Notes under the pieces: generated by a model
What the model was told of the DNA's origin: nothing
The model's database searches: none
Seen by the model: the letters and a program-made list of their open reading frames with translations, nothing else
From: Malonomonas rubra
GTDB lineage: Bacteria > Desulfobacterota > Desulfuromonadia > Desulfuromonadales > Geopsychrobacteraceae
Direction of reading: 5' to 3'
Assembly (NCBI RefSeq): GCF_003247215.1
Contig: NZ_QKAP01000015.1
Span: 1-58,165 of the forward strand
DNA length: 58,165 bases
Program-made: the position numbers and the translations under genes
Shown here: positions 1 through 58,165 of the stretch, piece after piece
Numbering within the stretch: the first letter of the stretch is position 1
How the letters are laid out: each line of letters begins with the position of its first letter

Positions 1-211
1 AGGACACTATCGTCAAGGTGATTGTGAGCTTGATCAATCGATGCAACCAGTAACGCTCCTGGTCCCAGAACCTCATAAGTTGTTTCTCAATGTTCACCTG
101 ATCTCTTTGGTAGGGTGTTGGCCGGCATGCACCCAAGCAGTTAGCAACTTCAAGAACTGAATTGCCTCTATCCCAATAGACCTTCTCCAGCCCCAAGATT
201 GTGAGTTTCAT
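1..211 (-). CDS. Hypothetical protein, 3' end outside window
   Basis: An open frame of 70 codons without a stop runs from an ATG at 211 off the left edge of the window. A GGGGGC stretch about 8 nt upstream of the ATG could act as a ribosome binding site. The visible protein is rich in Leu, Arg, Trp and Tyr and has no motif I recognise. It could be the N-terminus of a real gene or a chance open frame in AT-rich DNA; only the sequence to the left can decide. Confidence 0.3.
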   Translation of the reverse strand, partial: MKLTILGLEKVYWDRGNSVLEVANCLGACRPTPYQRDQVNIEKQLMRFWDQERYWLHRLIKLTITLTIVS

Positions 212-978
212 GACAAATGCCCCCGGAAATCTCCAGTGGCATTCGTTTTCCAAAAATAAGCAATTTTGAAAATCGTTCTGGCCACTCCCAAACTTAATCA
301 CTTAATTTCCAAATATTCTGACAAAATAAATTTCCATAAGTCTTTAGGAATTTTGCTGGGAGCCTCTTTGTCAAAAGTAGAACAGGTGTTGGCAGTAGAT
401 CCCACTTGAACATGCTTACGAAGCGACCTAGATCACTCTTACCGGAATGGCCTTTTTACGGACCTTTTCCCGTTGTGTCATGGTGCCTGTTTATTTGCTT
501 CCTCACCCCCCTTAGTTAATGATACAAAAGAGAGTAAGTACAAAACAGTGTCGTTAGCAATAACTTTTGACGGTATTTTTGTCGGTATCCTTCATAAAAA
601 ACAAAAAGCTTCCCGTTTTATTACGGCGACATAAACCAACTGTTCGATTCCGTCCTTCTCAGCGAGATTTCATGACCAATACCACCCTGCGGGAACGGTT
701 CGGGATCGAAGAAAAGAACAGTTCCATGGCTTCGTGAATTATAAGAGACACAGCTGATGTCGGCCTTATCCGATGCCATGACGACACCGTGGGCAGCAAG
801 GCCAGAAAGTATCTGCCATGGTGGGCTTAATGCCACTGGCAAAATTGCTTGACTGTTGCTTGACTGAGAAGCAACCGGAAATTCGCAACTAGCTGTAATT
901 TAACAACGATTCAACCTTTACATGTAGTAAATTGCTTGACTGCGCTGAAGAAGTGACACATCAAGCTGAAAATATTGA
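212..978. other. AT-rich intergenic region, no convincing gene
   Basis: This stretch is clearly richer in A/T than the genes to its right. The only open frames are short (73 and 81 codons on the minus strand) and lack ribosome binding sites or recognisable motifs. It contains the TTGCTTGACTG repeats listed separately. The change in composition near position 1000 coincides with the start of the first recognisable gene and may mark a recombination junction. Confidence 0.6.
845..942 (+). repeat. Three copies of TTGCTTGACTG
   Basis: The 11-mer TTGCTTGACTG occurs at 845-855, directly again at 856-866, and at 932-942. The first and third copies extend to a shared 14-mer (842-855 and 929-942). Each copy contains TTGACT, which resembles a -35 element, but no good -10 sits at the right distance. 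The repeats lie just upstream of the DUF6880 gene. Confidence 0.6.
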
Positions 979-2232
979 ATGACCAGAACCCACCTGAAAC
1001 GAAAACAAATGCCCGTCGAAAAAGAACTCAAAACCCGCCTCTCGGCCCTGAAGCGCAGCCGCCGATTCGTCCGCTGGGTCGAGTCAGCCGGGCTGGCCAG
1101 TGAGCTGCGCGATCTTCTGCAGCAGATCAAAGACCTTGTCGAGAATGCACAGACAGGCTGCACGCTGTTGGCCGATTTCTACACCACCGACCGCAGCGTC
1201 TTCGACCGTTGCGATGATTCAAGCGGTCATATTGGAGATGTCTACCGCTATGATGCCTGCGAACTGTTCGTCCGCTATGCGCAGCGTTGTACCGACAAGC
1301 CATGGGTCGCCAAACTGGTCCTCAAGACCAGCCAGAAGGATGATTACGGCGTACGCGATGCCCTGGTGGGTAACGCTGCCGAGTACCTGCCGGAAGCGCA
1401 GCTGCGCTGGCTGATCGACCAGTATCAATCACTGGCGAAAGAAGAAAAGGACGAGTTTCCGCGCCGTCACTGGCTGTACCAGGTCGAATCCCTGGCCCGC
1501 CAGCTCAAGGATGCGCCGCTGTTCGAACAGGCCCGCCGCGCCGCCTGGGGGGATGAACCCGGCATCGCCGCCTGTGTCGATATCGCCCGGGTCTATCTGG
1601 AATGCGGGGATGAGCAGACCGCCCTCAACTGGCTGGAACGGATTCCGGAAGGAGAAAGTTTTCAGCAGCAGGAGCGCGATGATCTGCTGCTCGACATCCA
1701 CGGCCGGCAGGGGAACAAACAGCAGCAAGCCGAAGTTGCCCGGCGCAGTTTCAGCCGGCAGCGCAGCAGAGAGGGCTTCGAGCATTGGATTTCAATCGTC
1801 GGTGAGGATCAGCGTAACGAACTGCTCAACCAGGAGGTGCGGATCATCCTCGACTCACCTCTGCTTTCCCTGACCGATGCCAACTTTCTGACCGTCATGG
1901 AACAGTGGGACGCCGCCGAAAATTATCTGCAAACCCACGCAGAGCAACTGAACGGCGACCATTATCAGTTTCTCCTCCCGCTCGCGGAAACCTTCGAATC
2001 GCTGGCCCGGCCGCTGAGCGCCAGCCTGCTCTATCGCGCCCTGCTCGATTCCATCCTGAACCGCGCCCAAACCACAACCTACGGTCATGGAGCACGCTAC
2101 CTGCGCAAACTCGATCTGCTGGCGAAGACTGTCAGCGACTGGCGCAACATCGAGCCGCACGCGGTCTATGTTGAACAGCTGCGCCGGCAGCACGGCCGCA
2201 AAACCAGTTTCTGGAGCCGTTATGGACGCTGA
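979..2232 (+). CDS. DUF6880 family protein
   Basis: A 417-residue soluble, mostly helical protein of unknown function. The motifs SRRFVRW near residue 30, FDRCDDSSGHIGDVYR near residue 75 and DDYGVRDAL near residue 115 are the pattern I associate with DUF6880. No signal peptide or membrane segment is visible. Two starts are possible, ATG 979 and ATG 1009; neither has a good ribosome binding site. The family proteins I remember carry roughly 40 further N-terminal residues, so the gene may be 5'-truncated at the AT-rich junction upstream. The 3' end is echoed by a relic at 7919-8011. It is followed after 17 nt by a small hypothetical gene. The family call is from memory of its conserved residues; the function is unknown. 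Confidence 0.75.
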   Translation: MTRTHLKRKQMPVEKELKTRLSALKRSRRFVRWVESAGLASELRDLLQQIKDLVENAQTGCTLLADFYTTDRSVFDRCDDSSGHIGDVYRYDACELFVRYAQRCTDKPWVAKLVLKTSQKDDYGVRDALVGNAAEYLPEAQLRWLIDQYQSLAKEEKDEFPRRHWLYQVESLARQLKDAPLFEQARRAAWGDEPGIAACVDIARVYLECGDEQTALNWLERIPEGESFQQQERDDLLLDIHGRQGNKQQQAEVARRSFSRQRSREGFEHWISIVGEDQRNELLNQEVRIILDSPLLSLTDANFLTVMEQWDAAENYLQTHAEQLNGDHYQFLLPLAETFESLARPLSASLLYRALLDSILNRAQTTTYGHGARYLRKLDLLAKTVSDWRNIEPHAVYVEQLRRQHGRKTSFWSRYGR

Positions 2233-2249
2233 AAATGAATGGATGAACC

Positions 2250-2561
2250 ATGGACACTGATGATTTTTCCGACAGGGCCTATGCCATCATTGTCCAGGCC
2301 GCCCGGGTGTCAGACACTCTGAAGGCGGAACTCGGCGCGATGAGCAGCCGATACAGTGACGAAGACGACTGGCTGCGCTGTCTACAGAAACATCTGCGCA
2401 GCATAAAGGCCCATCCCCAGGATTATGTGGATCTCAGGAGCCTCGATGAATTCGAAGGCGTCACCCCGGCAAAGATTCGGGAACTGGCATCCCACCTGCT
2501 CGACCAGATTCCGGAGATCCTGGCAATGCCGCTGGAGCAGAGGGGGCATCGGAAGTGGTAA
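2250..2561 (+). CDS. Hypothetical protein, 103 aa
   Basis: A small acidic protein that I do not recognise. It starts 17 nt after the DUF6880 stop and probably shares its transcript. Sequence around its start (GAACCATGGACA) is also found in the relic near 8010-8035, so this gene and the DUF6880 gene were adjacent when that relic was copied. Predicted to be helical, with no membrane segment or cysteines. Basic residues cluster at the extreme C-terminus. Confidence 0.6.
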   Translation: MDTDDFSDRAYAIIVQAARVSDTLKAELGAMSSRYSDEDDWLRCLQKHLRSIKAHPQDYVDLRSLDEFEGVTPAKIRELASHLLDQIPEILAMPLEQRGHRKW

Positions 2562-2631
2562 CGGGTCAGGATCAATTCCCTGACCGGAACTATGATGAGC
2601 AGGCACATCAAACCATGAAGGAGTTCGTTGC

Positions 2632-3273
2632 ATGACAATCAAAGCCACCAAGGGAGCCTGCACCCTCTGCGGCAAAGAGTACACCCGTTCGGGTATGGCC
2701 AAACACCTGGCCTGCTGCCTCACGAAACAACCGACAGAATCCATTATGGATGATGAGCGTTTCAGTCTACACCTGCAGGTTACGACTCGCTATCCCTCTG
2801 GCTACTGGCTGCATCTGCAGATGGATGAGCGGGCGACCTTCAAGAAGCTGGATACGTTTTTGCGCAAGCTCTGGCTGGAATGCTGTGGCCACATGAGCCA
2901 GTTTTTCGTCGGGCGCCAGACTATCGGTATGCAGGGACGACTGGCCACGTTGCTAAGGCCGGGTGATGAAATAGATTACGACTACGACATGGGTGACACC
3001 ACGGAGTTGCAGATCAAGGTTCTCGGGGCATATCAGGGCCTGGCCCCCAACAAAAAGTCGATAACCATTCTGGCCCGCAATCAGCCGCCAGAGATTCCCT
3101 GCGATGCCTGCGACCGGCATCCTGCTGTGAGTATCTGCCCCGAATGCAATTGGGAAGGTGAAGGCTGGCTCTGTCGGAAGTGTACAACTCGACACAGCTG
3201 TGGCGACGCCGCCGGTTATCTGCCAATCCCCAACTCGCCACGGGCCGGAGTCTGTGGGTACACCGGTGCATGA
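2632..3273 (+). CDS. Zinc-finger protein with pRiA4b ORF-3-like domain
   Basis: A 213-residue protein with an AAGGAG ribosome binding site 8 nt before ATG 2632. Residues ~10-30 hold a C2HC-type finger (CTLCGKEYTRSGMAKHLACC). Residues ~45-140 match the plasmid pRiA4b ORF-3-like fold, including YDYDMGDTTELQIKVL. The C-terminal ~45 residues form a second Cys-rich cluster (CDACDRHP, CPECNW, CRKCTTRHSC), likely binding one or two zinc ions. Proteins of this type are common beside SEC-C and transposon-related genes, and a SEC-C gene lies 3 kb downstream. The molecular function is unknown; a nucleic-acid or protein-binding role is inferred from the fingers. Confidence 0.75.
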   Translation: MTIKATKGACTLCGKEYTRSGMAKHLACCLTKQPTESIMDDERFSLHLQVTTRYPSGYWLHLQMDERATFKKLDTFLRKLWLECCGHMSQFFVGRQTIGMQGRLATLLRPGDEIDYDYDMGDTTELQIKVLGAYQGLAPNKKSITILARNQPPEIPCDACDRHPAVSICPECNWEGEGWLCRKCTTRHSCGDAAGYLPIPNSPRAGVCGYTGA

Positions 3274-3315
3274 GCTCAGATATCTATCCAGACCTCAAAC
3301 AAGCAGCTGGATAAA

Positions 3316-3334
3316 GTTTCGGGGTAGACCTTAA
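3316..3334. repeat. Fragment resembling a dispersed mobile-repeat motif
   Basis: The segment TTCGGGGTAGACCTTAATC resembles a CCGGGGTCAGACC-type motif that I recall near transposase genes in many genomes. A related doublet is seen at 9138-9157. Both are short and may be chance, so this is offered only as a possible relic. Confidence 0.25.
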
Positions 3335-3353
3335 TCCGACATTTCACACACAT

Positions 3354-3431
3354 ATGGAAAGAATCCGTACCATTTGACATCTCCCAGGGAAACGTCTATA
3401 TTTCACCAAATAGTACGGAAGAAATCCGTAC
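3354..3431 (+). promoter_or_regulatory. Promoter with two flanking operators for the DUF1778/GNAT module
   Basis: A near-consensus promoter is visible: TTGACA at 3374-3379, a 17-nt spacer, and TATATT at 3397-3402. A perfect inverted repeat, GTACGGA-N5-TCCGTAC, lies at 3413-3431, just past the expected transcription start. A second, imperfect version ending in ATCCGTAC at 3363-3370 abuts the -35. This two-site arrangement fits autorepression by the ribbon-helix-helix antitoxin encoded next, as is known for DUF1778/GNAT modules. A strong AAGGAGG sits at 3439-3445. Confidence 0.75.
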
Positions 3432-3451
3432 AGGAAAAAAGGAGGACTCAC

Positions 3452-3721
3452 ATGGCGACCGCACGTCTTGACATGAGACTTGATCTGGAAATCAAAGAAA
3501 AGGCAGAGAAGGCTTCTGCCCTGCTTGGAATGCGCAGTCTCACAGAATATGTCGTGCATCTCATGGATGAAGATGCCTCCAGAGTCATTGCAGAACATGA
3601 GAGCATGACTGTAAGCGACGATGTCTTTGATCGCTTCATGCACGCCTGCGAGAACGCGAAACAGCCCAACAAAGCCCTGCGCGAGGCCCTGATCTTCACC
3701 CGAAAGCAAGGCATCAAGTGA
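3452..3721 (+). CDS. DUF1778 (TacA/AtaR-type) antitoxin
   Basis: An 89-residue protein starting at an ATG 6 nt after a perfect AAGGAGG. The first ~50 residues (ATARLDMRLDLEIKEKAEKA, then a helix ending SLTEYVVHLM) are a ribbon-helix-helix DNA-binding domain of the DUF1778 family. The C-terminal part (DVFDRFMHAC to the end) is the usual toxin-neutralising tail. In this family the antitoxin and toxin together bind the operator; the palindromes at 3354-3431 are the likely targets. Its stop codon overlaps the toxin start (GTGA), which implies translational coupling. The length is typical. Confidence 0.9.
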   Translation: MATARLDMRLDLEIKEKAEKASALLGMRSLTEYVVHLMDEDASRVIAEHESMTVSDDVFDRFMHACENAKQPNKALREALIFTRKQGIK

Positions 3722-4254
3722 GCTGGGCAAAGGAATTCGTTGAACTTGACAAAAAAGCCCACGACCGCAGTTCATTCGACAGCGGCGAAGACGAGCTGAA
3801 CGATTTCATCAAAACCAAAGCAGCAAAGCATATGGCGGCTGGAATCAGCAGAACGATGGTGCTACCAGCCGCCTCTCCTTTACCTGATGGCAAATACCCT
3901 ATTTGCAGCTTTTATTCGATTTCTCCGAGCCAGATTGAAAGACAGACCCTCCCGGCAGCACTTGCCAAAAAACTTCCATTCTACCCTGTTCCGGTCTTTC
4001 TGATCGCCCAACTCGCTGTACATACAGAAATCAAAGGGCAAGGACTGGGCAAAATAACCCTGATTAAAGCACTGGAGCATCTCTGGAACGTTAACGCTCA
4101 TATGAAAGCTTATGCAGTGGTTGTTGATTGCCTCAACCAGGCTGCCCAGGATTTTTACACAAAATTCGGGTTCGAGATCCTCTGCGACAACAACGGCAGG
4201 ACCCGAATGTTTATGCCGCTGGGTACGGTGGGTCAGCTCTTCGAGGAAGAGTGA
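3718..4254 (+). CDS. GNAT-family acetyltransferase toxin (TacT/AtaT type)
   Basis: A 178-residue GNAT protein that starts at GTG 3718 inside the antitoxin stop. The acetyl-CoA pyrophosphate-binding loop is visible as KGQGLGK near residue 102, followed by the helix ITLIKALEHL. The C-terminal strand-helix with AAQDFYTKFGFE is the standard GNAT motif B. In characterised relatives (TacT, AtaT, KacT) the toxin acetylates the amino group of aminoacyl-tRNA and stops translation. The opening FDSGEDELNDFIKTKA is also typical of these toxins. Both genes look intact, so the module should be functional. Confidence 0.9.
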   Translation: MSWAKEFVELDKKAHDRSSFDSGEDELNDFIKTKAAKHMAAGISRTMVLPAASPLPDGKYPICSFYSISPSQIERQTLPAALAKKLPFYPVPVFLIAQLAVHTEIKGQGLGKITLIKALEHLWNVNAHMKAYAVVVDCLNQAAQDFYTKFGFEILCDNNGRTRMFMPLGTVGQLFEEE

Positions 4255-4342
4255 GATAAAGAGTAAGCCCTTGACTCCAGCCCCTCTGCACTTCGGCAAG
4301 GTTCGCTCTCTCCAGACTTTTGGTCACTGGAATCTACAATTC

Positions 4343-4381
4343 TTGATTTTTATGTGTTTTTTAGCATACTATGTCGACATA
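4343..4381 (+). promoter_or_regulatory. Candidate promoter and palindrome upstream of the AbiE module
   Basis: TTGATT at 4343-4348 and TACTAT at 4367-4372 (18-nt spacing) form a plausible promoter. A perfect 12-bp palindrome, TATGTCGACATA, at 4370-4381 overlaps the -10 and the start site. AbiEi antitoxins are known to repress their own promoter through inverted repeats, so this is the likely operator. No good ribosome binding site precedes ATG 4414, so initiation may be weak. Confidence 0.5.
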
Positions 4382-4413
4382 TTGGCGACTTACTATGCAG
4401 AAAACTACAATCT

Positions 4414-5067
4414 ATGGACATCATTTCCGCACTGCGAAAAACCATCCCCTGGGAAGAATTCGACTATCAAGCCCTGCTGCAGGCCCTGAAGGATTACGCC
4501 TGCCCGCGTGACAAGATCACCGACCTGCTCGCCAAAGGGGTGATCGTGCGGGTCAAGAAAGGGCTCTATATCTTTGGCGATGCCTACCGGACCCACCCCT
4601 ACAGCCGGGAAATCCTCGCCAACCTGATCTACGGACCATCCTGCGTATCGCTGGAATATGCGTTGCATTACCGTGGACTGACGCCGGAAGGGTCGGCGGC
4701 TCTGACCTCGGTCACCACCAAGCGGGGCAAACAGTTCCAGACCCCGGTGGGCCTGTTTTTCTACCGGATGATCCCGGAAGCCGGTTTTCATATCGGCATG
4801 CAGCGGGTTGAGCTGGAGGATGGCCGTGCATTTCTGCTTGCCGGTCCGGAGAAAGCTCTAGCCGACAAGCTCCGCTGCGACCGCGGCCTGCAGCTTCGCT
4901 CCCGGCGGGGCTGCCTGGAATATCTGCTTGATTCGTTACGGATTGCCCCTGAAGACTTGAGCCGACTGGATCTCGACCTGCTTGAAAGACTGGCTGCAGC
5001 TGATGAATCGCCGCGCGTGCGGACACTGGTGGACAGCGTGCGTTATCTGAGAAGAGAGAGCGCCTGA
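4414..5067 (+). CDS. Type IV antitoxin, AbiEi family transcriptional regulator
   Basis: A 217-residue protein. I chose ATG 4414 because the frame upstream of it lies in the promoter region and the protein then begins with the expected winged-helix domain. Residues ~10-70 (DYACPRDKITDLLAKGVIVRVKKGLYIFG) are the AbiEi N-terminal winged helix. The rest (SLEYALHYRGLTPEG, FLLAGPEKALADKL) is the antitoxin C-terminal domain. In the known AbiE system this protein represses the operon and counteracts the nucleotidyltransferase toxin without binding it stably. The AbiEii gene follows after 2 nt. Confidence 0.88.
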   Translation: MDIISALRKTIPWEEFDYQALLQALKDYACPRDKITDLLAKGVIVRVKKGLYIFGDAYRTHPYSREILANLIYGPSCVSLEYALHYRGLTPEGSAALTSVTTKRGKQFQTPVGLFFYRMIPEAGFHIGMQRVELEDGRAFLLAGPEKALADKLRCDRGLQLRSRRGCLEYLLDSLRIAPEDLSRLDLDLLERLAAADESPRVRTLVDSVRYLRRESA

Positions 5068-5069
5068 TC

Positions 5070-5936
5070 ATGCAGAATGCCGTTGCCCAGATGCTGGCTC
5101 GCTACGACTGCCGCAGCAGCGATGATTACGTCCGGGCACTGCGTGAGATCCTGCAGAAGATCGCCCTGCTCGGCCTGTGGCGCAGCAAGTTTTTCGAAAA
5201 AGTGGCCTTCTACGGCGGGACCGCCCTGCGCATCCTCTACGGACTTGATCGCTTCTCCGAAAACCTCGACTTTTCCCTGCTGGAACCGCTGCCCGATTTT
5301 GACCTGGCAAGCTACAGCACAGCTCTGGAAAAGGAGCTCAAAGCCTTCGGCTTTGACGTCAGAGTGGAGCAGAAGAACAAGTCGGTCGCGACACCGGTCC
5401 AGTCAGCTTTTCTCAAGACGGATACGGTCAATCAGCTGCTGGTCATTCAGGCCGGCGCGGACATCGCCCGGCAGATCCCGCCCGGTCAGGTGATCCGCAT
5501 CAAACTGGAAGTCGATACCGATCCACCGGGTGGTTTTGCCACCGAGAGCCGTTACCTGCTGCAACCGCTGCCGTTCAGTGTCCGCAGTTACACTCTGCCC
5601 GACCTGTTTGCGGGAAAAATGCACGCCCTGCTCTGCCGGCGCTGGAAGAACCGGGTCAAGGGGCGCGACTGGTACGATCTGGTCTGGTACTGCGCCCGCA
5701 ATCCACAGCTGCACCTGGCGCATCTGGAACAGCGCATGCGCCAGAGCGGGCCCTGGACAGAAGACGCTCCCTTGGCGACAGAAGCGCTGGGCGAGTTTCT
5801 TCAGCAGGCCATCGACCAACTCGATGTCGATCAGGCCCGCAATGAAGTCCTGCCATTTGTCGGGGACCCGGCGGCTCTGGAGGTCTGGTCAAAAGAGTTC
5901 TTCGCCAACATCATGCAGCGCATCCAATGCCTGTAA
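5070..5936 (+). CDS. Nucleotidyltransferase toxin, AbiEii/AbiGii family
   Basis: A 288-residue protein directly after the AbiEi gene. Residues ~48-70 carry the nucleotidyltransferase signature GGTALRILYGLDRFSENLDF, with the Asp of NLDF a likely metal ligand. Further family motifs are IRIKLEVDTDPP near residue 140 and FAGKMHALLCRRWKNRVKGRDWYDLVWY near residue 190. Characterised homologues transfer nucleotides, in some cases to tRNA acceptor ends, and cause reversible growth arrest in phage defence. No truncation is seen and the length is typical. Confidence 0.9.
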   Translation: MQNAVAQMLARYDCRSSDDYVRALREILQKIALLGLWRSKFFEKVAFYGGTALRILYGLDRFSENLDFSLLEPLPDFDLASYSTALEKELKAFGFDVRVEQKNKSVATPVQSAFLKTDTVNQLLVIQAGADIARQIPPGQVIRIKLEVDTDPPGGFATESRYLLQPLPFSVRSYTLPDLFAGKMHALLCRRWKNRVKGRDWYDLVWYCARNPQLHLAHLEQRMRQSGPWTEDAPLATEALGEFLQQAIDQLDVDQARNEVLPFVGDPAALEVWSKEFFANIMQRIQCL

Positions 5937-5991
5937 GATCATGGAAATCAAGACACTGGGGTGTCAAAGGAAAAGATAAGGAAATGAACCG

Positions 5992-6495
5992 ATGTCCGAT
6001 CCCCTGAAAGTTCCCAAAACAATGCAGCCGATCTTTGCCGAGGTGAGCCAGCGCATCGAAGAATTCTGCGGCAAACATCTGAACGAGGAATATGCCCTCG
6101 TCTCCCGGGAGTTGGCCGCGACCCTCTGCCGCAAGCGCCCTTCGCCGCTGCTCAAGGGGAAACCCGAGCAGTGGGCCTGCGCCTGCGTTTACGTCATCGG
6201 CAGCACCAACTATCTGCACGACAAAACACAAGACCCTCACATGCCGCTGAAACAGCTCTGCGAACTGTTCGGCATCGGCAAAAGCACGGCGACGACCAAG
6301 GCAAAAAGCATCCAGGACGCCCTGAAGATCGGCCCCCTCGATCCGCGCTGGACTCTGCCGAGCAGACTGCACGACAACCCGCTGGTCTGGATGGTTCTGG
6401 TTGACGGTTTTATGGTCGATATCCGCAAGGCACCGCTGGAGCTTCAGGAAGAAGCCAACCGGCTGGGCCTGATTCCTTTTGTGCCGGGGAGATAA
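5992..6495 (+). CDS. DUF6398 domain protein
   Basis: A 167-residue protein whose central part (VSRELAATLCRKRPSPLLKG, WACACVYVIGSTNYLHD, LCELFGIGKSTATTKAKSIQ) matches what I know as DUF6398. The segment LCELFGIGKSTATTKAKSI reads like a helix-turn-helix, and the helical repeat before it is reminiscent of cyclin/TFIIB folds; that resemblance is inference only. The stop lies 2 nt before the start of the SEC-C gene, so the two are almost certainly co-translated. An AAGGAAA upstream serves as ribosome binding site. No function is known. Confidence 0.7.
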   Translation: MSDPLKVPKTMQPIFAEVSQRIEEFCGKHLNEEYALVSRELAATLCRKRPSPLLKGKPEQWACACVYVIGSTNYLHDKTQDPHMPLKQLCELFGIGKSTATTKAKSIQDALKIGPLDPRWTLPSRLHDNPLVWMVLVDGFMVDIRKAPLELQEEANRLGLIPFVPGR

Positions 6496-6497
6496 AA

Positions 6498-7865
6498 ATG
6501 GCTGCGACAGGTCGTAACGAGCCCTGCCCCTGCGGCAGCGGGAAAAAATACAAGAAATGCTGCCTTCTGAAAGAGGACGAATTCGCATCCCGCCAGCGTG
6601 ACAAACACAGCGCAGCCCCCCGCGCGCTGGCCTGGCTGTCTGCCAGATACCCAGAGGAGGTGGCGGAGGCGGTGCATTACGATTTTTTCGGTGACCCCGA
6701 TGAGGAGGAGATGCAGGCCATCAACGCGTTGCAGCCACATCTTCAGGAGATGCTGCAGGTCAATATCGGCGAATGGACACTGGCCGATGCCCATCTGGAG
6801 ATTGACGGCGAGCGCAAGCCGGTTCACGAACTGCTCCTCGGTCCCGGCGGGCCTCTGCTCCCAGCGGCCGGCAGGGACTGGCTGCGCCGGCTGAGCGAGA
6901 ACATGCTGGGACTTTACGAGGTCCGCGAAAGCCGTCCGGGTGAGGGTTTACGCCTGCATGACCTGCTGCGCCCCGAGCAACCGGACACCTGGGTTGCCGA
7001 GCGCAGCGCTTCACAATCCCTGGTGCGCGGCGACATTTTCGGCGCGCGGCTGGTTGCACAGGATGAGGACTGGGCCCTTTCCGGGGCGGTCTATCCCTTC
7101 AGCCGCGACGACGGTCTGGCCTGCCGGGATGAAATTCTCTACGAGATGACGGGAACCGACTGGGCTTCCGAGACCGCCCGCGAGGTCATCGGTGGGAATA
7201 TCGGCCTACACTGGCTGGATACCCTGATCACCCCGCTTCCACTGCCTGAACTTGTGGATGCTTCAAGCGGGGAACCGATTCTCGGCACCACCGACCGCTA
7301 CCGGGTCAGCGATCCAGCGGCACTGGCTGCACTGCTGGCAGAACAGCCGGACGTCGACGGTGATGAAGATGAGGGCTGGGTGCGGATTGTCGAGCTGGAC
7401 GATGGGCGTAACCGTATCCAGGCGTCACTGACTCTGACCAAAAATGATACTCTGGAGGTGTTCTGCCGCACCCGCAAGCTGGCCGATGAAAGTCGCGCCT
7501 GGCTGGAACGGATCGCCGGTCAGGCTCTGCGCCACCAGAGTCGCGAACTGGTCGATCCCCGATCCCCCAAAGCGTTGGAAGCCGCCGCACCGACGGCAGC
7601 TTCCGACATTCCGCCGGAAGTCATGACAACCATTGTGCATGACTATCTGCGCAAGCATTATTCCAACTGGGTCGACGAGAAGATTCCGGCGCTCGGCGAC
7701 AAAACGCCGCGCCAGGCCATCCGCAACGCCAAGGGGCGCCAGGCCGTCATTGAGCTGCTGGAGTCCTACGAGCACCTCGAAGCACGCCGGGTCCGGGATC
7801 AGGGCGGCCAACCCTTTGATTTCTGCTTTCTGTGGGAACAGCTTGGCCTGCAGCGGAATCTCTGA
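6498..7865 (+). CDS. SEC-C zinc-binding motif protein
   Basis: A 455-residue protein opening with a perfect SEC-C motif, GRNEPCPCGSGKKYKKCCL (residues 5-23), which coordinates one zinc ion through CxCxnCC. The middle ~300 residues, rich in Asp, Glu and Leu, are not recognised. The C-terminal ~80 residues (YLRKHYSNWVDEKIPALG followed by TPRQAIRNAKGRQAVIELL) form a segment that recurs in long SEC-C proteins. In SecA the SEC-C motif binds SecB and ribosomes; in stand-alone proteins its role is unknown. A GGGGAG site precedes the ATG, and the gene follows the DUF6398 gene by 2 nt. The domain call is firm; the function is open. Confidence 0.8.
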   Translation: MAATGRNEPCPCGSGKKYKKCCLLKEDEFASRQRDKHSAAPRALAWLSARYPEEVAEAVHYDFFGDPDEEEMQAINALQPHLQEMLQVNIGEWTLADAHLEIDGERKPVHELLLGPGGPLLPAAGRDWLRRLSENMLGLYEVRESRPGEGLRLHDLLRPEQPDTWVAERSASQSLVRGDIFGARLVAQDEDWALSGAVYPFSRDDGLACRDEILYEMTGTDWASETAREVIGGNIGLHWLDTLITPLPLPELVDASSGEPILGTTDRYRVSDPAALAALLAEQPDVDGDEDEGWVRIVELDDGRNRIQASLTLTKNDTLEVFCRTRKLADESRAWLERIAGQALRHQSRELVDPRSPKALEAAAPTAASDIPPEVMTTIVHDYLRKHYSNWVDEKIPALGDKTPRQAIRNAKGRQAVIELLESYEHLEARRVRDQGGQPFDFCFLWEQLGLQRNL

Positions 7866-7918
7866 TGTAAGCGGGACTTTTGTGCTTAAGGGATAAAAGC
7901 TGTGTCTGACGCGCCAGA

Positions 7919-8011
7919 ATGCCGCACGCGGTCTATGTCAAACAGCTGCGGCAAATACACGGCCGCAAAACCAGCTTCTGGAACCGTTATGTACGCACTA
8001 AGACAAGGTGA
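7919..8011 (+). pseudogene. Relic of the DUF6880 gene 3' end
   Basis: Translating 7919-8011 gives PHAVYVKQLRQIHGRKTSFW followed by NRY and a stop. This matches the last ~26 residues of the DUF6880 protein (PHAVYVEQLRRQHGRKTSFW, then SRY) at about 20 identities, and the DNA is near-identical over shorter blocks. Similarity continues past the stop through GAACCATGGACA, the start region of the gene that follows DUF6880. So this is a copied or leftover junction fragment, not a gene. It lies directly upstream of the HTH-MNT promoter. Confidence 0.8.
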
Positions 8012-8060
8012 ACCATGGACAAAGGACACGTTTCCGACCAGAAAAACCTGCTTGCATTAT

Positions 8061-8094
8061 CCCAATTTGGGTTATATAGTTCCCATTATGGGAA
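8061..8094 (+). promoter_or_regulatory. Tandem palindromes over the start codon of the HTH-MNT gene
   Basis: Two perfect inverted repeats stand in tandem: CCCAATTTGGG at 8061-8071 and TTCCCATTATGGGAA at 8080-8094. Their centres are 21 bp apart, about two helical turns. The second contains the ATG (8088-8090) of the HTH-MNT gene. TATATA at 8073-8078 between them could be a -10, which would give a leaderless or nearly leaderless mRNA. The shared CCCA/TGGG half-sites suggest autoregulation by the HTH protein encoded here. Confidence 0.65.
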
Positions 8095-8699
8095 ACACTG
8101 ACAGGAAAACCTTCAGCATCACCGATGCGCTGTTCACCAAAACACAGCAGCAGTTGCTGCGCCTTCTTTTCAGCCAGCCGGGAAAAAGCTTTTATTCGAA
8201 GGAGCTTGTCGATCTGGCAGAGATAGGTACCGGTACTGTCCTGCGAGAGTTGGAAAAACTCTCCAAGGCTGGCCTTGTGACGGTTAAAAAGATCGGGAAC
8301 CAGAAGCATTACCAGGCAAACCCGGCATCGCCCGTTTTCGAGGAACTGAGAGGAATCGTCCGTAAAACCATTGGCCTTGCCGACCCGTTACGTCTGGCCT
8401 TGGAGCAATTCAGGGACAGAACCAGGGTAGCCTTCATCTACGGTTCTGTAGCAAAAGGCTCAGACACCGCTGCAAGTGACATCGATCTGATGTTGATTTC
8501 GGACCAGCTGACCTACCCGGATCTTCTGGTCAGCATTTCTGAACTGGAAACCCAGTTAGGAAGGCAGATCAACCCGACGATTTATGCGGTCGAAGAGTTC
8601 CGAAGCAAAATGACTTCTGAAAACAACTTTATTCTCCGTGTGAACAAGCAACCCAAAATTTTTCTGATCGGATCGGAAAATGACCTCCCAACAGTTTAA
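8088..8699 (+). CDS. HTH-linked MNT-type nucleotidyltransferase (antitoxin)
   Basis: A 203-residue protein. ATG 8088 is chosen because the frame upstream of it runs through the DUF6880 relic and the operator, while the protein from here starts cleanly with a winged helix (TKTQQQLLRLLFSQPGKSFY to KHYQANPASPVFEEL, residues ~15-85). Residues ~105-135 carry the minimal nucleotidyltransferase motif FIYGSVAKGSDTAASDIDLM. In characterised HEPN-MNT pairs the MNT protein AMPylates the HEPN ribonuclease and silences it. The HTH fusion suggests that it also represses the operon through the palindromes at 8061-8094. It overlaps the HEPN gene by 20 nt. Confidence 0.85.
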   Translation: MGNTDRKTFSITDALFTKTQQQLLRLLFSQPGKSFYSKELVDLAEIGTGTVLRELEKLSKAGLVTVKKIGNQKHYQANPASPVFEELRGIVRKTIGLADPLRLALEQFRDRTRVAFIYGSVAKGSDTAASDIDLMLISDQLTYPDLLVSISELETQLGRQINPTIYAVEEFRSKMTSENNFILRVNKQPKIFLIGSENDLPTV

Positions 8700-9075
8700 A
8701 AACCTGGTAGACATCGGGCAGATCAAACGGGAGCCGGGTGAACAGAAAGAGTTCGATGGTCTTCTCCAGTCAGGACGCACGCGACTCAAAGACTCCCGGA
8801 TGGATGCCTTGTCATTGGAGAGCCGTTTCGACCTGGCCTACAATGCTGCACATGCATTGTCACTGGCCGCTCTGCGCTGGCATGGATATCGCTCGGAAAA
8901 CCGCTATATCGTTTTTCAGTGTCTGCAGCACACCATAGGGGTCGGTCCTGAAGCCTGGCGGGTTCTGGCTCACTGCCACAACCTGCGCAACCGGGGAGAA
9001 TACGAGGGGCTCCTCGAAGTCAATGAACGCCTTGTTGTGGATCTGATCCGGGCAGCAGAAGCAGTGCTTGCTTAA
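8680..9075 (+). CDS. HEPN domain protein, putative toxin of the MNT pair
   Basis: A 131-residue all-helical protein overlapping the HTH-MNT gene by 20 nt. The pattern SRFDLAYNAAHALSLAALRW, then CLQHTIGVGPEAW, then HNLRNRGEYEG resembles the SAV_6107-like HEPN family. Canonical HEPN ribonucleases carry RNxxxH at the last position; here it reads RNRGEY, with Tyr in place of His. So either this subfamily uses Tyr or the enzyme is inactive. Its partner and overlap strongly support an HEPN-MNT (type VII) toxin-antitoxin module. The length is normal. Confidence 0.8.
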   Translation: MTSQQFKNLVDIGQIKREPGEQKEFDGLLQSGRTRLKDSRMDALSLESRFDLAYNAAHALSLAALRWHGYRSENRYIVFQCLQHTIGVGPEAWRVLAHCHNLRNRGEYEGLLEVNERLVVDLIRAAEAVLA

Positions 9076-9137
9076 GTCGAAAAACTGGGGAACCTCGCCC
9101 CCTGAAATGAACTCGAAAAGCAGCAGAAGCATTCCTT

Positions 9138-9157
9138 TCCGGGGTAGATTCCGGGGT
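9138..9157. repeat. TCCGGGGT doublet
   Basis: TCCGGGGT occurs at 9138-9145 and 9150-9157, phased by 12 nt. The motif is related to the segment at 3316-3334 and to CCGGGGTCA-type repeats often found near transposase genes. It is too short to name an element. Confidence 0.35.
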
Positions 9158-9350
9158 CAAACTGCTTTCATGACATTAATAAATCACTGCAGATCAAAGA
9201 CTTGAACAATTTATTCGATTCCGGCCTTCGCCTCCGATTCGTCAGGGGCTTTTTCTTTGTCCACCACTGTCCAAGTAAGTCTAAAAAGGACCATAACCAC
9301 TCAGAACTTAGCCCTTCACCCTTACGCTTTTTGATTCAGTTTTGCAGCGT

Positions 9351-9455
9351 CTAGTGCGATATACTCAAGCGACGACTAACTTCTGCAACCGACAGCCCGC
9401 CATCAACAACAAGGATCACAGCCTCCTGCTTAAATTCCTGCGCGTGGATTGTCAT
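9351..9455 (-). pseudogene. IS3-family transposase OrfA stub
   Basis: Read on the minus strand from ATG 9455, the frame gives MTIHAQEFKQEAVILVV, then SVAEVSRRLSISH and a stop. This is the helix-turn-helix start of an IS3-type OrfA, which is normally about 90-100 residues. An AGGAGG lies upstream of the ATG, and AGTGGACACCA about 60 nt further upstream resembles the end of an IS of this family. The rest of the transposase is missing, so this is a dead fragment. Confidence 0.75.
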
Positions 9456-9615
9456 GGGATTCGTTCCAATGGATACCTCCTTGAGCCCGTAGTCTAACCA
9501 ATTGGTGTCCACTTTTCCCAGCCTACCACAAGCTTGATAGCCTGCACGTTGTCAGACTGCGCCTGCCCCGCTCCTATTTCGACTGACAATCATCTAAATA
9601 GCACCGACAAGTGAC

Positions 9616-9644
9616 TTGAAATCCTCGGTCTCGCACTGTAACAT
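9616..9644 (+). promoter_or_regulatory. Candidate promoter of the SH3-domain gene
   Basis: TTGAAA at 9616-9621 and TAACAT at 9639-9644 are separated by 17 nt. Both are reasonable sigma-70 matches and lie about 40 nt before the coding start at 9683. Confidence 0.4.
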
Positions 9645-9682
9645 CGCAAGGTTAGTAACATAAATGACCAAGGGGATACGCT

Positions 9683-10363
9683 ATGAAATTTGTCTTTTTT
9701 GTTTTGTTCACGACCAGCCTGTTTCTGCTCGGCACCTTCTCGGCGTTCGCCGAAACCCGTTATGTTTCTGATCAATTGGTGGTCACCGTGCGCAGCAACA
9801 AAACCAGCAACCATGAAATCCTGACAACGCTAATCACTGGAAGCCCGGTAGAAATTCTCGAGGAAGACCCAACCTACGTGAAGGTCAAAACCTCTAAAGG
9901 CATCACCGGCTATATCGAGAAACAGTATGTGACCAAGGCGATCCCCAAGAAGATTCAGATCGCCGAGTTAAAAAAACAGAACGAGGCACTTGAGCAAAAG
10001 CTTAAATCCCAGCAGATCCAATATCAGGATGCTGCCGGGCTGGCAACCTCGAGCCAAACCACCATCGAGGAACTCACCAGCGAACTAGAGCAGACCAATA
10101 AGAAGCTCGATAACGTCCAGAAAGAATATGCCAATCTGGAGCAGCGCGCTGAGAACGTTATTGCCTTGACGACCGAACGCGACCAACTGCTGAAAGAAAA
10201 CGGCCAGATGAGCAGCGAGTTGAAGGTTCTTCAGGAAGAAAACAAAAGTTTCCACCGTTCCAACATGATCCAATGGTTCCTGGCAGGAGGTGGTGTGTTT
10301 TTTGGCGGCTGGCTGGTCGGCAAAGTCTCTAGAAAAAAACGCGGATACGGTCGTCTCGACTAA
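9683..10363 (+). CDS. TIGR04211-type SH3 domain protein (YgiM-like)
   Basis: A 226-residue envelope protein. Residues 1-23 are a signal peptide ending SAFA. Residues ~25-90 are a bacterial SH3 domain (LVVTVRSNKTSNHEILTTL, GITGYIEKQYV). Residues ~95-200 form a long coiled coil rich in Glu, Lys and Gln. A C-terminal membrane segment (MIQWFLAGGGVFFGGWLVGK) is followed by a basic tail. This order is that of the TIGR04211/YgiM family; the periplasmic SH3 domain probably binds cell-wall peptides. An AAGGGG ribosome binding site precedes ATG 9683, and a strong terminator follows. It stands alone. Confidence 0.88.
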   Translation: MKFVFFVLFTTSLFLLGTFSAFAETRYVSDQLVVTVRSNKTSNHEILTTLITGSPVEILEEDPTYVKVKTSKGITGYIEKQYVTKAIPKKIQIAELKKQNEALEQKLKSQQIQYQDAAGLATSSQTTIEELTSELEQTNKKLDNVQKEYANLEQRAENVIALTTERDQLLKENGQMSSELKVLQEENKSFHRSNMIQWFLAGGGVFFGGWLVGKVSRKKRGYGRLD

Positions 10364-10370
10364 ACCCACC

Positions 10371-10400
10371 GGCCTCCTGTCCATCTCAGGAGGCCTTTTC
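10371..10400 (+). terminator. Intrinsic terminator of the SH3 gene
   Basis: A perfect 9-bp stem, GGCCTCCTG / CAGGAGGCC (10371-10379 and 10387-10395), with a 7-nt loop and a TTTTC tail, begins 8 nt after the stop codon. Confidence 0.92.
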
Positions 10401-10537
10401 TTAACAAGCCTATTCCCCTCCGTCAAACAATTTTTAAAAAAAAATTCTAATCAATTCAAAACCAATGTTAATATACTTGATTTCAATATCTTATAAGCTA
10501 TTTTTACATTCAAACATCTATTCACAAAAGGACTGCT

Positions 10538-11890
10538 ATGCGGGAAAAACAGCAACAGGAGTTGCGCCAACTTCTGAGCGACAAAGCCCACAGCTCGCGC
10601 GACCTGATCCACGGCCTGAACGTCAGCCAACCAACCCTGTCGCGGCTGATCAACAGCATGAAAAACGAGATCGTGGTGATGGGTAAAGGGCGATCGACCT
10701 GTTACGGCCTGCCGCGCGCTATCCACGACAGCAACGGGCGGTTTCCGGTTTACAGTATCGACCCTCGTGGAGATGCCACGCTCTACGGCAACCTGACCGC
10801 GCTACAGGGCGGCCAGTATTGGTGGGAAGGCACTGATGGAAACGAAGAACTTTTCTCCGGGCAACCCTGGTTTCTCCTTGATCTGCAGTTGAGCGGCTTC
10901 GGAGCTCGTTCATTCGCCTACCGGCGTAGCGAGTTGCTAAAGCTACCGCGCAAACTTGCCGACTGGAGCGAAGACGACATGCTCTATGCGACTAGCAAAT
11001 GCGGAGAAGATCGAATCGGCAACCTGCTGGTCGGCGAGGACTCGCTGTCCGGGTATTTCAAATGTGCGAGAGAGATGCCCCCGGCAATCGAGCTCGACAG
11101 CTGCAACTGGAAATACCCGCAACTGGCCCAGAAAACTCTGGCCGGAGAAATGAACAGCGCTCAGATCGGCGGCGAGCAACCGAAATTTTCCGCCTGTATC
11201 GACGACAAGGGAACACCATGCCACATGATTGTTAAATTTTCTCCCGCTGTCGACAGCAACGAGGCGCAGCGTTACTCAGATCTGCTGGTCTGTGAGCATC
11301 TCGCCTTGGAAGCGATCCGTCTCTCCGGCTTCAGCTCTGCTCGTTCCCGACTGATCATTGCCGGCTCTCAAGCGTTTCTTGCCCTCAAACGATTTGACCG
11401 CCGCGGAGCCCTCGGACGTTTGCCGATGATATCGCTACGCGCCCTGCATGCCCGCCTGCAGGCGCCCTACGACAACTGGATCGACGCCGCAATCCGTCTT
11501 GAGCAGGCAGACTTAATCAACAGGGAAGACTCGCGGAGGTTGCGTTGGTTTTCACTGTTCAGCGATCTGATCGGCAACACCAATCAGCATTTCGGTAATA
11601 TCTCGCTGATCCCACACAAGAATAACAACTGCTACCTGTTGGCTCCTCTGTATGGTGCCCGACCCACCTTGTACGAACCGGTTGCTGGCGAAATTCCGAT
11701 TCGTTTGTTTACCCCACCACCGGTCCGCAACGATGCCGCCGCCGAACTACCCAGCGCATTGGAAACCGCCATCCTGTTCTGGAAAAGCGCCGCCGTTGAT
11801 GAGAGGATTTCAGCAGACTTCCGGCAGATCTGCTATGAGAACTGTGAACTTCTGAAGCTGTCTACCCATAGTCCACGACTGCTCGTCTAA
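10538..11890 (+). CDS. yjjJ: HipA-family protein, YjjJ type, catalytic residues missing
   Basis: A 450-residue protein. Residues 1-60 are a winged helix (DLIHGLNVSQPTLSRLINSM), as in YjjJ, which fuses the HipB-like and HipA-like parts. The kinase fold follows: the nucleotide loop GGEQPKF sits near residue 218 and the substrate-side helices near 270-320. HipA kinases use two aspartates, in NxDxH and in PLYDxL. Here the first reads GNTNQH (Asn349, codon AAT) and the second PLYGAR (Gly373, codon GGT). Each is one base from Asp, and their 24-residue spacing matches HipA D309 and D332. The protein is therefore probably a pseudokinase or a recently inactivated toxin. The frame is otherwise open and of normal length. 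Confidence 0.85.
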   Translation: MREKQQQELRQLLSDKAHSSRDLIHGLNVSQPTLSRLINSMKNEIVVMGKGRSTCYGLPRAIHDSNGRFPVYSIDPRGDATLYGNLTALQGGQYWWEGTDGNEELFSGQPWFLLDLQLSGFGARSFAYRRSELLKLPRKLADWSEDDMLYATSKCGEDRIGNLLVGEDSLSGYFKCAREMPPAIELDSCNWKYPQLAQKTLAGEMNSAQIGGEQPKFSACIDDKGTPCHMIVKFSPAVDSNEAQRYSDLLVCEHLALEAIRLSGFSSARSRLIIAGSQAFLALKRFDRRGALGRLPMISLRALHARLQAPYDNWIDAAIRLEQADLINREDSRRLRWFSLFSDLIGNTNQHFGNISLIPHKNNNCYLLAPLYGARPTLYEPVAGEIPIRLFTPPPVRNDAAAELPSALETAILFWKSAAVDERISADFRQICYENCELLKLSTHSPRLLV

Positions 11891-11893
11891 AGA

Positions 11894-12793
11894 ATGGACC
11901 GTCCTGTTGGCAACCGGAAAATTTCCGTTAGATTATTTCTACAAGTATTTTTCACCAGCCTCCAGTTCCAGCAACTAATCGACTCAATGCCGCTACTTCC
12001 GATCTTGCCGGAAAGCTACTCGCAAGTGCAAAGCTGCATTCAGGTTGATGATGTCAAAATCGAGAGAATGGGAAACATCATCAGTCACAATGTTGCTCTG
12101 TAGAGCGCCATGCTGCATTGGGCATATTCAGCCCTATTCGGTCAACGTGTCCGGGTCGATACCATCAAAAAAGCGTCGTCCTCGGTACCAGCATTGTCAC
12201 CAATTCGGTCCTCTCCGAAACGATTTTCCGAACCATGACAAGCACAAGCTTGCCGATGAATAGCTTCGAACTGAAAAAATTCAATAACCTCTATCTTCAT
12301 CGCCATCCTCGCCAGACTGCGGATAAAGACAACCCACCCAACTGATACCGACATGCCGGATCGGGCGTATATTTCCAGGCTGCAACACGATATGGGCAAG
12401 TTGGTCACCACCAAACACAACACTAAAAAGATTTCCGCATCCAGCAAATTGGCCCAGCAACAAAACCTGCCTCTACTAGGTGGAGCGGAAACGGCTGGAG
12501 ACACCTCACTTGGAAGTAGGCAGCTTCCTTGCCGACTTGTTTGCTCTGCCACACTTTATCGTCGCGGCAATCGAATCAAATCAAGACCCGAAAGAAAACC
12601 AGATCAGCCTGCAAATCACTAACGTGGTCTATCTTGCCAACCAATTGAGTTACCGTTTTGGGTTCGACTGTAATGGAGAAAAAACGACCGGGAGACTAAG
12701 CAATACCTGTAAGAGAAGTTCCTTCTCAGCGAAAATGGGTTGCAGATCTTGCTGGTCAAAACCGAGGAGGATCTCGCTTCCCTCAGGCCATAG
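11894..12793 (+). pseudogene. Frameshifted HDOD-domain signalling gene
   Basis: No single frame is open, but pieces in three frames line up in order with an HDOD protein. FQQLIDSMPLLPILPESYSQ and MGNIISHNVAL (11950-12103) match its start. SVVLGTSIVTNSVLSETIFR (~12170-12240) matches the middle. AYISRLQHDMGKLV then KLAQQQNLPLL (~12365-12480) matches the degenerate HD site. HLEVGSFLADLFALPHFIVA then ITNVVYLANQLSYRF (~12500-12650) matches the end. At least three frameshifts and one in-frame stop at 12101 break it. HDOD domains act in two-component and c-di-GMP signalling without metal-dependent catalysis. It follows the HipA-like gene by 3 nt. Confidence 0.85.
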
Positions 12794-12830
12794 GAACAGC
12801 CGGCTCCTGTGCTTGAGGGGCCGGCTGTTC
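12794..12830. terminator. Perfect hairpin after the HDOD pseudogene
   Basis: GAACAGCCGGC (12794-12804) and GCCGGCTGTTC (12820-12830) form a perfect 11-bp stem right after the final stop of the pseudogene. There is no T-run, so termination is likely but not certain. Confidence 0.6.
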
Positions 12831-12919
12831 TACCCGCTCCCCCAGAGCCGCCTCCCTGCCGGTCAGAACTATTGTGAAGCATTAGACCATTTGCTAAATC
12901 GCGAAAAACAGAAATTAAT

Positions 12920-14128
12920 TTAAAAATACCACCGCAGCAACAACCCTCCGCTATCTCCGGAACCGCCGAATTCACTGCGCACCTGCGGCAAGCCCGTAAT
13001 TGGATCAAGCCCTTGTTTATCGCCCACCGTAAAGGCCCAGAACAGGTCGAGCTGAAAATTGTCCGACAGGGAAATCGCCATTTGAGGACGTATCAGGCTG
13101 GAATGATCCTGTAGATTGTGAAGCACCAAACCACTAGCGGTTACGAGTGGATGTAATTCATAGGCCGGGCCCAGCAACAGATAATGCCTTCCCAGCAGGA
13201 AACTCAGACCTTCCGCGGACGGGGCCGATGTAGCCACCAACGGATACTGCGCAGGATCGTTACTGCCAACGCCGTTATACAAGTATTCACCGATCAGTAC
13301 CAAGCCGCCGGAAAAACGGTACCAGCCCTCCAATGCCGCAATCGCGAAGTCGCCGCGCCGGTCGCCCTGCAACGTGCCAACCTGTGTTCCTCGATACCAA
13401 CTGACTTCCCCTTTAAGCCCTAGGAGCCCGACCTCTCCAGCCAGTCCGGCACCGAGCATCGGCCGATCACGCAAGCTGCCGGTCAGCAGCAGCAGATCAA
13501 GGTTGTTAAGGTTCTCACTGAAGGTAAACAGGTAGCTATTGTGCCGAGGCTGATCACCGAACACCAGCACCCCGCCAAGTTGCCCGCCTAGGCCGAAAAA
13601 ACGGGTTATTTTGATGGCATCGACACCGGGACGGACATCGACATCAAGCGCATCGGGGGGGAAAGGTGCGATAACATCGAGGGGAGAAAACAGGCTGATG
13701 CGACCGAAACCGATCGCCTGGCGACCGATCGACCAATCGATTCCGTAGCGCTGCCCCCGCAGGTTCAAACGATCAAGACGCAGTTGCGATTCAAAACGCC
13801 CATCCCGATTCCAACTATGTTCACCTGCCTCAGCCTGGTTCGTCGAATCGCCCTGCAAACCGGCCAAACCTGGCGGATCGCTCCAGAGCAGCTGCTGTTC
13901 AACCGACAGCTCAAAAGCATAATCATCGGCAACCCGACCGGTCAAATCGAGCCGCAAACTTGTCGATGAGAACAACCCTTCAGCACTGCCGTCCGGTAAG
14001 CGGTCGAGGTAAAGGTTGAGAGTTTTCAGATGTCCGCCCAGCTCGGTAGCGGACAGCAACGCAGCAGAGGCGGAACAGGGGAACAGAATGCAAAACCACA
14101 GGACCAGAAACAAGGAAAGACGGTTCAC
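12920..14128 (-). CDS. Outer-membrane beta-barrel protein of an ABC export cassette
   Basis: A ~400-residue protein with a signal peptide (NRLSLFLVLWFCILFPCSASA) and many alternating amphipathic strands, ending in the aromatic WYF typical of BAM substrates. I chose GTG 14128 because it overlaps the ATPase stop as GTGA and puts the signal peptide at the start; a longer frame begins at 14146. It is the last gene of a cassette with a LolA-like protein, two FtsX permeases and a LolD-like ATPase. The barrel is probably the outer-membrane part or substrate of that system. The family name is not certain. Confidence 0.75.
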   Translation of the reverse strand: MNRLSLFLVLWFCILFPCSASAALLSATELGGHLKTLNLYLDRLPDGSAEGLFSSTSLRLDLTGRVADDYAFELSVEQQLLWSDPPGLAGLQGDSTNQAEAGEHSWNRDGRFESQLRLDRLNLRGQRYGIDWSIGRQAIGFGRISLFSPLDVIAPFPPDALDVDVRPGVDAIKITRFFGLGGQLGGVLVFGDQPRHNSYLFTFSENLNNLDLLLLTGSLRDRPMLGAGLAGEVGLLGLKGEVSWYRGTQVGTLQGDRRGDFAIAALEGWYRFSGGLVLIGEYLYNGVGSNDPAQYPLVATSAPSAEGLSFLLGRHYLLLGPAYELHPLVTASGLVLHNLQDHSSLIRPQMAISLSDNFQLDLFWAFTVGDKQGLDPITGLPQVRSEFGGSGDSGGLLLRWYF

Positions 14129-14802
14129 CGATCCGACTCCAGACAACCGTCCCGCAGACTGACCACTCGCCGGGCATGCGAGATGACCAGTGGATCATGT
14201 GAACTGAAAACAAAGGTTACGCCCTGGGTTTCATTCAACCGCTGCATTAACGCCAGCAGATCTTCGCTGGTCTGCAGGTCGAGGCTGGCGGTCGGTTCGT
14301 CCGCCAGAATCACCGCTGGCTGAGCGGCCATCGCCCGCGCAATAGCGACCCGCTGCTGCTGACCTCCCGAAAGGTCGGACGGGTTACGATCCTCAAGCCC
14401 CTGTAGGCCGAGTTCAGCAAACAGCTCCACAATCCGTTGCCGCCGCTTCACCTTGTCGATGCCAAGCAGCATCAGGGTAAACTCGGCATTCTCTGCCGCA
14501 GTCAGTACCGGAATCAGGTTATAGGACTGAAAGATGAAACCGATTTTATTCAACCGCAGCTTGGCCAGTTGTTTCGCCTCCTCCTTGCCGACATTATGCC
14601 CATCAAGCCAGACCTCCCCTTCACTTGGCTGATCGAGACAACCGATCAGATTCAGCAACGTGGTTTTCCCACTGCCGGACGGACCGGCCAGCACAGTAAA
14701 TTCGCCCGCTTTGATTTTAAGTGAGAGGTTTGCCACCGCCACCACCTGCTGATTGCCGAGCGGGTAGATTTTGCTGACAGACTTCAGTTCAATCAGAGAC
14801 AT
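14125..14802 (-). CDS. ABC transporter ATPase, LolD/MacB type
   Basis: A ~225-residue ATPase. Walker A is GPSGSGKTTLL, the Q-loop is FIFQSYNLIP, the ABC signature is LSGGQQQRVAIARAM, and Walker B is ILADEPTASLD with the downstream H-loop SSHDP. Start ATG 14802 is preferred over 14823 because GGAG lies 9 nt upstream and the protein then begins MSLIELKSVSK. It powers the two FtsX permeases encoded just upstream in transcription order. MacB/LolD-type systems move lipoproteins or envelope substrates by a mechanical cycle rather than by passage through the membrane. Confidence 0.92.
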   Translation of the reverse strand: MSLIELKSVSKIYPLGNQQVVAVANLSLKIKAGEFTVLAGPSGSGKTTLLNLIGCLDQPSEGEVWLDGHNVGKEEAKQLAKLRLNKIGFIFQSYNLIPVLTAAENAEFTLMLLGIDKVKRRQRIVELFAELGLQGLEDRNPSDLSGGQQQRVAIARAMAAQPAVILADEPTASLDLQTSEDLLALMQRLNETQGVTFVFSSHDPLVISHARRVVSLRDGCLESDR

Positions 14803-14823
14803 GGATGACTTCTCCGAGTTCAT

Positions 14824-16053
14824 TTAGTGATGCCGCAGCGCTTCGGCCGGCAGGATCCTGCCCGCTTTTATCGCCGGATAAATTGCCGCAACCAGCGACA
14901 GCAGCAACATGAAAAAAGCAATCTGCAACATATAGGGCCAGTCCCAGGAAGCCCGCATGATGGGGTCGAAAACCACGCCACCGAACTCGAGGTTCCCCTC
15001 CATAAAGTCGCGCAGGTCGATGCCGACTGCCTGCAGGTACCAGGTCAACAAGGAGCCGAAGACACTGCCCAGAACCATCGCCACCACGCCAAGCAGAAAC
15101 GCCTCGGCAAACACCAGAATCCGCAACCGCAGCGCACTGGCCCCGACCGCCAGGATCACCCCGAACTCCTTGAAGCGCTCCATCACCGACATCAGCAGGG
15201 TGTTGATCACGCCGATAGTGACAATCAGCAGCAAAATGATAAAAATAAACTGCGAACTGGCATAATCGAGCTTGATCGCGTTCGACAGGTTCGGCATCGC
15301 TTCGGTCCAGGACAGGGCGCGTAATTGTGGACGATCTTTCAGCAGCCGCTGCAATTTCGGATAGACCGCCTGTTCAGCCTGCTGATCCCTCAAAACCACC
15401 GCCAATTCCTGAATCTCACCTGGAATCCCGGCCAATCTGGCGGCACGTTCGCGGCCGACCAGCAGCAGGGATTTGTCGATGTTTTTCATCCCGGTCGTGA
15501 CCACCGAATGAACCCGGAACATCTCACTGACCAGTTCCCCATCGCGGCTCTGCAGGGTAACGACGAACTTGTTGCCCGGCTTAAGCTGCAACTCCTTCAG
15601 CAGCCGACTGCCAACCACCGCTTCCCGTCCCGAAAGCGACGGCAACTGTTCCAACGACATCCCTTTTAGAAACGGGTTGATCCTCTGTTCTGCCTGCGAA
15701 TCGACCCCGGTCACAAGGACGCCGCGGCTTTCCCGCGTCGATTGGGCCAGTCCCGGCAAAAAAAGCCGCGGCAACACCGCTTCAACCCCGTCCAGCTGAC
15801 CGATCTGTTCAACAAGCTGCTGCGGCGCGAAGGAGAACTTTTCATCCCGGCTGTCAACGTAGTCCCGCTGATAGACAACCAGGTGCCCGGTTCCGGCGCG
15901 CACCCCACTGTCGATCATCGCCGAATAGACCCCGAAGGAGAGGTTGTGCGAACCCTGCACCAGCATCAGACTGAAACTGACTGCTGCAAGGGTAATCAGG
16001 GTCCTTCGCCGACTGCGCCAGAGATTTTTCCAAGCGAGATTCAGCAGCTCCAC
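14824..16053 (-). CDS. FtsX-like ABC permease (LolC/LolE type)
   Basis: A 409-residue permease with the FtsX topology: one N-terminal membrane helix (LITLAAVSFSLMLVQGS), a ~220-residue periplasmic domain, then three membrane helices (FIFIILLLIVTIGVINTLLM; LVFAEAFLLGVVAMVLGSVF; MLQIAFFMLLLSLVAAIYPA). The motif MSVMERFKEFGVILAVGA is characteristic. It begins at a GTG 4 nt into the sequence after the previous permease stop, with GGGAGGAG upstream. It is paralogous to the next permease, so the two likely form a LolC-LolE-like heterodimer. Confidence 0.9.
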   Translation of the reverse strand: MELLNLAWKNLWRSRRRTLITLAAVSFSLMLVQGSHNLSFGVYSAMIDSGVRAGTGHLVVYQRDYVDSRDEKFSFAPQQLVEQIGQLDGVEAVLPRLFLPGLAQSTRESRGVLVTGVDSQAEQRINPFLKGMSLEQLPSLSGREAVVGSRLLKELQLKPGNKFVVTLQSRDGELVSEMFRVHSVVTTGMKNIDKSLLLVGRERAARLAGIPGEIQELAVVLRDQQAEQAVYPKLQRLLKDRPQLRALSWTEAMPNLSNAIKLDYASSQFIFIILLLIVTIGVINTLLMSVMERFKEFGVILAVGASALRLRILVFAEAFLLGVVAMVLGSVFGSLLTWYLQAVGIDLRDFMEGNLEFGGVVFDPIMRASWDWPYMLQIAFFMLLLSLVAAIYPAIKAGRILPAEALRHH

Positions 16054-16055
16054 GG

Positions 16056-17273
16056 CTACTCCTCCCGGATCGCCACCACCGGCTGCATGCGCGCGGCCCG
16101 ATTGGCAGGAAGAAAACCGGCCAGCAGACAGACCAGCAGTAAAACCGCTGCCGGAACCAGTACGTTGGTCACCTCCAGCACCGCATGCAGACGCGGTAAG
16201 ATGGTCCCACCGGCATAGGTGATCGGTGTCAGGCTGCCGGACAAATCGATGCCGACATAGGCCATATAGAGGCTGAGCAGAACCCCGAACACAACCCCGA
16301 TCAGCAACGCGAGCAGCCCCATCGCCAGGGTTTCCAGCAACACCATCAGACGAACCTGTCCGGGGCGCATCCCGACCGCCATGAGCACACCGAATTCACG
16401 GGTCCGCTCCATCACCGACATGAAAAAGGTATTGAGAATACCGAGCCCGGTCGCGACGTAGAGGATGGAAACGATAATCAGTCGCGAAACGTCGTAGCTG
16501 GCCACCACCTCGCGCATTTCCGGCAACAGCTCTCCCCAATCGAGTACCTCCAGAGTGGTGGGCAACTTTTGCCGCAGCTGGGCAGCAAAAGCAGCTGCCT
16601 GCAGTGGGTGCTCGATCCGCACCGCAATTTCGTGCAAACGACCGGGCAGGACCAACAGTTGCTGCAACCAGGGCAAAGCCACCAGCACCAAGCCGTTGTC
16701 ATGCCCTTGGTCTCCGGTGGCGAAGACCCCGCGCACAGTCAACAGATCGTTGCCGATCGAGCCGTCTGCGGCCTGGGTGACGAAAACCAGCTGATCCCCC
16801 GGTTTCACGGCCAGCCGTCGTGCCAGTCCGGCCCCGATCAGGGCACCTTCATGGTCGTCCGCCAGCAGATAGGAACCAGCCTGCAGGTGATCCTGCAGGC
16901 TGGTCACCTGCCGTTCCCGCTCCGGCTCGACGCCGAGCAGCTCGACCGGCGAACTCTTGTCCTGCCCGGAAAGCAATCCGAAGCTGCGCAGTCTGGGGGA
17001 GAAACCGAGTACCTGCGGCTGGAGTAACAGCAAAAAATCATCGCTGACGCTGAAATTGGCAAACATGTCCCGATCTTCCTGATAGCCTTTCGTGCTGATC
17101 TCCAGATGGCCGAAATACTGTTCAGTGGCCGAAGCGAGCATGTCTTTTAGCATCCCGGAAAATATCCCGAGGCAGAGGATCAGTAACGCGGAAGAAACCA
17201 CCATCGCGGACAAGGTCAACAGGGTCCGACGCCGGTTGCGCCATATGTTGCGTATCGCCAATCGCCAAAGCAT
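16056..17273 (-). CDS. FtsX-like ABC permease (LolC/LolE type)
   Basis: A ~405-residue permease with the same layout as its neighbour: an N-terminal helix (TLLTLSAMVVSSALLILCLG), a periplasmic domain, and three C-terminal helices, including the shared FMSVMERTREFGVLMAVGM. ATG 17273 overlaps the stop of the LolA-like gene as TGATG; an upstream TTG at 17276 is less likely. The divergence between the two permeases suggests separate roles, as in LolC and LolE. Confidence 0.9.
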   Translation of the reverse strand: MLWRLAIRNIWRNRRRTLLTLSAMVVSSALLILCLGIFSGMLKDMLASATEQYFGHLEISTKGYQEDRDMFANFSVSDDFLLLLQPQVLGFSPRLRSFGLLSGQDKSSPVELLGVEPERERQVTSLQDHLQAGSYLLADDHEGALIGAGLARRLAVKPGDQLVFVTQAADGSIGNDLLTVRGVFATGDQGHDNGLVLVALPWLQQLLVLPGRLHEIAVRIEHPLQAAAFAAQLRQKLPTTLEVLDWGELLPEMREVVASYDVSRLIIVSILYVATGLGILNTFFMSVMERTREFGVLMAVGMRPGQVRLMVLLETLAMGLLALLIGVVFGVLLSLYMAYVGIDLSGSLTPITYAGGTILPRLHAVLEVTNVLVPAAVLLLVCLLAGFLPANRAARMQPVVAIREE

Positions 17274-18016
17274 CAACGACTTCCCTTCAAGCGTCCGAGG
17301 GAGAAATAATCTTCAGTGAGATCGACATCGAATCGGACCTTCTTATAATGCATCAGGGTCATCTCCTCCGGCTTTTCCACCGGCAACACCTGCATCCGCA
17401 ACGGAATTGTCCGCCCACTGACCGTCTGGACATCATCGAACAGGATCCGTCGTACCAGCACCGCCTCTTCGTCGTAATACTCGATATCGATCGGCACCAG
17501 CGGCTCTTTCTGCACCCGGTAGATGATTTTTCCCCAGATCACCGGCGCATCCGGCTTGGGAATCCCCTCGATGGTCCAGCTCTGCCCATCCTCTTGCAAC
17601 AATCGAAAATCGTAGTCCTCATCGATATGATTCGCCTTGACTAGGTCATCGTTGGTGATATGGCTGCCCATCCAGGCGCCACCCATCATCGACGGGGGGA
17701 TGCGGATCACCCGGTCGACTTTCGGCAGGTAATTCCAGACCTCGCGTTCAACTTTCAGGGTCGCCACCCCTTTTTCCTTAGCCGGGGCGAGGATGCGGAT
17801 CAGAAATCGCTCCCGCCCTAGCGACCAGGATTCCATGGTCAGATGCCGCTCCCAGTGGCCTGTTTTAATCGTCATCTTCAATTCGACCTCGGAAGAGTCG
17901 CCGCTATACTGTTCCTCAACGGTTCGTATCAGTTCGTGCAACTCGAAACCGAAAACCGACGAACTGAAAAAAAAGCTGCCAATAAATAGAAGTTGAACCC
18001 ATACACTGATACGCAT
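17273..18016 (-). CDS. LolA-like outer-membrane lipoprotein-sorting protein
   Basis: A 247-residue periplasmic protein with a signal peptide (residues 1-24, ending SVFG) and the half-barrel pattern of the lipoprotein-sorting family. Visible motifs include MTIKTGHWERHLTMESWSLG, FLIRILAPAKEKGVATLK, and MMGGAWMGSHITNDDLVK near residue 115. Proteins of this subgroup are encoded with FtsX/LolD systems and carry a hydrophobic ligand across the periplasm. It starts 30 nt after the GGDEF gene and overlaps the first permease, so it belongs to the same operon. Confidence 0.88.
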   Translation of the reverse strand: MRISVWVQLLFIGSFFFSSSVFGFELHELIRTVEEQYSGDSSEVELKMTIKTGHWERHLTMESWSLGRERFLIRILAPAKEKGVATLKVEREVWNYLPKVDRVIRIPPSMMGGAWMGSHITNDDLVKANHIDEDYDFRLLQEDGQSWTIEGIPKPDAPVIWGKIIYRVQKEPLVPIDIEYYDEEAVLVRRILFDDVQTVSGRTIPLRMQVLPVEKPEEMTLMHYKKVRFDVDLTEDYFSLGRLKGSR

Positions 18017-18046
18017 CTGTTTTCCTGCTTCTCATCAAGGAGCGTT

Positions 18047-19888
18047 TCAGCTCTCGTTGGAGCCGCTATCAGCGGCAAACACAAAGCCGTTCTTTCCATC
18101 CCTTTTCGCCTTATACATGGCGTTATCCGCCCGCTTCAGAAGATCGCCGGCATCGCTATCCTGACCGTTGAACAGCGCCACGCCGATACTGCAGCTGATT
18201 TCAATCTGGATACCACTGACATTGAACGACCGCCGCAAGCTGGTTAGCAGATTTTCGCAGGCACTGTGAACCGCACTACAGTTCTCGATATTGTTCAGCA
18301 ACAAGGCAAACTCGTCGCCACCGATTCTGGCCACGGTATCGGAAGCGCGGATGGCATCGAGCATCCTGGTCGCCACCTGCTGCAGTAAACGATCACCAAC
18401 ATCGTGGCCATAGTTATCGTTGACCGGTTTGAACTTATCGAGGTCAATGAACAGCAGGGCAAACTGCCCCCCCTGCCGCCGTACCTGAGCCATCGCCACC
18501 TGCAAACGGTCCATCAGCAACGTCCGGTTCGGCAAACCAGTCAAATGATCGTGACTCGCCATCCGGCGCACCCGCTCCTCCATCGATTTACGCTCGGTCA
18601 CATCGCGCACGATCAGGGTGTAAAGCCGCTGCCCTCCGGCTGTCCCTCGCGAGATGCTTAGCTCGGTGGGGAAAACCTCACCACTTTTCCGCTGGCCCTG
18701 GACATCGAGGGTTTTCGGTTTCGACCAAGGCGAGTTGACGTCCGCCAGCTGTTTAAGCGTCAAGGGAATTTCTTCGTCAGCAAACTGCAAAAAACAGGTA
18801 ATCGGCATATTCAACGCTTCCTCGGCCGAACAGCCGAAGGTCTGTTCGGCGCCGACGCTCCAGAACAGCACCCGTTCCGAGGTATCCACAGAAATAACCG
18901 CATCGACAGAAGAATTGGCCATGGCGCGAAAATGTTCTTCCCGTTCCTCAAGGTCGATCTCAACTTTCTCTGCCCGCCGCAACGTCCGAAACGACATCAC
19001 CAAAGCCGTCAATACCGTCAGGCTGACGACAACCTGAATCAGCAAAAAATTGATCAGGCGGCTTTGCCAATCGTGAAACACCGAAGCGACGGTCGTGCCA
19101 ACCGTGATGATCAACGGCAGATCATCCAGTTTACGATAAGCAACGATCCTCCGGATCGCGTCGATCGATTGAGACTCTTCGATAATCCCCACCGGGCTTT
19201 TGGGCAGATAAACTCTAAACAGCGGCAGATCGGCAAAAGAATGTGCGCGTAAATTGCTTCCGGCCGGATCGCGGGCCAGCAACATCCCCTGCTGGTTGAA
19301 AACCTCAACCGCGCTGTTACTACCCAGGTCGAGATTCGGATGGAAATCGAGAAAGGAATCGGCATAGAGAAAAAAAACCGTCAGCAGGTCGCGCCCCTGA
19401 TAGTTGAACTGCCGGGTAAAAGCGATTTGCTGGCGGCCGTCGCTGCCGAAGTACAGCTTGTCAGCGATCTGCAGTTGCGTTGGTTCGCCGGCAAGCGCCG
19501 TCAAAGCATCGGCGCTGACGGCAACGTCTAGTTGCGCACCGTTCAGAGAGAAAAGAATCTCTCCACTGGCGACATCCAACACCGCCAAGGTAGCCAACTC
19601 AGGAGAGCGCCGAAACCATTCTGCGACCGTAACGAGCAGTTCGTCAGCTGAATAATGCGAGAAATGCTGGGTGATTTCCTGCAACAGAATATCAATCACC
19701 TGCACCAGATGTCGGGCATGTTCTTCCATCCCGACCGCCAGTGTAAGCAGGTAGGTATGGCACTCCTGCTCGATGGTTCTATGATCACGTGTAAAGGAAA
19801 AAAAGAAATAGCCCCAGGACAGCACCAGCAGAGCCAGCAGCAGAACACAAATATTCCTCCGTACAAGTGATAAAGGCCTGATGGACAT
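18047..19888 (-). CDS. Membrane diguanylate cyclase with periplasmic sensor and PAS
   Basis: A ~613-residue protein. ATG 19888 (MSIRPLSLVRRN) is favoured over 19909 because it places the basic residues just before the first membrane helix (VLLLALLVLSWGYFFF). A ~250-residue periplasmic Cache-like sensor follows, then a second membrane helix (LINFLLIQVVVSLTVLTAL), a PAS domain (~residues 320-440) and a GGDEF domain. The active site GGDEF is intact, and RASD five residues before it is a complete inhibitory I-site, so it should make c-di-GMP with product feedback. It is the first gene of the lipoprotein-export cassette. Confidence 0.93.
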   Translation of the reverse strand: MSIRPLSLVRRNICVLLLALLVLSWGYFFFSFTRDHRTIEQECHTYLLTLAVGMEEHARHLVQVIDILLQEITQHFSHYSADELLVTVAEWFRRSPELATLAVLDVASGEILFSLNGAQLDVAVSADALTALAGEPTQLQIADKLYFGSDGRQQIAFTRQFNYQGRDLLTVFFLYADSFLDFHPNLDLGSNSAVEVFNQQGMLLARDPAGSNLRAHSFADLPLFRVYLPKSPVGIIEESQSIDAIRRIVAYRKLDDLPLIITVGTTVASVFHDWQSRLINFLLIQVVVSLTVLTALVMSFRTLRRAEKVEIDLEEREEHFRAMANSSVDAVISVDTSERVLFWSVGAEQTFGCSAEEALNMPITCFLQFADEEIPLTLKQLADVNSPWSKPKTLDVQGQRKSGEVFPTELSISRGTAGGQRLYTLIVRDVTERKSMEERVRRMASHDHLTGLPNRTLLMDRLQVAMAQVRRQGGQFALLFIDLDKFKPVNDNYGHDVGDRLLQQVATRMLDAIRASDTVARIGGDEFALLLNNIENCSAVHSACENLLTSLRRSFNVSGIQIEISCSIGVALFNGQDSDAGDLLKRADNAMYKAKRDGKNGFVFAADSGSNES

Positions 19889-20051
19889 ACCTACACCCCT
19901 TTGCGGCATATATTTTATAAGAATAACAAAGAAGTGAAGCGGATGCTGAAAGAAGGAAAAGTTCGAGGCGACAGCCCCCTTGCCTCTCTTTCCCTCCCTG
20001 TGCTATCTATAGCTGACAACTTAGGTTGCCTTTTGCCGATGAGATAAAAAG

Positions 20052-21113
20052 ATGAACATTGAACAGATGAAAACCGTCCTCAAGGAGATCCTCACCAATA
20101 CCGACCTGACTCCCTGCGTAGTCGGGCACCGGGGAGTAGGAAAAACCGCCGGCATTATCCAGGTCTGCCGGGAGATTGAGAGAAGCTATATCCCGTTACG
20201 GCTCGGCCAGATGGAAGTCGGCGATCTGGTCGGCATTCCCTACCGGGAAGCGGAAGTGATGCACTGGTCGCGCCCGAGCTGGTGGCCGGATGCGACAGCA
20301 GCACCAACCGTTATTCATTGTGATGAACTGAACCGGGCGCAGCAGGAAGACACGCTACAGGCTATTTTCCAGTTCGTCGAACCACCCGCCGAGGGGCAAC
20401 AGCGTTCTCTGCACACTCACCAGTTGGCGCCGCAGCATCGCGTAGTTGTCGCCATCAACCCGCCGGACGGCAGCTATCAGGTCACCCCCCTCGACCGGGC
20501 GCTGCTCGACCGGATGGTGGTCCTGCAAGTCGAGACTGATGCTGAGTGCTGGGCGCAGCACGCCCATAAAGAAAACTACGACAGCGACGTCCGCCAGTTT
20601 ATCACCGGCAACCAGCAGCTGCTCTCCAGTGGCAACCAGAGCTTCGACATGCAGGTCGAACCCTCGGAACGTGCCTGGGAGATGATCAGCACCCTGCGCC
20701 GCTATTGCCGCTTTCCGCAAGAACTGGAGATGGAAGTATACAGCGGTGTCATCGGCCGGGAAGCAGCCGTCTGCTTTCTGCAGTGGTGTGCGGAACAACG
20801 TCTGCGCCCGCTGACCGCAGAAGAGATCCTGGACAGCTGGACGGCAATATCTGAACAGGCCCGAAATCAGCGGGATGATGTCCAGGCCGCCAGCATGGGA
20901 GATCTGGTGGCGCGCCTGCAGAACAACAGCGATTTAAGTGAACCGCAGCAGGATGCACTTATCGCCTATATCGACGTGCTGCCACGCGATATGCGCTTCG
21001 GCCTGGTCAAGTCGCTGCTGCGCAACCCGCCGGTCGCAGCAATCCTCTGTCAGGACAAATACGACGACGTCATCCTCGAAACCATCCAGCGGATCAGTCA
21101 GGATGTCGCCTGA
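20052..21113 (+). CDS. MoxR-type AAA+ ATPase
   Basis: A 353-residue AAA+ protein. Walker A is VVGHRGVGKTAG (residues ~22-33), Walker B is VIHCDELNRAQQ (~90-100), and sensor/arginine-finger features lie in VVVAINPPDGSYQVTPLD followed by RALLDRMV. MoxR ATPases act as chaperones that insert cofactors or remodel partner complexes, usually with a VWA protein encoded beside them. That is the case here: the VWA gene starts 11 nt before this gene ends. The upstream gene is divergent, so the promoter must lie in 19910-20051. Confidence 0.88.
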   Translation: MNIEQMKTVLKEILTNTDLTPCVVGHRGVGKTAGIIQVCREIERSYIPLRLGQMEVGDLVGIPYREAEVMHWSRPSWWPDATAAPTVIHCDELNRAQQEDTLQAIFQFVEPPAEGQQRSLHTHQLAPQHRVVVAINPPDGSYQVTPLDRALLDRMVVLQVETDAECWAQHAHKENYDSDVRQFITGNQQLLSSGNQSFDMQVEPSERAWEMISTLRRYCRFPQELEMEVYSGVIGREAAVCFLQWCAEQRLRPLTAEEILDSWTAISEQARNQRDDVQAASMGDLVARLQNNSDLSEPQQDALIAYIDVLPRDMRFGLVKSLLRNPPVAAILCQDKYDDVILETIQRISQDVA

Positions 21114-22308
21114 CCGGCCGCTGCAGGATGCCATTGTCAGGCTTCTGAAACGCCGCCCCTTTTACGGCCAGTTGCTGCTCCAGTTTCGCCGCCGGCAACA
21201 GATCGGCTCCAGAGCAGTTGCGGTCACCATCGCCGACACCACCCCGACCTTGATCGTCGATCCGAGCCGCTTTGCACTCTTTTCCGCCGACGAGCAGGAA
21301 GCCCTGCTCGAACACCTGCTCAAACATATCCTGCATCTGCACCCCTGCCGCCGCAAACAACGCAATCCGCGGCATTGGGACCTGGCCTGCGACTTGGCAA
21401 TCAATCCCTCGATCCAAAACCTGCCTTTAGAAGCGATACTGCCGCAACGCTTCAGGCTGGCCGAAGGCTTGTCGGCAGAAGAATACTATCACCTGGTGCA
21501 GCAACTGCCGCAGCTCGGCAACCAGCATGCGGACGGTCTTGGCGATCAGGAACGACACAAGAACGCCGAAAAAAAAACTGCCGAGAGGGAAAACACGCAG
21601 AGTAACCGGCAACAGCCAACCACGATCGATGACCATCAGTTCTGGCAGGAAGCGGACCGCACGCCGGTTGCCCTTTCGGAACAGGTTGTGCGGCAGCTGG
21701 TGCGGAACGCAGCAAAAAAAGCGTACAATGAAATTCCGGGTGACCTGAGAGAGCTGCTCAACACCTATCTGGCACCACCCACGATTCCCTGGCAACAGAT
21801 TCTGCGCCAGTTTGTCGGCAGCGCCGGGCGGGTCGGTCGTACCTCGACCTGGAAACGCAGCCACCGGCGTTTTGGCCACAACACCCCAGGATTACGGAAA
21901 CAGCAACTGCTTAATCTAGTGGTCGGAATCGATGTCAGCGACTCGACTGACACCCAGCCGCTACGCGAAGCATTTGCCCGCGAGCTGTTGCAGATTGCTC
22001 ACGGTCGGCAGAGCCGCATCTCGGTGCTGTATGCCGGCAGCAGAATTCAGAAAATTGATAGATTCACCGGCAATCCGCAAGTTGCCGAAGTTTACCGGGG
22101 CGGTGGGTTCACCGATCTGCGCCCGGTTTTCGCTTACGCCCGAAAGATGCAACCACGCCCAGCAGCCATTATTTACCTGACCGACGGTTACGGCCCGGCG
22201 CCGGAACAATCCGACATACCAACCCTCTGGGTTCTGTCCCCTGACGGGAAAAAGCCGGTCGACTGGGGTCTGGAATTGAGATTAGAAGATTTAGAGGAAC
22301 AAATATGA
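21103..22308 (+). CDS. VWA-domain protein with DUF2201 metallopeptidase-like region
   Basis: A ~401-residue protein. ATG 21103 overlaps the ATPase stop; the longer frame (from 20938) lies wholly inside the ATPase gene. The N-terminal part (ALLEHLLKHILHLHPCRR, then DLACDLAINPSI) matches the DUF2201 peptidase-like fold, but the usual HExxH reads HLLKH, so catalysis is doubtful. The C-terminal third is a VWA-like domain with a full metal-ion site: DVSDS, GGGFTDL and YLTDGYG. The middle is polar and probably a linker. Together with the MoxR ATPase it should form an ATP-driven metal-dependent complex; the target is unknown. Confidence 0.82.
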   Translation: MSPDRPLQDAIVRLLKRRPFYGQLLLQFRRRQQIGSRAVAVTIADTTPTLIVDPSRFALFSADEQEALLEHLLKHILHLHPCRRKQRNPRHWDLACDLAINPSIQNLPLEAILPQRFRLAEGLSAEEYYHLVQQLPQLGNQHADGLGDQERHKNAEKKTAERENTQSNRQQPTTIDDHQFWQEADRTPVALSEQVVRQLVRNAAKKAYNEIPGDLRELLNTYLAPPTIPWQQILRQFVGSAGRVGRTSTWKRSHRRFGHNTPGLRKQQLLNLVVGIDVSDSTDTQPLREAFARELLQIAHGRQSRISVLYAGSRIQKIDRFTGNPQVAEVYRGGGFTDLRPVFAYARKMQPRPAAIIYLTDGYGPAPEQSDIPTLWVLSPDGKKPVDWGLELRLEDLEEQI

Positions 22309-22709
22309 GCACTGATCAACCGATGACAGAGGAAAATCTGCAAGTACTGCTTGAAGATGCTGGCGCAAAAACCATGAGTCGTTCTGGTCGGAACGAACAT
22401 TACGGGTCCCCCCGTGAATACTCCTTTGAAGTGCGCGGCGTATTCCCCAACCAGCTGGCGTTGCAGATTACCGCCCGACAGTACAACTACCGTGACCCGT
22501 GGGAAACCAGCGGCCGCGTTAACGACTTTGTCGACGTTGCCTTGCTGAGAAATAACCAATACTGCGAACTGCCGAAAGGATACCCCTTTTTTCAAAATCG
22601 GGATACCGAAGAGGAAGTCGATTTCAGGCGGCTGCAGGAAATTATCGTAGCGGTTAAAAACATCAACCCCAAGCTCTTTACATTACAGGAGTTGACCGGA
22701 GACCTTTGA
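22305..22709 (+). CDS. Hypothetical protein of the MoxR/VWA module, 134 aa
   Basis: A small soluble protein whose ATG overlaps the VWA stop (ATGA), so it is co-translated. I do not recognise a family. Mixed alpha/beta composition with several aromatic residues (EYSFEVRG, YNYRDPW) and no Cys pair. It could be a client or adaptor of the ATPase/VWA pair. A terminator lies 110 nt downstream. Confidence 0.6.
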   Translation: MSTDQPMTEENLQVLLEDAGAKTMSRSGRNEHYGSPREYSFEVRGVFPNQLALQITARQYNYRDPWETSGRVNDFVDVALLRNNQYCELPKGYPFFQNRDTEEEVDFRRLQEIIVAVKNINPKLFTLQELTGDL

Positions 22710-22753
22710 ACCGCATCGAGATAAGACCTTAAATAAACAAAGCAACATTAATA

Positions 22754-22843
22754 TTGACTAACTGATCTTCTTATTAAATAATCTCCTAGTCAACCAGGGA
22801 GAAAATTGATTTTTTCTCATCGTTGCTACAGCAACGATTTTTT
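22754..22843 (+). ncRNA. Candidate short leader or small RNA ending in a terminator
   Basis: A promoter-like pair, TTGACT at 22754-22759 and AATAAT at 22777-22782 (17-nt spacer), is followed by two hairpins. GAGAAAA/TTTTCTC spans 22799-22818. An 8-bp stem, ATCGTTGC-TACA-GCAACGAT (22819-22838), runs straight into six Ts. Transcription from this promoter would give a ~55-nt RNA. It could be an attenuated leader for the response regulator (ATG 22909) or a small RNA; the terminator may instead end the upstream MoxR operon. Confidence 0.4.
22819..22843 (+). terminator. Intrinsic terminator before the response regulator
   Basis: ATCGTTGC / GCAACGAT with loop TACA, followed by TTTTTT. It is 110 nt after the stop of the MoxR/VWA operon and 66 nt before the next start codon. 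Confidence 0.88.
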
Positions 22844-22908
22844 GTGTGTTAGACTCTTCAAAGACAATAAAGAGATGTATATTCACAAGGCAGCTGGACG
22901 AGTTAGGG

Positions 22909-25092
22909 ATGACGCAACGAAAGAATCCACTCATTCTCACTATCGATGATGAAGAAAATATTCGTGACAGCTTCCGACTGTTTTTGGAAGATTTCGAGTA
23001 TGATGTCATTGAAGCCTCGAATGGTCGTGAGGGGATTCAGAAAATCAAGCAGGATAGACCAGACTTGGTACTCTGCGACCTGCGCATGCCCGATATCGAC
23101 GGACTTGAGGTCCTGCAATTTATCAAGGATCAGGGGCAGGAAATCCCTATCATTGTTGTCTCTGGAACCGGTATCATCGGCGACGCTATCGAAGCGATCC
23201 GCCGCGGAGCCTGGAACTATCTGCTGAAACCTATTCAGGATATGTCTGTCCTGCTTCACGCCATCAGTCAGGCACTTGAGCGCTCCCGGTTGCTGTCAGA
23301 AAACAAGGCCTACCAAGAACATCTTGAAGAAGAGGTCAGCCGCCGAACTGAAGCCCTGCAAAAGACGATGCAGGAGCTTAATCAGTCTCACCAGAAAGTG
23401 AAAGACAACGAAGAGAAATACAGACTGATCTTTGAAAACCTACAGGACGTTTACTTTGAATTTCTGCTTGACGGCACCATCTATGAAATCAGCCCGTCAA
23501 TTTCGCTTTTCTCCCTTTATCAGCGCGAAAAGATACTCGGCGAAAATATAAGTACGATCTTTCCCAGTACCCAAAAACGTGAACGCCTAATGTCCATGTT
23601 GCGCCGCGAAGGGAGTGTAACCGATTACGAAATATATTTGCAGGACAGCGACGGAACCCTGATCCCATGTTCGCTGAACGCTCGCTATCAGGAAACTGCT
23701 GGAAAGAACCCGGATAAAATTTGCGGTACAATGCGCGATATCACTGAGCGAAAGCAGGCCGAGGCCCGGATTGAATACCTGGCCTATTTCGACGCATTGA
23801 CCGAACTACCGAACCGTCGCCTGTTGCTAGACCGCCTTGAACAGAATATTTCCCGCGCCCGCCGCCACGGGCATTACGGGGCAATGCTGTTCCTCGACCT
23901 CGACCGGTTTAAGAACATCAATGATTCACTCGGCCATCCAATCGGTGATGCGTTGCTGAAAGAAGTTTCCAAGCGACTGACAATCGACCTGAGAACTGAA
24001 GACACGGTGTCTCGTCTCGGTGGCGACGAATTCGTCCTGCTGCTGTCCGACCTAGGCACTGACCCGGTTAACGCCGCGGCAATTGCCCAGCAGAAGGCAG
24101 AAAACATTCAGGAGCGCCTGGCCCAGAAGTATCAAATTTCCGAGCATGTTTTGCATGTCACCCCGAGTATCGGTGTGGCCATGTTCCCCTCTGGAGAAGG
24201 TGGTACCGAAAGCGGTAACGACATCCTCCGCTATGCGGATACAGCCATGTACCGCGCAAAGGACGATGGCCGAGACACCATCCGCTTCTTCCTGCCTAGC
24301 ATGCAATCTGCCGCCGACGAGCGATTGGCGATCGAAAAAGAGTTACGTTATGCAATGGAAAAGAATGAGCTGTCTCTCTTCTTCCAACCGCAAGTCGAAC
24401 AGTCGGGGGCAATTATAGGCGCGGAAACCCTGCTCCGCTGGCGACATCCGGAAAAGGGGTTTATCTCCCCGACAATCTTCATCCCTGTCGCTGAAGCGAC
24501 CGGATTAATCCTGCCGATCGGTCATTGGGTCCTGAAAACAGCCTGCAAATATCTGAAAAAATGGACTGATGACGGCCTGCCGGTCAAGCATCTGGCGGTT
24601 AATGTCAGTCCACGCCAGTTCCGGCACCCCGACTTCGTTCATCAGGTCCATGCCATTTTCGAGGAAACCGGAGCCGACCCGTCTCTGCTCGGCCTCGAAC
24701 TGACGGAAGGAATGGTGATCGATAATGTTGTCGATACCATTGAAAAGATGCAGGCCCTCAAGCAGCTTGGCATCGAATTGTCGATCGACGATTTCGGCAC
24801 TGGGTACTCTTCGCTGGCCTATCTGAAGCAGATGCCGCTCGACATCCTCAAAATAGACCAATCGTTCGTCCGCGACATAGCCTCCGACGCCAACGATGCG
24901 GCGATTGTCGACACTATTATTTCCATGGCCGCTCACTTGGAACTGAAGGTTATCGCCGAGGGGGTTGAGACAGAGTTTGAGCTTACCTTTTTGGCTGGCA
25001 AAGGTTGTAAAATGTTTCAGGGCTATCACTTCAGCCGACCTGTCCCGGACGCTGAATTTACCAAGCAACTGCAAAAGGGAAAAGTATTCTAG
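22909..25092 (+). CDS. Response regulator REC-PAS-GGDEF-EAL
   Basis: A ~727-residue cytoplasmic protein. ATG 22909 is chosen because the receiver domain begins at once (NPLILTIDDEE). REC spans ~1-125 with phospho-acceptor Asp in LCDLRMPD (~residue 57). A coiled coil (~135-175) and a PAS domain (~170-285) follow. GGDEF starts ~287 with an intact GGDEF and I-site RTED. EAL covers ~470-720; the signature reads ETL, which keeps the metal-binding Glu, and DDFGTGYS, LKID, AEGVET and FQGYHFSRP are all present. Both activities are possible; in most tandem proteins one dominates. The cognate kinase is not encoded next to it. Confidence 0.93.
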   Translation: MTQRKNPLILTIDDEENIRDSFRLFLEDFEYDVIEASNGREGIQKIKQDRPDLVLCDLRMPDIDGLEVLQFIKDQGQEIPIIVVSGTGIIGDAIEAIRRGAWNYLLKPIQDMSVLLHAISQALERSRLLSENKAYQEHLEEEVSRRTEALQKTMQELNQSHQKVKDNEEKYRLIFENLQDVYFEFLLDGTIYEISPSISLFSLYQREKILGENISTIFPSTQKRERLMSMLRREGSVTDYEIYLQDSDGTLIPCSLNARYQETAGKNPDKICGTMRDITERKQAEARIEYLAYFDALTELPNRRLLLDRLEQNISRARRHGHYGAMLFLDLDRFKNINDSLGHPIGDALLKEVSKRLTIDLRTEDTVSRLGGDEFVLLLSDLGTDPVNAAAIAQQKAENIQERLAQKYQISEHVLHVTPSIGVAMFPSGEGGTESGNDILRYADTAMYRAKDDGRDTIRFFLPSMQSAADERLAIEKELRYAMEKNELSLFFQPQVEQSGAIIGAETLLRWRHPEKGFISPTIFIPVAEATGLILPIGHWVLKTACKYLKKWTDDGLPVKHLAVNVSPRQFRHPDFVHQVHAIFEETGADPSLLGLELTEGMVIDNVVDTIEKMQALKQLGIELSIDDFGTGYSSLAYLKQMPLDILKIDQSFVRDIASDANDAAIVDTIISMAAHLELKVIAEGVETEFELTFLAGKGCKMFQGYHFSRPVPDAEFTKQLQKGKVF

Positions 25093-25219
25093 TCCCCGAG
25101 GCACTCATAACCGCTCTTCCACTCTCTAGGCAAATTCCGGTTTTTTCCTTCACGCCCGGCTTGAAAATAGCTATCATTGCCACCAATCTACTTTCTAATT
25201 AGTGAAAAAGGAGCAAAAC

Positions 25220-25729
25220 ATGAGTGCAAGTCCGATTGTTCGCATGCAGACCAGCATGGGACAGATTGCCATTGAACTGAACACCGAAAAGGCCCCAATC
25301 AGCAGTGAAAATTTTCTTTCCTACGTGCGTGACGGGTTTTACGAGCAGACGATCTTCCACCGCGTCATCCCCAACTTCATGATCCAGGGTGGAGGCTTCA
25401 CCCCGCAAATGAAGCAAAAGAAGACCAAGGCGGAAATTAAGAACGAAGCCAACAACGGTCTGCTCAATGCCCGTGGAACGCTGGCGATGGCCCGCACTCA
25501 GGTCGTCGACAGCGCCACCTGCCAGTTTTTCATCAACCTAGTCGATAACGATTTTCTTAACCACAAAGCGCCGACTCCAAACGGCTACGGCTATGCTGTT
25601 TTCGGCAAAGTGACCGAGGGCATGGAGGTGGTTGACGAGATCGCCAAAGTCGCCACCGGCAATTTCGGTCATCATCAGGACGTGCCGAAAGACGCGGTAA
25701 TCATTCAGAGCGTCAGCATCGACGAATGA
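25220..25729 (+). CDS. ppiB: Peptidyl-prolyl cis-trans isomerase, cyclophilin B type
   Basis: A ~169-residue single-domain cyclophilin without signal peptide, so cytoplasmic. The family motifs [38 protein letters not shown] and GYAVFGKV are all present, with the catalytic Arg in FHRV. ATG 25220 has AAAGGAGC 6 nt upstream; the frame extends to 25202 without support. It speeds X-Pro isomerisation during protein folding. A hairpin follows the stop. Confidence 0.93.
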
Positions 25730-25739
25730 ATATTTTTAC

Positions 25740-25765
25740 CGAGGAGAGGTTCCCGCCTCTCCTCG
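25740..25765 (+). terminator. Hairpin after the cyclophilin gene
   Basis: A perfect 10-bp stem, CGAGGAGAGG / CCTCTCCTCG, with a 6-nt loop. The tail ATTCT is poor in T, so it may be a weak terminator. Confidence 0.65.
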
Positions 25766-25929
25766 ATTCTCCCATCTCATCATTTTCTTTATAAGCATCG
25801 ACATTCCTGCCGGAGTTCCGAGTTAGACACTATCCAACAAGCTTCTGCAAAACCGCTTTTCGATGACAGAAAAAGCCGTCCTATGTTATAAACGCCCACC
25901 TGTTTTGCAAATCTCATGAGCAAAAAAAG

Positions 25930-26496
25930 ATGGATTTACTGACGTTATTCGGAATAGCCATCGCACTGGCGATGGATGCTTTTGCCGTTGCCCTGGGAGC
26001 AGGGTTGATTTTGCCGCAACTGACCGGCCGTCACCTGTTTCGCTTCGGGTTTCACTTCGGGCTTTTTCAGGCCATGATGCCGGTATGCGGCTGGCTGGCC
26101 GGCGTCACTGTACGGACCCAGATCGAAGCGTTCGATCACTGGCTTGCCTTCGGCCTGCTGACCCTAGTCGGCGGCAAGATGCTCTGGGAAGCCTGTCACG
26201 CTGATAACAAGGACCAGCGCGATGGAGACCCTACCCGTGGCTTATCGTTGGTGATGCTATCGATCGCAACCAGTATCGACGCGCTTGCTATCGGTTTAAG
26301 CTTGGCGGTTCTCGGGGTAACGATCTGGACACCGGCACTGGTGATCGGAGTGGTTGCTGGCGTTCTCACCGTCTGTGGCATGCTGCTCGGCCGACGTCTT
26401 GGCAAAGCCTGGGGGAGCGGCGTAGAAATTTTCGGTGGGCTGGTGCTGATCGCCATCGGCGCTAAAATCTTGCTTGAGCATACCTTGCTGAGATAA
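25930..26496 (+). CDS. mntP: Manganese efflux pump MntP
   Basis: A 188-residue inner-membrane protein with six predicted helices in two repeats. The repeated acidic signatures ALAMDAFAVALGAG and SIATSIDALAIGLSLAVLG carry the Asp residues needed for Mn2+ export. The length is typical. In many bacteria mntP is preceded by a yybP-ykoY Mn2+ riboswitch; the 200 nt upstream here show no such structure that I can recognise. It is followed after 11 nt by aguA, suggesting one operon. Confidence 0.93.
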   Translation: MDLLTLFGIAIALAMDAFAVALGAGLILPQLTGRHLFRFGFHFGLFQAMMPVCGWLAGVTVRTQIEAFDHWLAFGLLTLVGGKMLWEACHADNKDQRDGDPTRGLSLVMLSIATSIDALAIGLSLAVLGVTIWTPALVIGVVAGVLTVCGMLLGRRLGKAWGSGVEIFGGLVLIAIGAKILLEHTLLR

Positions 26497-26507
26497 AGAT
26501 ACTTGCT

Positions 26508-27551
26508 ATGAATACTTTGCATAATTCGCAAATACGACTTCCTGCGGAATGGGAACCACAGGACGCCATCCTGATTGCCTGGCCCCATGCAGATTCCGAC
26601 TGGCAACCTATTCTGGAGGAAATCAGCGCGGTCTATGTCGAGCTGTCACGACAGATCACAGCCTATCAAACACTGCTGATCGCAACGCCGGAGCCGGAGA
26701 TCGTCAGTGATCGTTTAGACACAGCAGGCATCGACAGAAAAAACATCCAAATCGTAAAGGTTCCGACCAACGATACCTGGAGCCGAGATTTCGGCCCGAT
26801 CACTGTCCTGCGTGACAATCGTCCCCTGCTGCTCGACTTCGGCTTCAACGGTTGGGGGCTGAAGTTCCCTGCGGATAAGGACAACCAAGTGACGACGCGC
26901 TTGCATGCGATGGGCATATTCGGCAAAACGGAAAAAAAGACCTTAGGACTGATTCTTGAAGGAGGCAGTATCGAAAGTGACGGAGCAGGAACTATCCTGA
27001 CCACCTCGGAGTGCCTGCTCAACGCCAATCGAAACCCTCAACTTGACAAAATCCAGATCGAAACCACGCTGACACAAGTCCTCGGTGCGAAGCAGATTCA
27101 CTGGCTTGATCACGGTTTCCTAACTGGGGATGACACCGATTCTCACATCGATACCCTAGCCAGGCTCTGCCCGACCAATACCATCACTTATACGCGCTGT
27201 GACAACCCCGAGGACGAGCATTATTCTGACCTACAAAAGATGGAACAACAGCTCCACCAACTACGTACTCCAGTCGGCGAACCTTACCGCCTGATCCCGC
27301 TCCCTTGGCCAAAGCCCAGTTATGATGAAGCGGGAGAGCGCCTACCGGCCACTTACGCCAACTATCTGGTGATTAACGGCGCGGTACTGGTGCCGACCTA
27401 TGACGACCCTGCTGACCAAAAGGCCTTGCATGCGGTCTCGCAGGCCTATCCCGACAGGAAAATCATCGGGATTGATTCCCGTCCGGTCATCTGGCAGCAC
27501 GGGTCATTGCATTGCATCAGCATGCAGATTCCAAAGGGAGTTTTGCCATGA
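26508..27551 (+). CDS. aguA: Agmatine deiminase
   Basis: A 347-residue enzyme of the PAD-porph family that converts agmatine to N-carbamoylputrescine and ammonia. The guanidine-binding and catalytic motifs are all visible: NDTWSRDFGPI (~residue 87), EGGSIESDG (~146), DSHIDTLARL (~207) and the catalytic Cys in GSLHCISMQIP near the C-terminus. It overlaps aguB by ATGA. The product is passed to AguB to make putrescine. Confidence 0.94.
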   Translation: MNTLHNSQIRLPAEWEPQDAILIAWPHADSDWQPILEEISAVYVELSRQITAYQTLLIATPEPEIVSDRLDTAGIDRKNIQIVKVPTNDTWSRDFGPITVLRDNRPLLLDFGFNGWGLKFPADKDNQVTTRLHAMGIFGKTEKKTLGLILEGGSIESDGAGTILTTSECLLNANRNPQLDKIQIETTLTQVLGAKQIHWLDHGFLTGDDTDSHIDTLARLCPTNTITYTRCDNPEDEHYSDLQKMEQQLHQLRTPVGEPYRLIPLPWPKPSYDEAGERLPATYANYLVINGAVLVPTYDDPADQKALHAVSQAYPDRKIIGIDSRPVIWQHGSLHCISMQIPKGVLP

Positions 27552-28432
27552 GTATTCTGAATGTCGCTTTGATCCAGCAAACCTGCAGCAGCGACCGTGA
27601 TGACAATATCTCAAAAACCACCACCGCAATCCGCTTAGCAGCTAATCAGGGGGCACAACTGGTGGTGCTGCAGGAACTGCATACCGGCCTCTATTTCTGT
27701 CAGGCTGAAAATACGGACATCTTCGATCAGGCCGAAACTATTCCCGGCCCCTCGACAAAACAGTTTGGGGAATTGGCTGCAGAACTTGGCATCGTACTGG
27801 TCCTCTCGTTGTTCGAGCGTCGCGCTACAGGGCTTTATCACAATACCGCCGTGGTTCTAGAAAACGACGGCACGATTGCCGGAACCTATCGAAAAATGCA
27901 TATTCCTGACGATCCCGGCTACTACGAAAAGTTCTACTTCACCCCAGGAGATCTCGGTTTTAAGCCAATCCCGACCTCTTTGGGCAAACTTGGGATTCTG
28001 GTCTGCTGGGATCAGTGGTACCCGGAAGCAGCCCGCATGATGTGCTTGGCCGGGGCCGATCTGCTGATCTACCCGACGGCCATCGGTTATGATCCGAACG
28101 ATGAACCTGTTGAGCAGCAACGCCAGCGTGAGGCGTGGATAACCGTACAACGAGGCCACGCAGTCGCCAACGCTACACCATTGATCGCCGTCAACCGGGT
28201 CGGCTATGAGGCGGATCCGAGCGGCACCACTGCAGGAACAAAGTTTTGGGGGAACAGCTTTGTTGCTGGTTGCCAGGGCGAGATTTTATGTCAGGCGAGC
28301 GGGACAGAAGAGGAAGCGCTTCTGGTAGATATCGATCTGCAACGGAGCGAACAAATACGCCGAATCTGGCCGTTCTTGCGTGACCGGCGGATCGATGCCT
28401 ATCAGGACCTGCTAAAACGTTTCCGCGATTAA
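27548..28432 (+). CDS. aguB: N-carbamoylputrescine amidase
   Basis: A ~294-residue nitrilase-superfamily enzyme. The catalytic triad is Glu in VVLQELH (~residue 41), Lys in YRKMHIPDDPGYYEKFYF, and Cys in LVCWDQWYPEAAR. The DDPGYYEKFYFTPGD segment marks the AguB subgroup. The start ATG 27548 overlaps the aguA stop. It completes agmatine-to-putrescine conversion, with CO2 and NH3 as by-products. An arginine decarboxylase, needed for agmatine, is not in this window. Confidence 0.94.
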   Translation: MSILNVALIQQTCSSDRDDNISKTTTAIRLAANQGAQLVVLQELHTGLYFCQAENTDIFDQAETIPGPSTKQFGELAAELGIVLVLSLFERRATGLYHNTAVVLENDGTIAGTYRKMHIPDDPGYYEKFYFTPGDLGFKPIPTSLGKLGILVCWDQWYPEAARMMCLAGADLLIYPTAIGYDPNDEPVEQQRQREAWITVQRGHAVANATPLIAVNRVGYEADPSGTTAGTKFWGNSFVAGCQGEILCQASGTEEEALLVDIDLQRSEQIRRIWPFLRDRRIDAYQDLLKRFRD

Positions 28433-28441
28433 ACGAATAAA

Positions 28442-28470
28442 CAAAAAAAGGCGAGCCATACGGCTCGCCT
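28442..28470 (-). terminator. Intrinsic terminator of metK
   Basis: AGGCGAGCC / GGCTCGCCT form a perfect 9-bp stem with a 4-nt loop. On the minus strand it is followed by seven Ts, so it ends the metK transcript. It may also slow transcription from aguB on the other strand. Confidence 0.92.
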
Positions 28471-28490
28471 ATCGTTCTCCTCAAAACCAA

Positions 28491-29660
28491 CTAGAGTCCG
28501 GCTCGAGACTTCAGCGATTCGGCACGATCAGTCACTTCCCAGGTAAACCCAGGCAGTTCACGACCGAAGTGCCCGTAGGCGGCAGTCTGGCGATAAACCG
28601 GTCTGAGCAGGTCAAGCTGTTCGATGATCGCGGCAGGGCGCATATCGAACTCCGTACGCACAATCTCCGAAATCTGGTTCGAAGGGATCTTACCGGTGCC
28701 ATAGGTGTTGATCATGACCGAAACCGGTTCGGCAACACCGATCGCATAAGCCAGCTGTACTTCACACTTGCGGGCCAGCCCGGAAGCAACTACGTTTTTG
28801 GCAACGTAGCGTGCCATGTACGAAGCGCTGCGATCTACCTTGGACGGATCCTTGCCACTGAATGCGCCACCACCGTGAGACCCTTGGCCACCGTAGGTAT
28901 CGACGATGATCTTACGCCCGGTCAGGCCACAGTCGCCCATCGGCCCACCGATCACGAAACGTCCGGTCGGGTTGACCAGATAGCGGGTCTTATCGTCCAG
29001 CAACGCCACCGGCAGGGTCGGCTTAATGACTTCTTCGATAATCGCTTCCTGCAGGTCACTATAACTAACGTCAGGAGTATGCTGTGAAGAGATAACAACC
29101 GTGTCGATGCGGGTCGGTTTGTCATCGATGTATTGAATCGAAACCTGCGATTTGCTGTCTGGCCGAAGAAAATTAAGCTGGCCATTTTTACGCACATCGG
29201 CCAATTTCTTGGTCAGTTTATGGGCAAAGGTGATCGGCATCGGCATCAGCTCTGGCGTTTCATCACAAGCGAACCCAAACATCAAACCTTGGTCACCTGC
29301 CCCCTGCTCTTTAAACATGCCCTCACCGGCGGTCACCCCCTGAGAAATATCTGCTGATTGCTGGTCAATGGAGGTCAGAACCGCGCAAGTCTCGTAATCG
29401 AAGCCCATCGCCGAATCGTTGTAACCGATCTCTTTGATGGTTTCGCGGACGATGGTTGGGAAATCGGCATAGGCGCTGGTAGTGATCTCGCCGGCGATCA
29501 TGGCCATCCCGGTGGTCACCAAGGTTTCGCAGGCGACTCGCGCCCTGGGATCTTGAGCCAGAATCGCGTCAAGGATGGCATCGGAAATCTGATCGGCAAC
29601 TTTATCCGGATGTCCTTCGCTAACGGACTCCGAGGTGAACAGAAAATCTGTCATCGGCAT
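28491..29660 (-). CDS. metK: S-adenosylmethionine synthetase
   Basis: A 389-residue enzyme making S-adenosylmethionine from methionine and ATP. Signature motifs are [20 protein letters not shown] at the N-terminus, [12 protein letters not shown] (~residue 118) and the phosphate loop [17 protein letters not shown] (~260). The length is standard. There are 87 nt between it and ptsI; no SAM riboswitch is recognisable there. It is the last gene of the long minus-strand block. Confidence 0.97.
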
Positions 29661-29747
29661 TGGCGTGTATCCTCCGTAAAATTAATTTTCGGTTTAAATG
29701 AACAGGGTATTTTAAGTAGCTAAGCGGGCGGAGTCAACGACATTTAT

Positions 29748-31523
29748 TCAAATCAAGGCATGATCAAAAATATCAGGCAAGCGCGTGCGCATTTCCTGAT
29801 CAAGACAACTGGAAACTTCTTTTACAGTCTTCAGGGCAAGCAACTTTTCCACCAACGCTACCCCATCCTTGCGAGAGACTTGACGCAATACCCGCTTGAC
29901 CCTAGGGATGCTGGCCGGGTTCATCGAAAGTTCATTTAATCCCAGTCCCAGCAGCACCAGCGCGTATAGCGGTTCGCCAGCCATCTCTCCGCACAGGCAC
30001 ACATCAACATCACGTTCGTTCGCTGCCTGGCAGATGTTCTTGATCGCCCGCAGAATTGCCGGGTGCAACGGATCGTACAGATAGGCGACATGCTCGTTTC
30101 CCCGATCGACGGCTAGGCAATACTGAATCAAATCATTAGTGCCGATCGAGAAGAAATCAACCTCCTCGGCAAAAAAATCCGCCAACAACACTGCTGAAGG
30201 AGTTTCGATCATTATCCCTACTTCGATATCCTGATCGAAGTCGATCCCTTCCTGCGTTAAACGGTCCTGAACATCGCGCAAAATCCGTTTGCAGGTCCGC
30301 AACTCGGCAACCCCGCTGATCATCGGGAACATAAGCCGGACCTTGCCGTAAACTGAGGCCCGCAAGATGGCTCGCAACTGGGTTTTGAACAATCCCCCTT
30401 CACGCAGTGAAAAACGGACTGCCCGAAGCCCCATGGCCGGGTTCGCCTCATGTTCCAAGTTCAAATGCGAAACGATTTTATCACCACCGATATCAAGGGT
30501 TCGGATGGTCACCGGATGCGGCTGCATCCCGGCAAGAATCTCCTTGTACGCCTCAAATTGTTCCTCTTCACTCGGTGCCTCGCTACGTCCGAGAAAGAGG
30601 AATTCGGTGCGATACAGGCCGACACCCTCAGTTCCGTGCTTGCGGGCAGCCGGAAACTCGTCAGCCATCTCCAGATTACCACGCAGCGCAATCCGTTCAT
30701 TGTCTGTGGTAATGGCCGGCAAATCCTTGAAACCGTGAAGCTCCTTTTCCAGGTAATCATAGGCTTGCTTGCGCTTGAGATACTCTTTGAACGTTTCTTC
30801 CGAGGGGTTAAGGATGACGATGCCGTTTGTACCATCCATCACCGCAGGCAAACGATCATAAACCAATGAGGAGATTGACTCCAGCCCGACCACCGCCGGG
30901 ATTTCCAAAGCCCGGGCCAGAATTGCGGTGTGCGAGGTCTGCCCCCCTTTATCAGTGATAAAACCGAGAACCCGCTCTCGGTCCATTTGCATCGTATCGG
31001 CTGGCGAAAGGTCGTGGGCGACCACCAACGCCTTCTGACCGATGTCGCTGATCGAGCGCTGCTGCTCACCGGTCAGAATCCGCATCAACCGTTCACCAAT
31101 TGCATCGACGTCAGAGCGGCGTTCGCGTAGATACTCGTCCTCAATATTCTCAAACATTTGCCGCAGGTTCAGCAGCGTTTTCTTCAGCGCCCCCTCCGAG
31201 CAGCTCAAGCCACGTATCGCCTTCTCTGTCTCCCGTATCAGCATCTCGTCTTCAAGGATCAGCAGGTGGGTATCGAGGATATACAGATGCTCACGCAAAT
31301 GCTGTTTTCTGGAAACCGTCTGCTTGATCTCGAGTAATTCTTCACGCGCCTGTTCCAACGCCCAGCGGAAACGTTCAAGCTCGTTTTCTACCTCATCAGG
31401 CATGATCGGCAGATCATCGACTGTCGTTCTTTGATTCAGCAGGTTGATCTCACCGATGCTAATCCCCGGCGAGACTCCAATGCCAACTAGGTAGGTATCT
31501 GTTACGACCTCAATCTTCGCCAA
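29748..31523 (-). CDS. ptsI: PTS enzyme I (phosphoenolpyruvate-protein phosphotransferase)
   Basis: A 591-residue cytosolic enzyme that moves phosphate from PEP to HPr. The phospho-accepting His198 is in GGQTSHTAILARALEIPAVV. The PEP-binding barrel motifs GLYRTEFLFLGR and FFSIGTNDLIQYCLAVDR and the catalytic Cys in DVCLCGEMAGE are all present. It begins at a TTG inside the last codons of ptsH (14-nt overlap), with no ATG alternative close by. There is no GAF domain, so this is the sugar-type enzyme rather than PtsP. Confidence 0.95.
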   Translation of the reverse strand: MAKIEVVTDTYLVGIGVSPGISIGEINLLNQRTTVDDLPIMPDEVENELERFRWALEQAREELLEIKQTVSRKQHLREHLYILDTHLLILEDEMLIRETEKAIRGLSCSEGALKKTLLNLRQMFENIEDEYLRERRSDVDAIGERLMRILTGEQQRSISDIGQKALVVAHDLSPADTMQMDRERVLGFITDKGGQTSHTAILARALEIPAVVGLESISSLVYDRLPAVMDGTNGIVILNPSEETFKEYLKRKQAYDYLEKELHGFKDLPAITTDNERIALRGNLEMADEFPAARKHGTEGVGLYRTEFLFLGRSEAPSEEEQFEAYKEILAGMQPHPVTIRTLDIGGDKIVSHLNLEHEANPAMGLRAVRFSLREGGLFKTQLRAILRASVYGKVRLMFPMISGVAELRTCKRILRDVQDRLTQEGIDFDQDIEVGIMIETPSAVLLADFFAEEVDFFSIGTNDLIQYCLAVDRGNEHVAYLYDPLHPAILRAIKNICQAANERDVDVCLCGEMAGEPLYALVLLGLGLNELSMNPASIPRVKRVLRQVSRKDGVALVEKLLALKTVKEVSSCLDQEMRTRLPDIFDHALI

Positions 31524-31776
31524 AACCGTCCTCTATCAAGTGAGCAATTACGTTCATCGCCCGTTCTTCATCCGAGCCATCAACCGTAACCGATATTTCT
31601 GTGCCTTTCGGAGCGGCCAGCAGCAGAATCCCCATGATACTCTTCCCGTTCACCTCAATATCTTCTTTATGTAGAATCACTTCGGCAGAAAACTGATTCG
31701 CCGTTTGCACTAGCTGAGCCGCTGCCCGGGCATGCAGGCCGAGCCGATTCTTGATGATAAATTGTCGACTTAACAT
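31510..31776 (-). CDS. ptsH: PTS phosphocarrier protein HPr
   Basis: An 88-residue HPr. His15 in GLHARAA takes phosphate from enzyme I. Ser46 in GKSIMGILLLAA is the regulatory site for HPr kinase, whose gene hprK lies 3 kb upstream in the same block. AAGGGAAG precedes the ATG. Confidence 0.96.
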   Translation of the reverse strand: MLSRQFIIKNRLGLHARAAAQLVQTANQFSAEVILHKEDIEVNGKSIMGILLLAAPKGTEISVTVDGSDEERAMNVIAHLIEDGFGED

Positions 31777-31786
31777 TTATCTTCCC

Positions 31787-32554
31787 TTAAATTGCAATCA
31801 AACGTGTCGCGTCTACCCAAAACAGACTGAGTAGGATAACGACAATGGAACAGAGCAATGCCAGCAACAGGGTCGAAACTCCCTTGCGTGCCAGCAAACC
31901 AAGCAGAATCATCGGCACCAAAGTCAGCAAACCAAGCCAACTGACCATCTTTTGCTGCTGTAGATGCTGGAAAACAAGAAAAGCGCTCAAACCGCCTAAC
32001 ACCACAACCGCTGCTTCCTTGGTATGGATCGCCCAGTCAGGCAAGTGGCGCTTTTGGAAGAACTCTACAGAACAAACCCCCTGATGGTAACCACGTACAA
32101 ATCCGGAAACACGAAAGACCAATGGGACCAAATTGTAAAACAACAGAAAAACCAGCGGCGCCCACAAAATCCCTTTTGCCGCAAAAAACAGAGCAATTCC
32201 TGCCGAAAGTGGCCGTAAGCCCCCCCAGAAAAGGGCATCGCCGATTGCGGCATAGGGTGCCGCGACAACCTCTTTGAATTCGTCAATTTCAACAGGTGGC
32301 TGCCCGTTTGCCCGCGCCTCTTCAAGCTTGAGCACAGCCCCGACAACAAGCGGCGCCAAATACGGGTGGGTGTTGAAATATCCGGTATGTTCTTTAGCAA
32401 TTTTTTGTAACTGCTCCCCTGAATAGAGACGTTTCAATGCCGGCAGCAGCACAAAAAAGAAACCAAGACCCTGCAAACGCTCGAAGTTCCAACTTCCTTG
32501 CAGCAGTAACAAGCGAAACCAGACATGGGTACGGGTTCTTCTTAACAACGCCAT
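31787..32554 (-). CDS. PTS mannose-family IID component
   Basis: A 255-residue membrane subunit, with the N-terminal half cytosolic and helices in the C-terminal half (IALFFAAKGILWAPLVFLLF, AAVVVLGGLSAFLVF, LLALLCSIVVILLSLFW). The motif QGSWNFERLQGLGFFFVLLP is the IID signature. It forms the sugar channel with IIC. The gene starts 1 nt after the IIC stop. Confidence 0.93.
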   Translation of the reverse strand: MALLRRTRTHVWFRLLLLQGSWNFERLQGLGFFFVLLPALKRLYSGEQLQKIAKEHTGYFNTHPYLAPLVVGAVLKLEEARANGQPPVEIDEFKEVVAAPYAAIGDALFWGGLRPLSAGIALFFAAKGILWAPLVFLLFYNLVPLVFRVSGFVRGYHQGVCSVEFFQKRHLPDWAIHTKEAAVVVLGGLSAFLVFQHLQQQKMVSWLGLLTLVPMILLGLLARKGVSTLLLALLCSIVVILLSLFWVDATRLIAI

Positions 32555-32555
32555 G

Positions 32556-33248
32556 CTATACCAGCCACATCAGCAGAAACGCCATCCCGAAGGAGGCACA
32601 AAAAAGCGTCAAAGCTCGACTCACATTTATGGTGCCGAGAATGACCGCAACCCCAACCAACGGCAACGCTAGCTGCAACCAGTTGCCAGAATGCTGCAAA
32701 GTTTGCTGCACCAAAGGCCAGAGGATCGGCACCAGTAAAAAACCACCAACGACAACCACCGAGTAGGTCCCGAGCGCTGCAAGTGAGAAGTGGAAGATCC
32801 CACGAAAATGCTGAAATTCGGCATGCAGCAGGTTCCCGTTCTCGATATATCTTTCCGCGTTGCCCAACAGACGAACATTCCACTGTCGGGTGAGGTGATC
32901 GAAAAGCTGCCCGACCTTGCCCAACGGCAACGCGACCAGTAAACAAATGAGAAGAAGCTCAATTCCGGGTGAATCGAGAGCCTGCCCCAAGTCGATCGCC
33001 AATACGCTGCTGGCGATCGCAACCTGCGTGTCATCTGGTGGAATCGCTGCGCCGACCGGCAAACGGGCCAACCAAAGCAGCTCAACCAGAAGGCCGATCT
33101 GCAGACCGACCATCGGCTCGCCGAGCAACCAGGCCACCAAAGGTGCCGCAACGATTGGGCGAGAAATCATCAGCTGTAGGATGGCGGTCCGATCCAGACC
33201 ACAGACCAAGGCAACCGCTGCCCCTATCAGTAGGTCAACTGGGTTCAC
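32556..33248 (-). CDS. PTS mannose-family IIC component
   Basis: A 230-residue membrane protein with about seven helices. The conserved GLLVELLWLARLPVGAAIPP segment near residue 52 is typical of IIC and lines the sugar path. It begins at a GTG overlapping the IIB stop as GTGA. The presence of both IIC and IID means a complete transporter may be encoded, unlike relatives that keep only IIA for regulation. The substrate is unknown. Confidence 0.92.
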   Translation of the reverse strand: MNPVDLLIGAAVALVCGLDRTAILQLMISRPIVAAPLVAWLLGEPMVGLQIGLLVELLWLARLPVGAAIPPDDTQVAIASSVLAIDLGQALDSPGIELLLICLLVALPLGKVGQLFDHLTRQWNVRLLGNAERYIENGNLLHAEFQHFRGIFHFSLAALGTYSVVVVGGFLLVPILWPLVQQTLQHSGNWLQLALPLVGVAVILGTINVSRALTLFCASFGMAFLLMWLV

Positions 33249-33739
33249 TCTTTGCCCTTGCGGTTCGGAATCATCTTGCGCCAGGCCCGTTCACTATCAG
33301 CCGGAATACAGCGGGCAGAAATTACCACCCCAAAACCTTCCAACTGCTGCAACGTATCCAGATCGCTCGAATCGAGAAAAACCGTGCAACAGAGCCTGGT
33401 TTTCCCGGCTCCTGCATGCAAGTTCCCCAAATTTAAACGTTTGTACAACAAGCCATTTTGATAGGCCCGTAGTGCGTCGGCAGTCGTACCGAATAATAAC
33501 AGAACGTTGCAGGAATCAAGCGTGCCGGAAGCAAAGAGGACCGCCATTTCATCGACTGTACCAATCTCGACACGTATGCGGCTCGGCACCGACGATTCCA
33601 TCATCATCCTTTTTAACGGCGAACCAGCTATTTCGTCGTTGGCCACGACAATGCAATCGGCATGCACATACGGCACCCAGGTCTCCAGAACCTGTCCGTG
33701 AATCAAACGATTGTCGATCCGGGTCAATACCAGACTCAT
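33245..33739 (-). CDS. PTS mannose-family IIB component
   Basis: A ~164-residue cytosolic phosphotransfer domain. ATG 33739 is chosen because the protein then begins MSLVLTRIDNRLIHGQVLET, with the phospho-accepting His14; the frame continues upstream to 33796 without support. It takes phosphate from IIA and passes it to the sugar at the IIC/IID channel. Confidence 0.94.
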   Translation of the reverse strand: MSLVLTRIDNRLIHGQVLETWVPYVHADCIVVANDEIAGSPLKRMMMESSVPSRIRVEIGTVDEMAVLFASGTLDSCNVLLLFGTTADALRAYQNGLLYKRLNLGNLHAGAGKTRLCCTVFLDSSDLDTLQQLEGFGVVISARCIPADSERAWRKMIPNRKGKE

Positions 33740-33755
33740 CGCAACCTCTCCAGCA

Positions 33756-34151
33756 TTAAAGCATCTCGGCAGGCCGCATGACCGCCTTCTGACCATAGTC
33801 CTTCAACAGCTCTGCCAGTTCTCCGACCGTTTTCCCCTCTCTGGCGCTGATCGACTTCAACAGCATTGGCAGATTCACTCCAGTGACAATCTCAACCTGC
33901 CCGGCCTTCAGAAACTCGGCGCTTACATTGGTCGGGGTACCTCCGAACATATCGGTCAAAATAATTATTCCATCGCCATCACGCCCCACTTCGTCCAGTA
34001 CTTCCCGCATATGGTGTTGCACCGTTTCAATGCCAATACTCCGATCGATACTGACCGCCTGCAATTGATCGGCTGAGCCGACTATCATTTCGGCCGCTTT
34101 GATAAATTCGTAGGCCAGGCTGGAATGGGTAATAACTACGATACCGATCAT
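33756..34151 (-). CDS. PTS mannose-family IIA component
   Basis: A 131-residue domain with phospho-accepting His9 in IGIVVITHSSLA and the conserved ILTDMFGGTPTNVS near residue 66. It receives phosphate from HPr and passes it to IIB. It lies 3 nt after rapZ, in the order hprK-rapZ-IIA, which also links it to regulation. Confidence 0.95.
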   Translation of the reverse strand: MIGIVVITHSSLAYEFIKAAEMIVGSADQLQAVSIDRSIGIETVQHHMREVLDEVGRDGDGIIILTDMFGGTPTNVSAEFLKAGQVEIVTGVNLPMLLKSISAREGKTVGELAELLKDYGQKAVMRPAEML

Positions 34152-34154
34152 CTA

Positions 34155-35015
34155 TCACCCCTTTGCTACATCGCGGTGGTTACAGCGCAAAACAACGTTG
34201 GAGTCGGGAAAGTTGGCATACAACGCTTCGACGATCGACACACTGCGGTGGCGCCCCCCAGTACAGCCAATAGCTATAGTCAGGTAACTTTTCCCTTCAT
34301 CCCGATAATGCGGGATAAGAAAAGTCAGCATTTTCTGTAAATGATCAAGAAATTCCTTGCAAGTCGCTTGCCCTAAGACATAATCCTGCAACCGTTGATT
34401 AAGGCCTGTTAAAGGGCGCAGATCCTCAATATAGTGAGGGTTCGGCAGGAAACGGACATCGAAAACAAGGTCGGCGGCTGGCGGCAGGCCGAAGCGATAG
34501 CCAAATGACTCCAGATTGACGATCAACAATGACTCCGCTTTCTCGCCCAGATAATTCAGCAGCACCTCGCGCATCTGACGGGAGTTCAAGTTGCTGCTGT
34601 CGATTATCCGAGTCGCTTCGTCACGCAAAGAGCGCAACTGCTTACGCTCACGGGCAATCCCAGCCTGCACCGTCTCACCCGCTGCCAACGGATGTGAGCG
34701 ACGGGTTTCGGAATAGCGGCGCAGCAATGCCTCATCGGAAGCCTCGAAAAATAGGATTTCGACCTCGCAACCACTCGCCTGCAAATGATCAAGGGTCACC
34801 CGGTAATCGGCCAGAAAACCGCGATTGCGCACATCAATGACAACGGCAACATCGGTTGACTCCTGTAGTCCATCCTGAGCACGCTCGATGAAGTTCGGTA
34901 ACATAACGAAAGGCAGATTATCGACAACAAAGAACCCGTGATCCTCCAAGACTCGAGCGGCGGTACTTTTCCCGGAACCGGATAGCCCGGTGATGACCAA
35001 CAAACGGCGGCTCAT
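34155..35015 (-). CDS. rapZ: RNase adapter protein RapZ
   Basis: A 286-residue protein with Walker A GLSGSGKSTAARVLED at residues 8-23 and the C-terminal signature GCTGGRHRSVSIVEAL. In E. coli RapZ guides RNase E to the GlmZ/GlmY small RNAs that control glucosamine-6-phosphate synthesis; in many other bacteria the role is less clear. Its ATG overlaps the hprK stop by ATGA. The link between hprK, rapZ and PTS genes is conserved widely. Confidence 0.95.
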   Translation of the reverse strand: MSRRLLVITGLSGSGKSTAARVLEDHGFFVVDNLPFVMLPNFIERAQDGLQESTDVAVVIDVRNRGFLADYRVTLDHLQASGCEVEILFFEASDEALLRRYSETRRSHPLAAGETVQAGIARERKQLRSLRDEATRIIDSSNLNSRQMREVLLNYLGEKAESLLIVNLESFGYRFGLPPAADLVFDVRFLPNPHYIEDLRPLTGLNQRLQDYVLGQATCKEFLDHLQKMLTFLIPHYRDEGKSYLTIAIGCTGGRHRSVSIVEALYANFPDSNVVLRCNHRDVAKG

Positions 35016-35986
35016 TCCAGATTGTCTCCGATGATGGTGTGGGCATGCAGCCGAGCAGCTTCCGCCATTCGTTTTTCCAACAAATCCTGGAATTCGCGGG
35101 CACTGTGATAACCCATCTCTTTAAGCAGTTGATTGCGGGCCGCCACTTCGACGATCGTCCCGGCATTGCGTCCCGGACCGACCGGAATCTGGATATATGG
35201 CAGTTCAACTCCGTGGATCCGGAATCTCCGCTCTTCCACACCAAGCCTGTCGTATTCCGTCTCCTCATCCCAAGGCACCAGTTCGATAACCAAATCGATC
35301 TTCTTCCGCTCACGGATCGCGGCCACCCCGAACAGGTGTTTGATATTGAGAATCCCCAGACCACGGATTTCCATATGGTAGTGAAGCAGATCCATCCCTT
35401 CGCCGAAAATGACCGAAGGCAGTTTCAGACGCACCTTGATGACATCATCAGCAACCAAACGATAGCCACGCAGGATCAGTTCTAGGGCACATTCGCTCTT
35501 GCCGATGCCGCTTTTCCCCTGCAGCAAGACTCCCACACCAAGAACGTCAATCAACACCCCGTGCAGGGTCGAGGTCGGCAGTAACCGTTCTTCAAGAAAT
35601 TTAGTAATCAGTGAGATGAAACTGGAACTGAGGTGGCGAGTCCTCAGCAGCGGGGTATTGAAAGCTTCAGCCTGTTCGAGCAGATAACTGGGAACCTCCT
35701 GACCTTTAGTGATAACCAAGCAGGAGAGGTTACGTTGAAAAATATCTTTAAGGTGTTCGGTCGCCGTTTCCCTCGACATGGTGGCGAGATAATCCAGTTC
35801 GGTAGAGCCGAGAATCTGAATACGACCCGGATGCAAGCTGCTGCTGTAACCAGCCAGCGCCAGTCCCGGTTTTTGAATCCTCGGCACCCTGACGATATTG
35901 CTTAGTCCTCCAGCTCCGGCGAGCAACTCCAAATCGAGGCCCGCCGCCTCCTCCTCAAGAATTTCCTGGATCGTCAGTTCGGCCAT
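35012..35986 (-). CDS. hprK: HPr kinase/phosphorylase
   Basis: A 324-residue enzyme that phosphorylates and dephosphorylates HPr Ser46. The P-loop is LLQGKSGIGKSECALEL (~residues 155-171). The upstream HGVLID and the C-terminal signature IRGLGILNIKHLFGV (~210) are also present. The N-terminal ~130 residues are the usual regulatory domain. In Gram-negatives it is normally encoded near rpoN and ptsN, as here. Confidence 0.96.
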   Translation of the reverse strand: MAELTIQEILEEEAAGLDLELLAGAGGLSNIVRVPRIQKPGLALAGYSSSLHPGRIQILGSTELDYLATMSRETATEHLKDIFQRNLSCLVITKGQEVPSYLLEQAEAFNTPLLRTRHLSSSFISLITKFLEERLLPTSTLHGVLIDVLGVGVLLQGKSGIGKSECALELILRGYRLVADDVIKVRLKLPSVIFGEGMDLLHYHMEIRGLGILNIKHLFGVAAIRERKKIDLVIELVPWDEETEYDRLGVEERRFRIHGVELPYIQIPVGPGRNAGTIVEVAARNQLLKEMGYHSAREFQDLLEKRMAEAARLHAHTIIGDNLE

Positions 35987-36023
35987 AGCTTAGAATTATG
36001 CTCCCGACAGATTTGCTGGAAAT

Positions 36024-36068
36024 AAAAAGGCCCACAACCAAATTGACACACAAATTCGGCTGCAGGCC
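36024..36068 (-). terminator. Intrinsic terminator after ptsN
   Basis: On the minus strand, GGCCTGCAGCCGAATT pairs along its whole 16-nt length (with five G-T wobbles) with the segment ending in GTGGGCC, around an 8-nt loop. A TTTTTATTT tail follows. It lies between ptsN and hprK. Confidence 0.8.
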
Positions 36069-36091
36069 AAAAATGGTGCGTTCCCTTCCTA

Positions 36092-36559
36092 TCAGGCTTG
36101 AGCCTCTTCGTCAAGAATGGCCTGATAAATTGCATCCTGCCCCTCGGCATCCAGCAACTTTTGACGCACCGCGGCATCCTTCAACAGCTTGGATATTCTG
36201 GCCAGAGTTTTCAAATGTACGCCGACCGATTCCTCGGGAGCGATCAAAAGAAAAAATAGGTGAGCTGGCTGTCCATCCATCGATTCGAAATTGACTCCGG
36301 CCCGGCTGCGCCCAAACGCCAGCATCAACTCGGGAATTCCGGCCAGCTTGCCGTGTGGAATCGCAACACCGTCGCCGATACCGGTGCTACCGAGCTTTTC
36401 GCGCTCCTGCAGCACCGCGATCACTTCATCGCGATCAAGAGAGAGGTCACAGGCAACCAACGCGTCGGTCAGTTCCTCCAATGCCCGTTGTTTGTCTCGA
36501 GCCTGCAGATCGGCAACAATCGCTTTTGAATCCAACAACTCAGATATTTTCATACTCAT
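36092..36559 (-). CDS. ptsN: PTS IIA-Ntr (nitrogen regulatory phosphotransfer protein)
   Basis: A ~155-residue IIA domain of the fructose/mannitol type. The phospho-accepting His69 is in GDGVAIPHGKLAGI, and LFFLLIAPEESVGVHLKTLA is the family's second motif. Start ATG 36559 or 36553 is chosen because the protein then begins MSMKISELLD; the longer frame to 36625 runs back through the terminator after hpf. It regulates nitrogen and potassium functions by its phosphorylation state. Confidence 0.93.
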   Translation of the reverse strand: MSMKISELLDSKAIVADLQARDKQRALEELTDALVACDLSLDRDEVIAVLQEREKLGSTGIGDGVAIPHGKLAGIPELMLAFGRSRAGVNFESMDGQPAHLFFLLIAPEESVGVHLKTLARISKLLKDAAVRQKLLDAEGQDAIYQAILDEEAQA

Positions 36560-36582
36560 AATTCTTTTTCTGACCAGCAAAT

Positions 36583-36622
36583 AAAAAAACGGGTAATTCT
36601 CTCGTAAGAAAGAATCACCCGT
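36583..36622 (-). terminator. Intrinsic terminator between hpf and ptsN
   Basis: On the minus strand ACGGGTGATTCT pairs with AGAATTACCCGT (one mismatch), followed by a run of seven Ts. It starts ~12 nt after the hpf stop and ends ~25 nt before ptsN, so ptsN needs read-through or its own promoter. Confidence 0.88.
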
Positions 36623-36634
36623 CAAATAATCCTT

Positions 36635-37183
36635 TTAACTCCCTTGGGGGACAATCAGACCATAGTTGCCGTCTTTACGACGGTAGACCACGTTCATCTC
36701 TTCGGAACGATCATCAGTAAAGACCAAAAAATCCTTGTCGAGCAGATCCATTTGCATAACCGCTTCTTCCACCGACATCGGCTTGACAAAGAAGGAATGG
36801 CTACGGATGATTTCCGGGTTTTCGTACCCCTCGTCAACACTAGGGGCAGCAATAACCGTCTTCTCGACCCTGCGCTGCGTCCCGCTAGTGCCCTTATGCC
36901 GCTTCAGCTTTTCTTTGTAGCGCTTCAGTTGCCGCTCAATCTTGTCGACCATCAGGTCGATTGCGGCATACATGTCATCCTTTTCTTCGACGCTCTTCAT
37001 GGTCAGCCCCTTGGCGACCATGGTAACCTCTGCCTTATGATTGATCTTCTTCTGAACAGACAAGACAACCTGAGCATCAATCGGCTCTTCGATGTACTTC
37101 TTTACCTTGGCCAGTTTCTCTTCCACATAGCTACGGACGGCTTCACTACTTTCCATGTGACGGAAGGTAACGGCTATTTGCAT
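36635..37183 (-). CDS. hpf: Ribosome hibernation promoting factor, long form
   Basis: A 182-residue protein. Residues 1-100 are the ribosome-binding domain (MQIAVTFRHMESSEAVRSYV, DMYAAIDLMVDKIERQLKRY). Residues ~125-182 are the dimerising C-terminal domain (RSHSFFVKPMSVEEAVMQMD, VVYRRKDGNYGLIVPQG). The long form joins two 70S ribosomes into inactive 100S particles in stationary phase. An excellent GAAGGAGG precedes the ATG. A hairpin and a TATACT -10-like element lie in the 60 nt upstream. Its place after rpoN is widely conserved. Confidence 0.96.
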   Translation of the reverse strand: MQIAVTFRHMESSEAVRSYVEEKLAKVKKYIEEPIDAQVVLSVQKKINHKAEVTMVAKGLTMKSVEEKDDMYAAIDLMVDKIERQLKRYKEKLKRHKGTSGTQRRVEKTVIAAPSVDEGYENPEIIRSHSFFVKPMSVEEAVMQMDLLDKDFLVFTDDRSEEMNVVYRRKDGNYGLIVPQGS

Positions 37184-37203
37184 ATATTTCCTCCTTCGAT
37201 GAA

Positions 37204-37258
37204 CAGATCCCGAACAGGATCTGGTGTATGTTATTCAAGTATAACGCAGATTCCTGCG
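37204..37258 (-). promoter_or_regulatory. Inverted repeats in the hpf upstream region
   Basis: Two perfect inverted repeats lie between rpoN and hpf: CAGATCC-N6-GGATCTG at 37204-37223 and CGCAG-N4-CTGCG at 37245-37258. On the minus strand a TATACT sits between them at about 37239. The first repeat would form a hairpin just before the ribosome binding site. Together they suggest an independent, regulated hpf promoter. Confidence 0.45.
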
Positions 37259-37300
37259 GGATACAGTTGATTCATTTACAAGGCAAATAAATATCGCAAG

Positions 37301-38752
37301 TCAAAACAATCTTTTACGCTCAGTTGAGGAACCAAGCCCGAGCATTTCACGATACTTGGTCACAGTCCTGCGAGCGATATTAATATCCTGATCTTTGAGC
37401 AAAGCCACTATTTTCTGATCGGAAAACGGCTTTTTCGGGTCTTCGCCGGAAATAATCTCTTTGATACGACTTTTCACGCTTTCTGAGGCGACGGAATCGC
37501 CATCTACGGTATTGATGCCGCTGTTGAAGAAAAACTTCAACTCGAACAATCCTTGCGGGGTCTGCACATATTTATTGGTCGTTACCCGGCTGACCGTCGA
37601 TTCATGCATCTCGATATCTTCAGCGACATCACGCAAAACCAGCGGTTTCAAATATTCAATCCCGTAATCGAAAAACGCCCGCTGAAACTTAACGATACTC
37701 TTGGTCACCTTGTAAATGGTACGCTGTCGCTGGTGAATACTCTTGATCAACCAGACCGCGCTACGCATTTTGTCCTGAATATATTCGTTAGCCTGTTTAT
37801 CAACCGATCCGCTATTGGTCAACGCATTCCGATACAAGGAATTAATCCGCAGGTTCGGGAGTCCTTCGTCATTCTGGGTCACCACATACTCATCGCCGAC
37901 TTTTTTCACATAGATATCGGGAACAATATAATGGATATCCTCTTCATTGTACTGCAGACCGGGGCGCGGATCGAGTTCGGAAATCAGCTTTGCCGCTTCC
38001 AGAATATCTTCCAGATGGACCTTCAATGCCTTGGCGATGACAGGATACTTACGCCCTTCCAGTTCGTGGATAAAATCGCGCAGAACAGTCGCTGCCAGCG
38101 AGTCCCCCATTTCCATCCGCTCCAACTGAAGCAACAGACACTCCTGCAGATTGCGGCAGGCAATCCCTGCCGGGTCGTAATTCTGCACCCGTTCAATCGC
38201 CTGTGCGACCACATCTAGCGATTGCCCTGATGTTTCTGCAAGTTCCTCAACTGTAGCGTGTAGATAACCTATTTCGTCAAGGTTGCCGATGACTTCCGCC
38301 GCCGCCAAACGCTCCTCATCACTGACGGAAGAGAGTCCGAGCTGCCACATCAAGTGATCAGTCAAGCTGTTTTTTTTGGTTAGCAGACTTTCGTAAGAGG
38401 GGCGTTCTTCTTGATCTTCGTAGCTGTCGCGGGGGGTACTACTGTTGAGACTGTAACCTTCGAGATAGGTTTGCCAGTCGATATCGTCCATCCCCTCCGA
38501 TTCCCCCTTAACCTCCTGTTCGGGGCTGGCATCACTAGCCATCGAATCATCAACAACATCCGATACCGGCTCGTCCCGCTCATCTTTCGGGTCGAGCCCC
38601 TCTTCCAATAACGGGTTTTCCGCCAGCTCCTCGGTTACAACATCGACCAATTCCGCCCTGGAAAGCTGCAACAGCTTAATCGCCTGCTGCAACTGCGGCG
38701 TCATCACCAGTTGCTGACTCAGTTTGACCTGTAAACGAAGATCGAGCGCCAT
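37301..38752 (-). CDS. rpoN: RNA polymerase sigma-54 factor
   Basis: A 483-residue sigma-54. Region I is visible at the N-terminus (LRLQVKLSQQLVMTPQLQQA, rich in Gln and Leu), the acidic region II at ~45-110, the core-binding and HTH regions (~130-400), and a perfect RpoN box ARRTVTKYREMLG at the C-terminus. It directs enhancer-dependent transcription. Located after lptB and before hpf, the classical proteobacterial order. Confidence 0.97.
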   Translation of the reverse strand: MALDLRLQVKLSQQLVMTPQLQQAIKLLQLSRAELVDVVTEELAENPLLEEGLDPKDERDEPVSDVVDDSMASDASPEQEVKGESEGMDDIDWQTYLEGYSLNSSTPRDSYEDQEERPSYESLLTKKNSLTDHLMWQLGLSSVSDEERLAAAEVIGNLDEIGYLHATVEELAETSGQSLDVVAQAIERVQNYDPAGIACRNLQECLLLQLERMEMGDSLAATVLRDFIHELEGRKYPVIAKALKVHLEDILEAAKLISELDPRPGLQYNEEDIHYIVPDIYVKKVGDEYVVTQNDEGLPNLRINSLYRNALTNSGSVDKQANEYIQDKMRSAVWLIKSIHQRQRTIYKVTKSIVKFQRAFFDYGIEYLKPLVLRDVAEDIEMHESTVSRVTTNKYVQTPQGLFELKFFFNSGINTVDGDSVASESVKSRIKEIISGEDPKKPFSDQKIVALLKDQDINIARRTVTKYREMLGLGSSTERKRLF

Positions 38753-38777
38753 AAATCCTTCTATCGATAAAATCTAA

Positions 38778-38803
38778 ACAATGTTATTACAATCTAACAT
38801 TGT
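38778..38803. promoter_or_regulatory. Perfect inverted repeat upstream of rpoN
   Basis: ACAATGTTA (38778-38786) and TAACATTGT (38795-38803) form a perfect 9-bp inverted repeat with an 8-nt spacer in the 82-nt lptB-rpoN gap. It may be an operator or a weak terminator (minus-strand tail TTTAGATTTT). Confidence 0.5.
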
Positions 38804-38834
38804 CGCCCCAAAAAGTCTCTCTTTGTTGCCGCCT

Positions 38835-39560
38835 TTACAACTTAAATTTATCTCCCAGGTAAATTTCCCGGGCGGTGCTACTCTCCGCTATCTGCTCAGG
38901 AGTTCCATATTCCAATACCTTCCCCTGATTCAGGATATAGGCTTGGTCACAGACACCAAGCGTTTCGCGAACATTATGGTCAGAAATCAGAATCCCGATA
39001 CTACGCTCTTTGAGTTGCGAAACGATCTTTTGAATATCGATCACAGCAATCGGATCGATCCCGGCGAAAGGCTCGTCGAGCAGCAAGAACGCCGGTTCCA
39101 ACACCAGCGAACGAGCGATTTCGACCCGTCTGCGCTCACCACCGGAAAGTGCATAGCCTTTCGAATCGCGAATATGCCCGATATTCAGATCGGCCAACAA
39201 CTCTTCCAGACGTTCCTCTTGCTCCGCTCGACTGAGGTCGAGTGTTTCGAGAATCGCCAACAGATTTTCCGCCACGCTCAATTTGCGGAAAACGGAGGCC
39301 TCCTGGGGCAGATAAGAGATCCCGGAACGAGCCCGGCGATACATCGGCAGGCCAGTCAACTCTTGATCGTCAAGAAAGACCGCCCCCTTATCCGGTGTTG
39401 CCAGTCCGACCACCATGTAAAAACTGGTAGTTTTCCCAGCGCCGTTAGGCCCAAGCAGACCGATGACCTGTCCCGAGCAAACCTGCAAATCGACCCCGGC
39501 AACAACCTCCCGACCGGCGTACGATTTATAGAGCCCCTTGGCTTGCAGCGTCCGGCTCAC
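38835..39560 (-). CDS. lptB: LPS export ABC transporter ATPase LptB
   Basis: A 241-residue ATPase. Walker A is [16 protein letters not shown], the ABC signature is [15 protein letters not shown], and Walker B is [16 protein letters not shown]. It energises extraction of lipopolysaccharide from the inner membrane with LptFG, which is not encoded here. Its ATG overlaps the lptA stop by ATGA. Confidence 0.97.
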
Positions 39561-40051
39561 TCCGGTTCCTGCTCTTTTTTCGGGAAAAGGACCGCCTTAA
39601 CCCGACCGTTCTCGCCGCTTTTTACGATACTTCGGTTCTCCTGCAGATAAACGACAATCTCGTCACCGGTGACCTGGTTCTGTCCCTGATGGACTTCGGC
39701 ATTACCGTACAGCACCAACTTCCCCTCAACCTGCCTGTAGATCGCACGATCAGCGACGGCAGTCCGATCAAGCTGGAGGACCCGAACATTACCGAAAGCT
39801 TCCAAACGATCGATCTGGTCATCCTCCGGAAGGGAATAAACAACTAGCTTATCGCTATAGAGGGTAATATCCCCCTGTTTGGCAATAACCTCGCCGGAAA
39901 AGGTTGCTTTACGCGCGGGCCGATCTGCATCCAACTGCTGCGCCGTGATTTCAATCGGCAAAGACGAGGGCTTTGACTGTTTTTCCTCGGCGGCAACGAT
40001 GTCGGAAAGAGACAGTAAAATACAAAGCAACAGTAGCAGGACGTTTCTCAT
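39557..40051 (-). CDS. lptA: LPS transport periplasmic protein LptA
   Basis: A 164-residue periplasmic protein: a signal peptide ([19 protein letters not shown]) then an OstA-like domain ([33 protein letters not shown]). LptA multimers form the bridge along which LPS crosses the periplasm. It sits between lptC and lptB, as usual. Confidence 0.94.
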
Positions 40052-40057
40052 CGCCCT

Positions 40058-40621
40058 TTATTTCCTTTCTTCCGGCAACAGCATCATCCAGATATCTTTC
40101 TTCAAGCGTAGCTGACCAAGCTCCACGTCAGCCCACAAACCTGTTCCGACCAGTTCCATTCGCGGACTGACCAAATGAACCTTCTCATCACTGGTCAACA
40201 GGCTTTCCTGTCCATCATAGCGCAACCGCTCGGTGTATAAGTGGTCTCCTTTAGAGGTAACGACGACAACATCCCCCCAGACATCAACCTGTTGCTGCTC
40301 CTGCAAAAACAAACCATGCTCCGCGGTCAATTTAAGCTCACCAAATTGACCGGCCTCATACATGATCAACTGGACCGCATCAAGAACCGCCTGTCCCTCA
40401 CCACGCTGGTACTCGGCCGTATCGGCGTCCAATGTCCAACTTCGCTTGCCGTCCTCATTTTGCGTGTAGTGCAGTTTTTCAAGCGAAAGGTCGACCTGTT
40501 CCGGCAATGCCTCAAACACTTCCAACGGATCTTGCTGCAGTAGATGCCAGCATATTGCCCCCCCCAGTGCCATAACCGCAACGACAATCGATATTGCCAA
40601 CAGTCGGCGCAGATTAAACAT
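40058..40621 (-). CDS. lptC: LPS export component LptC
   Basis: A 187-residue bitopic protein with one N-terminal membrane helix (LLAISIVVAVMALGGAICWH) and a periplasmic beta-jellyroll (LTAEHGLFLQEQQQVDVWGD, VVVVTSKGDHLYTERLRYDG). LptC passes LPS from LptBFG to LptA. It is 6 nt upstream of lptA. Confidence 0.93.
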   Translation of the reverse strand: MFNLRRLLAISIVVAVMALGGAICWHLLQQDPLEVFEALPEQVDLSLEKLHYTQNEDGKRSWTLDADTAEYQRGEGQAVLDAVQLIMYEAGQFGELKLTAEHGLFLQEQQQVDVWGDVVVVTSKGDHLYTERLRYDGQESLLTSDEKVHLVSPRMELVGTGLWADVELGQLRLKKDIWMMLLPEERK

Positions 40622-40693
40622 AAACGGCCTTCCCGCTTTCAGGCTTTATATCATCGCCCTTTCCAATTGTAAACATTTGCTAATCTTCAAAGA

Positions 40694-41212
40694 TCAAGAA
40701 GAAAAATATTTTTCGGTCAATGACTCCCACTTCCCGCTCGCCTTCAACAACAGGTCACAAACCTCACGGACCGCCCCCCGGCCACCAGGCCGCTTGGCGA
40801 CATAGTCGACCAGTGGCAGCACATCGGAAACCGCATCGGATACCGTGGCGCTGAAACCGACCCGACGCAAAATCGGCAGATCGACAACATCATCGCCCAT
40901 GTACGCCACCTGCTCATCAGCCAGACCCTCGGCGGCAAGAATTTCCCGGTACGGATCCAGCTTGGTCAAGGCTTTCTGGTAAAGGATCTCGATGCCCAGT
41001 TCCTTCGCACGTCTGGCAACGACCTCAGACTGCCGGCCAGTAATGATGCCGACCTTGATCCCAGCCCGCTGGACCATCTTCAAACCGTGCCCATCCTTGA
41101 CATCGAACGATTTCAGCTCATTCCCCTGATTATCGTAGATAATCCGTCCGTCGGTCATGATGCCGTCAACATCAAGCAGCAGCAGCTTGATCTTAGCCAG
41201 CTTCGATTCCAT
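40694..41212 (-). CDS. kdsC: Kdo-8-phosphate phosphatase KdsC
   Basis: A 172-residue HAD phosphatase. Motif I is LLLDVDGIMTDGRI, motif II is IITGRQSE, and motif III/IV is AYMGDDVVDLPIL. It makes Kdo from Kdo-8-phosphate. It overlaps the stop of kdsD (TGATG). Confidence 0.96.
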   Translation of the reverse strand: MESKLAKIKLLLLDVDGIMTDGRIIYDNQGNELKSFDVKDGHGLKMVQRAGIKVGIITGRQSEVVARRAKELGIEILYQKALTKLDPYREILAAEGLADEQVAYMGDDVVDLPILRRVGFSATVSDAVSDVLPLVDYVAKRPGGRGAVREVCDLLLKASGKWESLTEKYFSS

Positions 41213-42177
41213 CAGACCACCCCCGCCTTGAGCAGGTCGTGCAGATGGACGATCCCGATAGGGGTGGTACTCTCGACATCTTCAAAAACAAATAATGAGG
41301 TAATCGAATGGCTTTCCATTATCTGTAACGCCTTGGCCGCCAGGTTGCGACGCAGAATCCGTTTCGGCGAAGTAGTCATCACCTCGGCAATCGGCAACTG
41401 CAGGCTGTCGAGCCCTCTTTCCATAATCCGCCGCAGGTCGCCATCAGTAAATACGCCGAGCAGATGTCCGTTAGCATCTACGACCCCAGTGACCCCCAAC
41501 TTCTTACTGGTGATCTCGAACAGGGCATCTCGCAACAACACTTCCGGCAACACCAGCGGAACGTCCTTGCCGCTGTGCATCAGGTCCTCAACCCGCAGTA
41601 ACAGTCTTTTCCCGAGCGCACCGCCAGGATGAAACAGGGCAAAGTCCTCAGCCTTGAAGCCACGCTCCTCCAACAGAGCAACCGCCAGGGCGTCCCCCAT
41701 CGCCAGAGTCGCTGTCGTACTAGCTGTTGGTGCCAGACCGAGCGGACAGGCCTCTTCTGCAACACTGATATCAAGATGCACATCACCGGCAATCCCCAGG
41801 GTGCTTTTCGGATTACCCGACATGGCAATTAGCGGCAGCCCCATCCGCTTGATTACCGGCAGAATCCTGCAGACTTCTTCTGTTTCACCGGAATTGGAGA
41901 TGGCAATTATCACGTCCCCTTTGGCGAGCATACCGAGATCGCCATGAATTCCTTCGGCCGGGTGAAGGAAAAAAGTCGGTGTACCGGTCGAAGCCATGGT
42001 CGCGGCAATTTTCTGACAGATCAGCCCCGACTTGCCCATCCCGGTCACCACCACTTTCCCCTGGCAGGCAAGGATCATCTTGACCGCTTCGGTAAAACCA
42101 CCATCCAACCGAGATTGCAGGGCCAATACAGCATCAGCCTCGATCTGCAGAACACGTTTTGCAGTTTCAATCAGCAA
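41212..42177 (-). CDS. kdsD: Arabinose-5-phosphate isomerase KdsD (KpsF/GutQ)
   Basis: A 321-residue protein: an SIS domain (~35-170, with KVVVTGMGKSGLICQKIAAT and the sugar-binding AISNSGETEE) followed by two CBS domains (~205-320). It supplies arabinose-5-phosphate for Kdo synthesis. The start is TTG 42177 with GGAG 8 nt upstream. Confidence 0.95.
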   Translation of the reverse strand: MLIETAKRVLQIEADAVLALQSRLDGGFTEAVKMILACQGKVVVTGMGKSGLICQKIAATMASTGTPTFFLHPAEGIHGDLGMLAKGDVIIAISNSGETEEVCRILPVIKRMGLPLIAMSGNPKSTLGIAGDVHLDISVAEEACPLGLAPTASTTATLAMGDALAVALLEERGFKAEDFALFHPGGALGKRLLLRVEDLMHSGKDVPLVLPEVLLRDALFEITSKKLGVTGVVDANGHLLGVFTDGDLRRIMERGLDSLQLPIAEVMTTSPKRILRRNLAAKALQIMESHSITSLFVFEDVESTTPIGIVHLHDLLKAGVV

Positions 42178-42180
42178 TTT

Positions 42181-43011
42181 CTAGACTCCGCATTCCTGTT
42201 TGAAGATAGCATCGATCGCTAGCACCTGCCGCAGCATCGACTTGACCTGTGCCAACGGCAAAGAATTCGGCCCGTCACAGAGCGCCCGATCCGGATTTTC
42301 ATGCACCTCCCAGAACAGTCCGTCGATCCCTGTCGCAGCCGCCGCCCGGGATAATGCGCCTACATACTGGCGTTGTCCGGAAGATGCCCCGCCAGCACCG
42401 CCCGGCAGCTGCACAGAATGGGTGGCATCGAAAATTACTGGATAGCCCATCTCACGCATAATCACCAGCGAACGCATGTCGGTCACCAGATTGTTGTACC
42501 CGAAGGAAGCGCCACGCTCAGTGAGCAGAATCTGTTTATTGCCGGTCGAGGTGATCTTATTAATGCCATGTTCCATGTCCCAAGGAGCCAGAAACTGGCC
42601 TTTTTTTACATTAACAACCTTGCCGGTTTCGCCAACCGCCACCAGTAGATCTGTCTGCCGGCTCAAAAACGCCGGGATCTGGATGATATCAAGCACCTCC
42701 GCGGCAGCGGTCACCTGACTAACGTCATGAACGTCGGAGATAACCGGCAACTCGAATTCGTCCTTGACCCGTTGCAGGATTCTCAATCCCTCTTCTATCC
42801 CGGGTCCACGAAACGAGGTGACCGAAGTCCGGTTCGCTTTATCGTAAGAGGCCTTGAACACCAACTGGCAACCGATTTCCCCAGTAATTTTTTTAAGCTC
42901 GTCGGCAATCCGTAGCGTCAAATCTTCATTTTCAATCGCGCAGGGTCCGGCAATTAATGTCAAGGCTTGCGAGCCACCAAAACTGGCCGAGCCGACCGTT
43001 ACCTTTTGCAT
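42181..43011 (-). CDS. kdsA: Kdo-8-phosphate synthase
   Basis: A ~276-residue enzyme that condenses arabinose-5-phosphate with PEP. Signature motifs are LIAGPCAIENEDLTLRIA, FKASYDKANRTS, ILLTERGASFGYNNLVTDMR and FDATHSVQLPGG. ATG 43011 is chosen with AGGAG 7 nt upstream; a TTG at 43014 is possible. The gene follows pyrG by a few nucleotides. Confidence 0.97.
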   Translation of the reverse strand: MQKVTVGSASFGGSQALTLIAGPCAIENEDLTLRIADELKKITGEIGCQLVFKASYDKANRTSVTSFRGPGIEEGLRILQRVKDEFELPVISDVHDVSQVTAAAEVLDIIQIPAFLSRQTDLLVAVGETGKVVNVKKGQFLAPWDMEHGINKITSTGNKQILLTERGASFGYNNLVTDMRSLVIMREMGYPVIFDATHSVQLPGGAGGASSGQRQYVGALSRAAAATGIDGLFWEVHENPDRALCDGPNSLPLAQVKSMLRQVLAIDAIFKQECGV

Positions 43012-43015
43012 CAAA

Positions 43016-44632
<1,617 letters not shown>

Positions 44633-44651
44633 TTAAAATTAAATATTGGAT

Positions 44652-44683
44652 GACCTGCAGAGCAGGTCGAAAGGCTGATTCTA
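44652..44683 (-). promoter_or_regulatory. Candidate pyrG promoter -10 and leader hairpin
   Basis: On the minus strand TAGAAT (44678-44683) could be a -10, and a perfect hairpin GACCTGC-TCT-GCAGGTC (44652-44668) follows just upstream of the ribosome binding site. The hairpin has no T-run. The 148-nt gap after kdsB allows pyrG to be controlled separately. Confidence 0.35.
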
Positions 44684-44765
44684 CACAGAAACAGGACCGA
44701 AGGAAACCCCCGATCCTGCAAAAAACTCTCCACCTTGGAAAACAGAGAGAAAACCTTTGTTTTTA

Positions 44766-45536
44766 TTAGAAATTATCTTCTGACATCAGCCGGGAAACGC
44801 GCTGCAAATCATCTGGCGTATCGACTCCGTGACAAGAGAACTCGGTTTCAGCGACATACAACCGGATCCCGCTCTCCAAGGCCCGCAACTGCTCCAAGTT
44901 TTCAAGGCTCTCCAGAGGTGTTTTCACCAGCTGCGGATAGCTCAACAGAAAATCCCGTCGATAGACATAGAGACCAATATGGCGGAACAAAGCGACCCCG
45001 TCGAGACGCTCCGCAAGTTCTTCTCTGCTAAGGTCGCGCGGCCAGGGAATCGGTGCCCGCGAAAAATAAAGCGCCAGATTGTTACTGTCCCTGACCACCT
45101 TAACCACGTTGGGACTGAAAAAATCTTCTATTTCGTTGATTCGACTGGCCAAAGTCCCCATTTTCAGCTTCGGCTGATCAATCATCGGCTGTACCGCCTG
45201 ATCGATCATGCGCGGGTCGATCAACGGCTCATCCCCCTGCACATTGACAATCAACTCGGCGTAGATCCGTTCAGCCACCTCCGCTAAACGGTCGGTCCCG
45301 GTCGGATGATCTGCTCGTGTCATCACCACCTCGCCGCCAAAACCGCGCACGACGTCGGCAATCCGATCATCATCAGTAGCCACAATTACCTTATCGACCG
45401 TCTTCGCCTTAGATACCTGGTGACAGACATGCTGAATCATCGGCAGCCCCTTGATCAAAGCCAATGGCTTACCGGGGAATCGGGTTGATGCGTAACGGGC
45501 GGGGATGATCGCTGTTGCTTTGGAGAGGTTCTTCAT
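44766..45536 (-). CDS. kdsB: CMP-Kdo synthetase
   Basis: A ~256-residue cytidylyltransferase that makes CMP-Kdo from CTP and Kdo. Motifs are AIIPARYASTRFPGKPLALI, VIVATDDDRIADVV, ADHPTGTDRLAEVA and NVQGDEPLIDPRMI. ATG 45536 is chosen with GAGGAG 6 nt upstream. With kdsA, kdsC and kdsD it completes the Kdo pathway in one cluster. Confidence 0.97.
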   Translation of the reverse strand: MKNLSKATAIIPARYASTRFPGKPLALIKGLPMIQHVCHQVSKAKTVDKVIVATDDDRIADVVRGFGGEVVMTRADHPTGTDRLAEVAERIYAELIVNVQGDEPLIDPRMIDQAVQPMIDQPKLKMGTLASRINEIEDFFSPNVVKVVRDSNNLALYFSRAPIPWPRDLSREELAERLDGVALFRHIGLYVYRRDFLLSYPQLVKTPLESLENLEQLRALESGIRLYVAETEFSCHGVDTPDDLQRVSRLMSEDNF

Positions 45537-45621
45537 TATCAACTCCTCGTTATGCCTTGGGCAGATCGAAAACCAGCTGGATACTTACTCGAAAGCGCAC
45601 TCTTGTCAACGCAATTAGCAA

Positions 45622-47283
45622 TCAGACCTCCTTGGGGACATAGAGGCGGGCAATCCGCTTGCAGAGGGAATAAATCCGCTTCAACTTATCAGTTACCTCA
45701 AACTCGATCTGGAGAATTTCCAGCCGTTCAACACCGCTCGCCGCCAGGCTCTCGGACTTACGCAGAAAAGCCGCTTCCACCACCTGGTTGACGGCGGAAC
45801 GCAACGAGATGACCTCTTGGGCGGCACGCTGGTCGTCATCAACGATTGCCCTGATGGCCGCTTCCAGAGCGAGATAGACCTCTTCGTGAAGGGTTTGCAA
45901 AATCATCAAGGTAGTTTCACTCGGGTGCAGGTCTCGCTCCACCATCTTTAAGCCGAGTTCACACAGATCCGTCTCTAGGACATCGCCGATCCCCTCCAAG
46001 GTGTCAGCAGCCTGACTCATCTGGTAAAATTCATCAGCTTCCTTATTGGTCAGCTTCCGCTTACCTACCAGGTTCAGGTAATTGACGATCTCTGAATGCA
46101 AGATATCGGCGGCGTCGTCGGCCTTTTCCATTTCCCGAAACAGCTCGACATCACGACGCTCCAGTGCCTGCCGCGACATAGCCATCATCAGCAAAATTCT
46201 CTGCCCCAGATGACCCAATTCCATCCGTACCAGCCGTAGCGCCGCTGAAGGGGTATCAAGAAGCTGGCTTTCCAGATACTTTGGCACCACGATCGGCTGC
46301 ACCGCCGCCGGTTCCGGTTCTGCAACCAGCCAGGAAACCAGTTTCGCCAACTGTGGCGTAAACCCGATAAACAACAGGGTGTTGGTAACCTTAAACAGCA
46401 TATTGGCGTTGGCAATCTGGCGCGGCGTTTCCGCCGCCAGCCTGGCAATACCGGAGAGATCAACCCGATGCGGGGAGACCCACGCCGTCAACTGTCCCAA
46501 CTGATCAATAAACCCGACCCAGATGACAACCCCGACGACATTGAAGATAACGTGAAAAACCGCAGCCCGAACAGCGATACGCGGTTTGCCCAATGACGCA
46601 AGCAGAGCGGTTACACAGGTCCCGATATCGGCACCGAGCGCTAAAGATATCCCTGCCGGGAGGGAGACGAACCCCTGGCTAGCCATGACTATCACAATGC
46701 CTATCGAAGCAGAAGACGACTGAATCAGGGCGGTAAAGAAAGCTCCTGCCAGAATCCCGAGCAAGGGGTTCTCCATCCGCTGCATCACCTCGAGAAACGG
46801 AGCATAACTGCGCAACGGGTACATCGACTCGCTCATCACGTTCATGCCGAAAAAAATCAGCCCGAGACCAAGCAAAATTCCGCCGTAATGTTTCAATCGC
46901 TCCTGTCGTGCGGCAAACACCATACTGAACCCGACCGCAACAAAAGCGAGCGCCAGCTTGGTCACCTTGAAAGCGACAATCTGACCGGTAATGGTGGTGC
47001 CGATGTTGGCCCCCATAATTACCCCGATTGACTGGCTCAAGGACATCAAGCCTGCACTGACAAACCCAACAACCAGTACCGTCGTCACCGAGGACGATTG
47101 AATTACGGCCGTCAGCAGCGCTCCAACCGTAACGCCACTGAGACGGTTGCTGGTCAGGTGGCCGAGAATGTTCTGCATCTTGGAACCAGTGGTCGCCTTA
47201 AGCCCATCGGCCATCCGCTCCATGCCAAACAGGAACAGCGCCAAACCGCCGAACACACCTATCCACATCTCTGCCCAAGCCAT
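45622..47283 (-). CDS. Na/Pi cotransporter family protein with PhoU-like domain
   Basis: A 553-residue membrane protein. The first ~320 residues carry two inverted Na/Pi repeats, seen as TAVIQSSSVTTVLVVGFV and TALIQSSSASIGIVIVMA, both with the QSSS ion-binding signature. The C-terminal ~220 residues form a PhoU-like helical bundle (REMEKADDAADILHSEIVNY, DTLEGIGDVLETDL). It probably takes up phosphate with sodium; PhoU-like tails usually regulate. It stands alone between lnt and kdsB. Confidence 0.92.
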   Translation of the reverse strand: MAWAEMWIGVFGGLALFLFGMERMADGLKATTGSKMQNILGHLTSNRLSGVTVGALLTAVIQSSSVTTVLVVGFVSAGLMSLSQSIGVIMGANIGTTITGQIVAFKVTKLALAFVAVGFSMVFAARQERLKHYGGILLGLGLIFFGMNVMSESMYPLRSYAPFLEVMQRMENPLLGILAGAFFTALIQSSSASIGIVIVMASQGFVSLPAGISLALGADIGTCVTALLASLGKPRIAVRAAVFHVIFNVVGVVIWVGFIDQLGQLTAWVSPHRVDLSGIARLAAETPRQIANANMLFKVTNTLLFIGFTPQLAKLVSWLVAEPEPAAVQPIVVPKYLESQLLDTPSAALRLVRMELGHLGQRILLMMAMSRQALERRDVELFREMEKADDAADILHSEIVNYLNLVGKRKLTNKEADEFYQMSQAADTLEGIGDVLETDLCELGLKMVERDLHPSETTLMILQTLHEEVYLALEAAIRAIVDDDQRAAQEVISLRSAVNQVVEAAFLRKSESLAASGVERLEILQIEFEVTDKLKRIYSLCKRIARLYVPKEV

Positions 47284-47485
47284 GGTTTATGTTCCGCCCT
47301 GAGCGGCAAAAAGCAGCATTGGCGGCTGCAAAGAACCAGATAGCCCGACACAGGTTGGCAAAATTTGCTTGATGTTTCTTGTTGAAATGAATTTCACATG
47401 TCAGCCCTTCGGTTTGGCGGCAATTCATCTATTATAACTGATGGCCAGACAATGGTTAGAGAAAACCAATAGGGACAGAGCGATT

Positions 47486-48997
47486 TTAATTTCCCCGCCG
47501 CTGCCGCCAAGCCAAAGCTATCGCGCCAAGTACACTTAACAGCAGGCAAACTTGCGCCATCACCGGACCGAAACGGGTGTAAAAGGTAGGCTCGCTGCCA
47601 AGCCCAACGGTCCCTGACAAGTACAACTCTTCAAAAATCGGTCCAGCGGCGGTTACTTTCCCAGAAGGAGCAATGAATGCCGATATTCCGGTATTGGCGG
47701 CCCGCGCCAACCAGATCCGGTTTTCAATCGCCCGGAAGCGGGCCATCGCCAGATGCTGGTACGGCGCAGAAGAGTGCCCAAACCAGGCGTCGTTGGTCAG
47801 ATTGACCAGCAGTCCCGCGCCATGCCGCACGTAATCACGAGCCAGTTCCGGAAAAATTACTTCATAGCAGATCAAAACGCCAAGGCTGTGGCCGTTAAGC
47901 GATAGGGGCTTGACGATACCGGGGGAAAAATCCCCGACCCCGACCACCAACTTGTTAATGAAGCTGAGCAGTTTACCCAGCGGCACATACTCACCAAATG
48001 GCACCAGGTGAATTTTATCTGAACGGCCCAACTGTTTGCCCTGCGGGGAAAACAGGTAGGCGCTGTTGAAGAAATCGACCTTGCCATCGTCAAGCTGCTG
48101 ATAAGCCGGACTACCCACCAGCAGATAGCTGTTTTGTCGCAGCGGGACCTGCCGTACCTGTTCGGCCAGCGGGATTTTCTCCTGCAAAAAGAAGGGGGTC
48201 GCGGCTTCCGGCCAGATCAGCAAGTCTGGCTTTTGCTGGGCTGCCTCTGCGGAGAGTCGGAGATATTTATCGACGGTCGTCTGTCGGTACTGCGGATCCC
48301 ATTTAACTGCCTGATCGACATTCCCCTGAATCAAGGCAACGTTTAATTGTTCCTGTCTCGCATCGAGTGGTTGATTTTGGCGCCAGGCGCCATACCCGAA
48401 ATGGCTGATTGACATCAGCAGGGTGCAGACCAACCCCAACCAAGCGTAACGGTTGCGTGGCTGCTGAATTATCCAAGCCCAAGCGCAGTTAACTGCTACT
48501 AGCAGCAGACTGACTCCGTAGACACCAGTCATATCGGCGCTTTGAATCGCTAGAGAAAAATTCTGCTGTGAATAACCGAGCAGAGCCCAGGGGAAACCAG
48601 TCAGCAACAGCCCCCGCAAATACTCAAGCGCCACCCAGAGGACTGGAAACGACAGCAAATAAGGCAGTTTGAATTGTTTTTCAAATACGCAGGCCAACCA
48701 ACTGGAAACACCGAAGAACACCGCCAGGTAGGTAAGCAGCATCAGGTAGGCGAGCAAAGAAAAAACCAAGTTCAGACCACCATAGGTGGTCATCACCAGA
48801 TTAAGCCAATAAAGCACCGCCGCAAAATAACTGATCCCGCAGACATAGCCTGAGGCAAACGGCCGCTGCTTCATGACCAGCAATAGTGGGATCAGGGCGA
48901 CCCAGGCCAGAGGATAAACATCGGGGCGCGGAAAAGCGGCAGCCAGCAGCAATCCGGACGCGGCCGAAAAGATCAGGGAACGGTCGAAACGGGGCAT
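47486..48997 (-). CDS. lnt: Apolipoprotein N-acyltransferase
   Basis: A ~503-residue enzyme that adds the third acyl chain to lipoproteins. N-terminal helices (~residues 5-200) are followed by a periplasmic nitrilase domain. The catalytic triad is Glu in LLIWPEAATPFF, Lys in RSDKIHLVPFGEY and Cys in GVLICYEVIFPEL. A final membrane helix closes the protein. ATG 48997 is preferred to TTG 49006. The gene follows corC directly, the standard order. Confidence 0.95.
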   Translation of the reverse strand: MPRFDRSLIFSAASGLLLAAAFPRPDVYPLAWVALIPLLLVMKQRPFASGYVCGISYFAAVLYWLNLVMTTYGGLNLVFSLLAYLMLLTYLAVFFGVSSWLACVFEKQFKLPYLLSFPVLWVALEYLRGLLLTGFPWALLGYSQQNFSLAIQSADMTGVYGVSLLLVAVNCAWAWIIQQPRNRYAWLGLVCTLLMSISHFGYGAWRQNQPLDARQEQLNVALIQGNVDQAVKWDPQYRQTTVDKYLRLSAEAAQQKPDLLIWPEAATPFFLQEKIPLAEQVRQVPLRQNSYLLVGSPAYQQLDDGKVDFFNSAYLFSPQGKQLGRSDKIHLVPFGEYVPLGKLLSFINKLVVGVGDFSPGIVKPLSLNGHSLGVLICYEVIFPELARDYVRHGAGLLVNLTNDAWFGHSSAPYQHLAMARFRAIENRIWLARAANTGISAFIAPSGKVTAAGPIFEELYLSGTVGLGSEPTFYTRFGPVMAQVCLLLSVLGAIALAWRQRRGN

Positions 48998-49002
48998 CGG
49001 GA

Positions 49003-49860
49003 TCAATCCGCGTCTTCGACCGTTTCTGCCGCCGGGGGATAAATCCGTAGCTGCCTGATGGCACGCTGATCGCTGGCGACCACCTGAATTTGCAGCATAT
49101 CGATTTTGATCTGATCCCCGGCAGGCGGCACATGGCCGAGATGCTCAACCACGTATCCGCCGACGGTGTCGAACTTCTCCCGCGCTACTTCGATCTCGAA
49201 AAATTCCTCGAATTCCTCAATATTGAGGCGACCATCAACCAACACAGTACCATCTGGCTCTTCAATCAGCCAATCGTCTTCCAGATCGTATTCATCCTGA
49301 ATATCGCCGACAATCTCTTCAATCAGATCCTCGATCGTCACCAGACCGGAGGTGCCTCCATACTCATCGATAACAATTGCAATATGCACCCGGGTCTGGC
49401 GAAACTCCTGTAGCAGATCGCTGACCAGCTTCGACTCAGGTACAAGGTAAGGGGAACGCAACACATCAGACAATCGGATCTGGTCCATCGGTTTTCCCCA
49501 AAAGCGAAGCAGATCCTTGGCATAAACCAAGCCGATGATGTTGTCGTTGTTTTCCTTGTAAACTGGGATTCGGGAGTGCCCCGATTTGAGGATAGCGGCA
49601 AGAACCTCGCTCAAAGGCTCCTCGGAGTCAGCGCAGACCATATCGGTACGCGGAACCATCACTTCTCGGACAATTGTTTCATCCAACTCCAAAATCGACT
49701 GGAGCATGTCTCCTTCATCTTCGTCGATGATCCCGTTCTGTTCTGAAGCATCAATTAGATCATGTAACTCTTCTTCCGAGGAAGCAGTGGGACGCCCCCG
49801 AAAGAGGCGTTTCAGACGTGTCGACCAACGAGAAGTATCTTGCGAACTGTCAATTTCCAC
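49003..49860 (-). CDS. corC: CorC/HlyC family CBS-domain protein
   Basis: A ~285-residue cytosolic protein: an N-terminal acidic part ([20 protein letters not shown]), two CBS domains (~65-190, [15 protein letters not shown] and [20 protein letters not shown]) and a C-terminal transporter-associated domain (~205-285). Linked to Mg/Co efflux in E. coli (YbeX). Two starts are possible, TTG 49869 and GTG 49860; the GTG has the better spacing to AGGG. It lies between ybeY and lnt. Confidence 0.92.
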
Positions 49861-49884
49861 TTTTTGCAACCCTCACTTATCAAA

Positions 49885-50352
49885 CTACAAATAACCATCA
49901 ACGGTTAAAAATTCAGTGTTTAACAAGGAAAAAATCTCCCTCTCTCGCGCTTCCATCTGCAACATTTGCTCTTCGGTGCCTCGCTCATGATCGTAGCCGA
50001 GCAGATGGAGAATTCCATGCAGCAGTAAAAATACCAGCTCATGCTCAAAGGGAATTCCGGCCTCGGCCGCATCCGCGGCCGCCCTCTCAGCAGAGATCAC
50101 CACGTCACCAAGCAACAACGGCTGCACGCCACTGCCATCCCCCTCCTGCATGGCGAAGGAGATAACATTAGTCGGACGATCACGATCCAAATAATCGCGG
50201 TTGATCACCTGAATTCCAGCGTTATCGAGAATCAGAATCGACAATTCCGCCTCAGGAAATCCCGAGACGCTTAAGATCTTCTGGGCTATCTTCCGTAGCG
50301 GTCGCTTCAGGACCTTTTGTTTCCCCTGCTGATTCTCGATCTGTATCCTCAT
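49885..50352 (-). CDS. ybeY: Endoribonuclease YbeY (rRNA maturation)
   Basis: A ~155-residue metalloprotein. The zinc-binding site is HGILHLLGYDHE (three His). ATG 50352 is chosen because it starts MRIQIENQQGKQ; upstream of it the frame is only the reverse reading of the 7TM-HD gene's tail. It overlaps that gene by 101 nt, which is unusually long. YbeY acts in 16S rRNA 3'-end processing and ribosome quality control. Confidence 0.93.
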   Translation of the reverse strand: MRIQIENQQGKQKVLKRPLRKIAQKILSVSGFPEAELSILILDNAGIQVINRDYLDRDRPTNVISFAMQEGDGSGVQPLLLGDVVISAERAAADAAEAGIPFEHELVFLLLHGILHLLGYDHERGTEEQMLQMEAREREIFSLLNTEFLTVDGYL

Positions 50353-52672
50353 CTTGATCCTTTTTCTCTTCAATTGCAGAAGACTTCTCGCCAGCCTGTT
50401 CCTTTTCGATTTTTTCCCGCACAATATGTACCGGCTCGGGATAATCGACCCGGTGATGGAACGATCCCGCCAGCACCCGGTTAAAACTCTTCGCAATTAG
50501 GTGCAGGTCCTTTAGGGTCAACTCACACTCATCCAGTTGACCATCAATGAAGATATTGTTGATCAGCTTCTGCACCATCCCCTGGATACGCGCCGGAGTC
50601 GGTTCCTGCAGAGTGCGACTGGCCGCCTCAATGGCATCCGCCAGCATGATCAGCGCCGCTTCACGGGTCTGCGGCTTCGGCCCCGGATAGCGATAGTCAC
50701 GTTCATCCGGTTGTGGCATATCGGCTTCGGCCAGATTTTTCGCCCGATCATAGAAAAATTTGATCAGGGATGTCCCATGGTGCTGCTGAATAATATCAAC
50801 CAACTCCGGGCCTAGCTTATGCTCCTTCGCCATCTCGACTCCGTCCTTCAAATGCGACATTAGAATCAGGGCGCTCATCGACGGAGCGAGCTTGTCATGC
50901 TTATTGCGCTGGCGACCGCCATTTTCAATAAAATAAAGCGGTTTTTTGATTTTGCCGATGTCATGGTAGTAGGCTGAAACCCGGGCTAGCAATGGGTTGG
51001 CATGGATCGACTCGGCCGCCGCCTCGACCAGGTTGCCAACTAGAACCGAATGGTGGTAGGTACCGGGCGCTTCAACCATCAACTGCCTCAAAATAGGCGA
51101 ATTCATGTTAGCCAGTTCGAGCAACTTGATATCGGTGGTGTATTTAAAAATCGCTTCAACCAGCGGGATGGTGCCGGTCACGAAGACGCTGCTGAGTAGG
51201 CCGCCAAACAGTCCGAAGCAGATTTTCCAGAGCAACTGCAGCTCCAAACCGTTTCCAGCCAGAAAGTGAATTCCGATTAGCACTGCCGCATTGGCAAAAC
51301 CGACCCACATCCCCGACCAATAGATGGTGGAACGCTCCTGACAATGCTGAACGCCGTGCGCTCCGACCATGCTGCTCGTCAATGCCAGCAACGCCATCGA
51401 CAGGCTATTGCCGAAGAGCACCCCGACCAGCAAAGAGCAACAGACGGAGAACAGTAGTGCCGTCTCCGCATTGAGGACAATCCGCACCAACATCGCCCCG
51501 ATAGCAAAGGGGATCGCATAGTAGTAAGCACTGGAATCGATATAAGCAAAGGTGTTGCCAAGGGCTGTCGCGATGAAAATCGAAACCTTGATTAGAATGA
51601 ACAGGGCCAACAGGGACATTGCCAGAAACAGCAGGTCGCGCGAATCAGGGCGGAACTTGCGGATATTACCCTGTGCATAAGAGTAGCCGATATAGATCAG
51701 CAATGAAATGCAGACCAGCATGCCGAACGCGGTCGGCAAACTGCGATTGTCCCGCCCGGAATCGCGTATCGCCCGCAATTTCAAAATCTGGTCAGCGGTG
51801 ACCCGCTCTCCTTCGCGGACCACCATCTCCCCCTTTTTCACCTGAAACAGCACGGGCTTGACCGCATCCCGAGCCTGCTGGCGGCGCAGCGAGGTTTCTT
51901 CTTCGTTATAGCTCAAACTGGGGCGTAACTGTTGCTGCACCAGTTTGAGCAGGGTTTGATGCTGAACTGGCGTCAGGCCGGGCATTTCGCTCATCAGCAC
52001 TTTGGCCTGCTCAAGGGCTTCGTTCAAGCCGAAGGTTCTTTCGAGCACACTGCTCGCCAACTCCTCGCCACCAGGGATTTTACGTACCAGTATCGCCTTC
52101 TTGCGATCCGCCTCGAAAACCTGCAGGTTGGCAACAATCGGACGGTCAAAGACTTTGCCCAGTAACTCACTCGCCTGGTGGGGAATCTGCGGATCGAGCG
52201 GCAGATCGCTCAACGCCAGATACTCCTCATCCGTCATCGGCACACCGAAATCGGACTCCAACTGCGGGAGAAACACTTCCGGTGACGGAGGATCTTCAGT
52301 ATTCCGCAACTGCAACAGCAAATGCAAACCGTTCCGGATCCGCTCAACAGCTTCCCGGCCAGCGGTAGTCTGATAGTCATAAACCGGCGGTACCGACGCC
52401 CAGGCTTCATCCCGTTTGTTCTGCGTCAGCGGAGTATCCTCAACCAGCAGTTCACGCGGCGATTTGATATCGCGTGAAGCGATCTCTCCCGGCTCATGGT
52501 AGTCAGGGATAAAGCCGCCTTTAGGGACGATAATCAGCGTTAGCAGAAACGCCACAATGAACAGTAGCCAAATCCCGAAATTCGGTTTGCGTCGGTTCCG
52601 TAATCCTTGCACCCTTGTACCGAAGGCTACGGCTCGTCTCTGCCGCACTTTTTCTTTTTCTTCTTTGGTCAT
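50252..52672 (-). CDS. 7TM-HD family phosphohydrolase (PgpH-like)
   Basis: An 806-residue membrane protein. One N-terminal helix (FGIWLLFIVAFLLTLIIVPK) leads to a ~270-residue extracytoplasmic 7TMR-HDED domain. Seven membrane helices (~310-480) and an HD phosphohydrolase domain (~500-690, with ISAYYHDIGK motif seen as VSAYYHDIGKIKKP) follow. The C-terminal ~60 residues are polar, rich in Glu, Lys and Asp, and overlap ybeY. PgpH of Firmicutes degrades c-di-AMP; the substrate here is not known. Its place between phoH and ybeY is common in this bacterial group. Confidence 0.92.
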   Translation of the reverse strand: MTKEEKEKVRQRRAVAFGTRVQGLRNRRKPNFGIWLLFIVAFLLTLIIVPKGGFIPDYHEPGEIASRDIKSPRELLVEDTPLTQNKRDEAWASVPPVYDYQTTAGREAVERIRNGLHLLLQLRNTEDPPSPEVFLPQLESDFGVPMTDEEYLALSDLPLDPQIPHQASELLGKVFDRPIVANLQVFEADRKKAILVRKIPGGEELASSVLERTFGLNEALEQAKVLMSEMPGLTPVQHQTLLKLVQQQLRPSLSYNEEETSLRRQQARDAVKPVLFQVKKGEMVVREGERVTADQILKLRAIRDSGRDNRSLPTAFGMLVCISLLIYIGYSYAQGNIRKFRPDSRDLLFLAMSLLALFILIKVSIFIATALGNTFAYIDSSAYYYAIPFAIGAMLVRIVLNAETALLFSVCCSLLVGVLFGNSLSMALLALTSSMVGAHGVQHCQERSTIYWSGMWVGFANAAVLIGIHFLAGNGLELQLLWKICFGLFGGLLSSVFVTGTIPLVEAIFKYTTDIKLLELANMNSPILRQLMVEAPGTYHHSVLVGNLVEAAAESIHANPLLARVSAYYHDIGKIKKPLYFIENGGRQRNKHDKLAPSMSALILMSHLKDGVEMAKEHKLGPELVDIIQQHHGTSLIKFFYDRAKNLAEADMPQPDERDYRYPGPKPQTREAALIMLADAIEAASRTLQEPTPARIQGMVQKLINNIFIDGQLDECELTLKDLHLIAKSFNRVLAGSFHHRVDYPEPVHIVREKIEKEQAGEKSSAIEEKKDQDEDTDRESAGETKGPEATATEDSPEDLKRLGIS

Positions 52673-52693
52673 AAATCCTCTGGTCGCCGCAGA

Positions 52694-53680
52694 TCAGCCT
52701 CCCACGCGACGATTAGGCTTCAACACCCGGCGATCAGCTGCCTGGTACGCTTTGACGATCGCCTGGACAATCGGATGACGTACCACATCGACATCAGTAA
52801 AATGATTGAAAGCAATTCCCGGCACGCCTTCTAGCACCTCAAGAGCGTGTAGCAGTCCGGAATGGGTATCCCGCGGCAGGTCGACCTGGGTGATATCGCC
52901 GGTAATGACCGCCCGGCTTCCGAAACCGAGACGGGTCAGAAACATCTTCATTTGTTCTGCAGTGGTATTTTGCGCTTCGTCAAGAATGACGAAGGCGTCG
53001 TTCAGAGTCCGGCCACGCATGAATGCCAACGGCGCCACCTCGACAACTCCGTTTTCCACCAGTTCTTTGGCCTTGTCCAGATCAACCATATCGTACAGGG
53101 CATCGTAAAGCGGGCGCAGATATGGGTTGACTTTTTCCGCCAAATCGCCTGGCAGGAAGCCGAGCTTCTCTCCCGCCTCGACTGCCGGCCTCACCAGCAT
53201 AATGCGACTGACCTCTTTGCGCATCAACGCCGCCACCCCCATCGCCATTGCTAAATACGTCTTGCCGGTTCCGGCTGGGCCAACGCCAAAAACCACGTGA
53301 TTCTGGCGGATATTGTCGATATAGGTTTTCTGTGCCAGGCTTTTCGGAGCGATGATCTTTTTCCGCGCCGAAACGAAAACGGTATCGAAAAAGATGTCCT
53401 TGAGATTGGTTGAAGAATCGGTAGAAAGGATCCGGATCGCGTAATCGATGTCAGTCGGATAGAGCGGCATCCCGCCACGCAATAAAGCACAGAGTTCCTC
53501 CAGCAGGCGATAGCCGACCTGAACCTGTGCTTGTTCCCCGGAAAGGGTGAGAACGGTCCCCTTACTGCCGAGGCGGATGCCAAGCACCTTTTCGATCAAT
53601 TTCAGGTGCTTGTTCTGCTGGCCGAACAGTTGCGCAGCCAGCGCCGCGTCGCCAACGTCAAAACGTTCGCGGGGACTCAT
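52694..53680 (-). CDS. phoH: PhoH family ATPase
   Basis: A 328-residue P-loop protein. Walker A is FGVGPAGTGKTYLAMAMGVA (~residue 133) and Walker B is AFVILDEAQNTTAEQMKMFL; an N-terminal KH-like segment (~1-90) precedes the ATPase. PhoH works with YbeY in RNA metabolism. It is the first gene of the minus-strand block phoH to lnt. Confidence 0.95.
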   Translation of the reverse strand: MSPRERFDVGDAALAAQLFGQQNKHLKLIEKVLGIRLGSKGTVLTLSGEQAQVQVGYRLLEELCALLRGGMPLYPTDIDYAIRILSTDSSTNLKDIFFDTVFVSARKKIIAPKSLAQKTYIDNIRQNHVVFGVGPAGTGKTYLAMAMGVAALMRKEVSRIMLVRPAVEAGEKLGFLPGDLAEKVNPYLRPLYDALYDMVDLDKAKELVENGVVEVAPLAFMRGRTLNDAFVILDEAQNTTAEQMKMFLTRLGFGSRAVITGDITQVDLPRDTHSGLLHALEVLEGVPGIAFNHFTDVDVVRHPIVQAIVKAYQAADRRVLKPNRRVGG

Positions 53681-53866
53681 GTCGCTTGTACCTTGTTATG
53701 AGTCATTTTCACGCCATGAAACGTAGCACCAAAAAAGTTTGATTGCAAGATAGTCGGTGCATCCCGGAAAAGTAGTTTGGTCACAGGAAGTTTCCACGAG
53801 TCAATGAATATCGTATATACTAATGAAAGAAATTCGCAAATGATAAAGTAGAACATTGGTGACGTT

Positions 53867-56029
53867 TTGACATCGATATCGAGTCCACATCAACTTAAGC
53901 CAGAGACGGATCTTCTGGCTGACTTTCTCCATGAGCTGAACATTGCGCGGCGCAGCCTGACGCTCTACCCCCCCAACCACCCGCAAGTTGCAGTAACTAG
54001 TGACAAGACCCTCGAGCGACTGAGCAAGCTTCTTGACGACAGGGCATCCCTTACCTTGGGCATTGCCCCGGAGGCACTCTTCTTCGAACATCGCTGGCTT
54101 GACAAGGAGCACCCTGCCTTTCGCTCATTTGCCACGCTACTCTCCGGCCTCGGGATTGCGTCGATCAGCTTTGCCCAAAATCTCACCGAATCTGAACTTA
54201 TCCAGTTTTGCCAATTATTACACAGCGATCGGCAGACCATCGAAGAACATGGCGGGTTCAAACAGTTTTTGAACCAACAGCAGATCGAGAAAATCAGCAT
54301 CGTTCAGGTCGACTACACTGCCTTCTGCGAAAAATGCGATTCAGATTTCGAACCGGCGAATATCTCTAGTGACTTATGGGGAGATTTTCTTCAAAGTCTG
54401 CAGGAGAATATCCTCGACCTAGTACACGGAGGCGTCTATGTTGCGCCACAAACCATCGCCGACCTATTAAATCGAAAGCTGGCAAGCGGCGGCAACTCGA
54501 CATCAGCGACTGGAGCAATCGGCAACTTTGTCGAACAGCTGCTGGAAGAACATCAAACAGGGCCATATATCCCTCCGGCGAATCAACTAAATGAACTCCT
54601 CGAGCACCTTTCGCCACAATTACAGACCCAGTTTCTTGCCGGGACCTTACAGACGCTTGAGAACCATCCAGAGCTTGCGAATCAGGTTCTCTCCAAATTT
54701 TCCCCCGCGTTACTTGAAAAAGCTTCCGACCCCAACCTGCATCAACAGCTGACCAACTCCCCCCGCCTGGTCGAACTGGTCAAGCAATTTGCCGCCAATC
54801 CAGCCAAGGACAAAGCCCACACGGTTTCTGCCAATTTCGGTTCGCTGGACAAAGAGATGGTTCGCGCCCGGCTAGATGTTTTATTCAGCGAAGAACGACA
54901 CAATCTCTATCTGCCGGACAATTACCAGTCGGCGTTACAAAGCATCTTCTCCACTGACATCACCAGCGGCCTCCCGACCGATATTTGCCAAGAGTTGAAA
55001 CAGGAGCTAGAAAACCAGCCGGTAGAGGAACAATGCAGTGAGATCATTTTTGATTTTCTGCAAAATGCCGACCCCGTGGAAAATGAAGCATCCATCCAAC
55101 AGAACCTGATCGACCTTTGCCACTTCTTCCTTGATACCGGAAACTTCAGAGCATTGCGCGAGATTTATCTCAACTGGGCTACTTATTTGAACAGTGGCCG
55201 GGCAAAAGTTGATATTCTCAGTGAACGGGTGCTTGCCTGCCAGATCCAGCAAAGCTTCATTCAGGAAGTCATCAATGCCATTGACATCTGGGGCGAAGAA
55301 AAAGCCGAGTCGATCAAAAAATATATTTCCGCAGTCGGTCAACCCTACACCGAACCGGTCATCAAACAGCTCGGCCTGGCCAAACAGTTCAGCCGCCGTC
55401 GATATTGGATTGAAGTACTTGCAGCGATCGGCTCTGACGCCAACCAGTTTCTGATTGACGCCCTGAACGACGAGCGCTGGTATCTGGTTCGCAACCTGTT
55501 GACGGTCCTCCAAAAAAATCTGGCGCCGCCCGTCCTGAAAGCGATTCAGAGAGTAGCCGGGCATCCGCACCCACGGGTGCGGCAGGAGGTCATCCGCATC
55601 CTCCTGGACTGCAACCCAGCGACCGCCAACCGTATGCTCGCAAGAGAGCTGTCCAACCCGAACCGGGATGTTCAGCTCGGTGCGGTGGAACTTGCCGGGC
55701 TAAGCAACGCAGTTGATATCATCAATATGCTGCACGAAAAATTATTGGCAGACATTGAGGATCATGAGGCAACTCAGGAGATTTTGCAGGCAATGGCCCG
55801 CATCGGCCATGACAGCAGCCTCCAGCTGCTCAAGAAATTGTTGGCGAGAAAGGGCTTGTTCACCCCAAAACCGATCAAGCAGCTGCACTTCGATATCATC
55901 CGGAGCATTGGTAAATACCCACCGGAGAAAGCCCGTGAAGTCCTGCGTCAACTCGCAATAGAACTTCCTCGATACTATTCCAAACTTGCCGGCGAACAAC
56001 TCAGATTGCTGTCAGGGGAGTCGCCATGA
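53867..56029 (+). CDS. HEAT-repeat protein with unnamed N-terminal domain
   Basis: A 720-residue soluble protein. TTG 53867 is the likely start: an in-frame stop lies at 53849 and no ATG follows for hundreds of codons. Residues ~15-150 (LLADFLHELNIARRSLTLYP, LTLGIAPEALFFEHRWLD, NLTESELIQFCQLLHSDRQT) form a domain that I cannot name but that recurs at the N-terminus of the next gene. The middle is helical. Residues ~520-690 are HEAT/PBS-type repeats (HPHPRVRQEVIRILLDCNPA, NPNRDVQLGAVELAGL). No catalytic motif is seen, so a scaffold role is inferred. It overlaps the HD-GYP gene by ATGA, so the two are co-translated. Confidence 0.78.
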   Translation: MTSISSPHQLKPETDLLADFLHELNIARRSLTLYPPNHPQVAVTSDKTLERLSKLLDDRASLTLGIAPEALFFEHRWLDKEHPAFRSFATLLSGLGIASISFAQNLTESELIQFCQLLHSDRQTIEEHGGFKQFLNQQQIEKISIVQVDYTAFCEKCDSDFEPANISSDLWGDFLQSLQENILDLVHGGVYVAPQTIADLLNRKLASGGNSTSATGAIGNFVEQLLEEHQTGPYIPPANQLNELLEHLSPQLQTQFLAGTLQTLENHPELANQVLSKFSPALLEKASDPNLHQQLTNSPRLVELVKQFAANPAKDKAHTVSANFGSLDKEMVRARLDVLFSEERHNLYLPDNYQSALQSIFSTDITSGLPTDICQELKQELENQPVEEQCSEIIFDFLQNADPVENEASIQQNLIDLCHFFLDTGNFRALREIYLNWATYLNSGRAKVDILSERVLACQIQQSFIQEVINAIDIWGEEKAESIKKYISAVGQPYTEPVIKQLGLAKQFSRRRYWIEVLAAIGSDANQFLIDALNDERWYLVRNLLTVLQKNLAPPVLKAIQRVAGHPHPRVRQEVIRILLDCNPATANRMLARELSNPNRDVQLGAVELAGLSNAVDIINMLHEKLLADIEDHEATQEILQAMARIGHDSSLQLLKKLLARKGLFTPKPIKQLHFDIIRSIGKYPPEKAREVLRQLAIELPRYYSKLAGEQLRLLSGESP

Positions 56030-57189
56030 GCCTTGTTTCTCAAGAACATCTGCAGAACTTTATTCGTCACCTGATTACCGCCGCAACCAATGCCGCCCTC
56101 TACAATCTGGAGCACCTACAAGTAGCCCGGCTCTGTCGCCAAGCTTTCGGTGAAGTACAAAAACTGCTCAAAAAGCACTCAGACATCACCCTGAAAATTA
56201 TTGAGAAACAACTAATTTTCGACAATCGCCCAGTAGAGCAAAGTTTGATGGTACAGCGATTGCTGTCCGCTTTGGAGCAGTACAACATCAGCCACCTGCG
56301 GATTGAACAGGAGGTTTCCAAAGAAGAGATCCTCGGTCTGATCAACACCTTGAGCAAAAGACCAGAACGTCAGATCGCGCTAGCGGGAAGTGAGCATATC
56401 CATTTCGGTCAGATTGAAGTCCGCTACCGTTCCCCCGAAAACTGCTGGCGCTCCACAGAACTATTGTTAGCAGATATCGCCAACAAAGAAGCCGACCGCT
56501 ACATGGACCTCTATCGGTCTGTGCAAAATCATCAAAAAATAGACATTGGCAATGTCAGCGAAATCGTCAACGGATTTGTCAATGCGTTCACCGAGTTCAG
56601 CGATGTCTTTCTTGCCCTTGCCCCTTTGCGCTCAATGGATGAATACACCTACACTCACTCAACCAACATCTGCATGCTGAACCTCGCTCAAGCCAAGCAG
56701 CTCGGCATCAAAGGGCACCTGCTGAACGATATCGGCATCGCCGCCATGTTGCATGATGTCGGCAAGATGTTTATCTCCCCCGGAATTTTGAGCAAGGCCA
56801 GCAGACTGACTGATGAAGAATGGCAGATCATGCAGCAGCACCCCCGCCTCGGCGCCGAATACCTGCTCAACACTCCCGGCGTACCCCGCCTAGCCGTTGT
56901 CACCGCCTATGAACACCATATGCACTACAACGGGCAGGGCTACCCGAGAACCAGACATCCACGAAAAATGAACCTCTGCTCCCACATGACAGCAATTTCG
57001 GACACCTATGATGCCATGCGAACCCAGCGCAGTTACGAAGAATCGTTAGAACTGGATCAGATCACTAATATCATGCTCGATCTGGCTGGCACCAGGCTTC
57101 ATCCCCAGTTAACCTATAACTTTCTGCACATGCTCAGCGAATTGGAAAAAGAGAACCTTGGCAGCCCACCTGCATCCGTGCCACATTAG
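56026..57189 (+). CDS. HD-GYP domain protein (c-di-GMP phosphodiesterase type)
   Basis: A 387-residue protein. Residues ~5-145 are the same unnamed domain found at the N-terminus of the preceding protein. From ~190 on is an HD-GYP domain with intact MLHDVGKMFI, QQHPRLGAEYL, EHHMHYNGQGYPR and SDTYDAMRTQRSY, so it should hydrolyse c-di-GMP or a related dinucleotide. No membrane or receiver domain is present; the HEAT protein encoded with it may bring its input. A broken relative lies just downstream. Confidence 0.92.
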   Translation: MSLVSQEHLQNFIRHLITAATNAALYNLEHLQVARLCRQAFGEVQKLLKKHSDITLKIIEKQLIFDNRPVEQSLMVQRLLSALEQYNISHLRIEQEVSKEEILGLINTLSKRPERQIALAGSEHIHFGQIEVRYRSPENCWRSTELLLADIANKEADRYMDLYRSVQNHQKIDIGNVSEIVNGFVNAFTEFSDVFLALAPLRSMDEYTYTHSTNICMLNLAQAKQLGIKGHLLNDIGIAAMLHDVGKMFISPGILSKASRLTDEEWQIMQQHPRLGAEYLLNTPGVPRLAVVTAYEHHMHYNGQGYPRTRHPRKMNLCSHMTAISDTYDAMRTQRSYEESLELDQITNIMLDLAGTRLHPQLTYNFLHMLSELEKENLGSPPASVPH

Positions 57190-57269
57190 CAAACCCTAAA
57201 CAATGTAGGACCGGGAGCTATTCTTGGATAGCCAATTCATCCAAATCATCTTTATAATGAAAAACAACC

Positions 57270-58011
57270 TCTGGTGAACTTTCTCCATGAGTTGAGCATA
57301 ACCGCCGGTACCTGTTGACCTATCCTCCCCAACACCTGATGCTCAATAGCGCCATTGACAAGATCATCACTCGGCTTTATCCCCTCTTTGCCATTTGGGA
57401 CCAAGTTCAGCTCGGCGTCGCCCCAAATAGCTTACTTTCAAAGAGCAGTGGCTCAGAAAAGATCAGCCCAGTACTTGCGACTTCGCCAACTCCTTGGTTC
57501 GACTAGACATTGCAACGCTCCACTTTAACAACAAACCGAATAAATCCGAGTTGCTCAAGCTTTCCGACTTGTTGAATTCCGACCGGCAAACCATTCACAG
57601 AAAAGGCGGCCTTACTTCTGCAATTGAGGCATTCTCCGAACAGGGCATTTTTTTTGTCACTCTGACACCGCTGCGCGATCTCGATGGATACACTTATACC
57701 CACTCCACCAACGTCTGTGTGTTGAATATCGCTCAGGCAAAGATGCTCTTGTTTGAAGGGCAGCTGCTTTACGAAATCGGGCTTTCGGCAATGCTGCATG
57801 ACATCGGCAAATTTTTCGTTTCCACAGAAACCCTGTAGAAGGAAAACACGGTGACCGATAAAGAATGGGCCATCATTCAGCAGCACGCGCAACTTGGCGG
57901 CAAGTACCTGGTCAATACCCCTGGCATTCCAAGGCTTGCGGTCATCACCGCCTATGAACATCATAGGAGTTACAACAACGGCTTACCCGCAATTTCCTCA
58001 ACAACCTGAGT
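57270..58011 (+). pseudogene. Decayed chimera of the HEAT-gene N-terminus and HD-GYP domain
   Basis: NFLHELS then, one frame on, LLTYPPQHLMLNSAID and LGVAPNSLL correspond to FLHELNIARRSLTLYPPNHP and LGIAPEALF of the HEAT protein. KPNKSELLKLSDLLNSDRQT (~57535-57595) matches its TESELIQFCQLLHSDRQT. The sequence then jumps, in frame, to the HD-GYP gene: LTPLRDLDGYTYTHSTNVC, MLHDIGKFFVS, an in-frame TAG at 57836, then DKEWAIIQQHAQLGGKYLVN and RLAVITAYEHH. The GYP motif is destroyed. At least two frameshifts and one stop make it a pseudogene. Confidence 0.88.
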
Positions 58012-58137
58012 AAGATAGACCATGGAGCCCTCACCTGAAGCTCACGCCACCCTGCTACTTGCGATCAAACACCCTAAAGTGCTATACAGTCGCAATTCAT
58101 TTTGAAGTTACGACTTCACCGATAAAAGGATTGTGGC

Positions 58138-58165
58138 ATGAGCGAAGACACAAAAAAAGTCATCT
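58138..58165 (+). CDS. Start of an unidentified gene, runs off the right edge
   Basis: ATG 58138 has AAAGGA about 7 nt upstream and opens the frame MSEDTKKVI before the window ends. Nine codons are too few to identify it. Confidence 0.45.

Follow-up and report, generated by a model that had tools for sequence, protein, structure and literature searches.

A shared N-terminal domain in adjacent HEAT-repeat and HD-GYP genes suggests a two-gene signaling unit in three bacterial phyla

Two overlapping genes of Malonomonas rubra, encoding a HEAT-repeat protein (A) and an HD-GYP protein (B), begin with what their sequences identify as one homologous domain of about 120-140 residues, here named ND, and the occurrence of this two-gene arrangement in three bacterial phyla suggests a signaling unit with cooperating parts. 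We give a probability of roughly 55% to the reading that A and B form one such unit, joined through ND, in which the HEAT solenoid would dock a partner and place or gate the predicted hydrolysis by B.

In the window, that is, the whole stretch of 58,165 nucleotides that was analysed, the first-pass annotation had described two co-translated open reading frames, one with HEAT repeats and the other with an HD-GYP domain, and both frames lie at the stated coordinates with these domains. Protein A (53867-56029, plus strand; 720 residues from a TTG start) is composed of ND, a helical middle of low confidence and a HEAT solenoid, according to the reading frame, Pfam and AlphaFold, while protein B (56026-57189, plus strand; 387 residues) is composed of ND, a linker helix and HD-GYP, according to the reading frame, Pfam and the model. 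Profile-profile comparison, the models and a joint profile that includes A and B as rows, with BLASTP in addition for A, place ND at about residues 11-150 of A (53897-54343, plus strand) and about residues 1-130 of B (56029-56451, plus strand). The Pfam family HEAT_2 matches A with an E-value of 2e-11 and 44.4 bits against a cut-off of 27.7, best at residues 593-661, and the predicted solenoid covers about residues 375-720 of the model (54989-56026, plus strand), which is helical and has structural matches to alphaRep and HEAT structures. The C-terminal half of A and of most of its counterparts is like HEAT / PBS-lyase HEAT repeat proteins, from which A differs by its N-terminal ND and by the adjoining ND-HD-GYP gene. 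In B, the family HD_5 (E 1.6e-17) marks the HD-GYP domain, at about residues 205-375 (56638-57150, plus strand). The start of B lies on the stop of A in a 4-nt ATGA overlap (56026-56029, plus strand), through which we infer that the two genes are translationally coupled. Divergent from the pair, on the minus strand, are two genes that we take to be PgpH-like (50252-52672) and PhoH-like (52694-53680). No Rfam family was found in the window at gathering scores.

The same annotation had noticed an N-terminal pattern of about 140 residues common to both proteins, and this likeness was recovered by sequence and by profile. Compared directly by BLASTP, residues 17-190 of A align with residues 9-185 of B at 24% identity (E 2e-5). 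The A-family and B-family N-domains (22 rows each, being the window protein with 21 of the 34 A frames or 21 of the 33 B frames of relatives) match each other in hhalign over 111 columns with a probability of 98.2% and an E-value of 5.7e-14, and no control exceeded 1.9%: 40 column shuffles gave at most 1.2% and the reversed ND of A 0.2%, while slices from elsewhere in the proteins reached no more than 0.5% (four from A) and 1.9% (two from the C-terminal part of B). Among the motif letters that had been singled out, Y26 and H30 (B numbering) proved to be the only columns without variation across 35 ND rows. Over 189 domains, the tyrosine is found in 185, and the second position is occupied by H (132), S (30) or N (23). 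A further alignment (A4) left out 3 of 67 non-redundant rows, one of them truncated and two weaker. AlphaFold models of A and B, built from separate alignments, predict for both domains the order alpha-alpha-beta-beta-alpha-beta-alpha followed by a last strand, with a mean pLDDT of 77 for B (80-94 in blocks of residues 1-110) and of 74 for A (76-89 in blocks of residues 11-150). A resemblance by chance between helical N-termini, or a residual homology without function, would agree with a pairwise identity of only 24%, but it is contradicted by the profile controls, by the same predicted topology in both proteins and by the presence of ND in long open frames across three phyla, and we hold it to be extremely improbable. 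A clean division into A-type and B-type domains was looked for and not seen, as 35 of 64 HD-linked NDs score higher with the A profile.

ND had also been reported as not assignable to a named family, and this continues to hold, since no convincing Pfam match was obtained among 35 and 66 members. Over the N-termini of A and B themselves nothing in Pfam rose above a cut-off, and the sole NCBIfam match touching the N-terminus of B was below its cut-off (E 0.03). With 35 ND members (E up to 1), Pfam matches were scattered over 23 families, one matched by two members and the rest by one (best E 0.03), and with 66 members (E up to 0.1) over 17 families, each matched by one (best E 0.0047); the GAF family was absent from both sets. 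A search of PDB sequences with the ND profile (E up to 10) returned seven matches, each over part of ND and none of which we read as a relative; the best was the designed protein Octarellin V.1, matched in short repeated pieces (E 6.1e-6), and the second a cytochrome c555 fusion (E 0.0031). The structure match lists of the whole models are uninformative on ND itself because they consist of HD-GYP and HEAT chains. The sole listed match of B that aligns upstream of about residue 145 is Bd1817 of Bdellovibrio (3tm8, 3tmb), with a Z of 18.5 and an rmsd of 3.6 over 222 aligned residues, starting from residue 59. There may be a likeness between the N-terminal part of this protein and the second half of the modeled ND, which is a lead and not a membership; the PDB search (E up to 10) gave no match between its sequence and ND. 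In the titles and abstract openings of the literature searched there was no account of an HD-GYP/HEAT pair, although a mention inside full texts is possible.

Judged from its residues, the HD-GYP active site of B is of the Y/F (Y-T-Y) subgroup and looks complete, as it retains H211, H243-D244, K247, H272, H297-H298, G305-Y306-P307, D326 and D329, together with Y207-T208-Y209. The residues H211, H243, D244, H272, H297, H298 and D326 are invariant in 22 B rows and are kept in 95-97 of the 97 rows of the wider ND-HD-GYP set, and their seven equivalents are the PmGH metal ligands common to both HD-GYP subgroups. G305, Y306 and P307 are likewise invariant in the 22 rows and present in 92, 93 and 96 of the 97, so that metal ligands, the K225 equivalent and GYP all stand at 92-97 of 97, with the D308 equivalent at 85. 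At the position of PmGH E185, B has Y207, and the 97 rows have Y in 85 and F in 7 (92 together), and this assigns B to the Y/F subgroup; a carboxylate is not found among the five commonest letters there, contrary to what the E/D-T-G trinuclear subgroup would have. The roles of the PmGH residues are taken from PMC4159591, whose available portion names the Y-T-Y motif for the Y/F subgroup and expects these enzymes to be more likely binuclear. With the Y/F phosphodiesterases described there B shares the HD diad, GYP, the metal-ligand histidines and the equivalents of D305 and K225, and it differs from them in its N-terminal ND, which has no Pfam match, and in following an ND-HEAT gene.

Among individual proteins, PmGH (4mcw), a GAF-HD-GYP protein, is like B in having an N-terminal regulatory domain, a linker helix and HD-GYP, and its HD-GYP part fits the B model from residue 174 onward (Z 15.9, rmsd 3.4, 176 aligned); ND, in contrast, is predicted as alpha-alpha-beta-beta-alpha-beta-alpha-beta, whereas the GAF domain of PmGH is described as six-stranded in the accessible text of PMC4159591. 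The 3',3'-cGAMP phosphodiesterases V-cGAP3 (5z7c) and PmxA also have the HD-GYP catalytic domain in common with B, the former with an E-value of 5.2e-25 and a structural Z of 11.6 (rmsd 3.8, 159 aligned). PmxA was considered as a carrier of ND and rejected, as PMC4877007 describes a Cache-HAMP arrangement before its HD-GYP, where B has ND. B is predicted, and probably serves, to destroy a cyclic-dinucleotide messenger. Cyclic-dinucleotide signaling is likely present in the host because GGDEF is matched 20 times in its genome (E up to 1e-10), and, since Geobacter sulfurreducens uses cGAMP, according to the part of PMC8835794 available, cGAMP is by analogy a possible alternative putative substrate of B. 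It could also be argued that B is mainly a protein-interaction or trigger device rather than an enzyme, with A as its docking partner, given that Bd1817, which according to PMC4159591 has an HD-GYP domain but does not hydrolyze c-di-GMP, ranks first by Z among the matches of B, whereas the Foldseek E-value ranks PmGH first. We find this improbable, since, among the 97 ND-HD-GYP rows, 95-97 keep each of the seven metal-ligand positions and 93 keep the GYP tyrosine, whereas Bd1817 is stated in the same source to be without that tyrosine.

ND is widespread in the Desulfuromonadales, the order to which the host belongs, where a 35-row profile (E up to 0.001) detects it in 114 of 118 genomes, against 110 of 297 in a sample of the phylum. 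With a 66-row profile (E up to 1e-4), it was found in 54 of 149 Planctomycetota and 31 of 97 Omnitrophota genomes, and in none of 200 genomes of the Photobacterium phylum or 149 of the Clostridiales phylum, both searched without an internal positive control. Gene neighborhoods were read in 120 ND-selected loci: 63 from the Desulfobacterota match lists, picked by eye (20 of them partly for two matches or long frames), 54 from Planctomycetota, one per positive genome and the least hand-picked part, two from Omnitrophota and one second locus of the order. ND was counted in 180 of their frames and HD-GYP in 72, and 64 of these HD-GYP frames also carry ND. An ND-only frame is next upstream on the same strand in 57 of these 64 and downstream in none, shares that are biased in favor of pairs because the profiles that picked the loci derive from A and B, and because pairs were sought by eye in choosing many of them; the one-sided gene order is not a consequence of that choice. 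The 57 pairs come from Desulfobacterota (41), Planctomycetota (14), Omnitrophota (1) and the extra locus of the order (1), and six of the eight HD-GYP frames with no detected ND also have an ND-only frame upstream. A HEAT_2 match is present in 53 of 63 upstream ND mates. The Planctomycetota loci have an upstream mate for 14 of 19 ND-HD-GYP frames, with 33 lone ND frames beside them. Pairing of the A-B type is not obligate, because 53 ND-only frames in the 120 loci were not scored as HD-GYP neighbors and 7 of the 64 ND-HD-GYP frames lack an ND mate.

Among 47 of these 53 lone ND frames (set A6), HEAT_2 was matched in 21, SpoIIE in 16, a response regulator in 16, GGDEF in 9 and AAA_16 in 8, and a single protein has matches to PilZ as well as to cNMP binding. 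In nine frames there are two NDs in tandem, and the one read in detail has the order GGDEF-AAA-ND-ND-HEAT; two single-ND frames read GGDEF-AAA-ND-HEAT, and ND also stands N-terminal to REC-SpoIIE phosphatases. From these predicted architectures, ND is a general module, which links a GGDEF cyclase to HEAT in single chains and precedes REC-SpoIIE.

The pair itself is well kept in relatives. A and B are adjacent in 25 of 27 relatives' loci, the others being one that begins inside B and one with B in two pieces, and the PhoH-like and PgpH-like genes are each upstream of the pair in 23 of the 27. The junctions overlap by exactly 4 nt in 31 of 33 cases, with one 2-nt gap and one broken A frame; TTG, GTG or ATG is found at the matching start of A, start codons having been picked by script near the aligned start. 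A second pair, A2-B2, lies about 3.3 kb downstream in 8 of the 27 loci. In the trees of A and of B (36 rows each, from loci having both), the rows of copy 2 form two groups that are identical in both, L038/L043/L048/L053 and L055/L057/L060/L064, with 0 of 500 shuffles as clustered in either tree, indicating that the copies travel as pairs; the first of these groups joins four more distant pairs in both trees. The window also has a decayed second pair (57274-57997, plus strand, left edge set by eye), which consists of ND pieces in two frames and a truncated HD-GYP with a stop.

A mirror-tree comparison of the domains was positive in sets of 90 and 57 pairs and not decisive in 33 within-order pairs. 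For the 90 pairs, the partial rank correlation was 0.36 between the two NDs against 0.18 between the ND of A and HD, with a difference of zero or less in 2 of 300 bootstraps. The 57 diverse pairs gave 0.29 for the two NDs, and HEAT-HD was as strong (0.34). Within the order, the ND-ND value exceeds that of the ND of A with HD weakly (difference of zero or less in 36 of 300) and does not exceed that of HEAT with the ND of B (181 of 300), the strongest partial correlation being HEAT-HD (0.62). The ND-ND signal is therefore weak; homologous domains may co-diverge without touching, or for other reasons, and the co-divergence of HEAT and HD would also fit a contact between these two.

A question that arises repeatedly is how an individual cyclic-dinucleotide phosphodiesterase is linked to its particular pathway. 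The fixed gene order, the overlap, the paired duplication and decay, the single chains and the residual co-divergence point to two proteins that function as a pair and are joined through ND. The earlier suggestion that the two proteins are "two halves of one signaling complex" thereby stands in part, as far as evidence of a genomic kind carries it. In the unit that we propose, A and B would associate through their NDs as a heterodimer or mixed oligomer, the HEAT solenoid of A would dock a partner or target protein, and A would place or gate the hydrolysis of a cyclic dinucleotide (c-di-GMP or 3',3'-cGAMP) by B near that partner. A less probable, though serious, competitor is that ND is a sensor of a small molecule or protein that homodimerizes within each protein, like GAF in PmGH, A and B being co-expressed and responding to the same signal with no mutual binding. 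ND of B lies before the predicted linker helix and the catalytic domain, the usual position of an input domain, and it also stands before REC-SpoIIE outputs, where an input domain fits as well as a docking domain; the conserved tyrosine (185 of 189) and the H/S/N position could form a putative site, and the PmGH dimer depends on its N-terminal GAF domain and a long helix, as the available text of PMC4159591 has it. A sensor of this kind leaves unexplained, however, both the upstream ND gene that precedes most ND-HD-GYP genes in fixed order (57 of 64) and the tandem NDs in one chain.

If A and B do form one complex, it would be a conserved two-subunit phosphodiesterase with its scaffold encoded alongside, in three phyla. 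A broader and more tentative extension of this preferred reading, which we would not yet favor, is that ND is an undescribed "handshake" domain whose paired copies couple HEAT proteins to cyclic-dinucleotide enzymes and SpoIIE phosphatases, as a common scaffolded system of Desulfobacterota, Planctomycetota and Omnitrophota; the phosphodiesterase would then be a separate ND subunit and the GGDEF cyclase would be in one chain with tandem NDs. In either case ND is a domain undescribed by Pfam, and since cyclases and SpoIIE proteins carry it too, a single structure or binding test would inform several output systems.

Within the host genome, no ND was detected outside A, B and the decayed copy. 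The remnant shows frame changes and an apparent internal deletion from about residue 137 of A2 to residue 187 of B2, and the best match of its pieces is to copy 2 of L038, with 56% over 68 residues for the ND and 67% over 126 for the HD-GYP. Another contig of the same assembly (C13) ends in a 92% identical version of the remnant and, because this version runs on into the next gene, presumably ABC-F-like, the contig end is probably a continuation of the A2/B2 locus or a strain variant.

The same strand of the window that encodes the A-B pair, in which a shared N-terminal domain (ND) is followed by HEAT repeats in one protein and by HD-GYP in the other, also carries at 57274-57997 a decayed second A-B pair, with ND pieces in two frames that an apparent internal deletion joins to a truncated HD-GYP containing a stop. 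Its best matches are the proteins of the second pair present in relatives. Another contig of the same assembly, C13, ends (locus L008, 12500-14961) in sequence that matches this remnant at 92% identity across 382 aligned bases and, past that part, runs into an ABC-F-like gene; for these reasons, C13 is likely to be the continuation of the window locus or a strain variant within the assembly.

On its other side, the A-B pair is adjoined divergently by PhoH-like and PgpH-like (HDIG) genes (50252-53680), an arrangement found in 23/27 relatives. Elsewhere among bacteria, proteins of the PgpH type break down c-di-AMP.

A second, shorter pair type, consisting of an ND-only frame of ~520-600 aa and then an ND-HD-GYP frame of ~440-500 aa, occurs alongside the longer one in L143, L242 and other Desulfobacterota loci, and Malonomonas rubra has both types. 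Two tandem NDs are present in nine frames of 1419-1456 aa (loci L140, L141, L142, L191, L211, L221, L278 and L281), and in the one read in detail (L140) the order is GGDEF-AAA-ND-ND-HEAT, which places cyclase, ND and HEAT together in one chain. ND extends beyond cyclic-dinucleotide enzymes, since Planctomycetota proteins (L187, L196, L197, L215, L220 and L232) have the order ND, response regulator, SpoIIE phosphatase. In a genome of the Omnitrophota sample, an ND match (G960:C13:63639-63992) is embedded in a 23,632-aa open reading frame.
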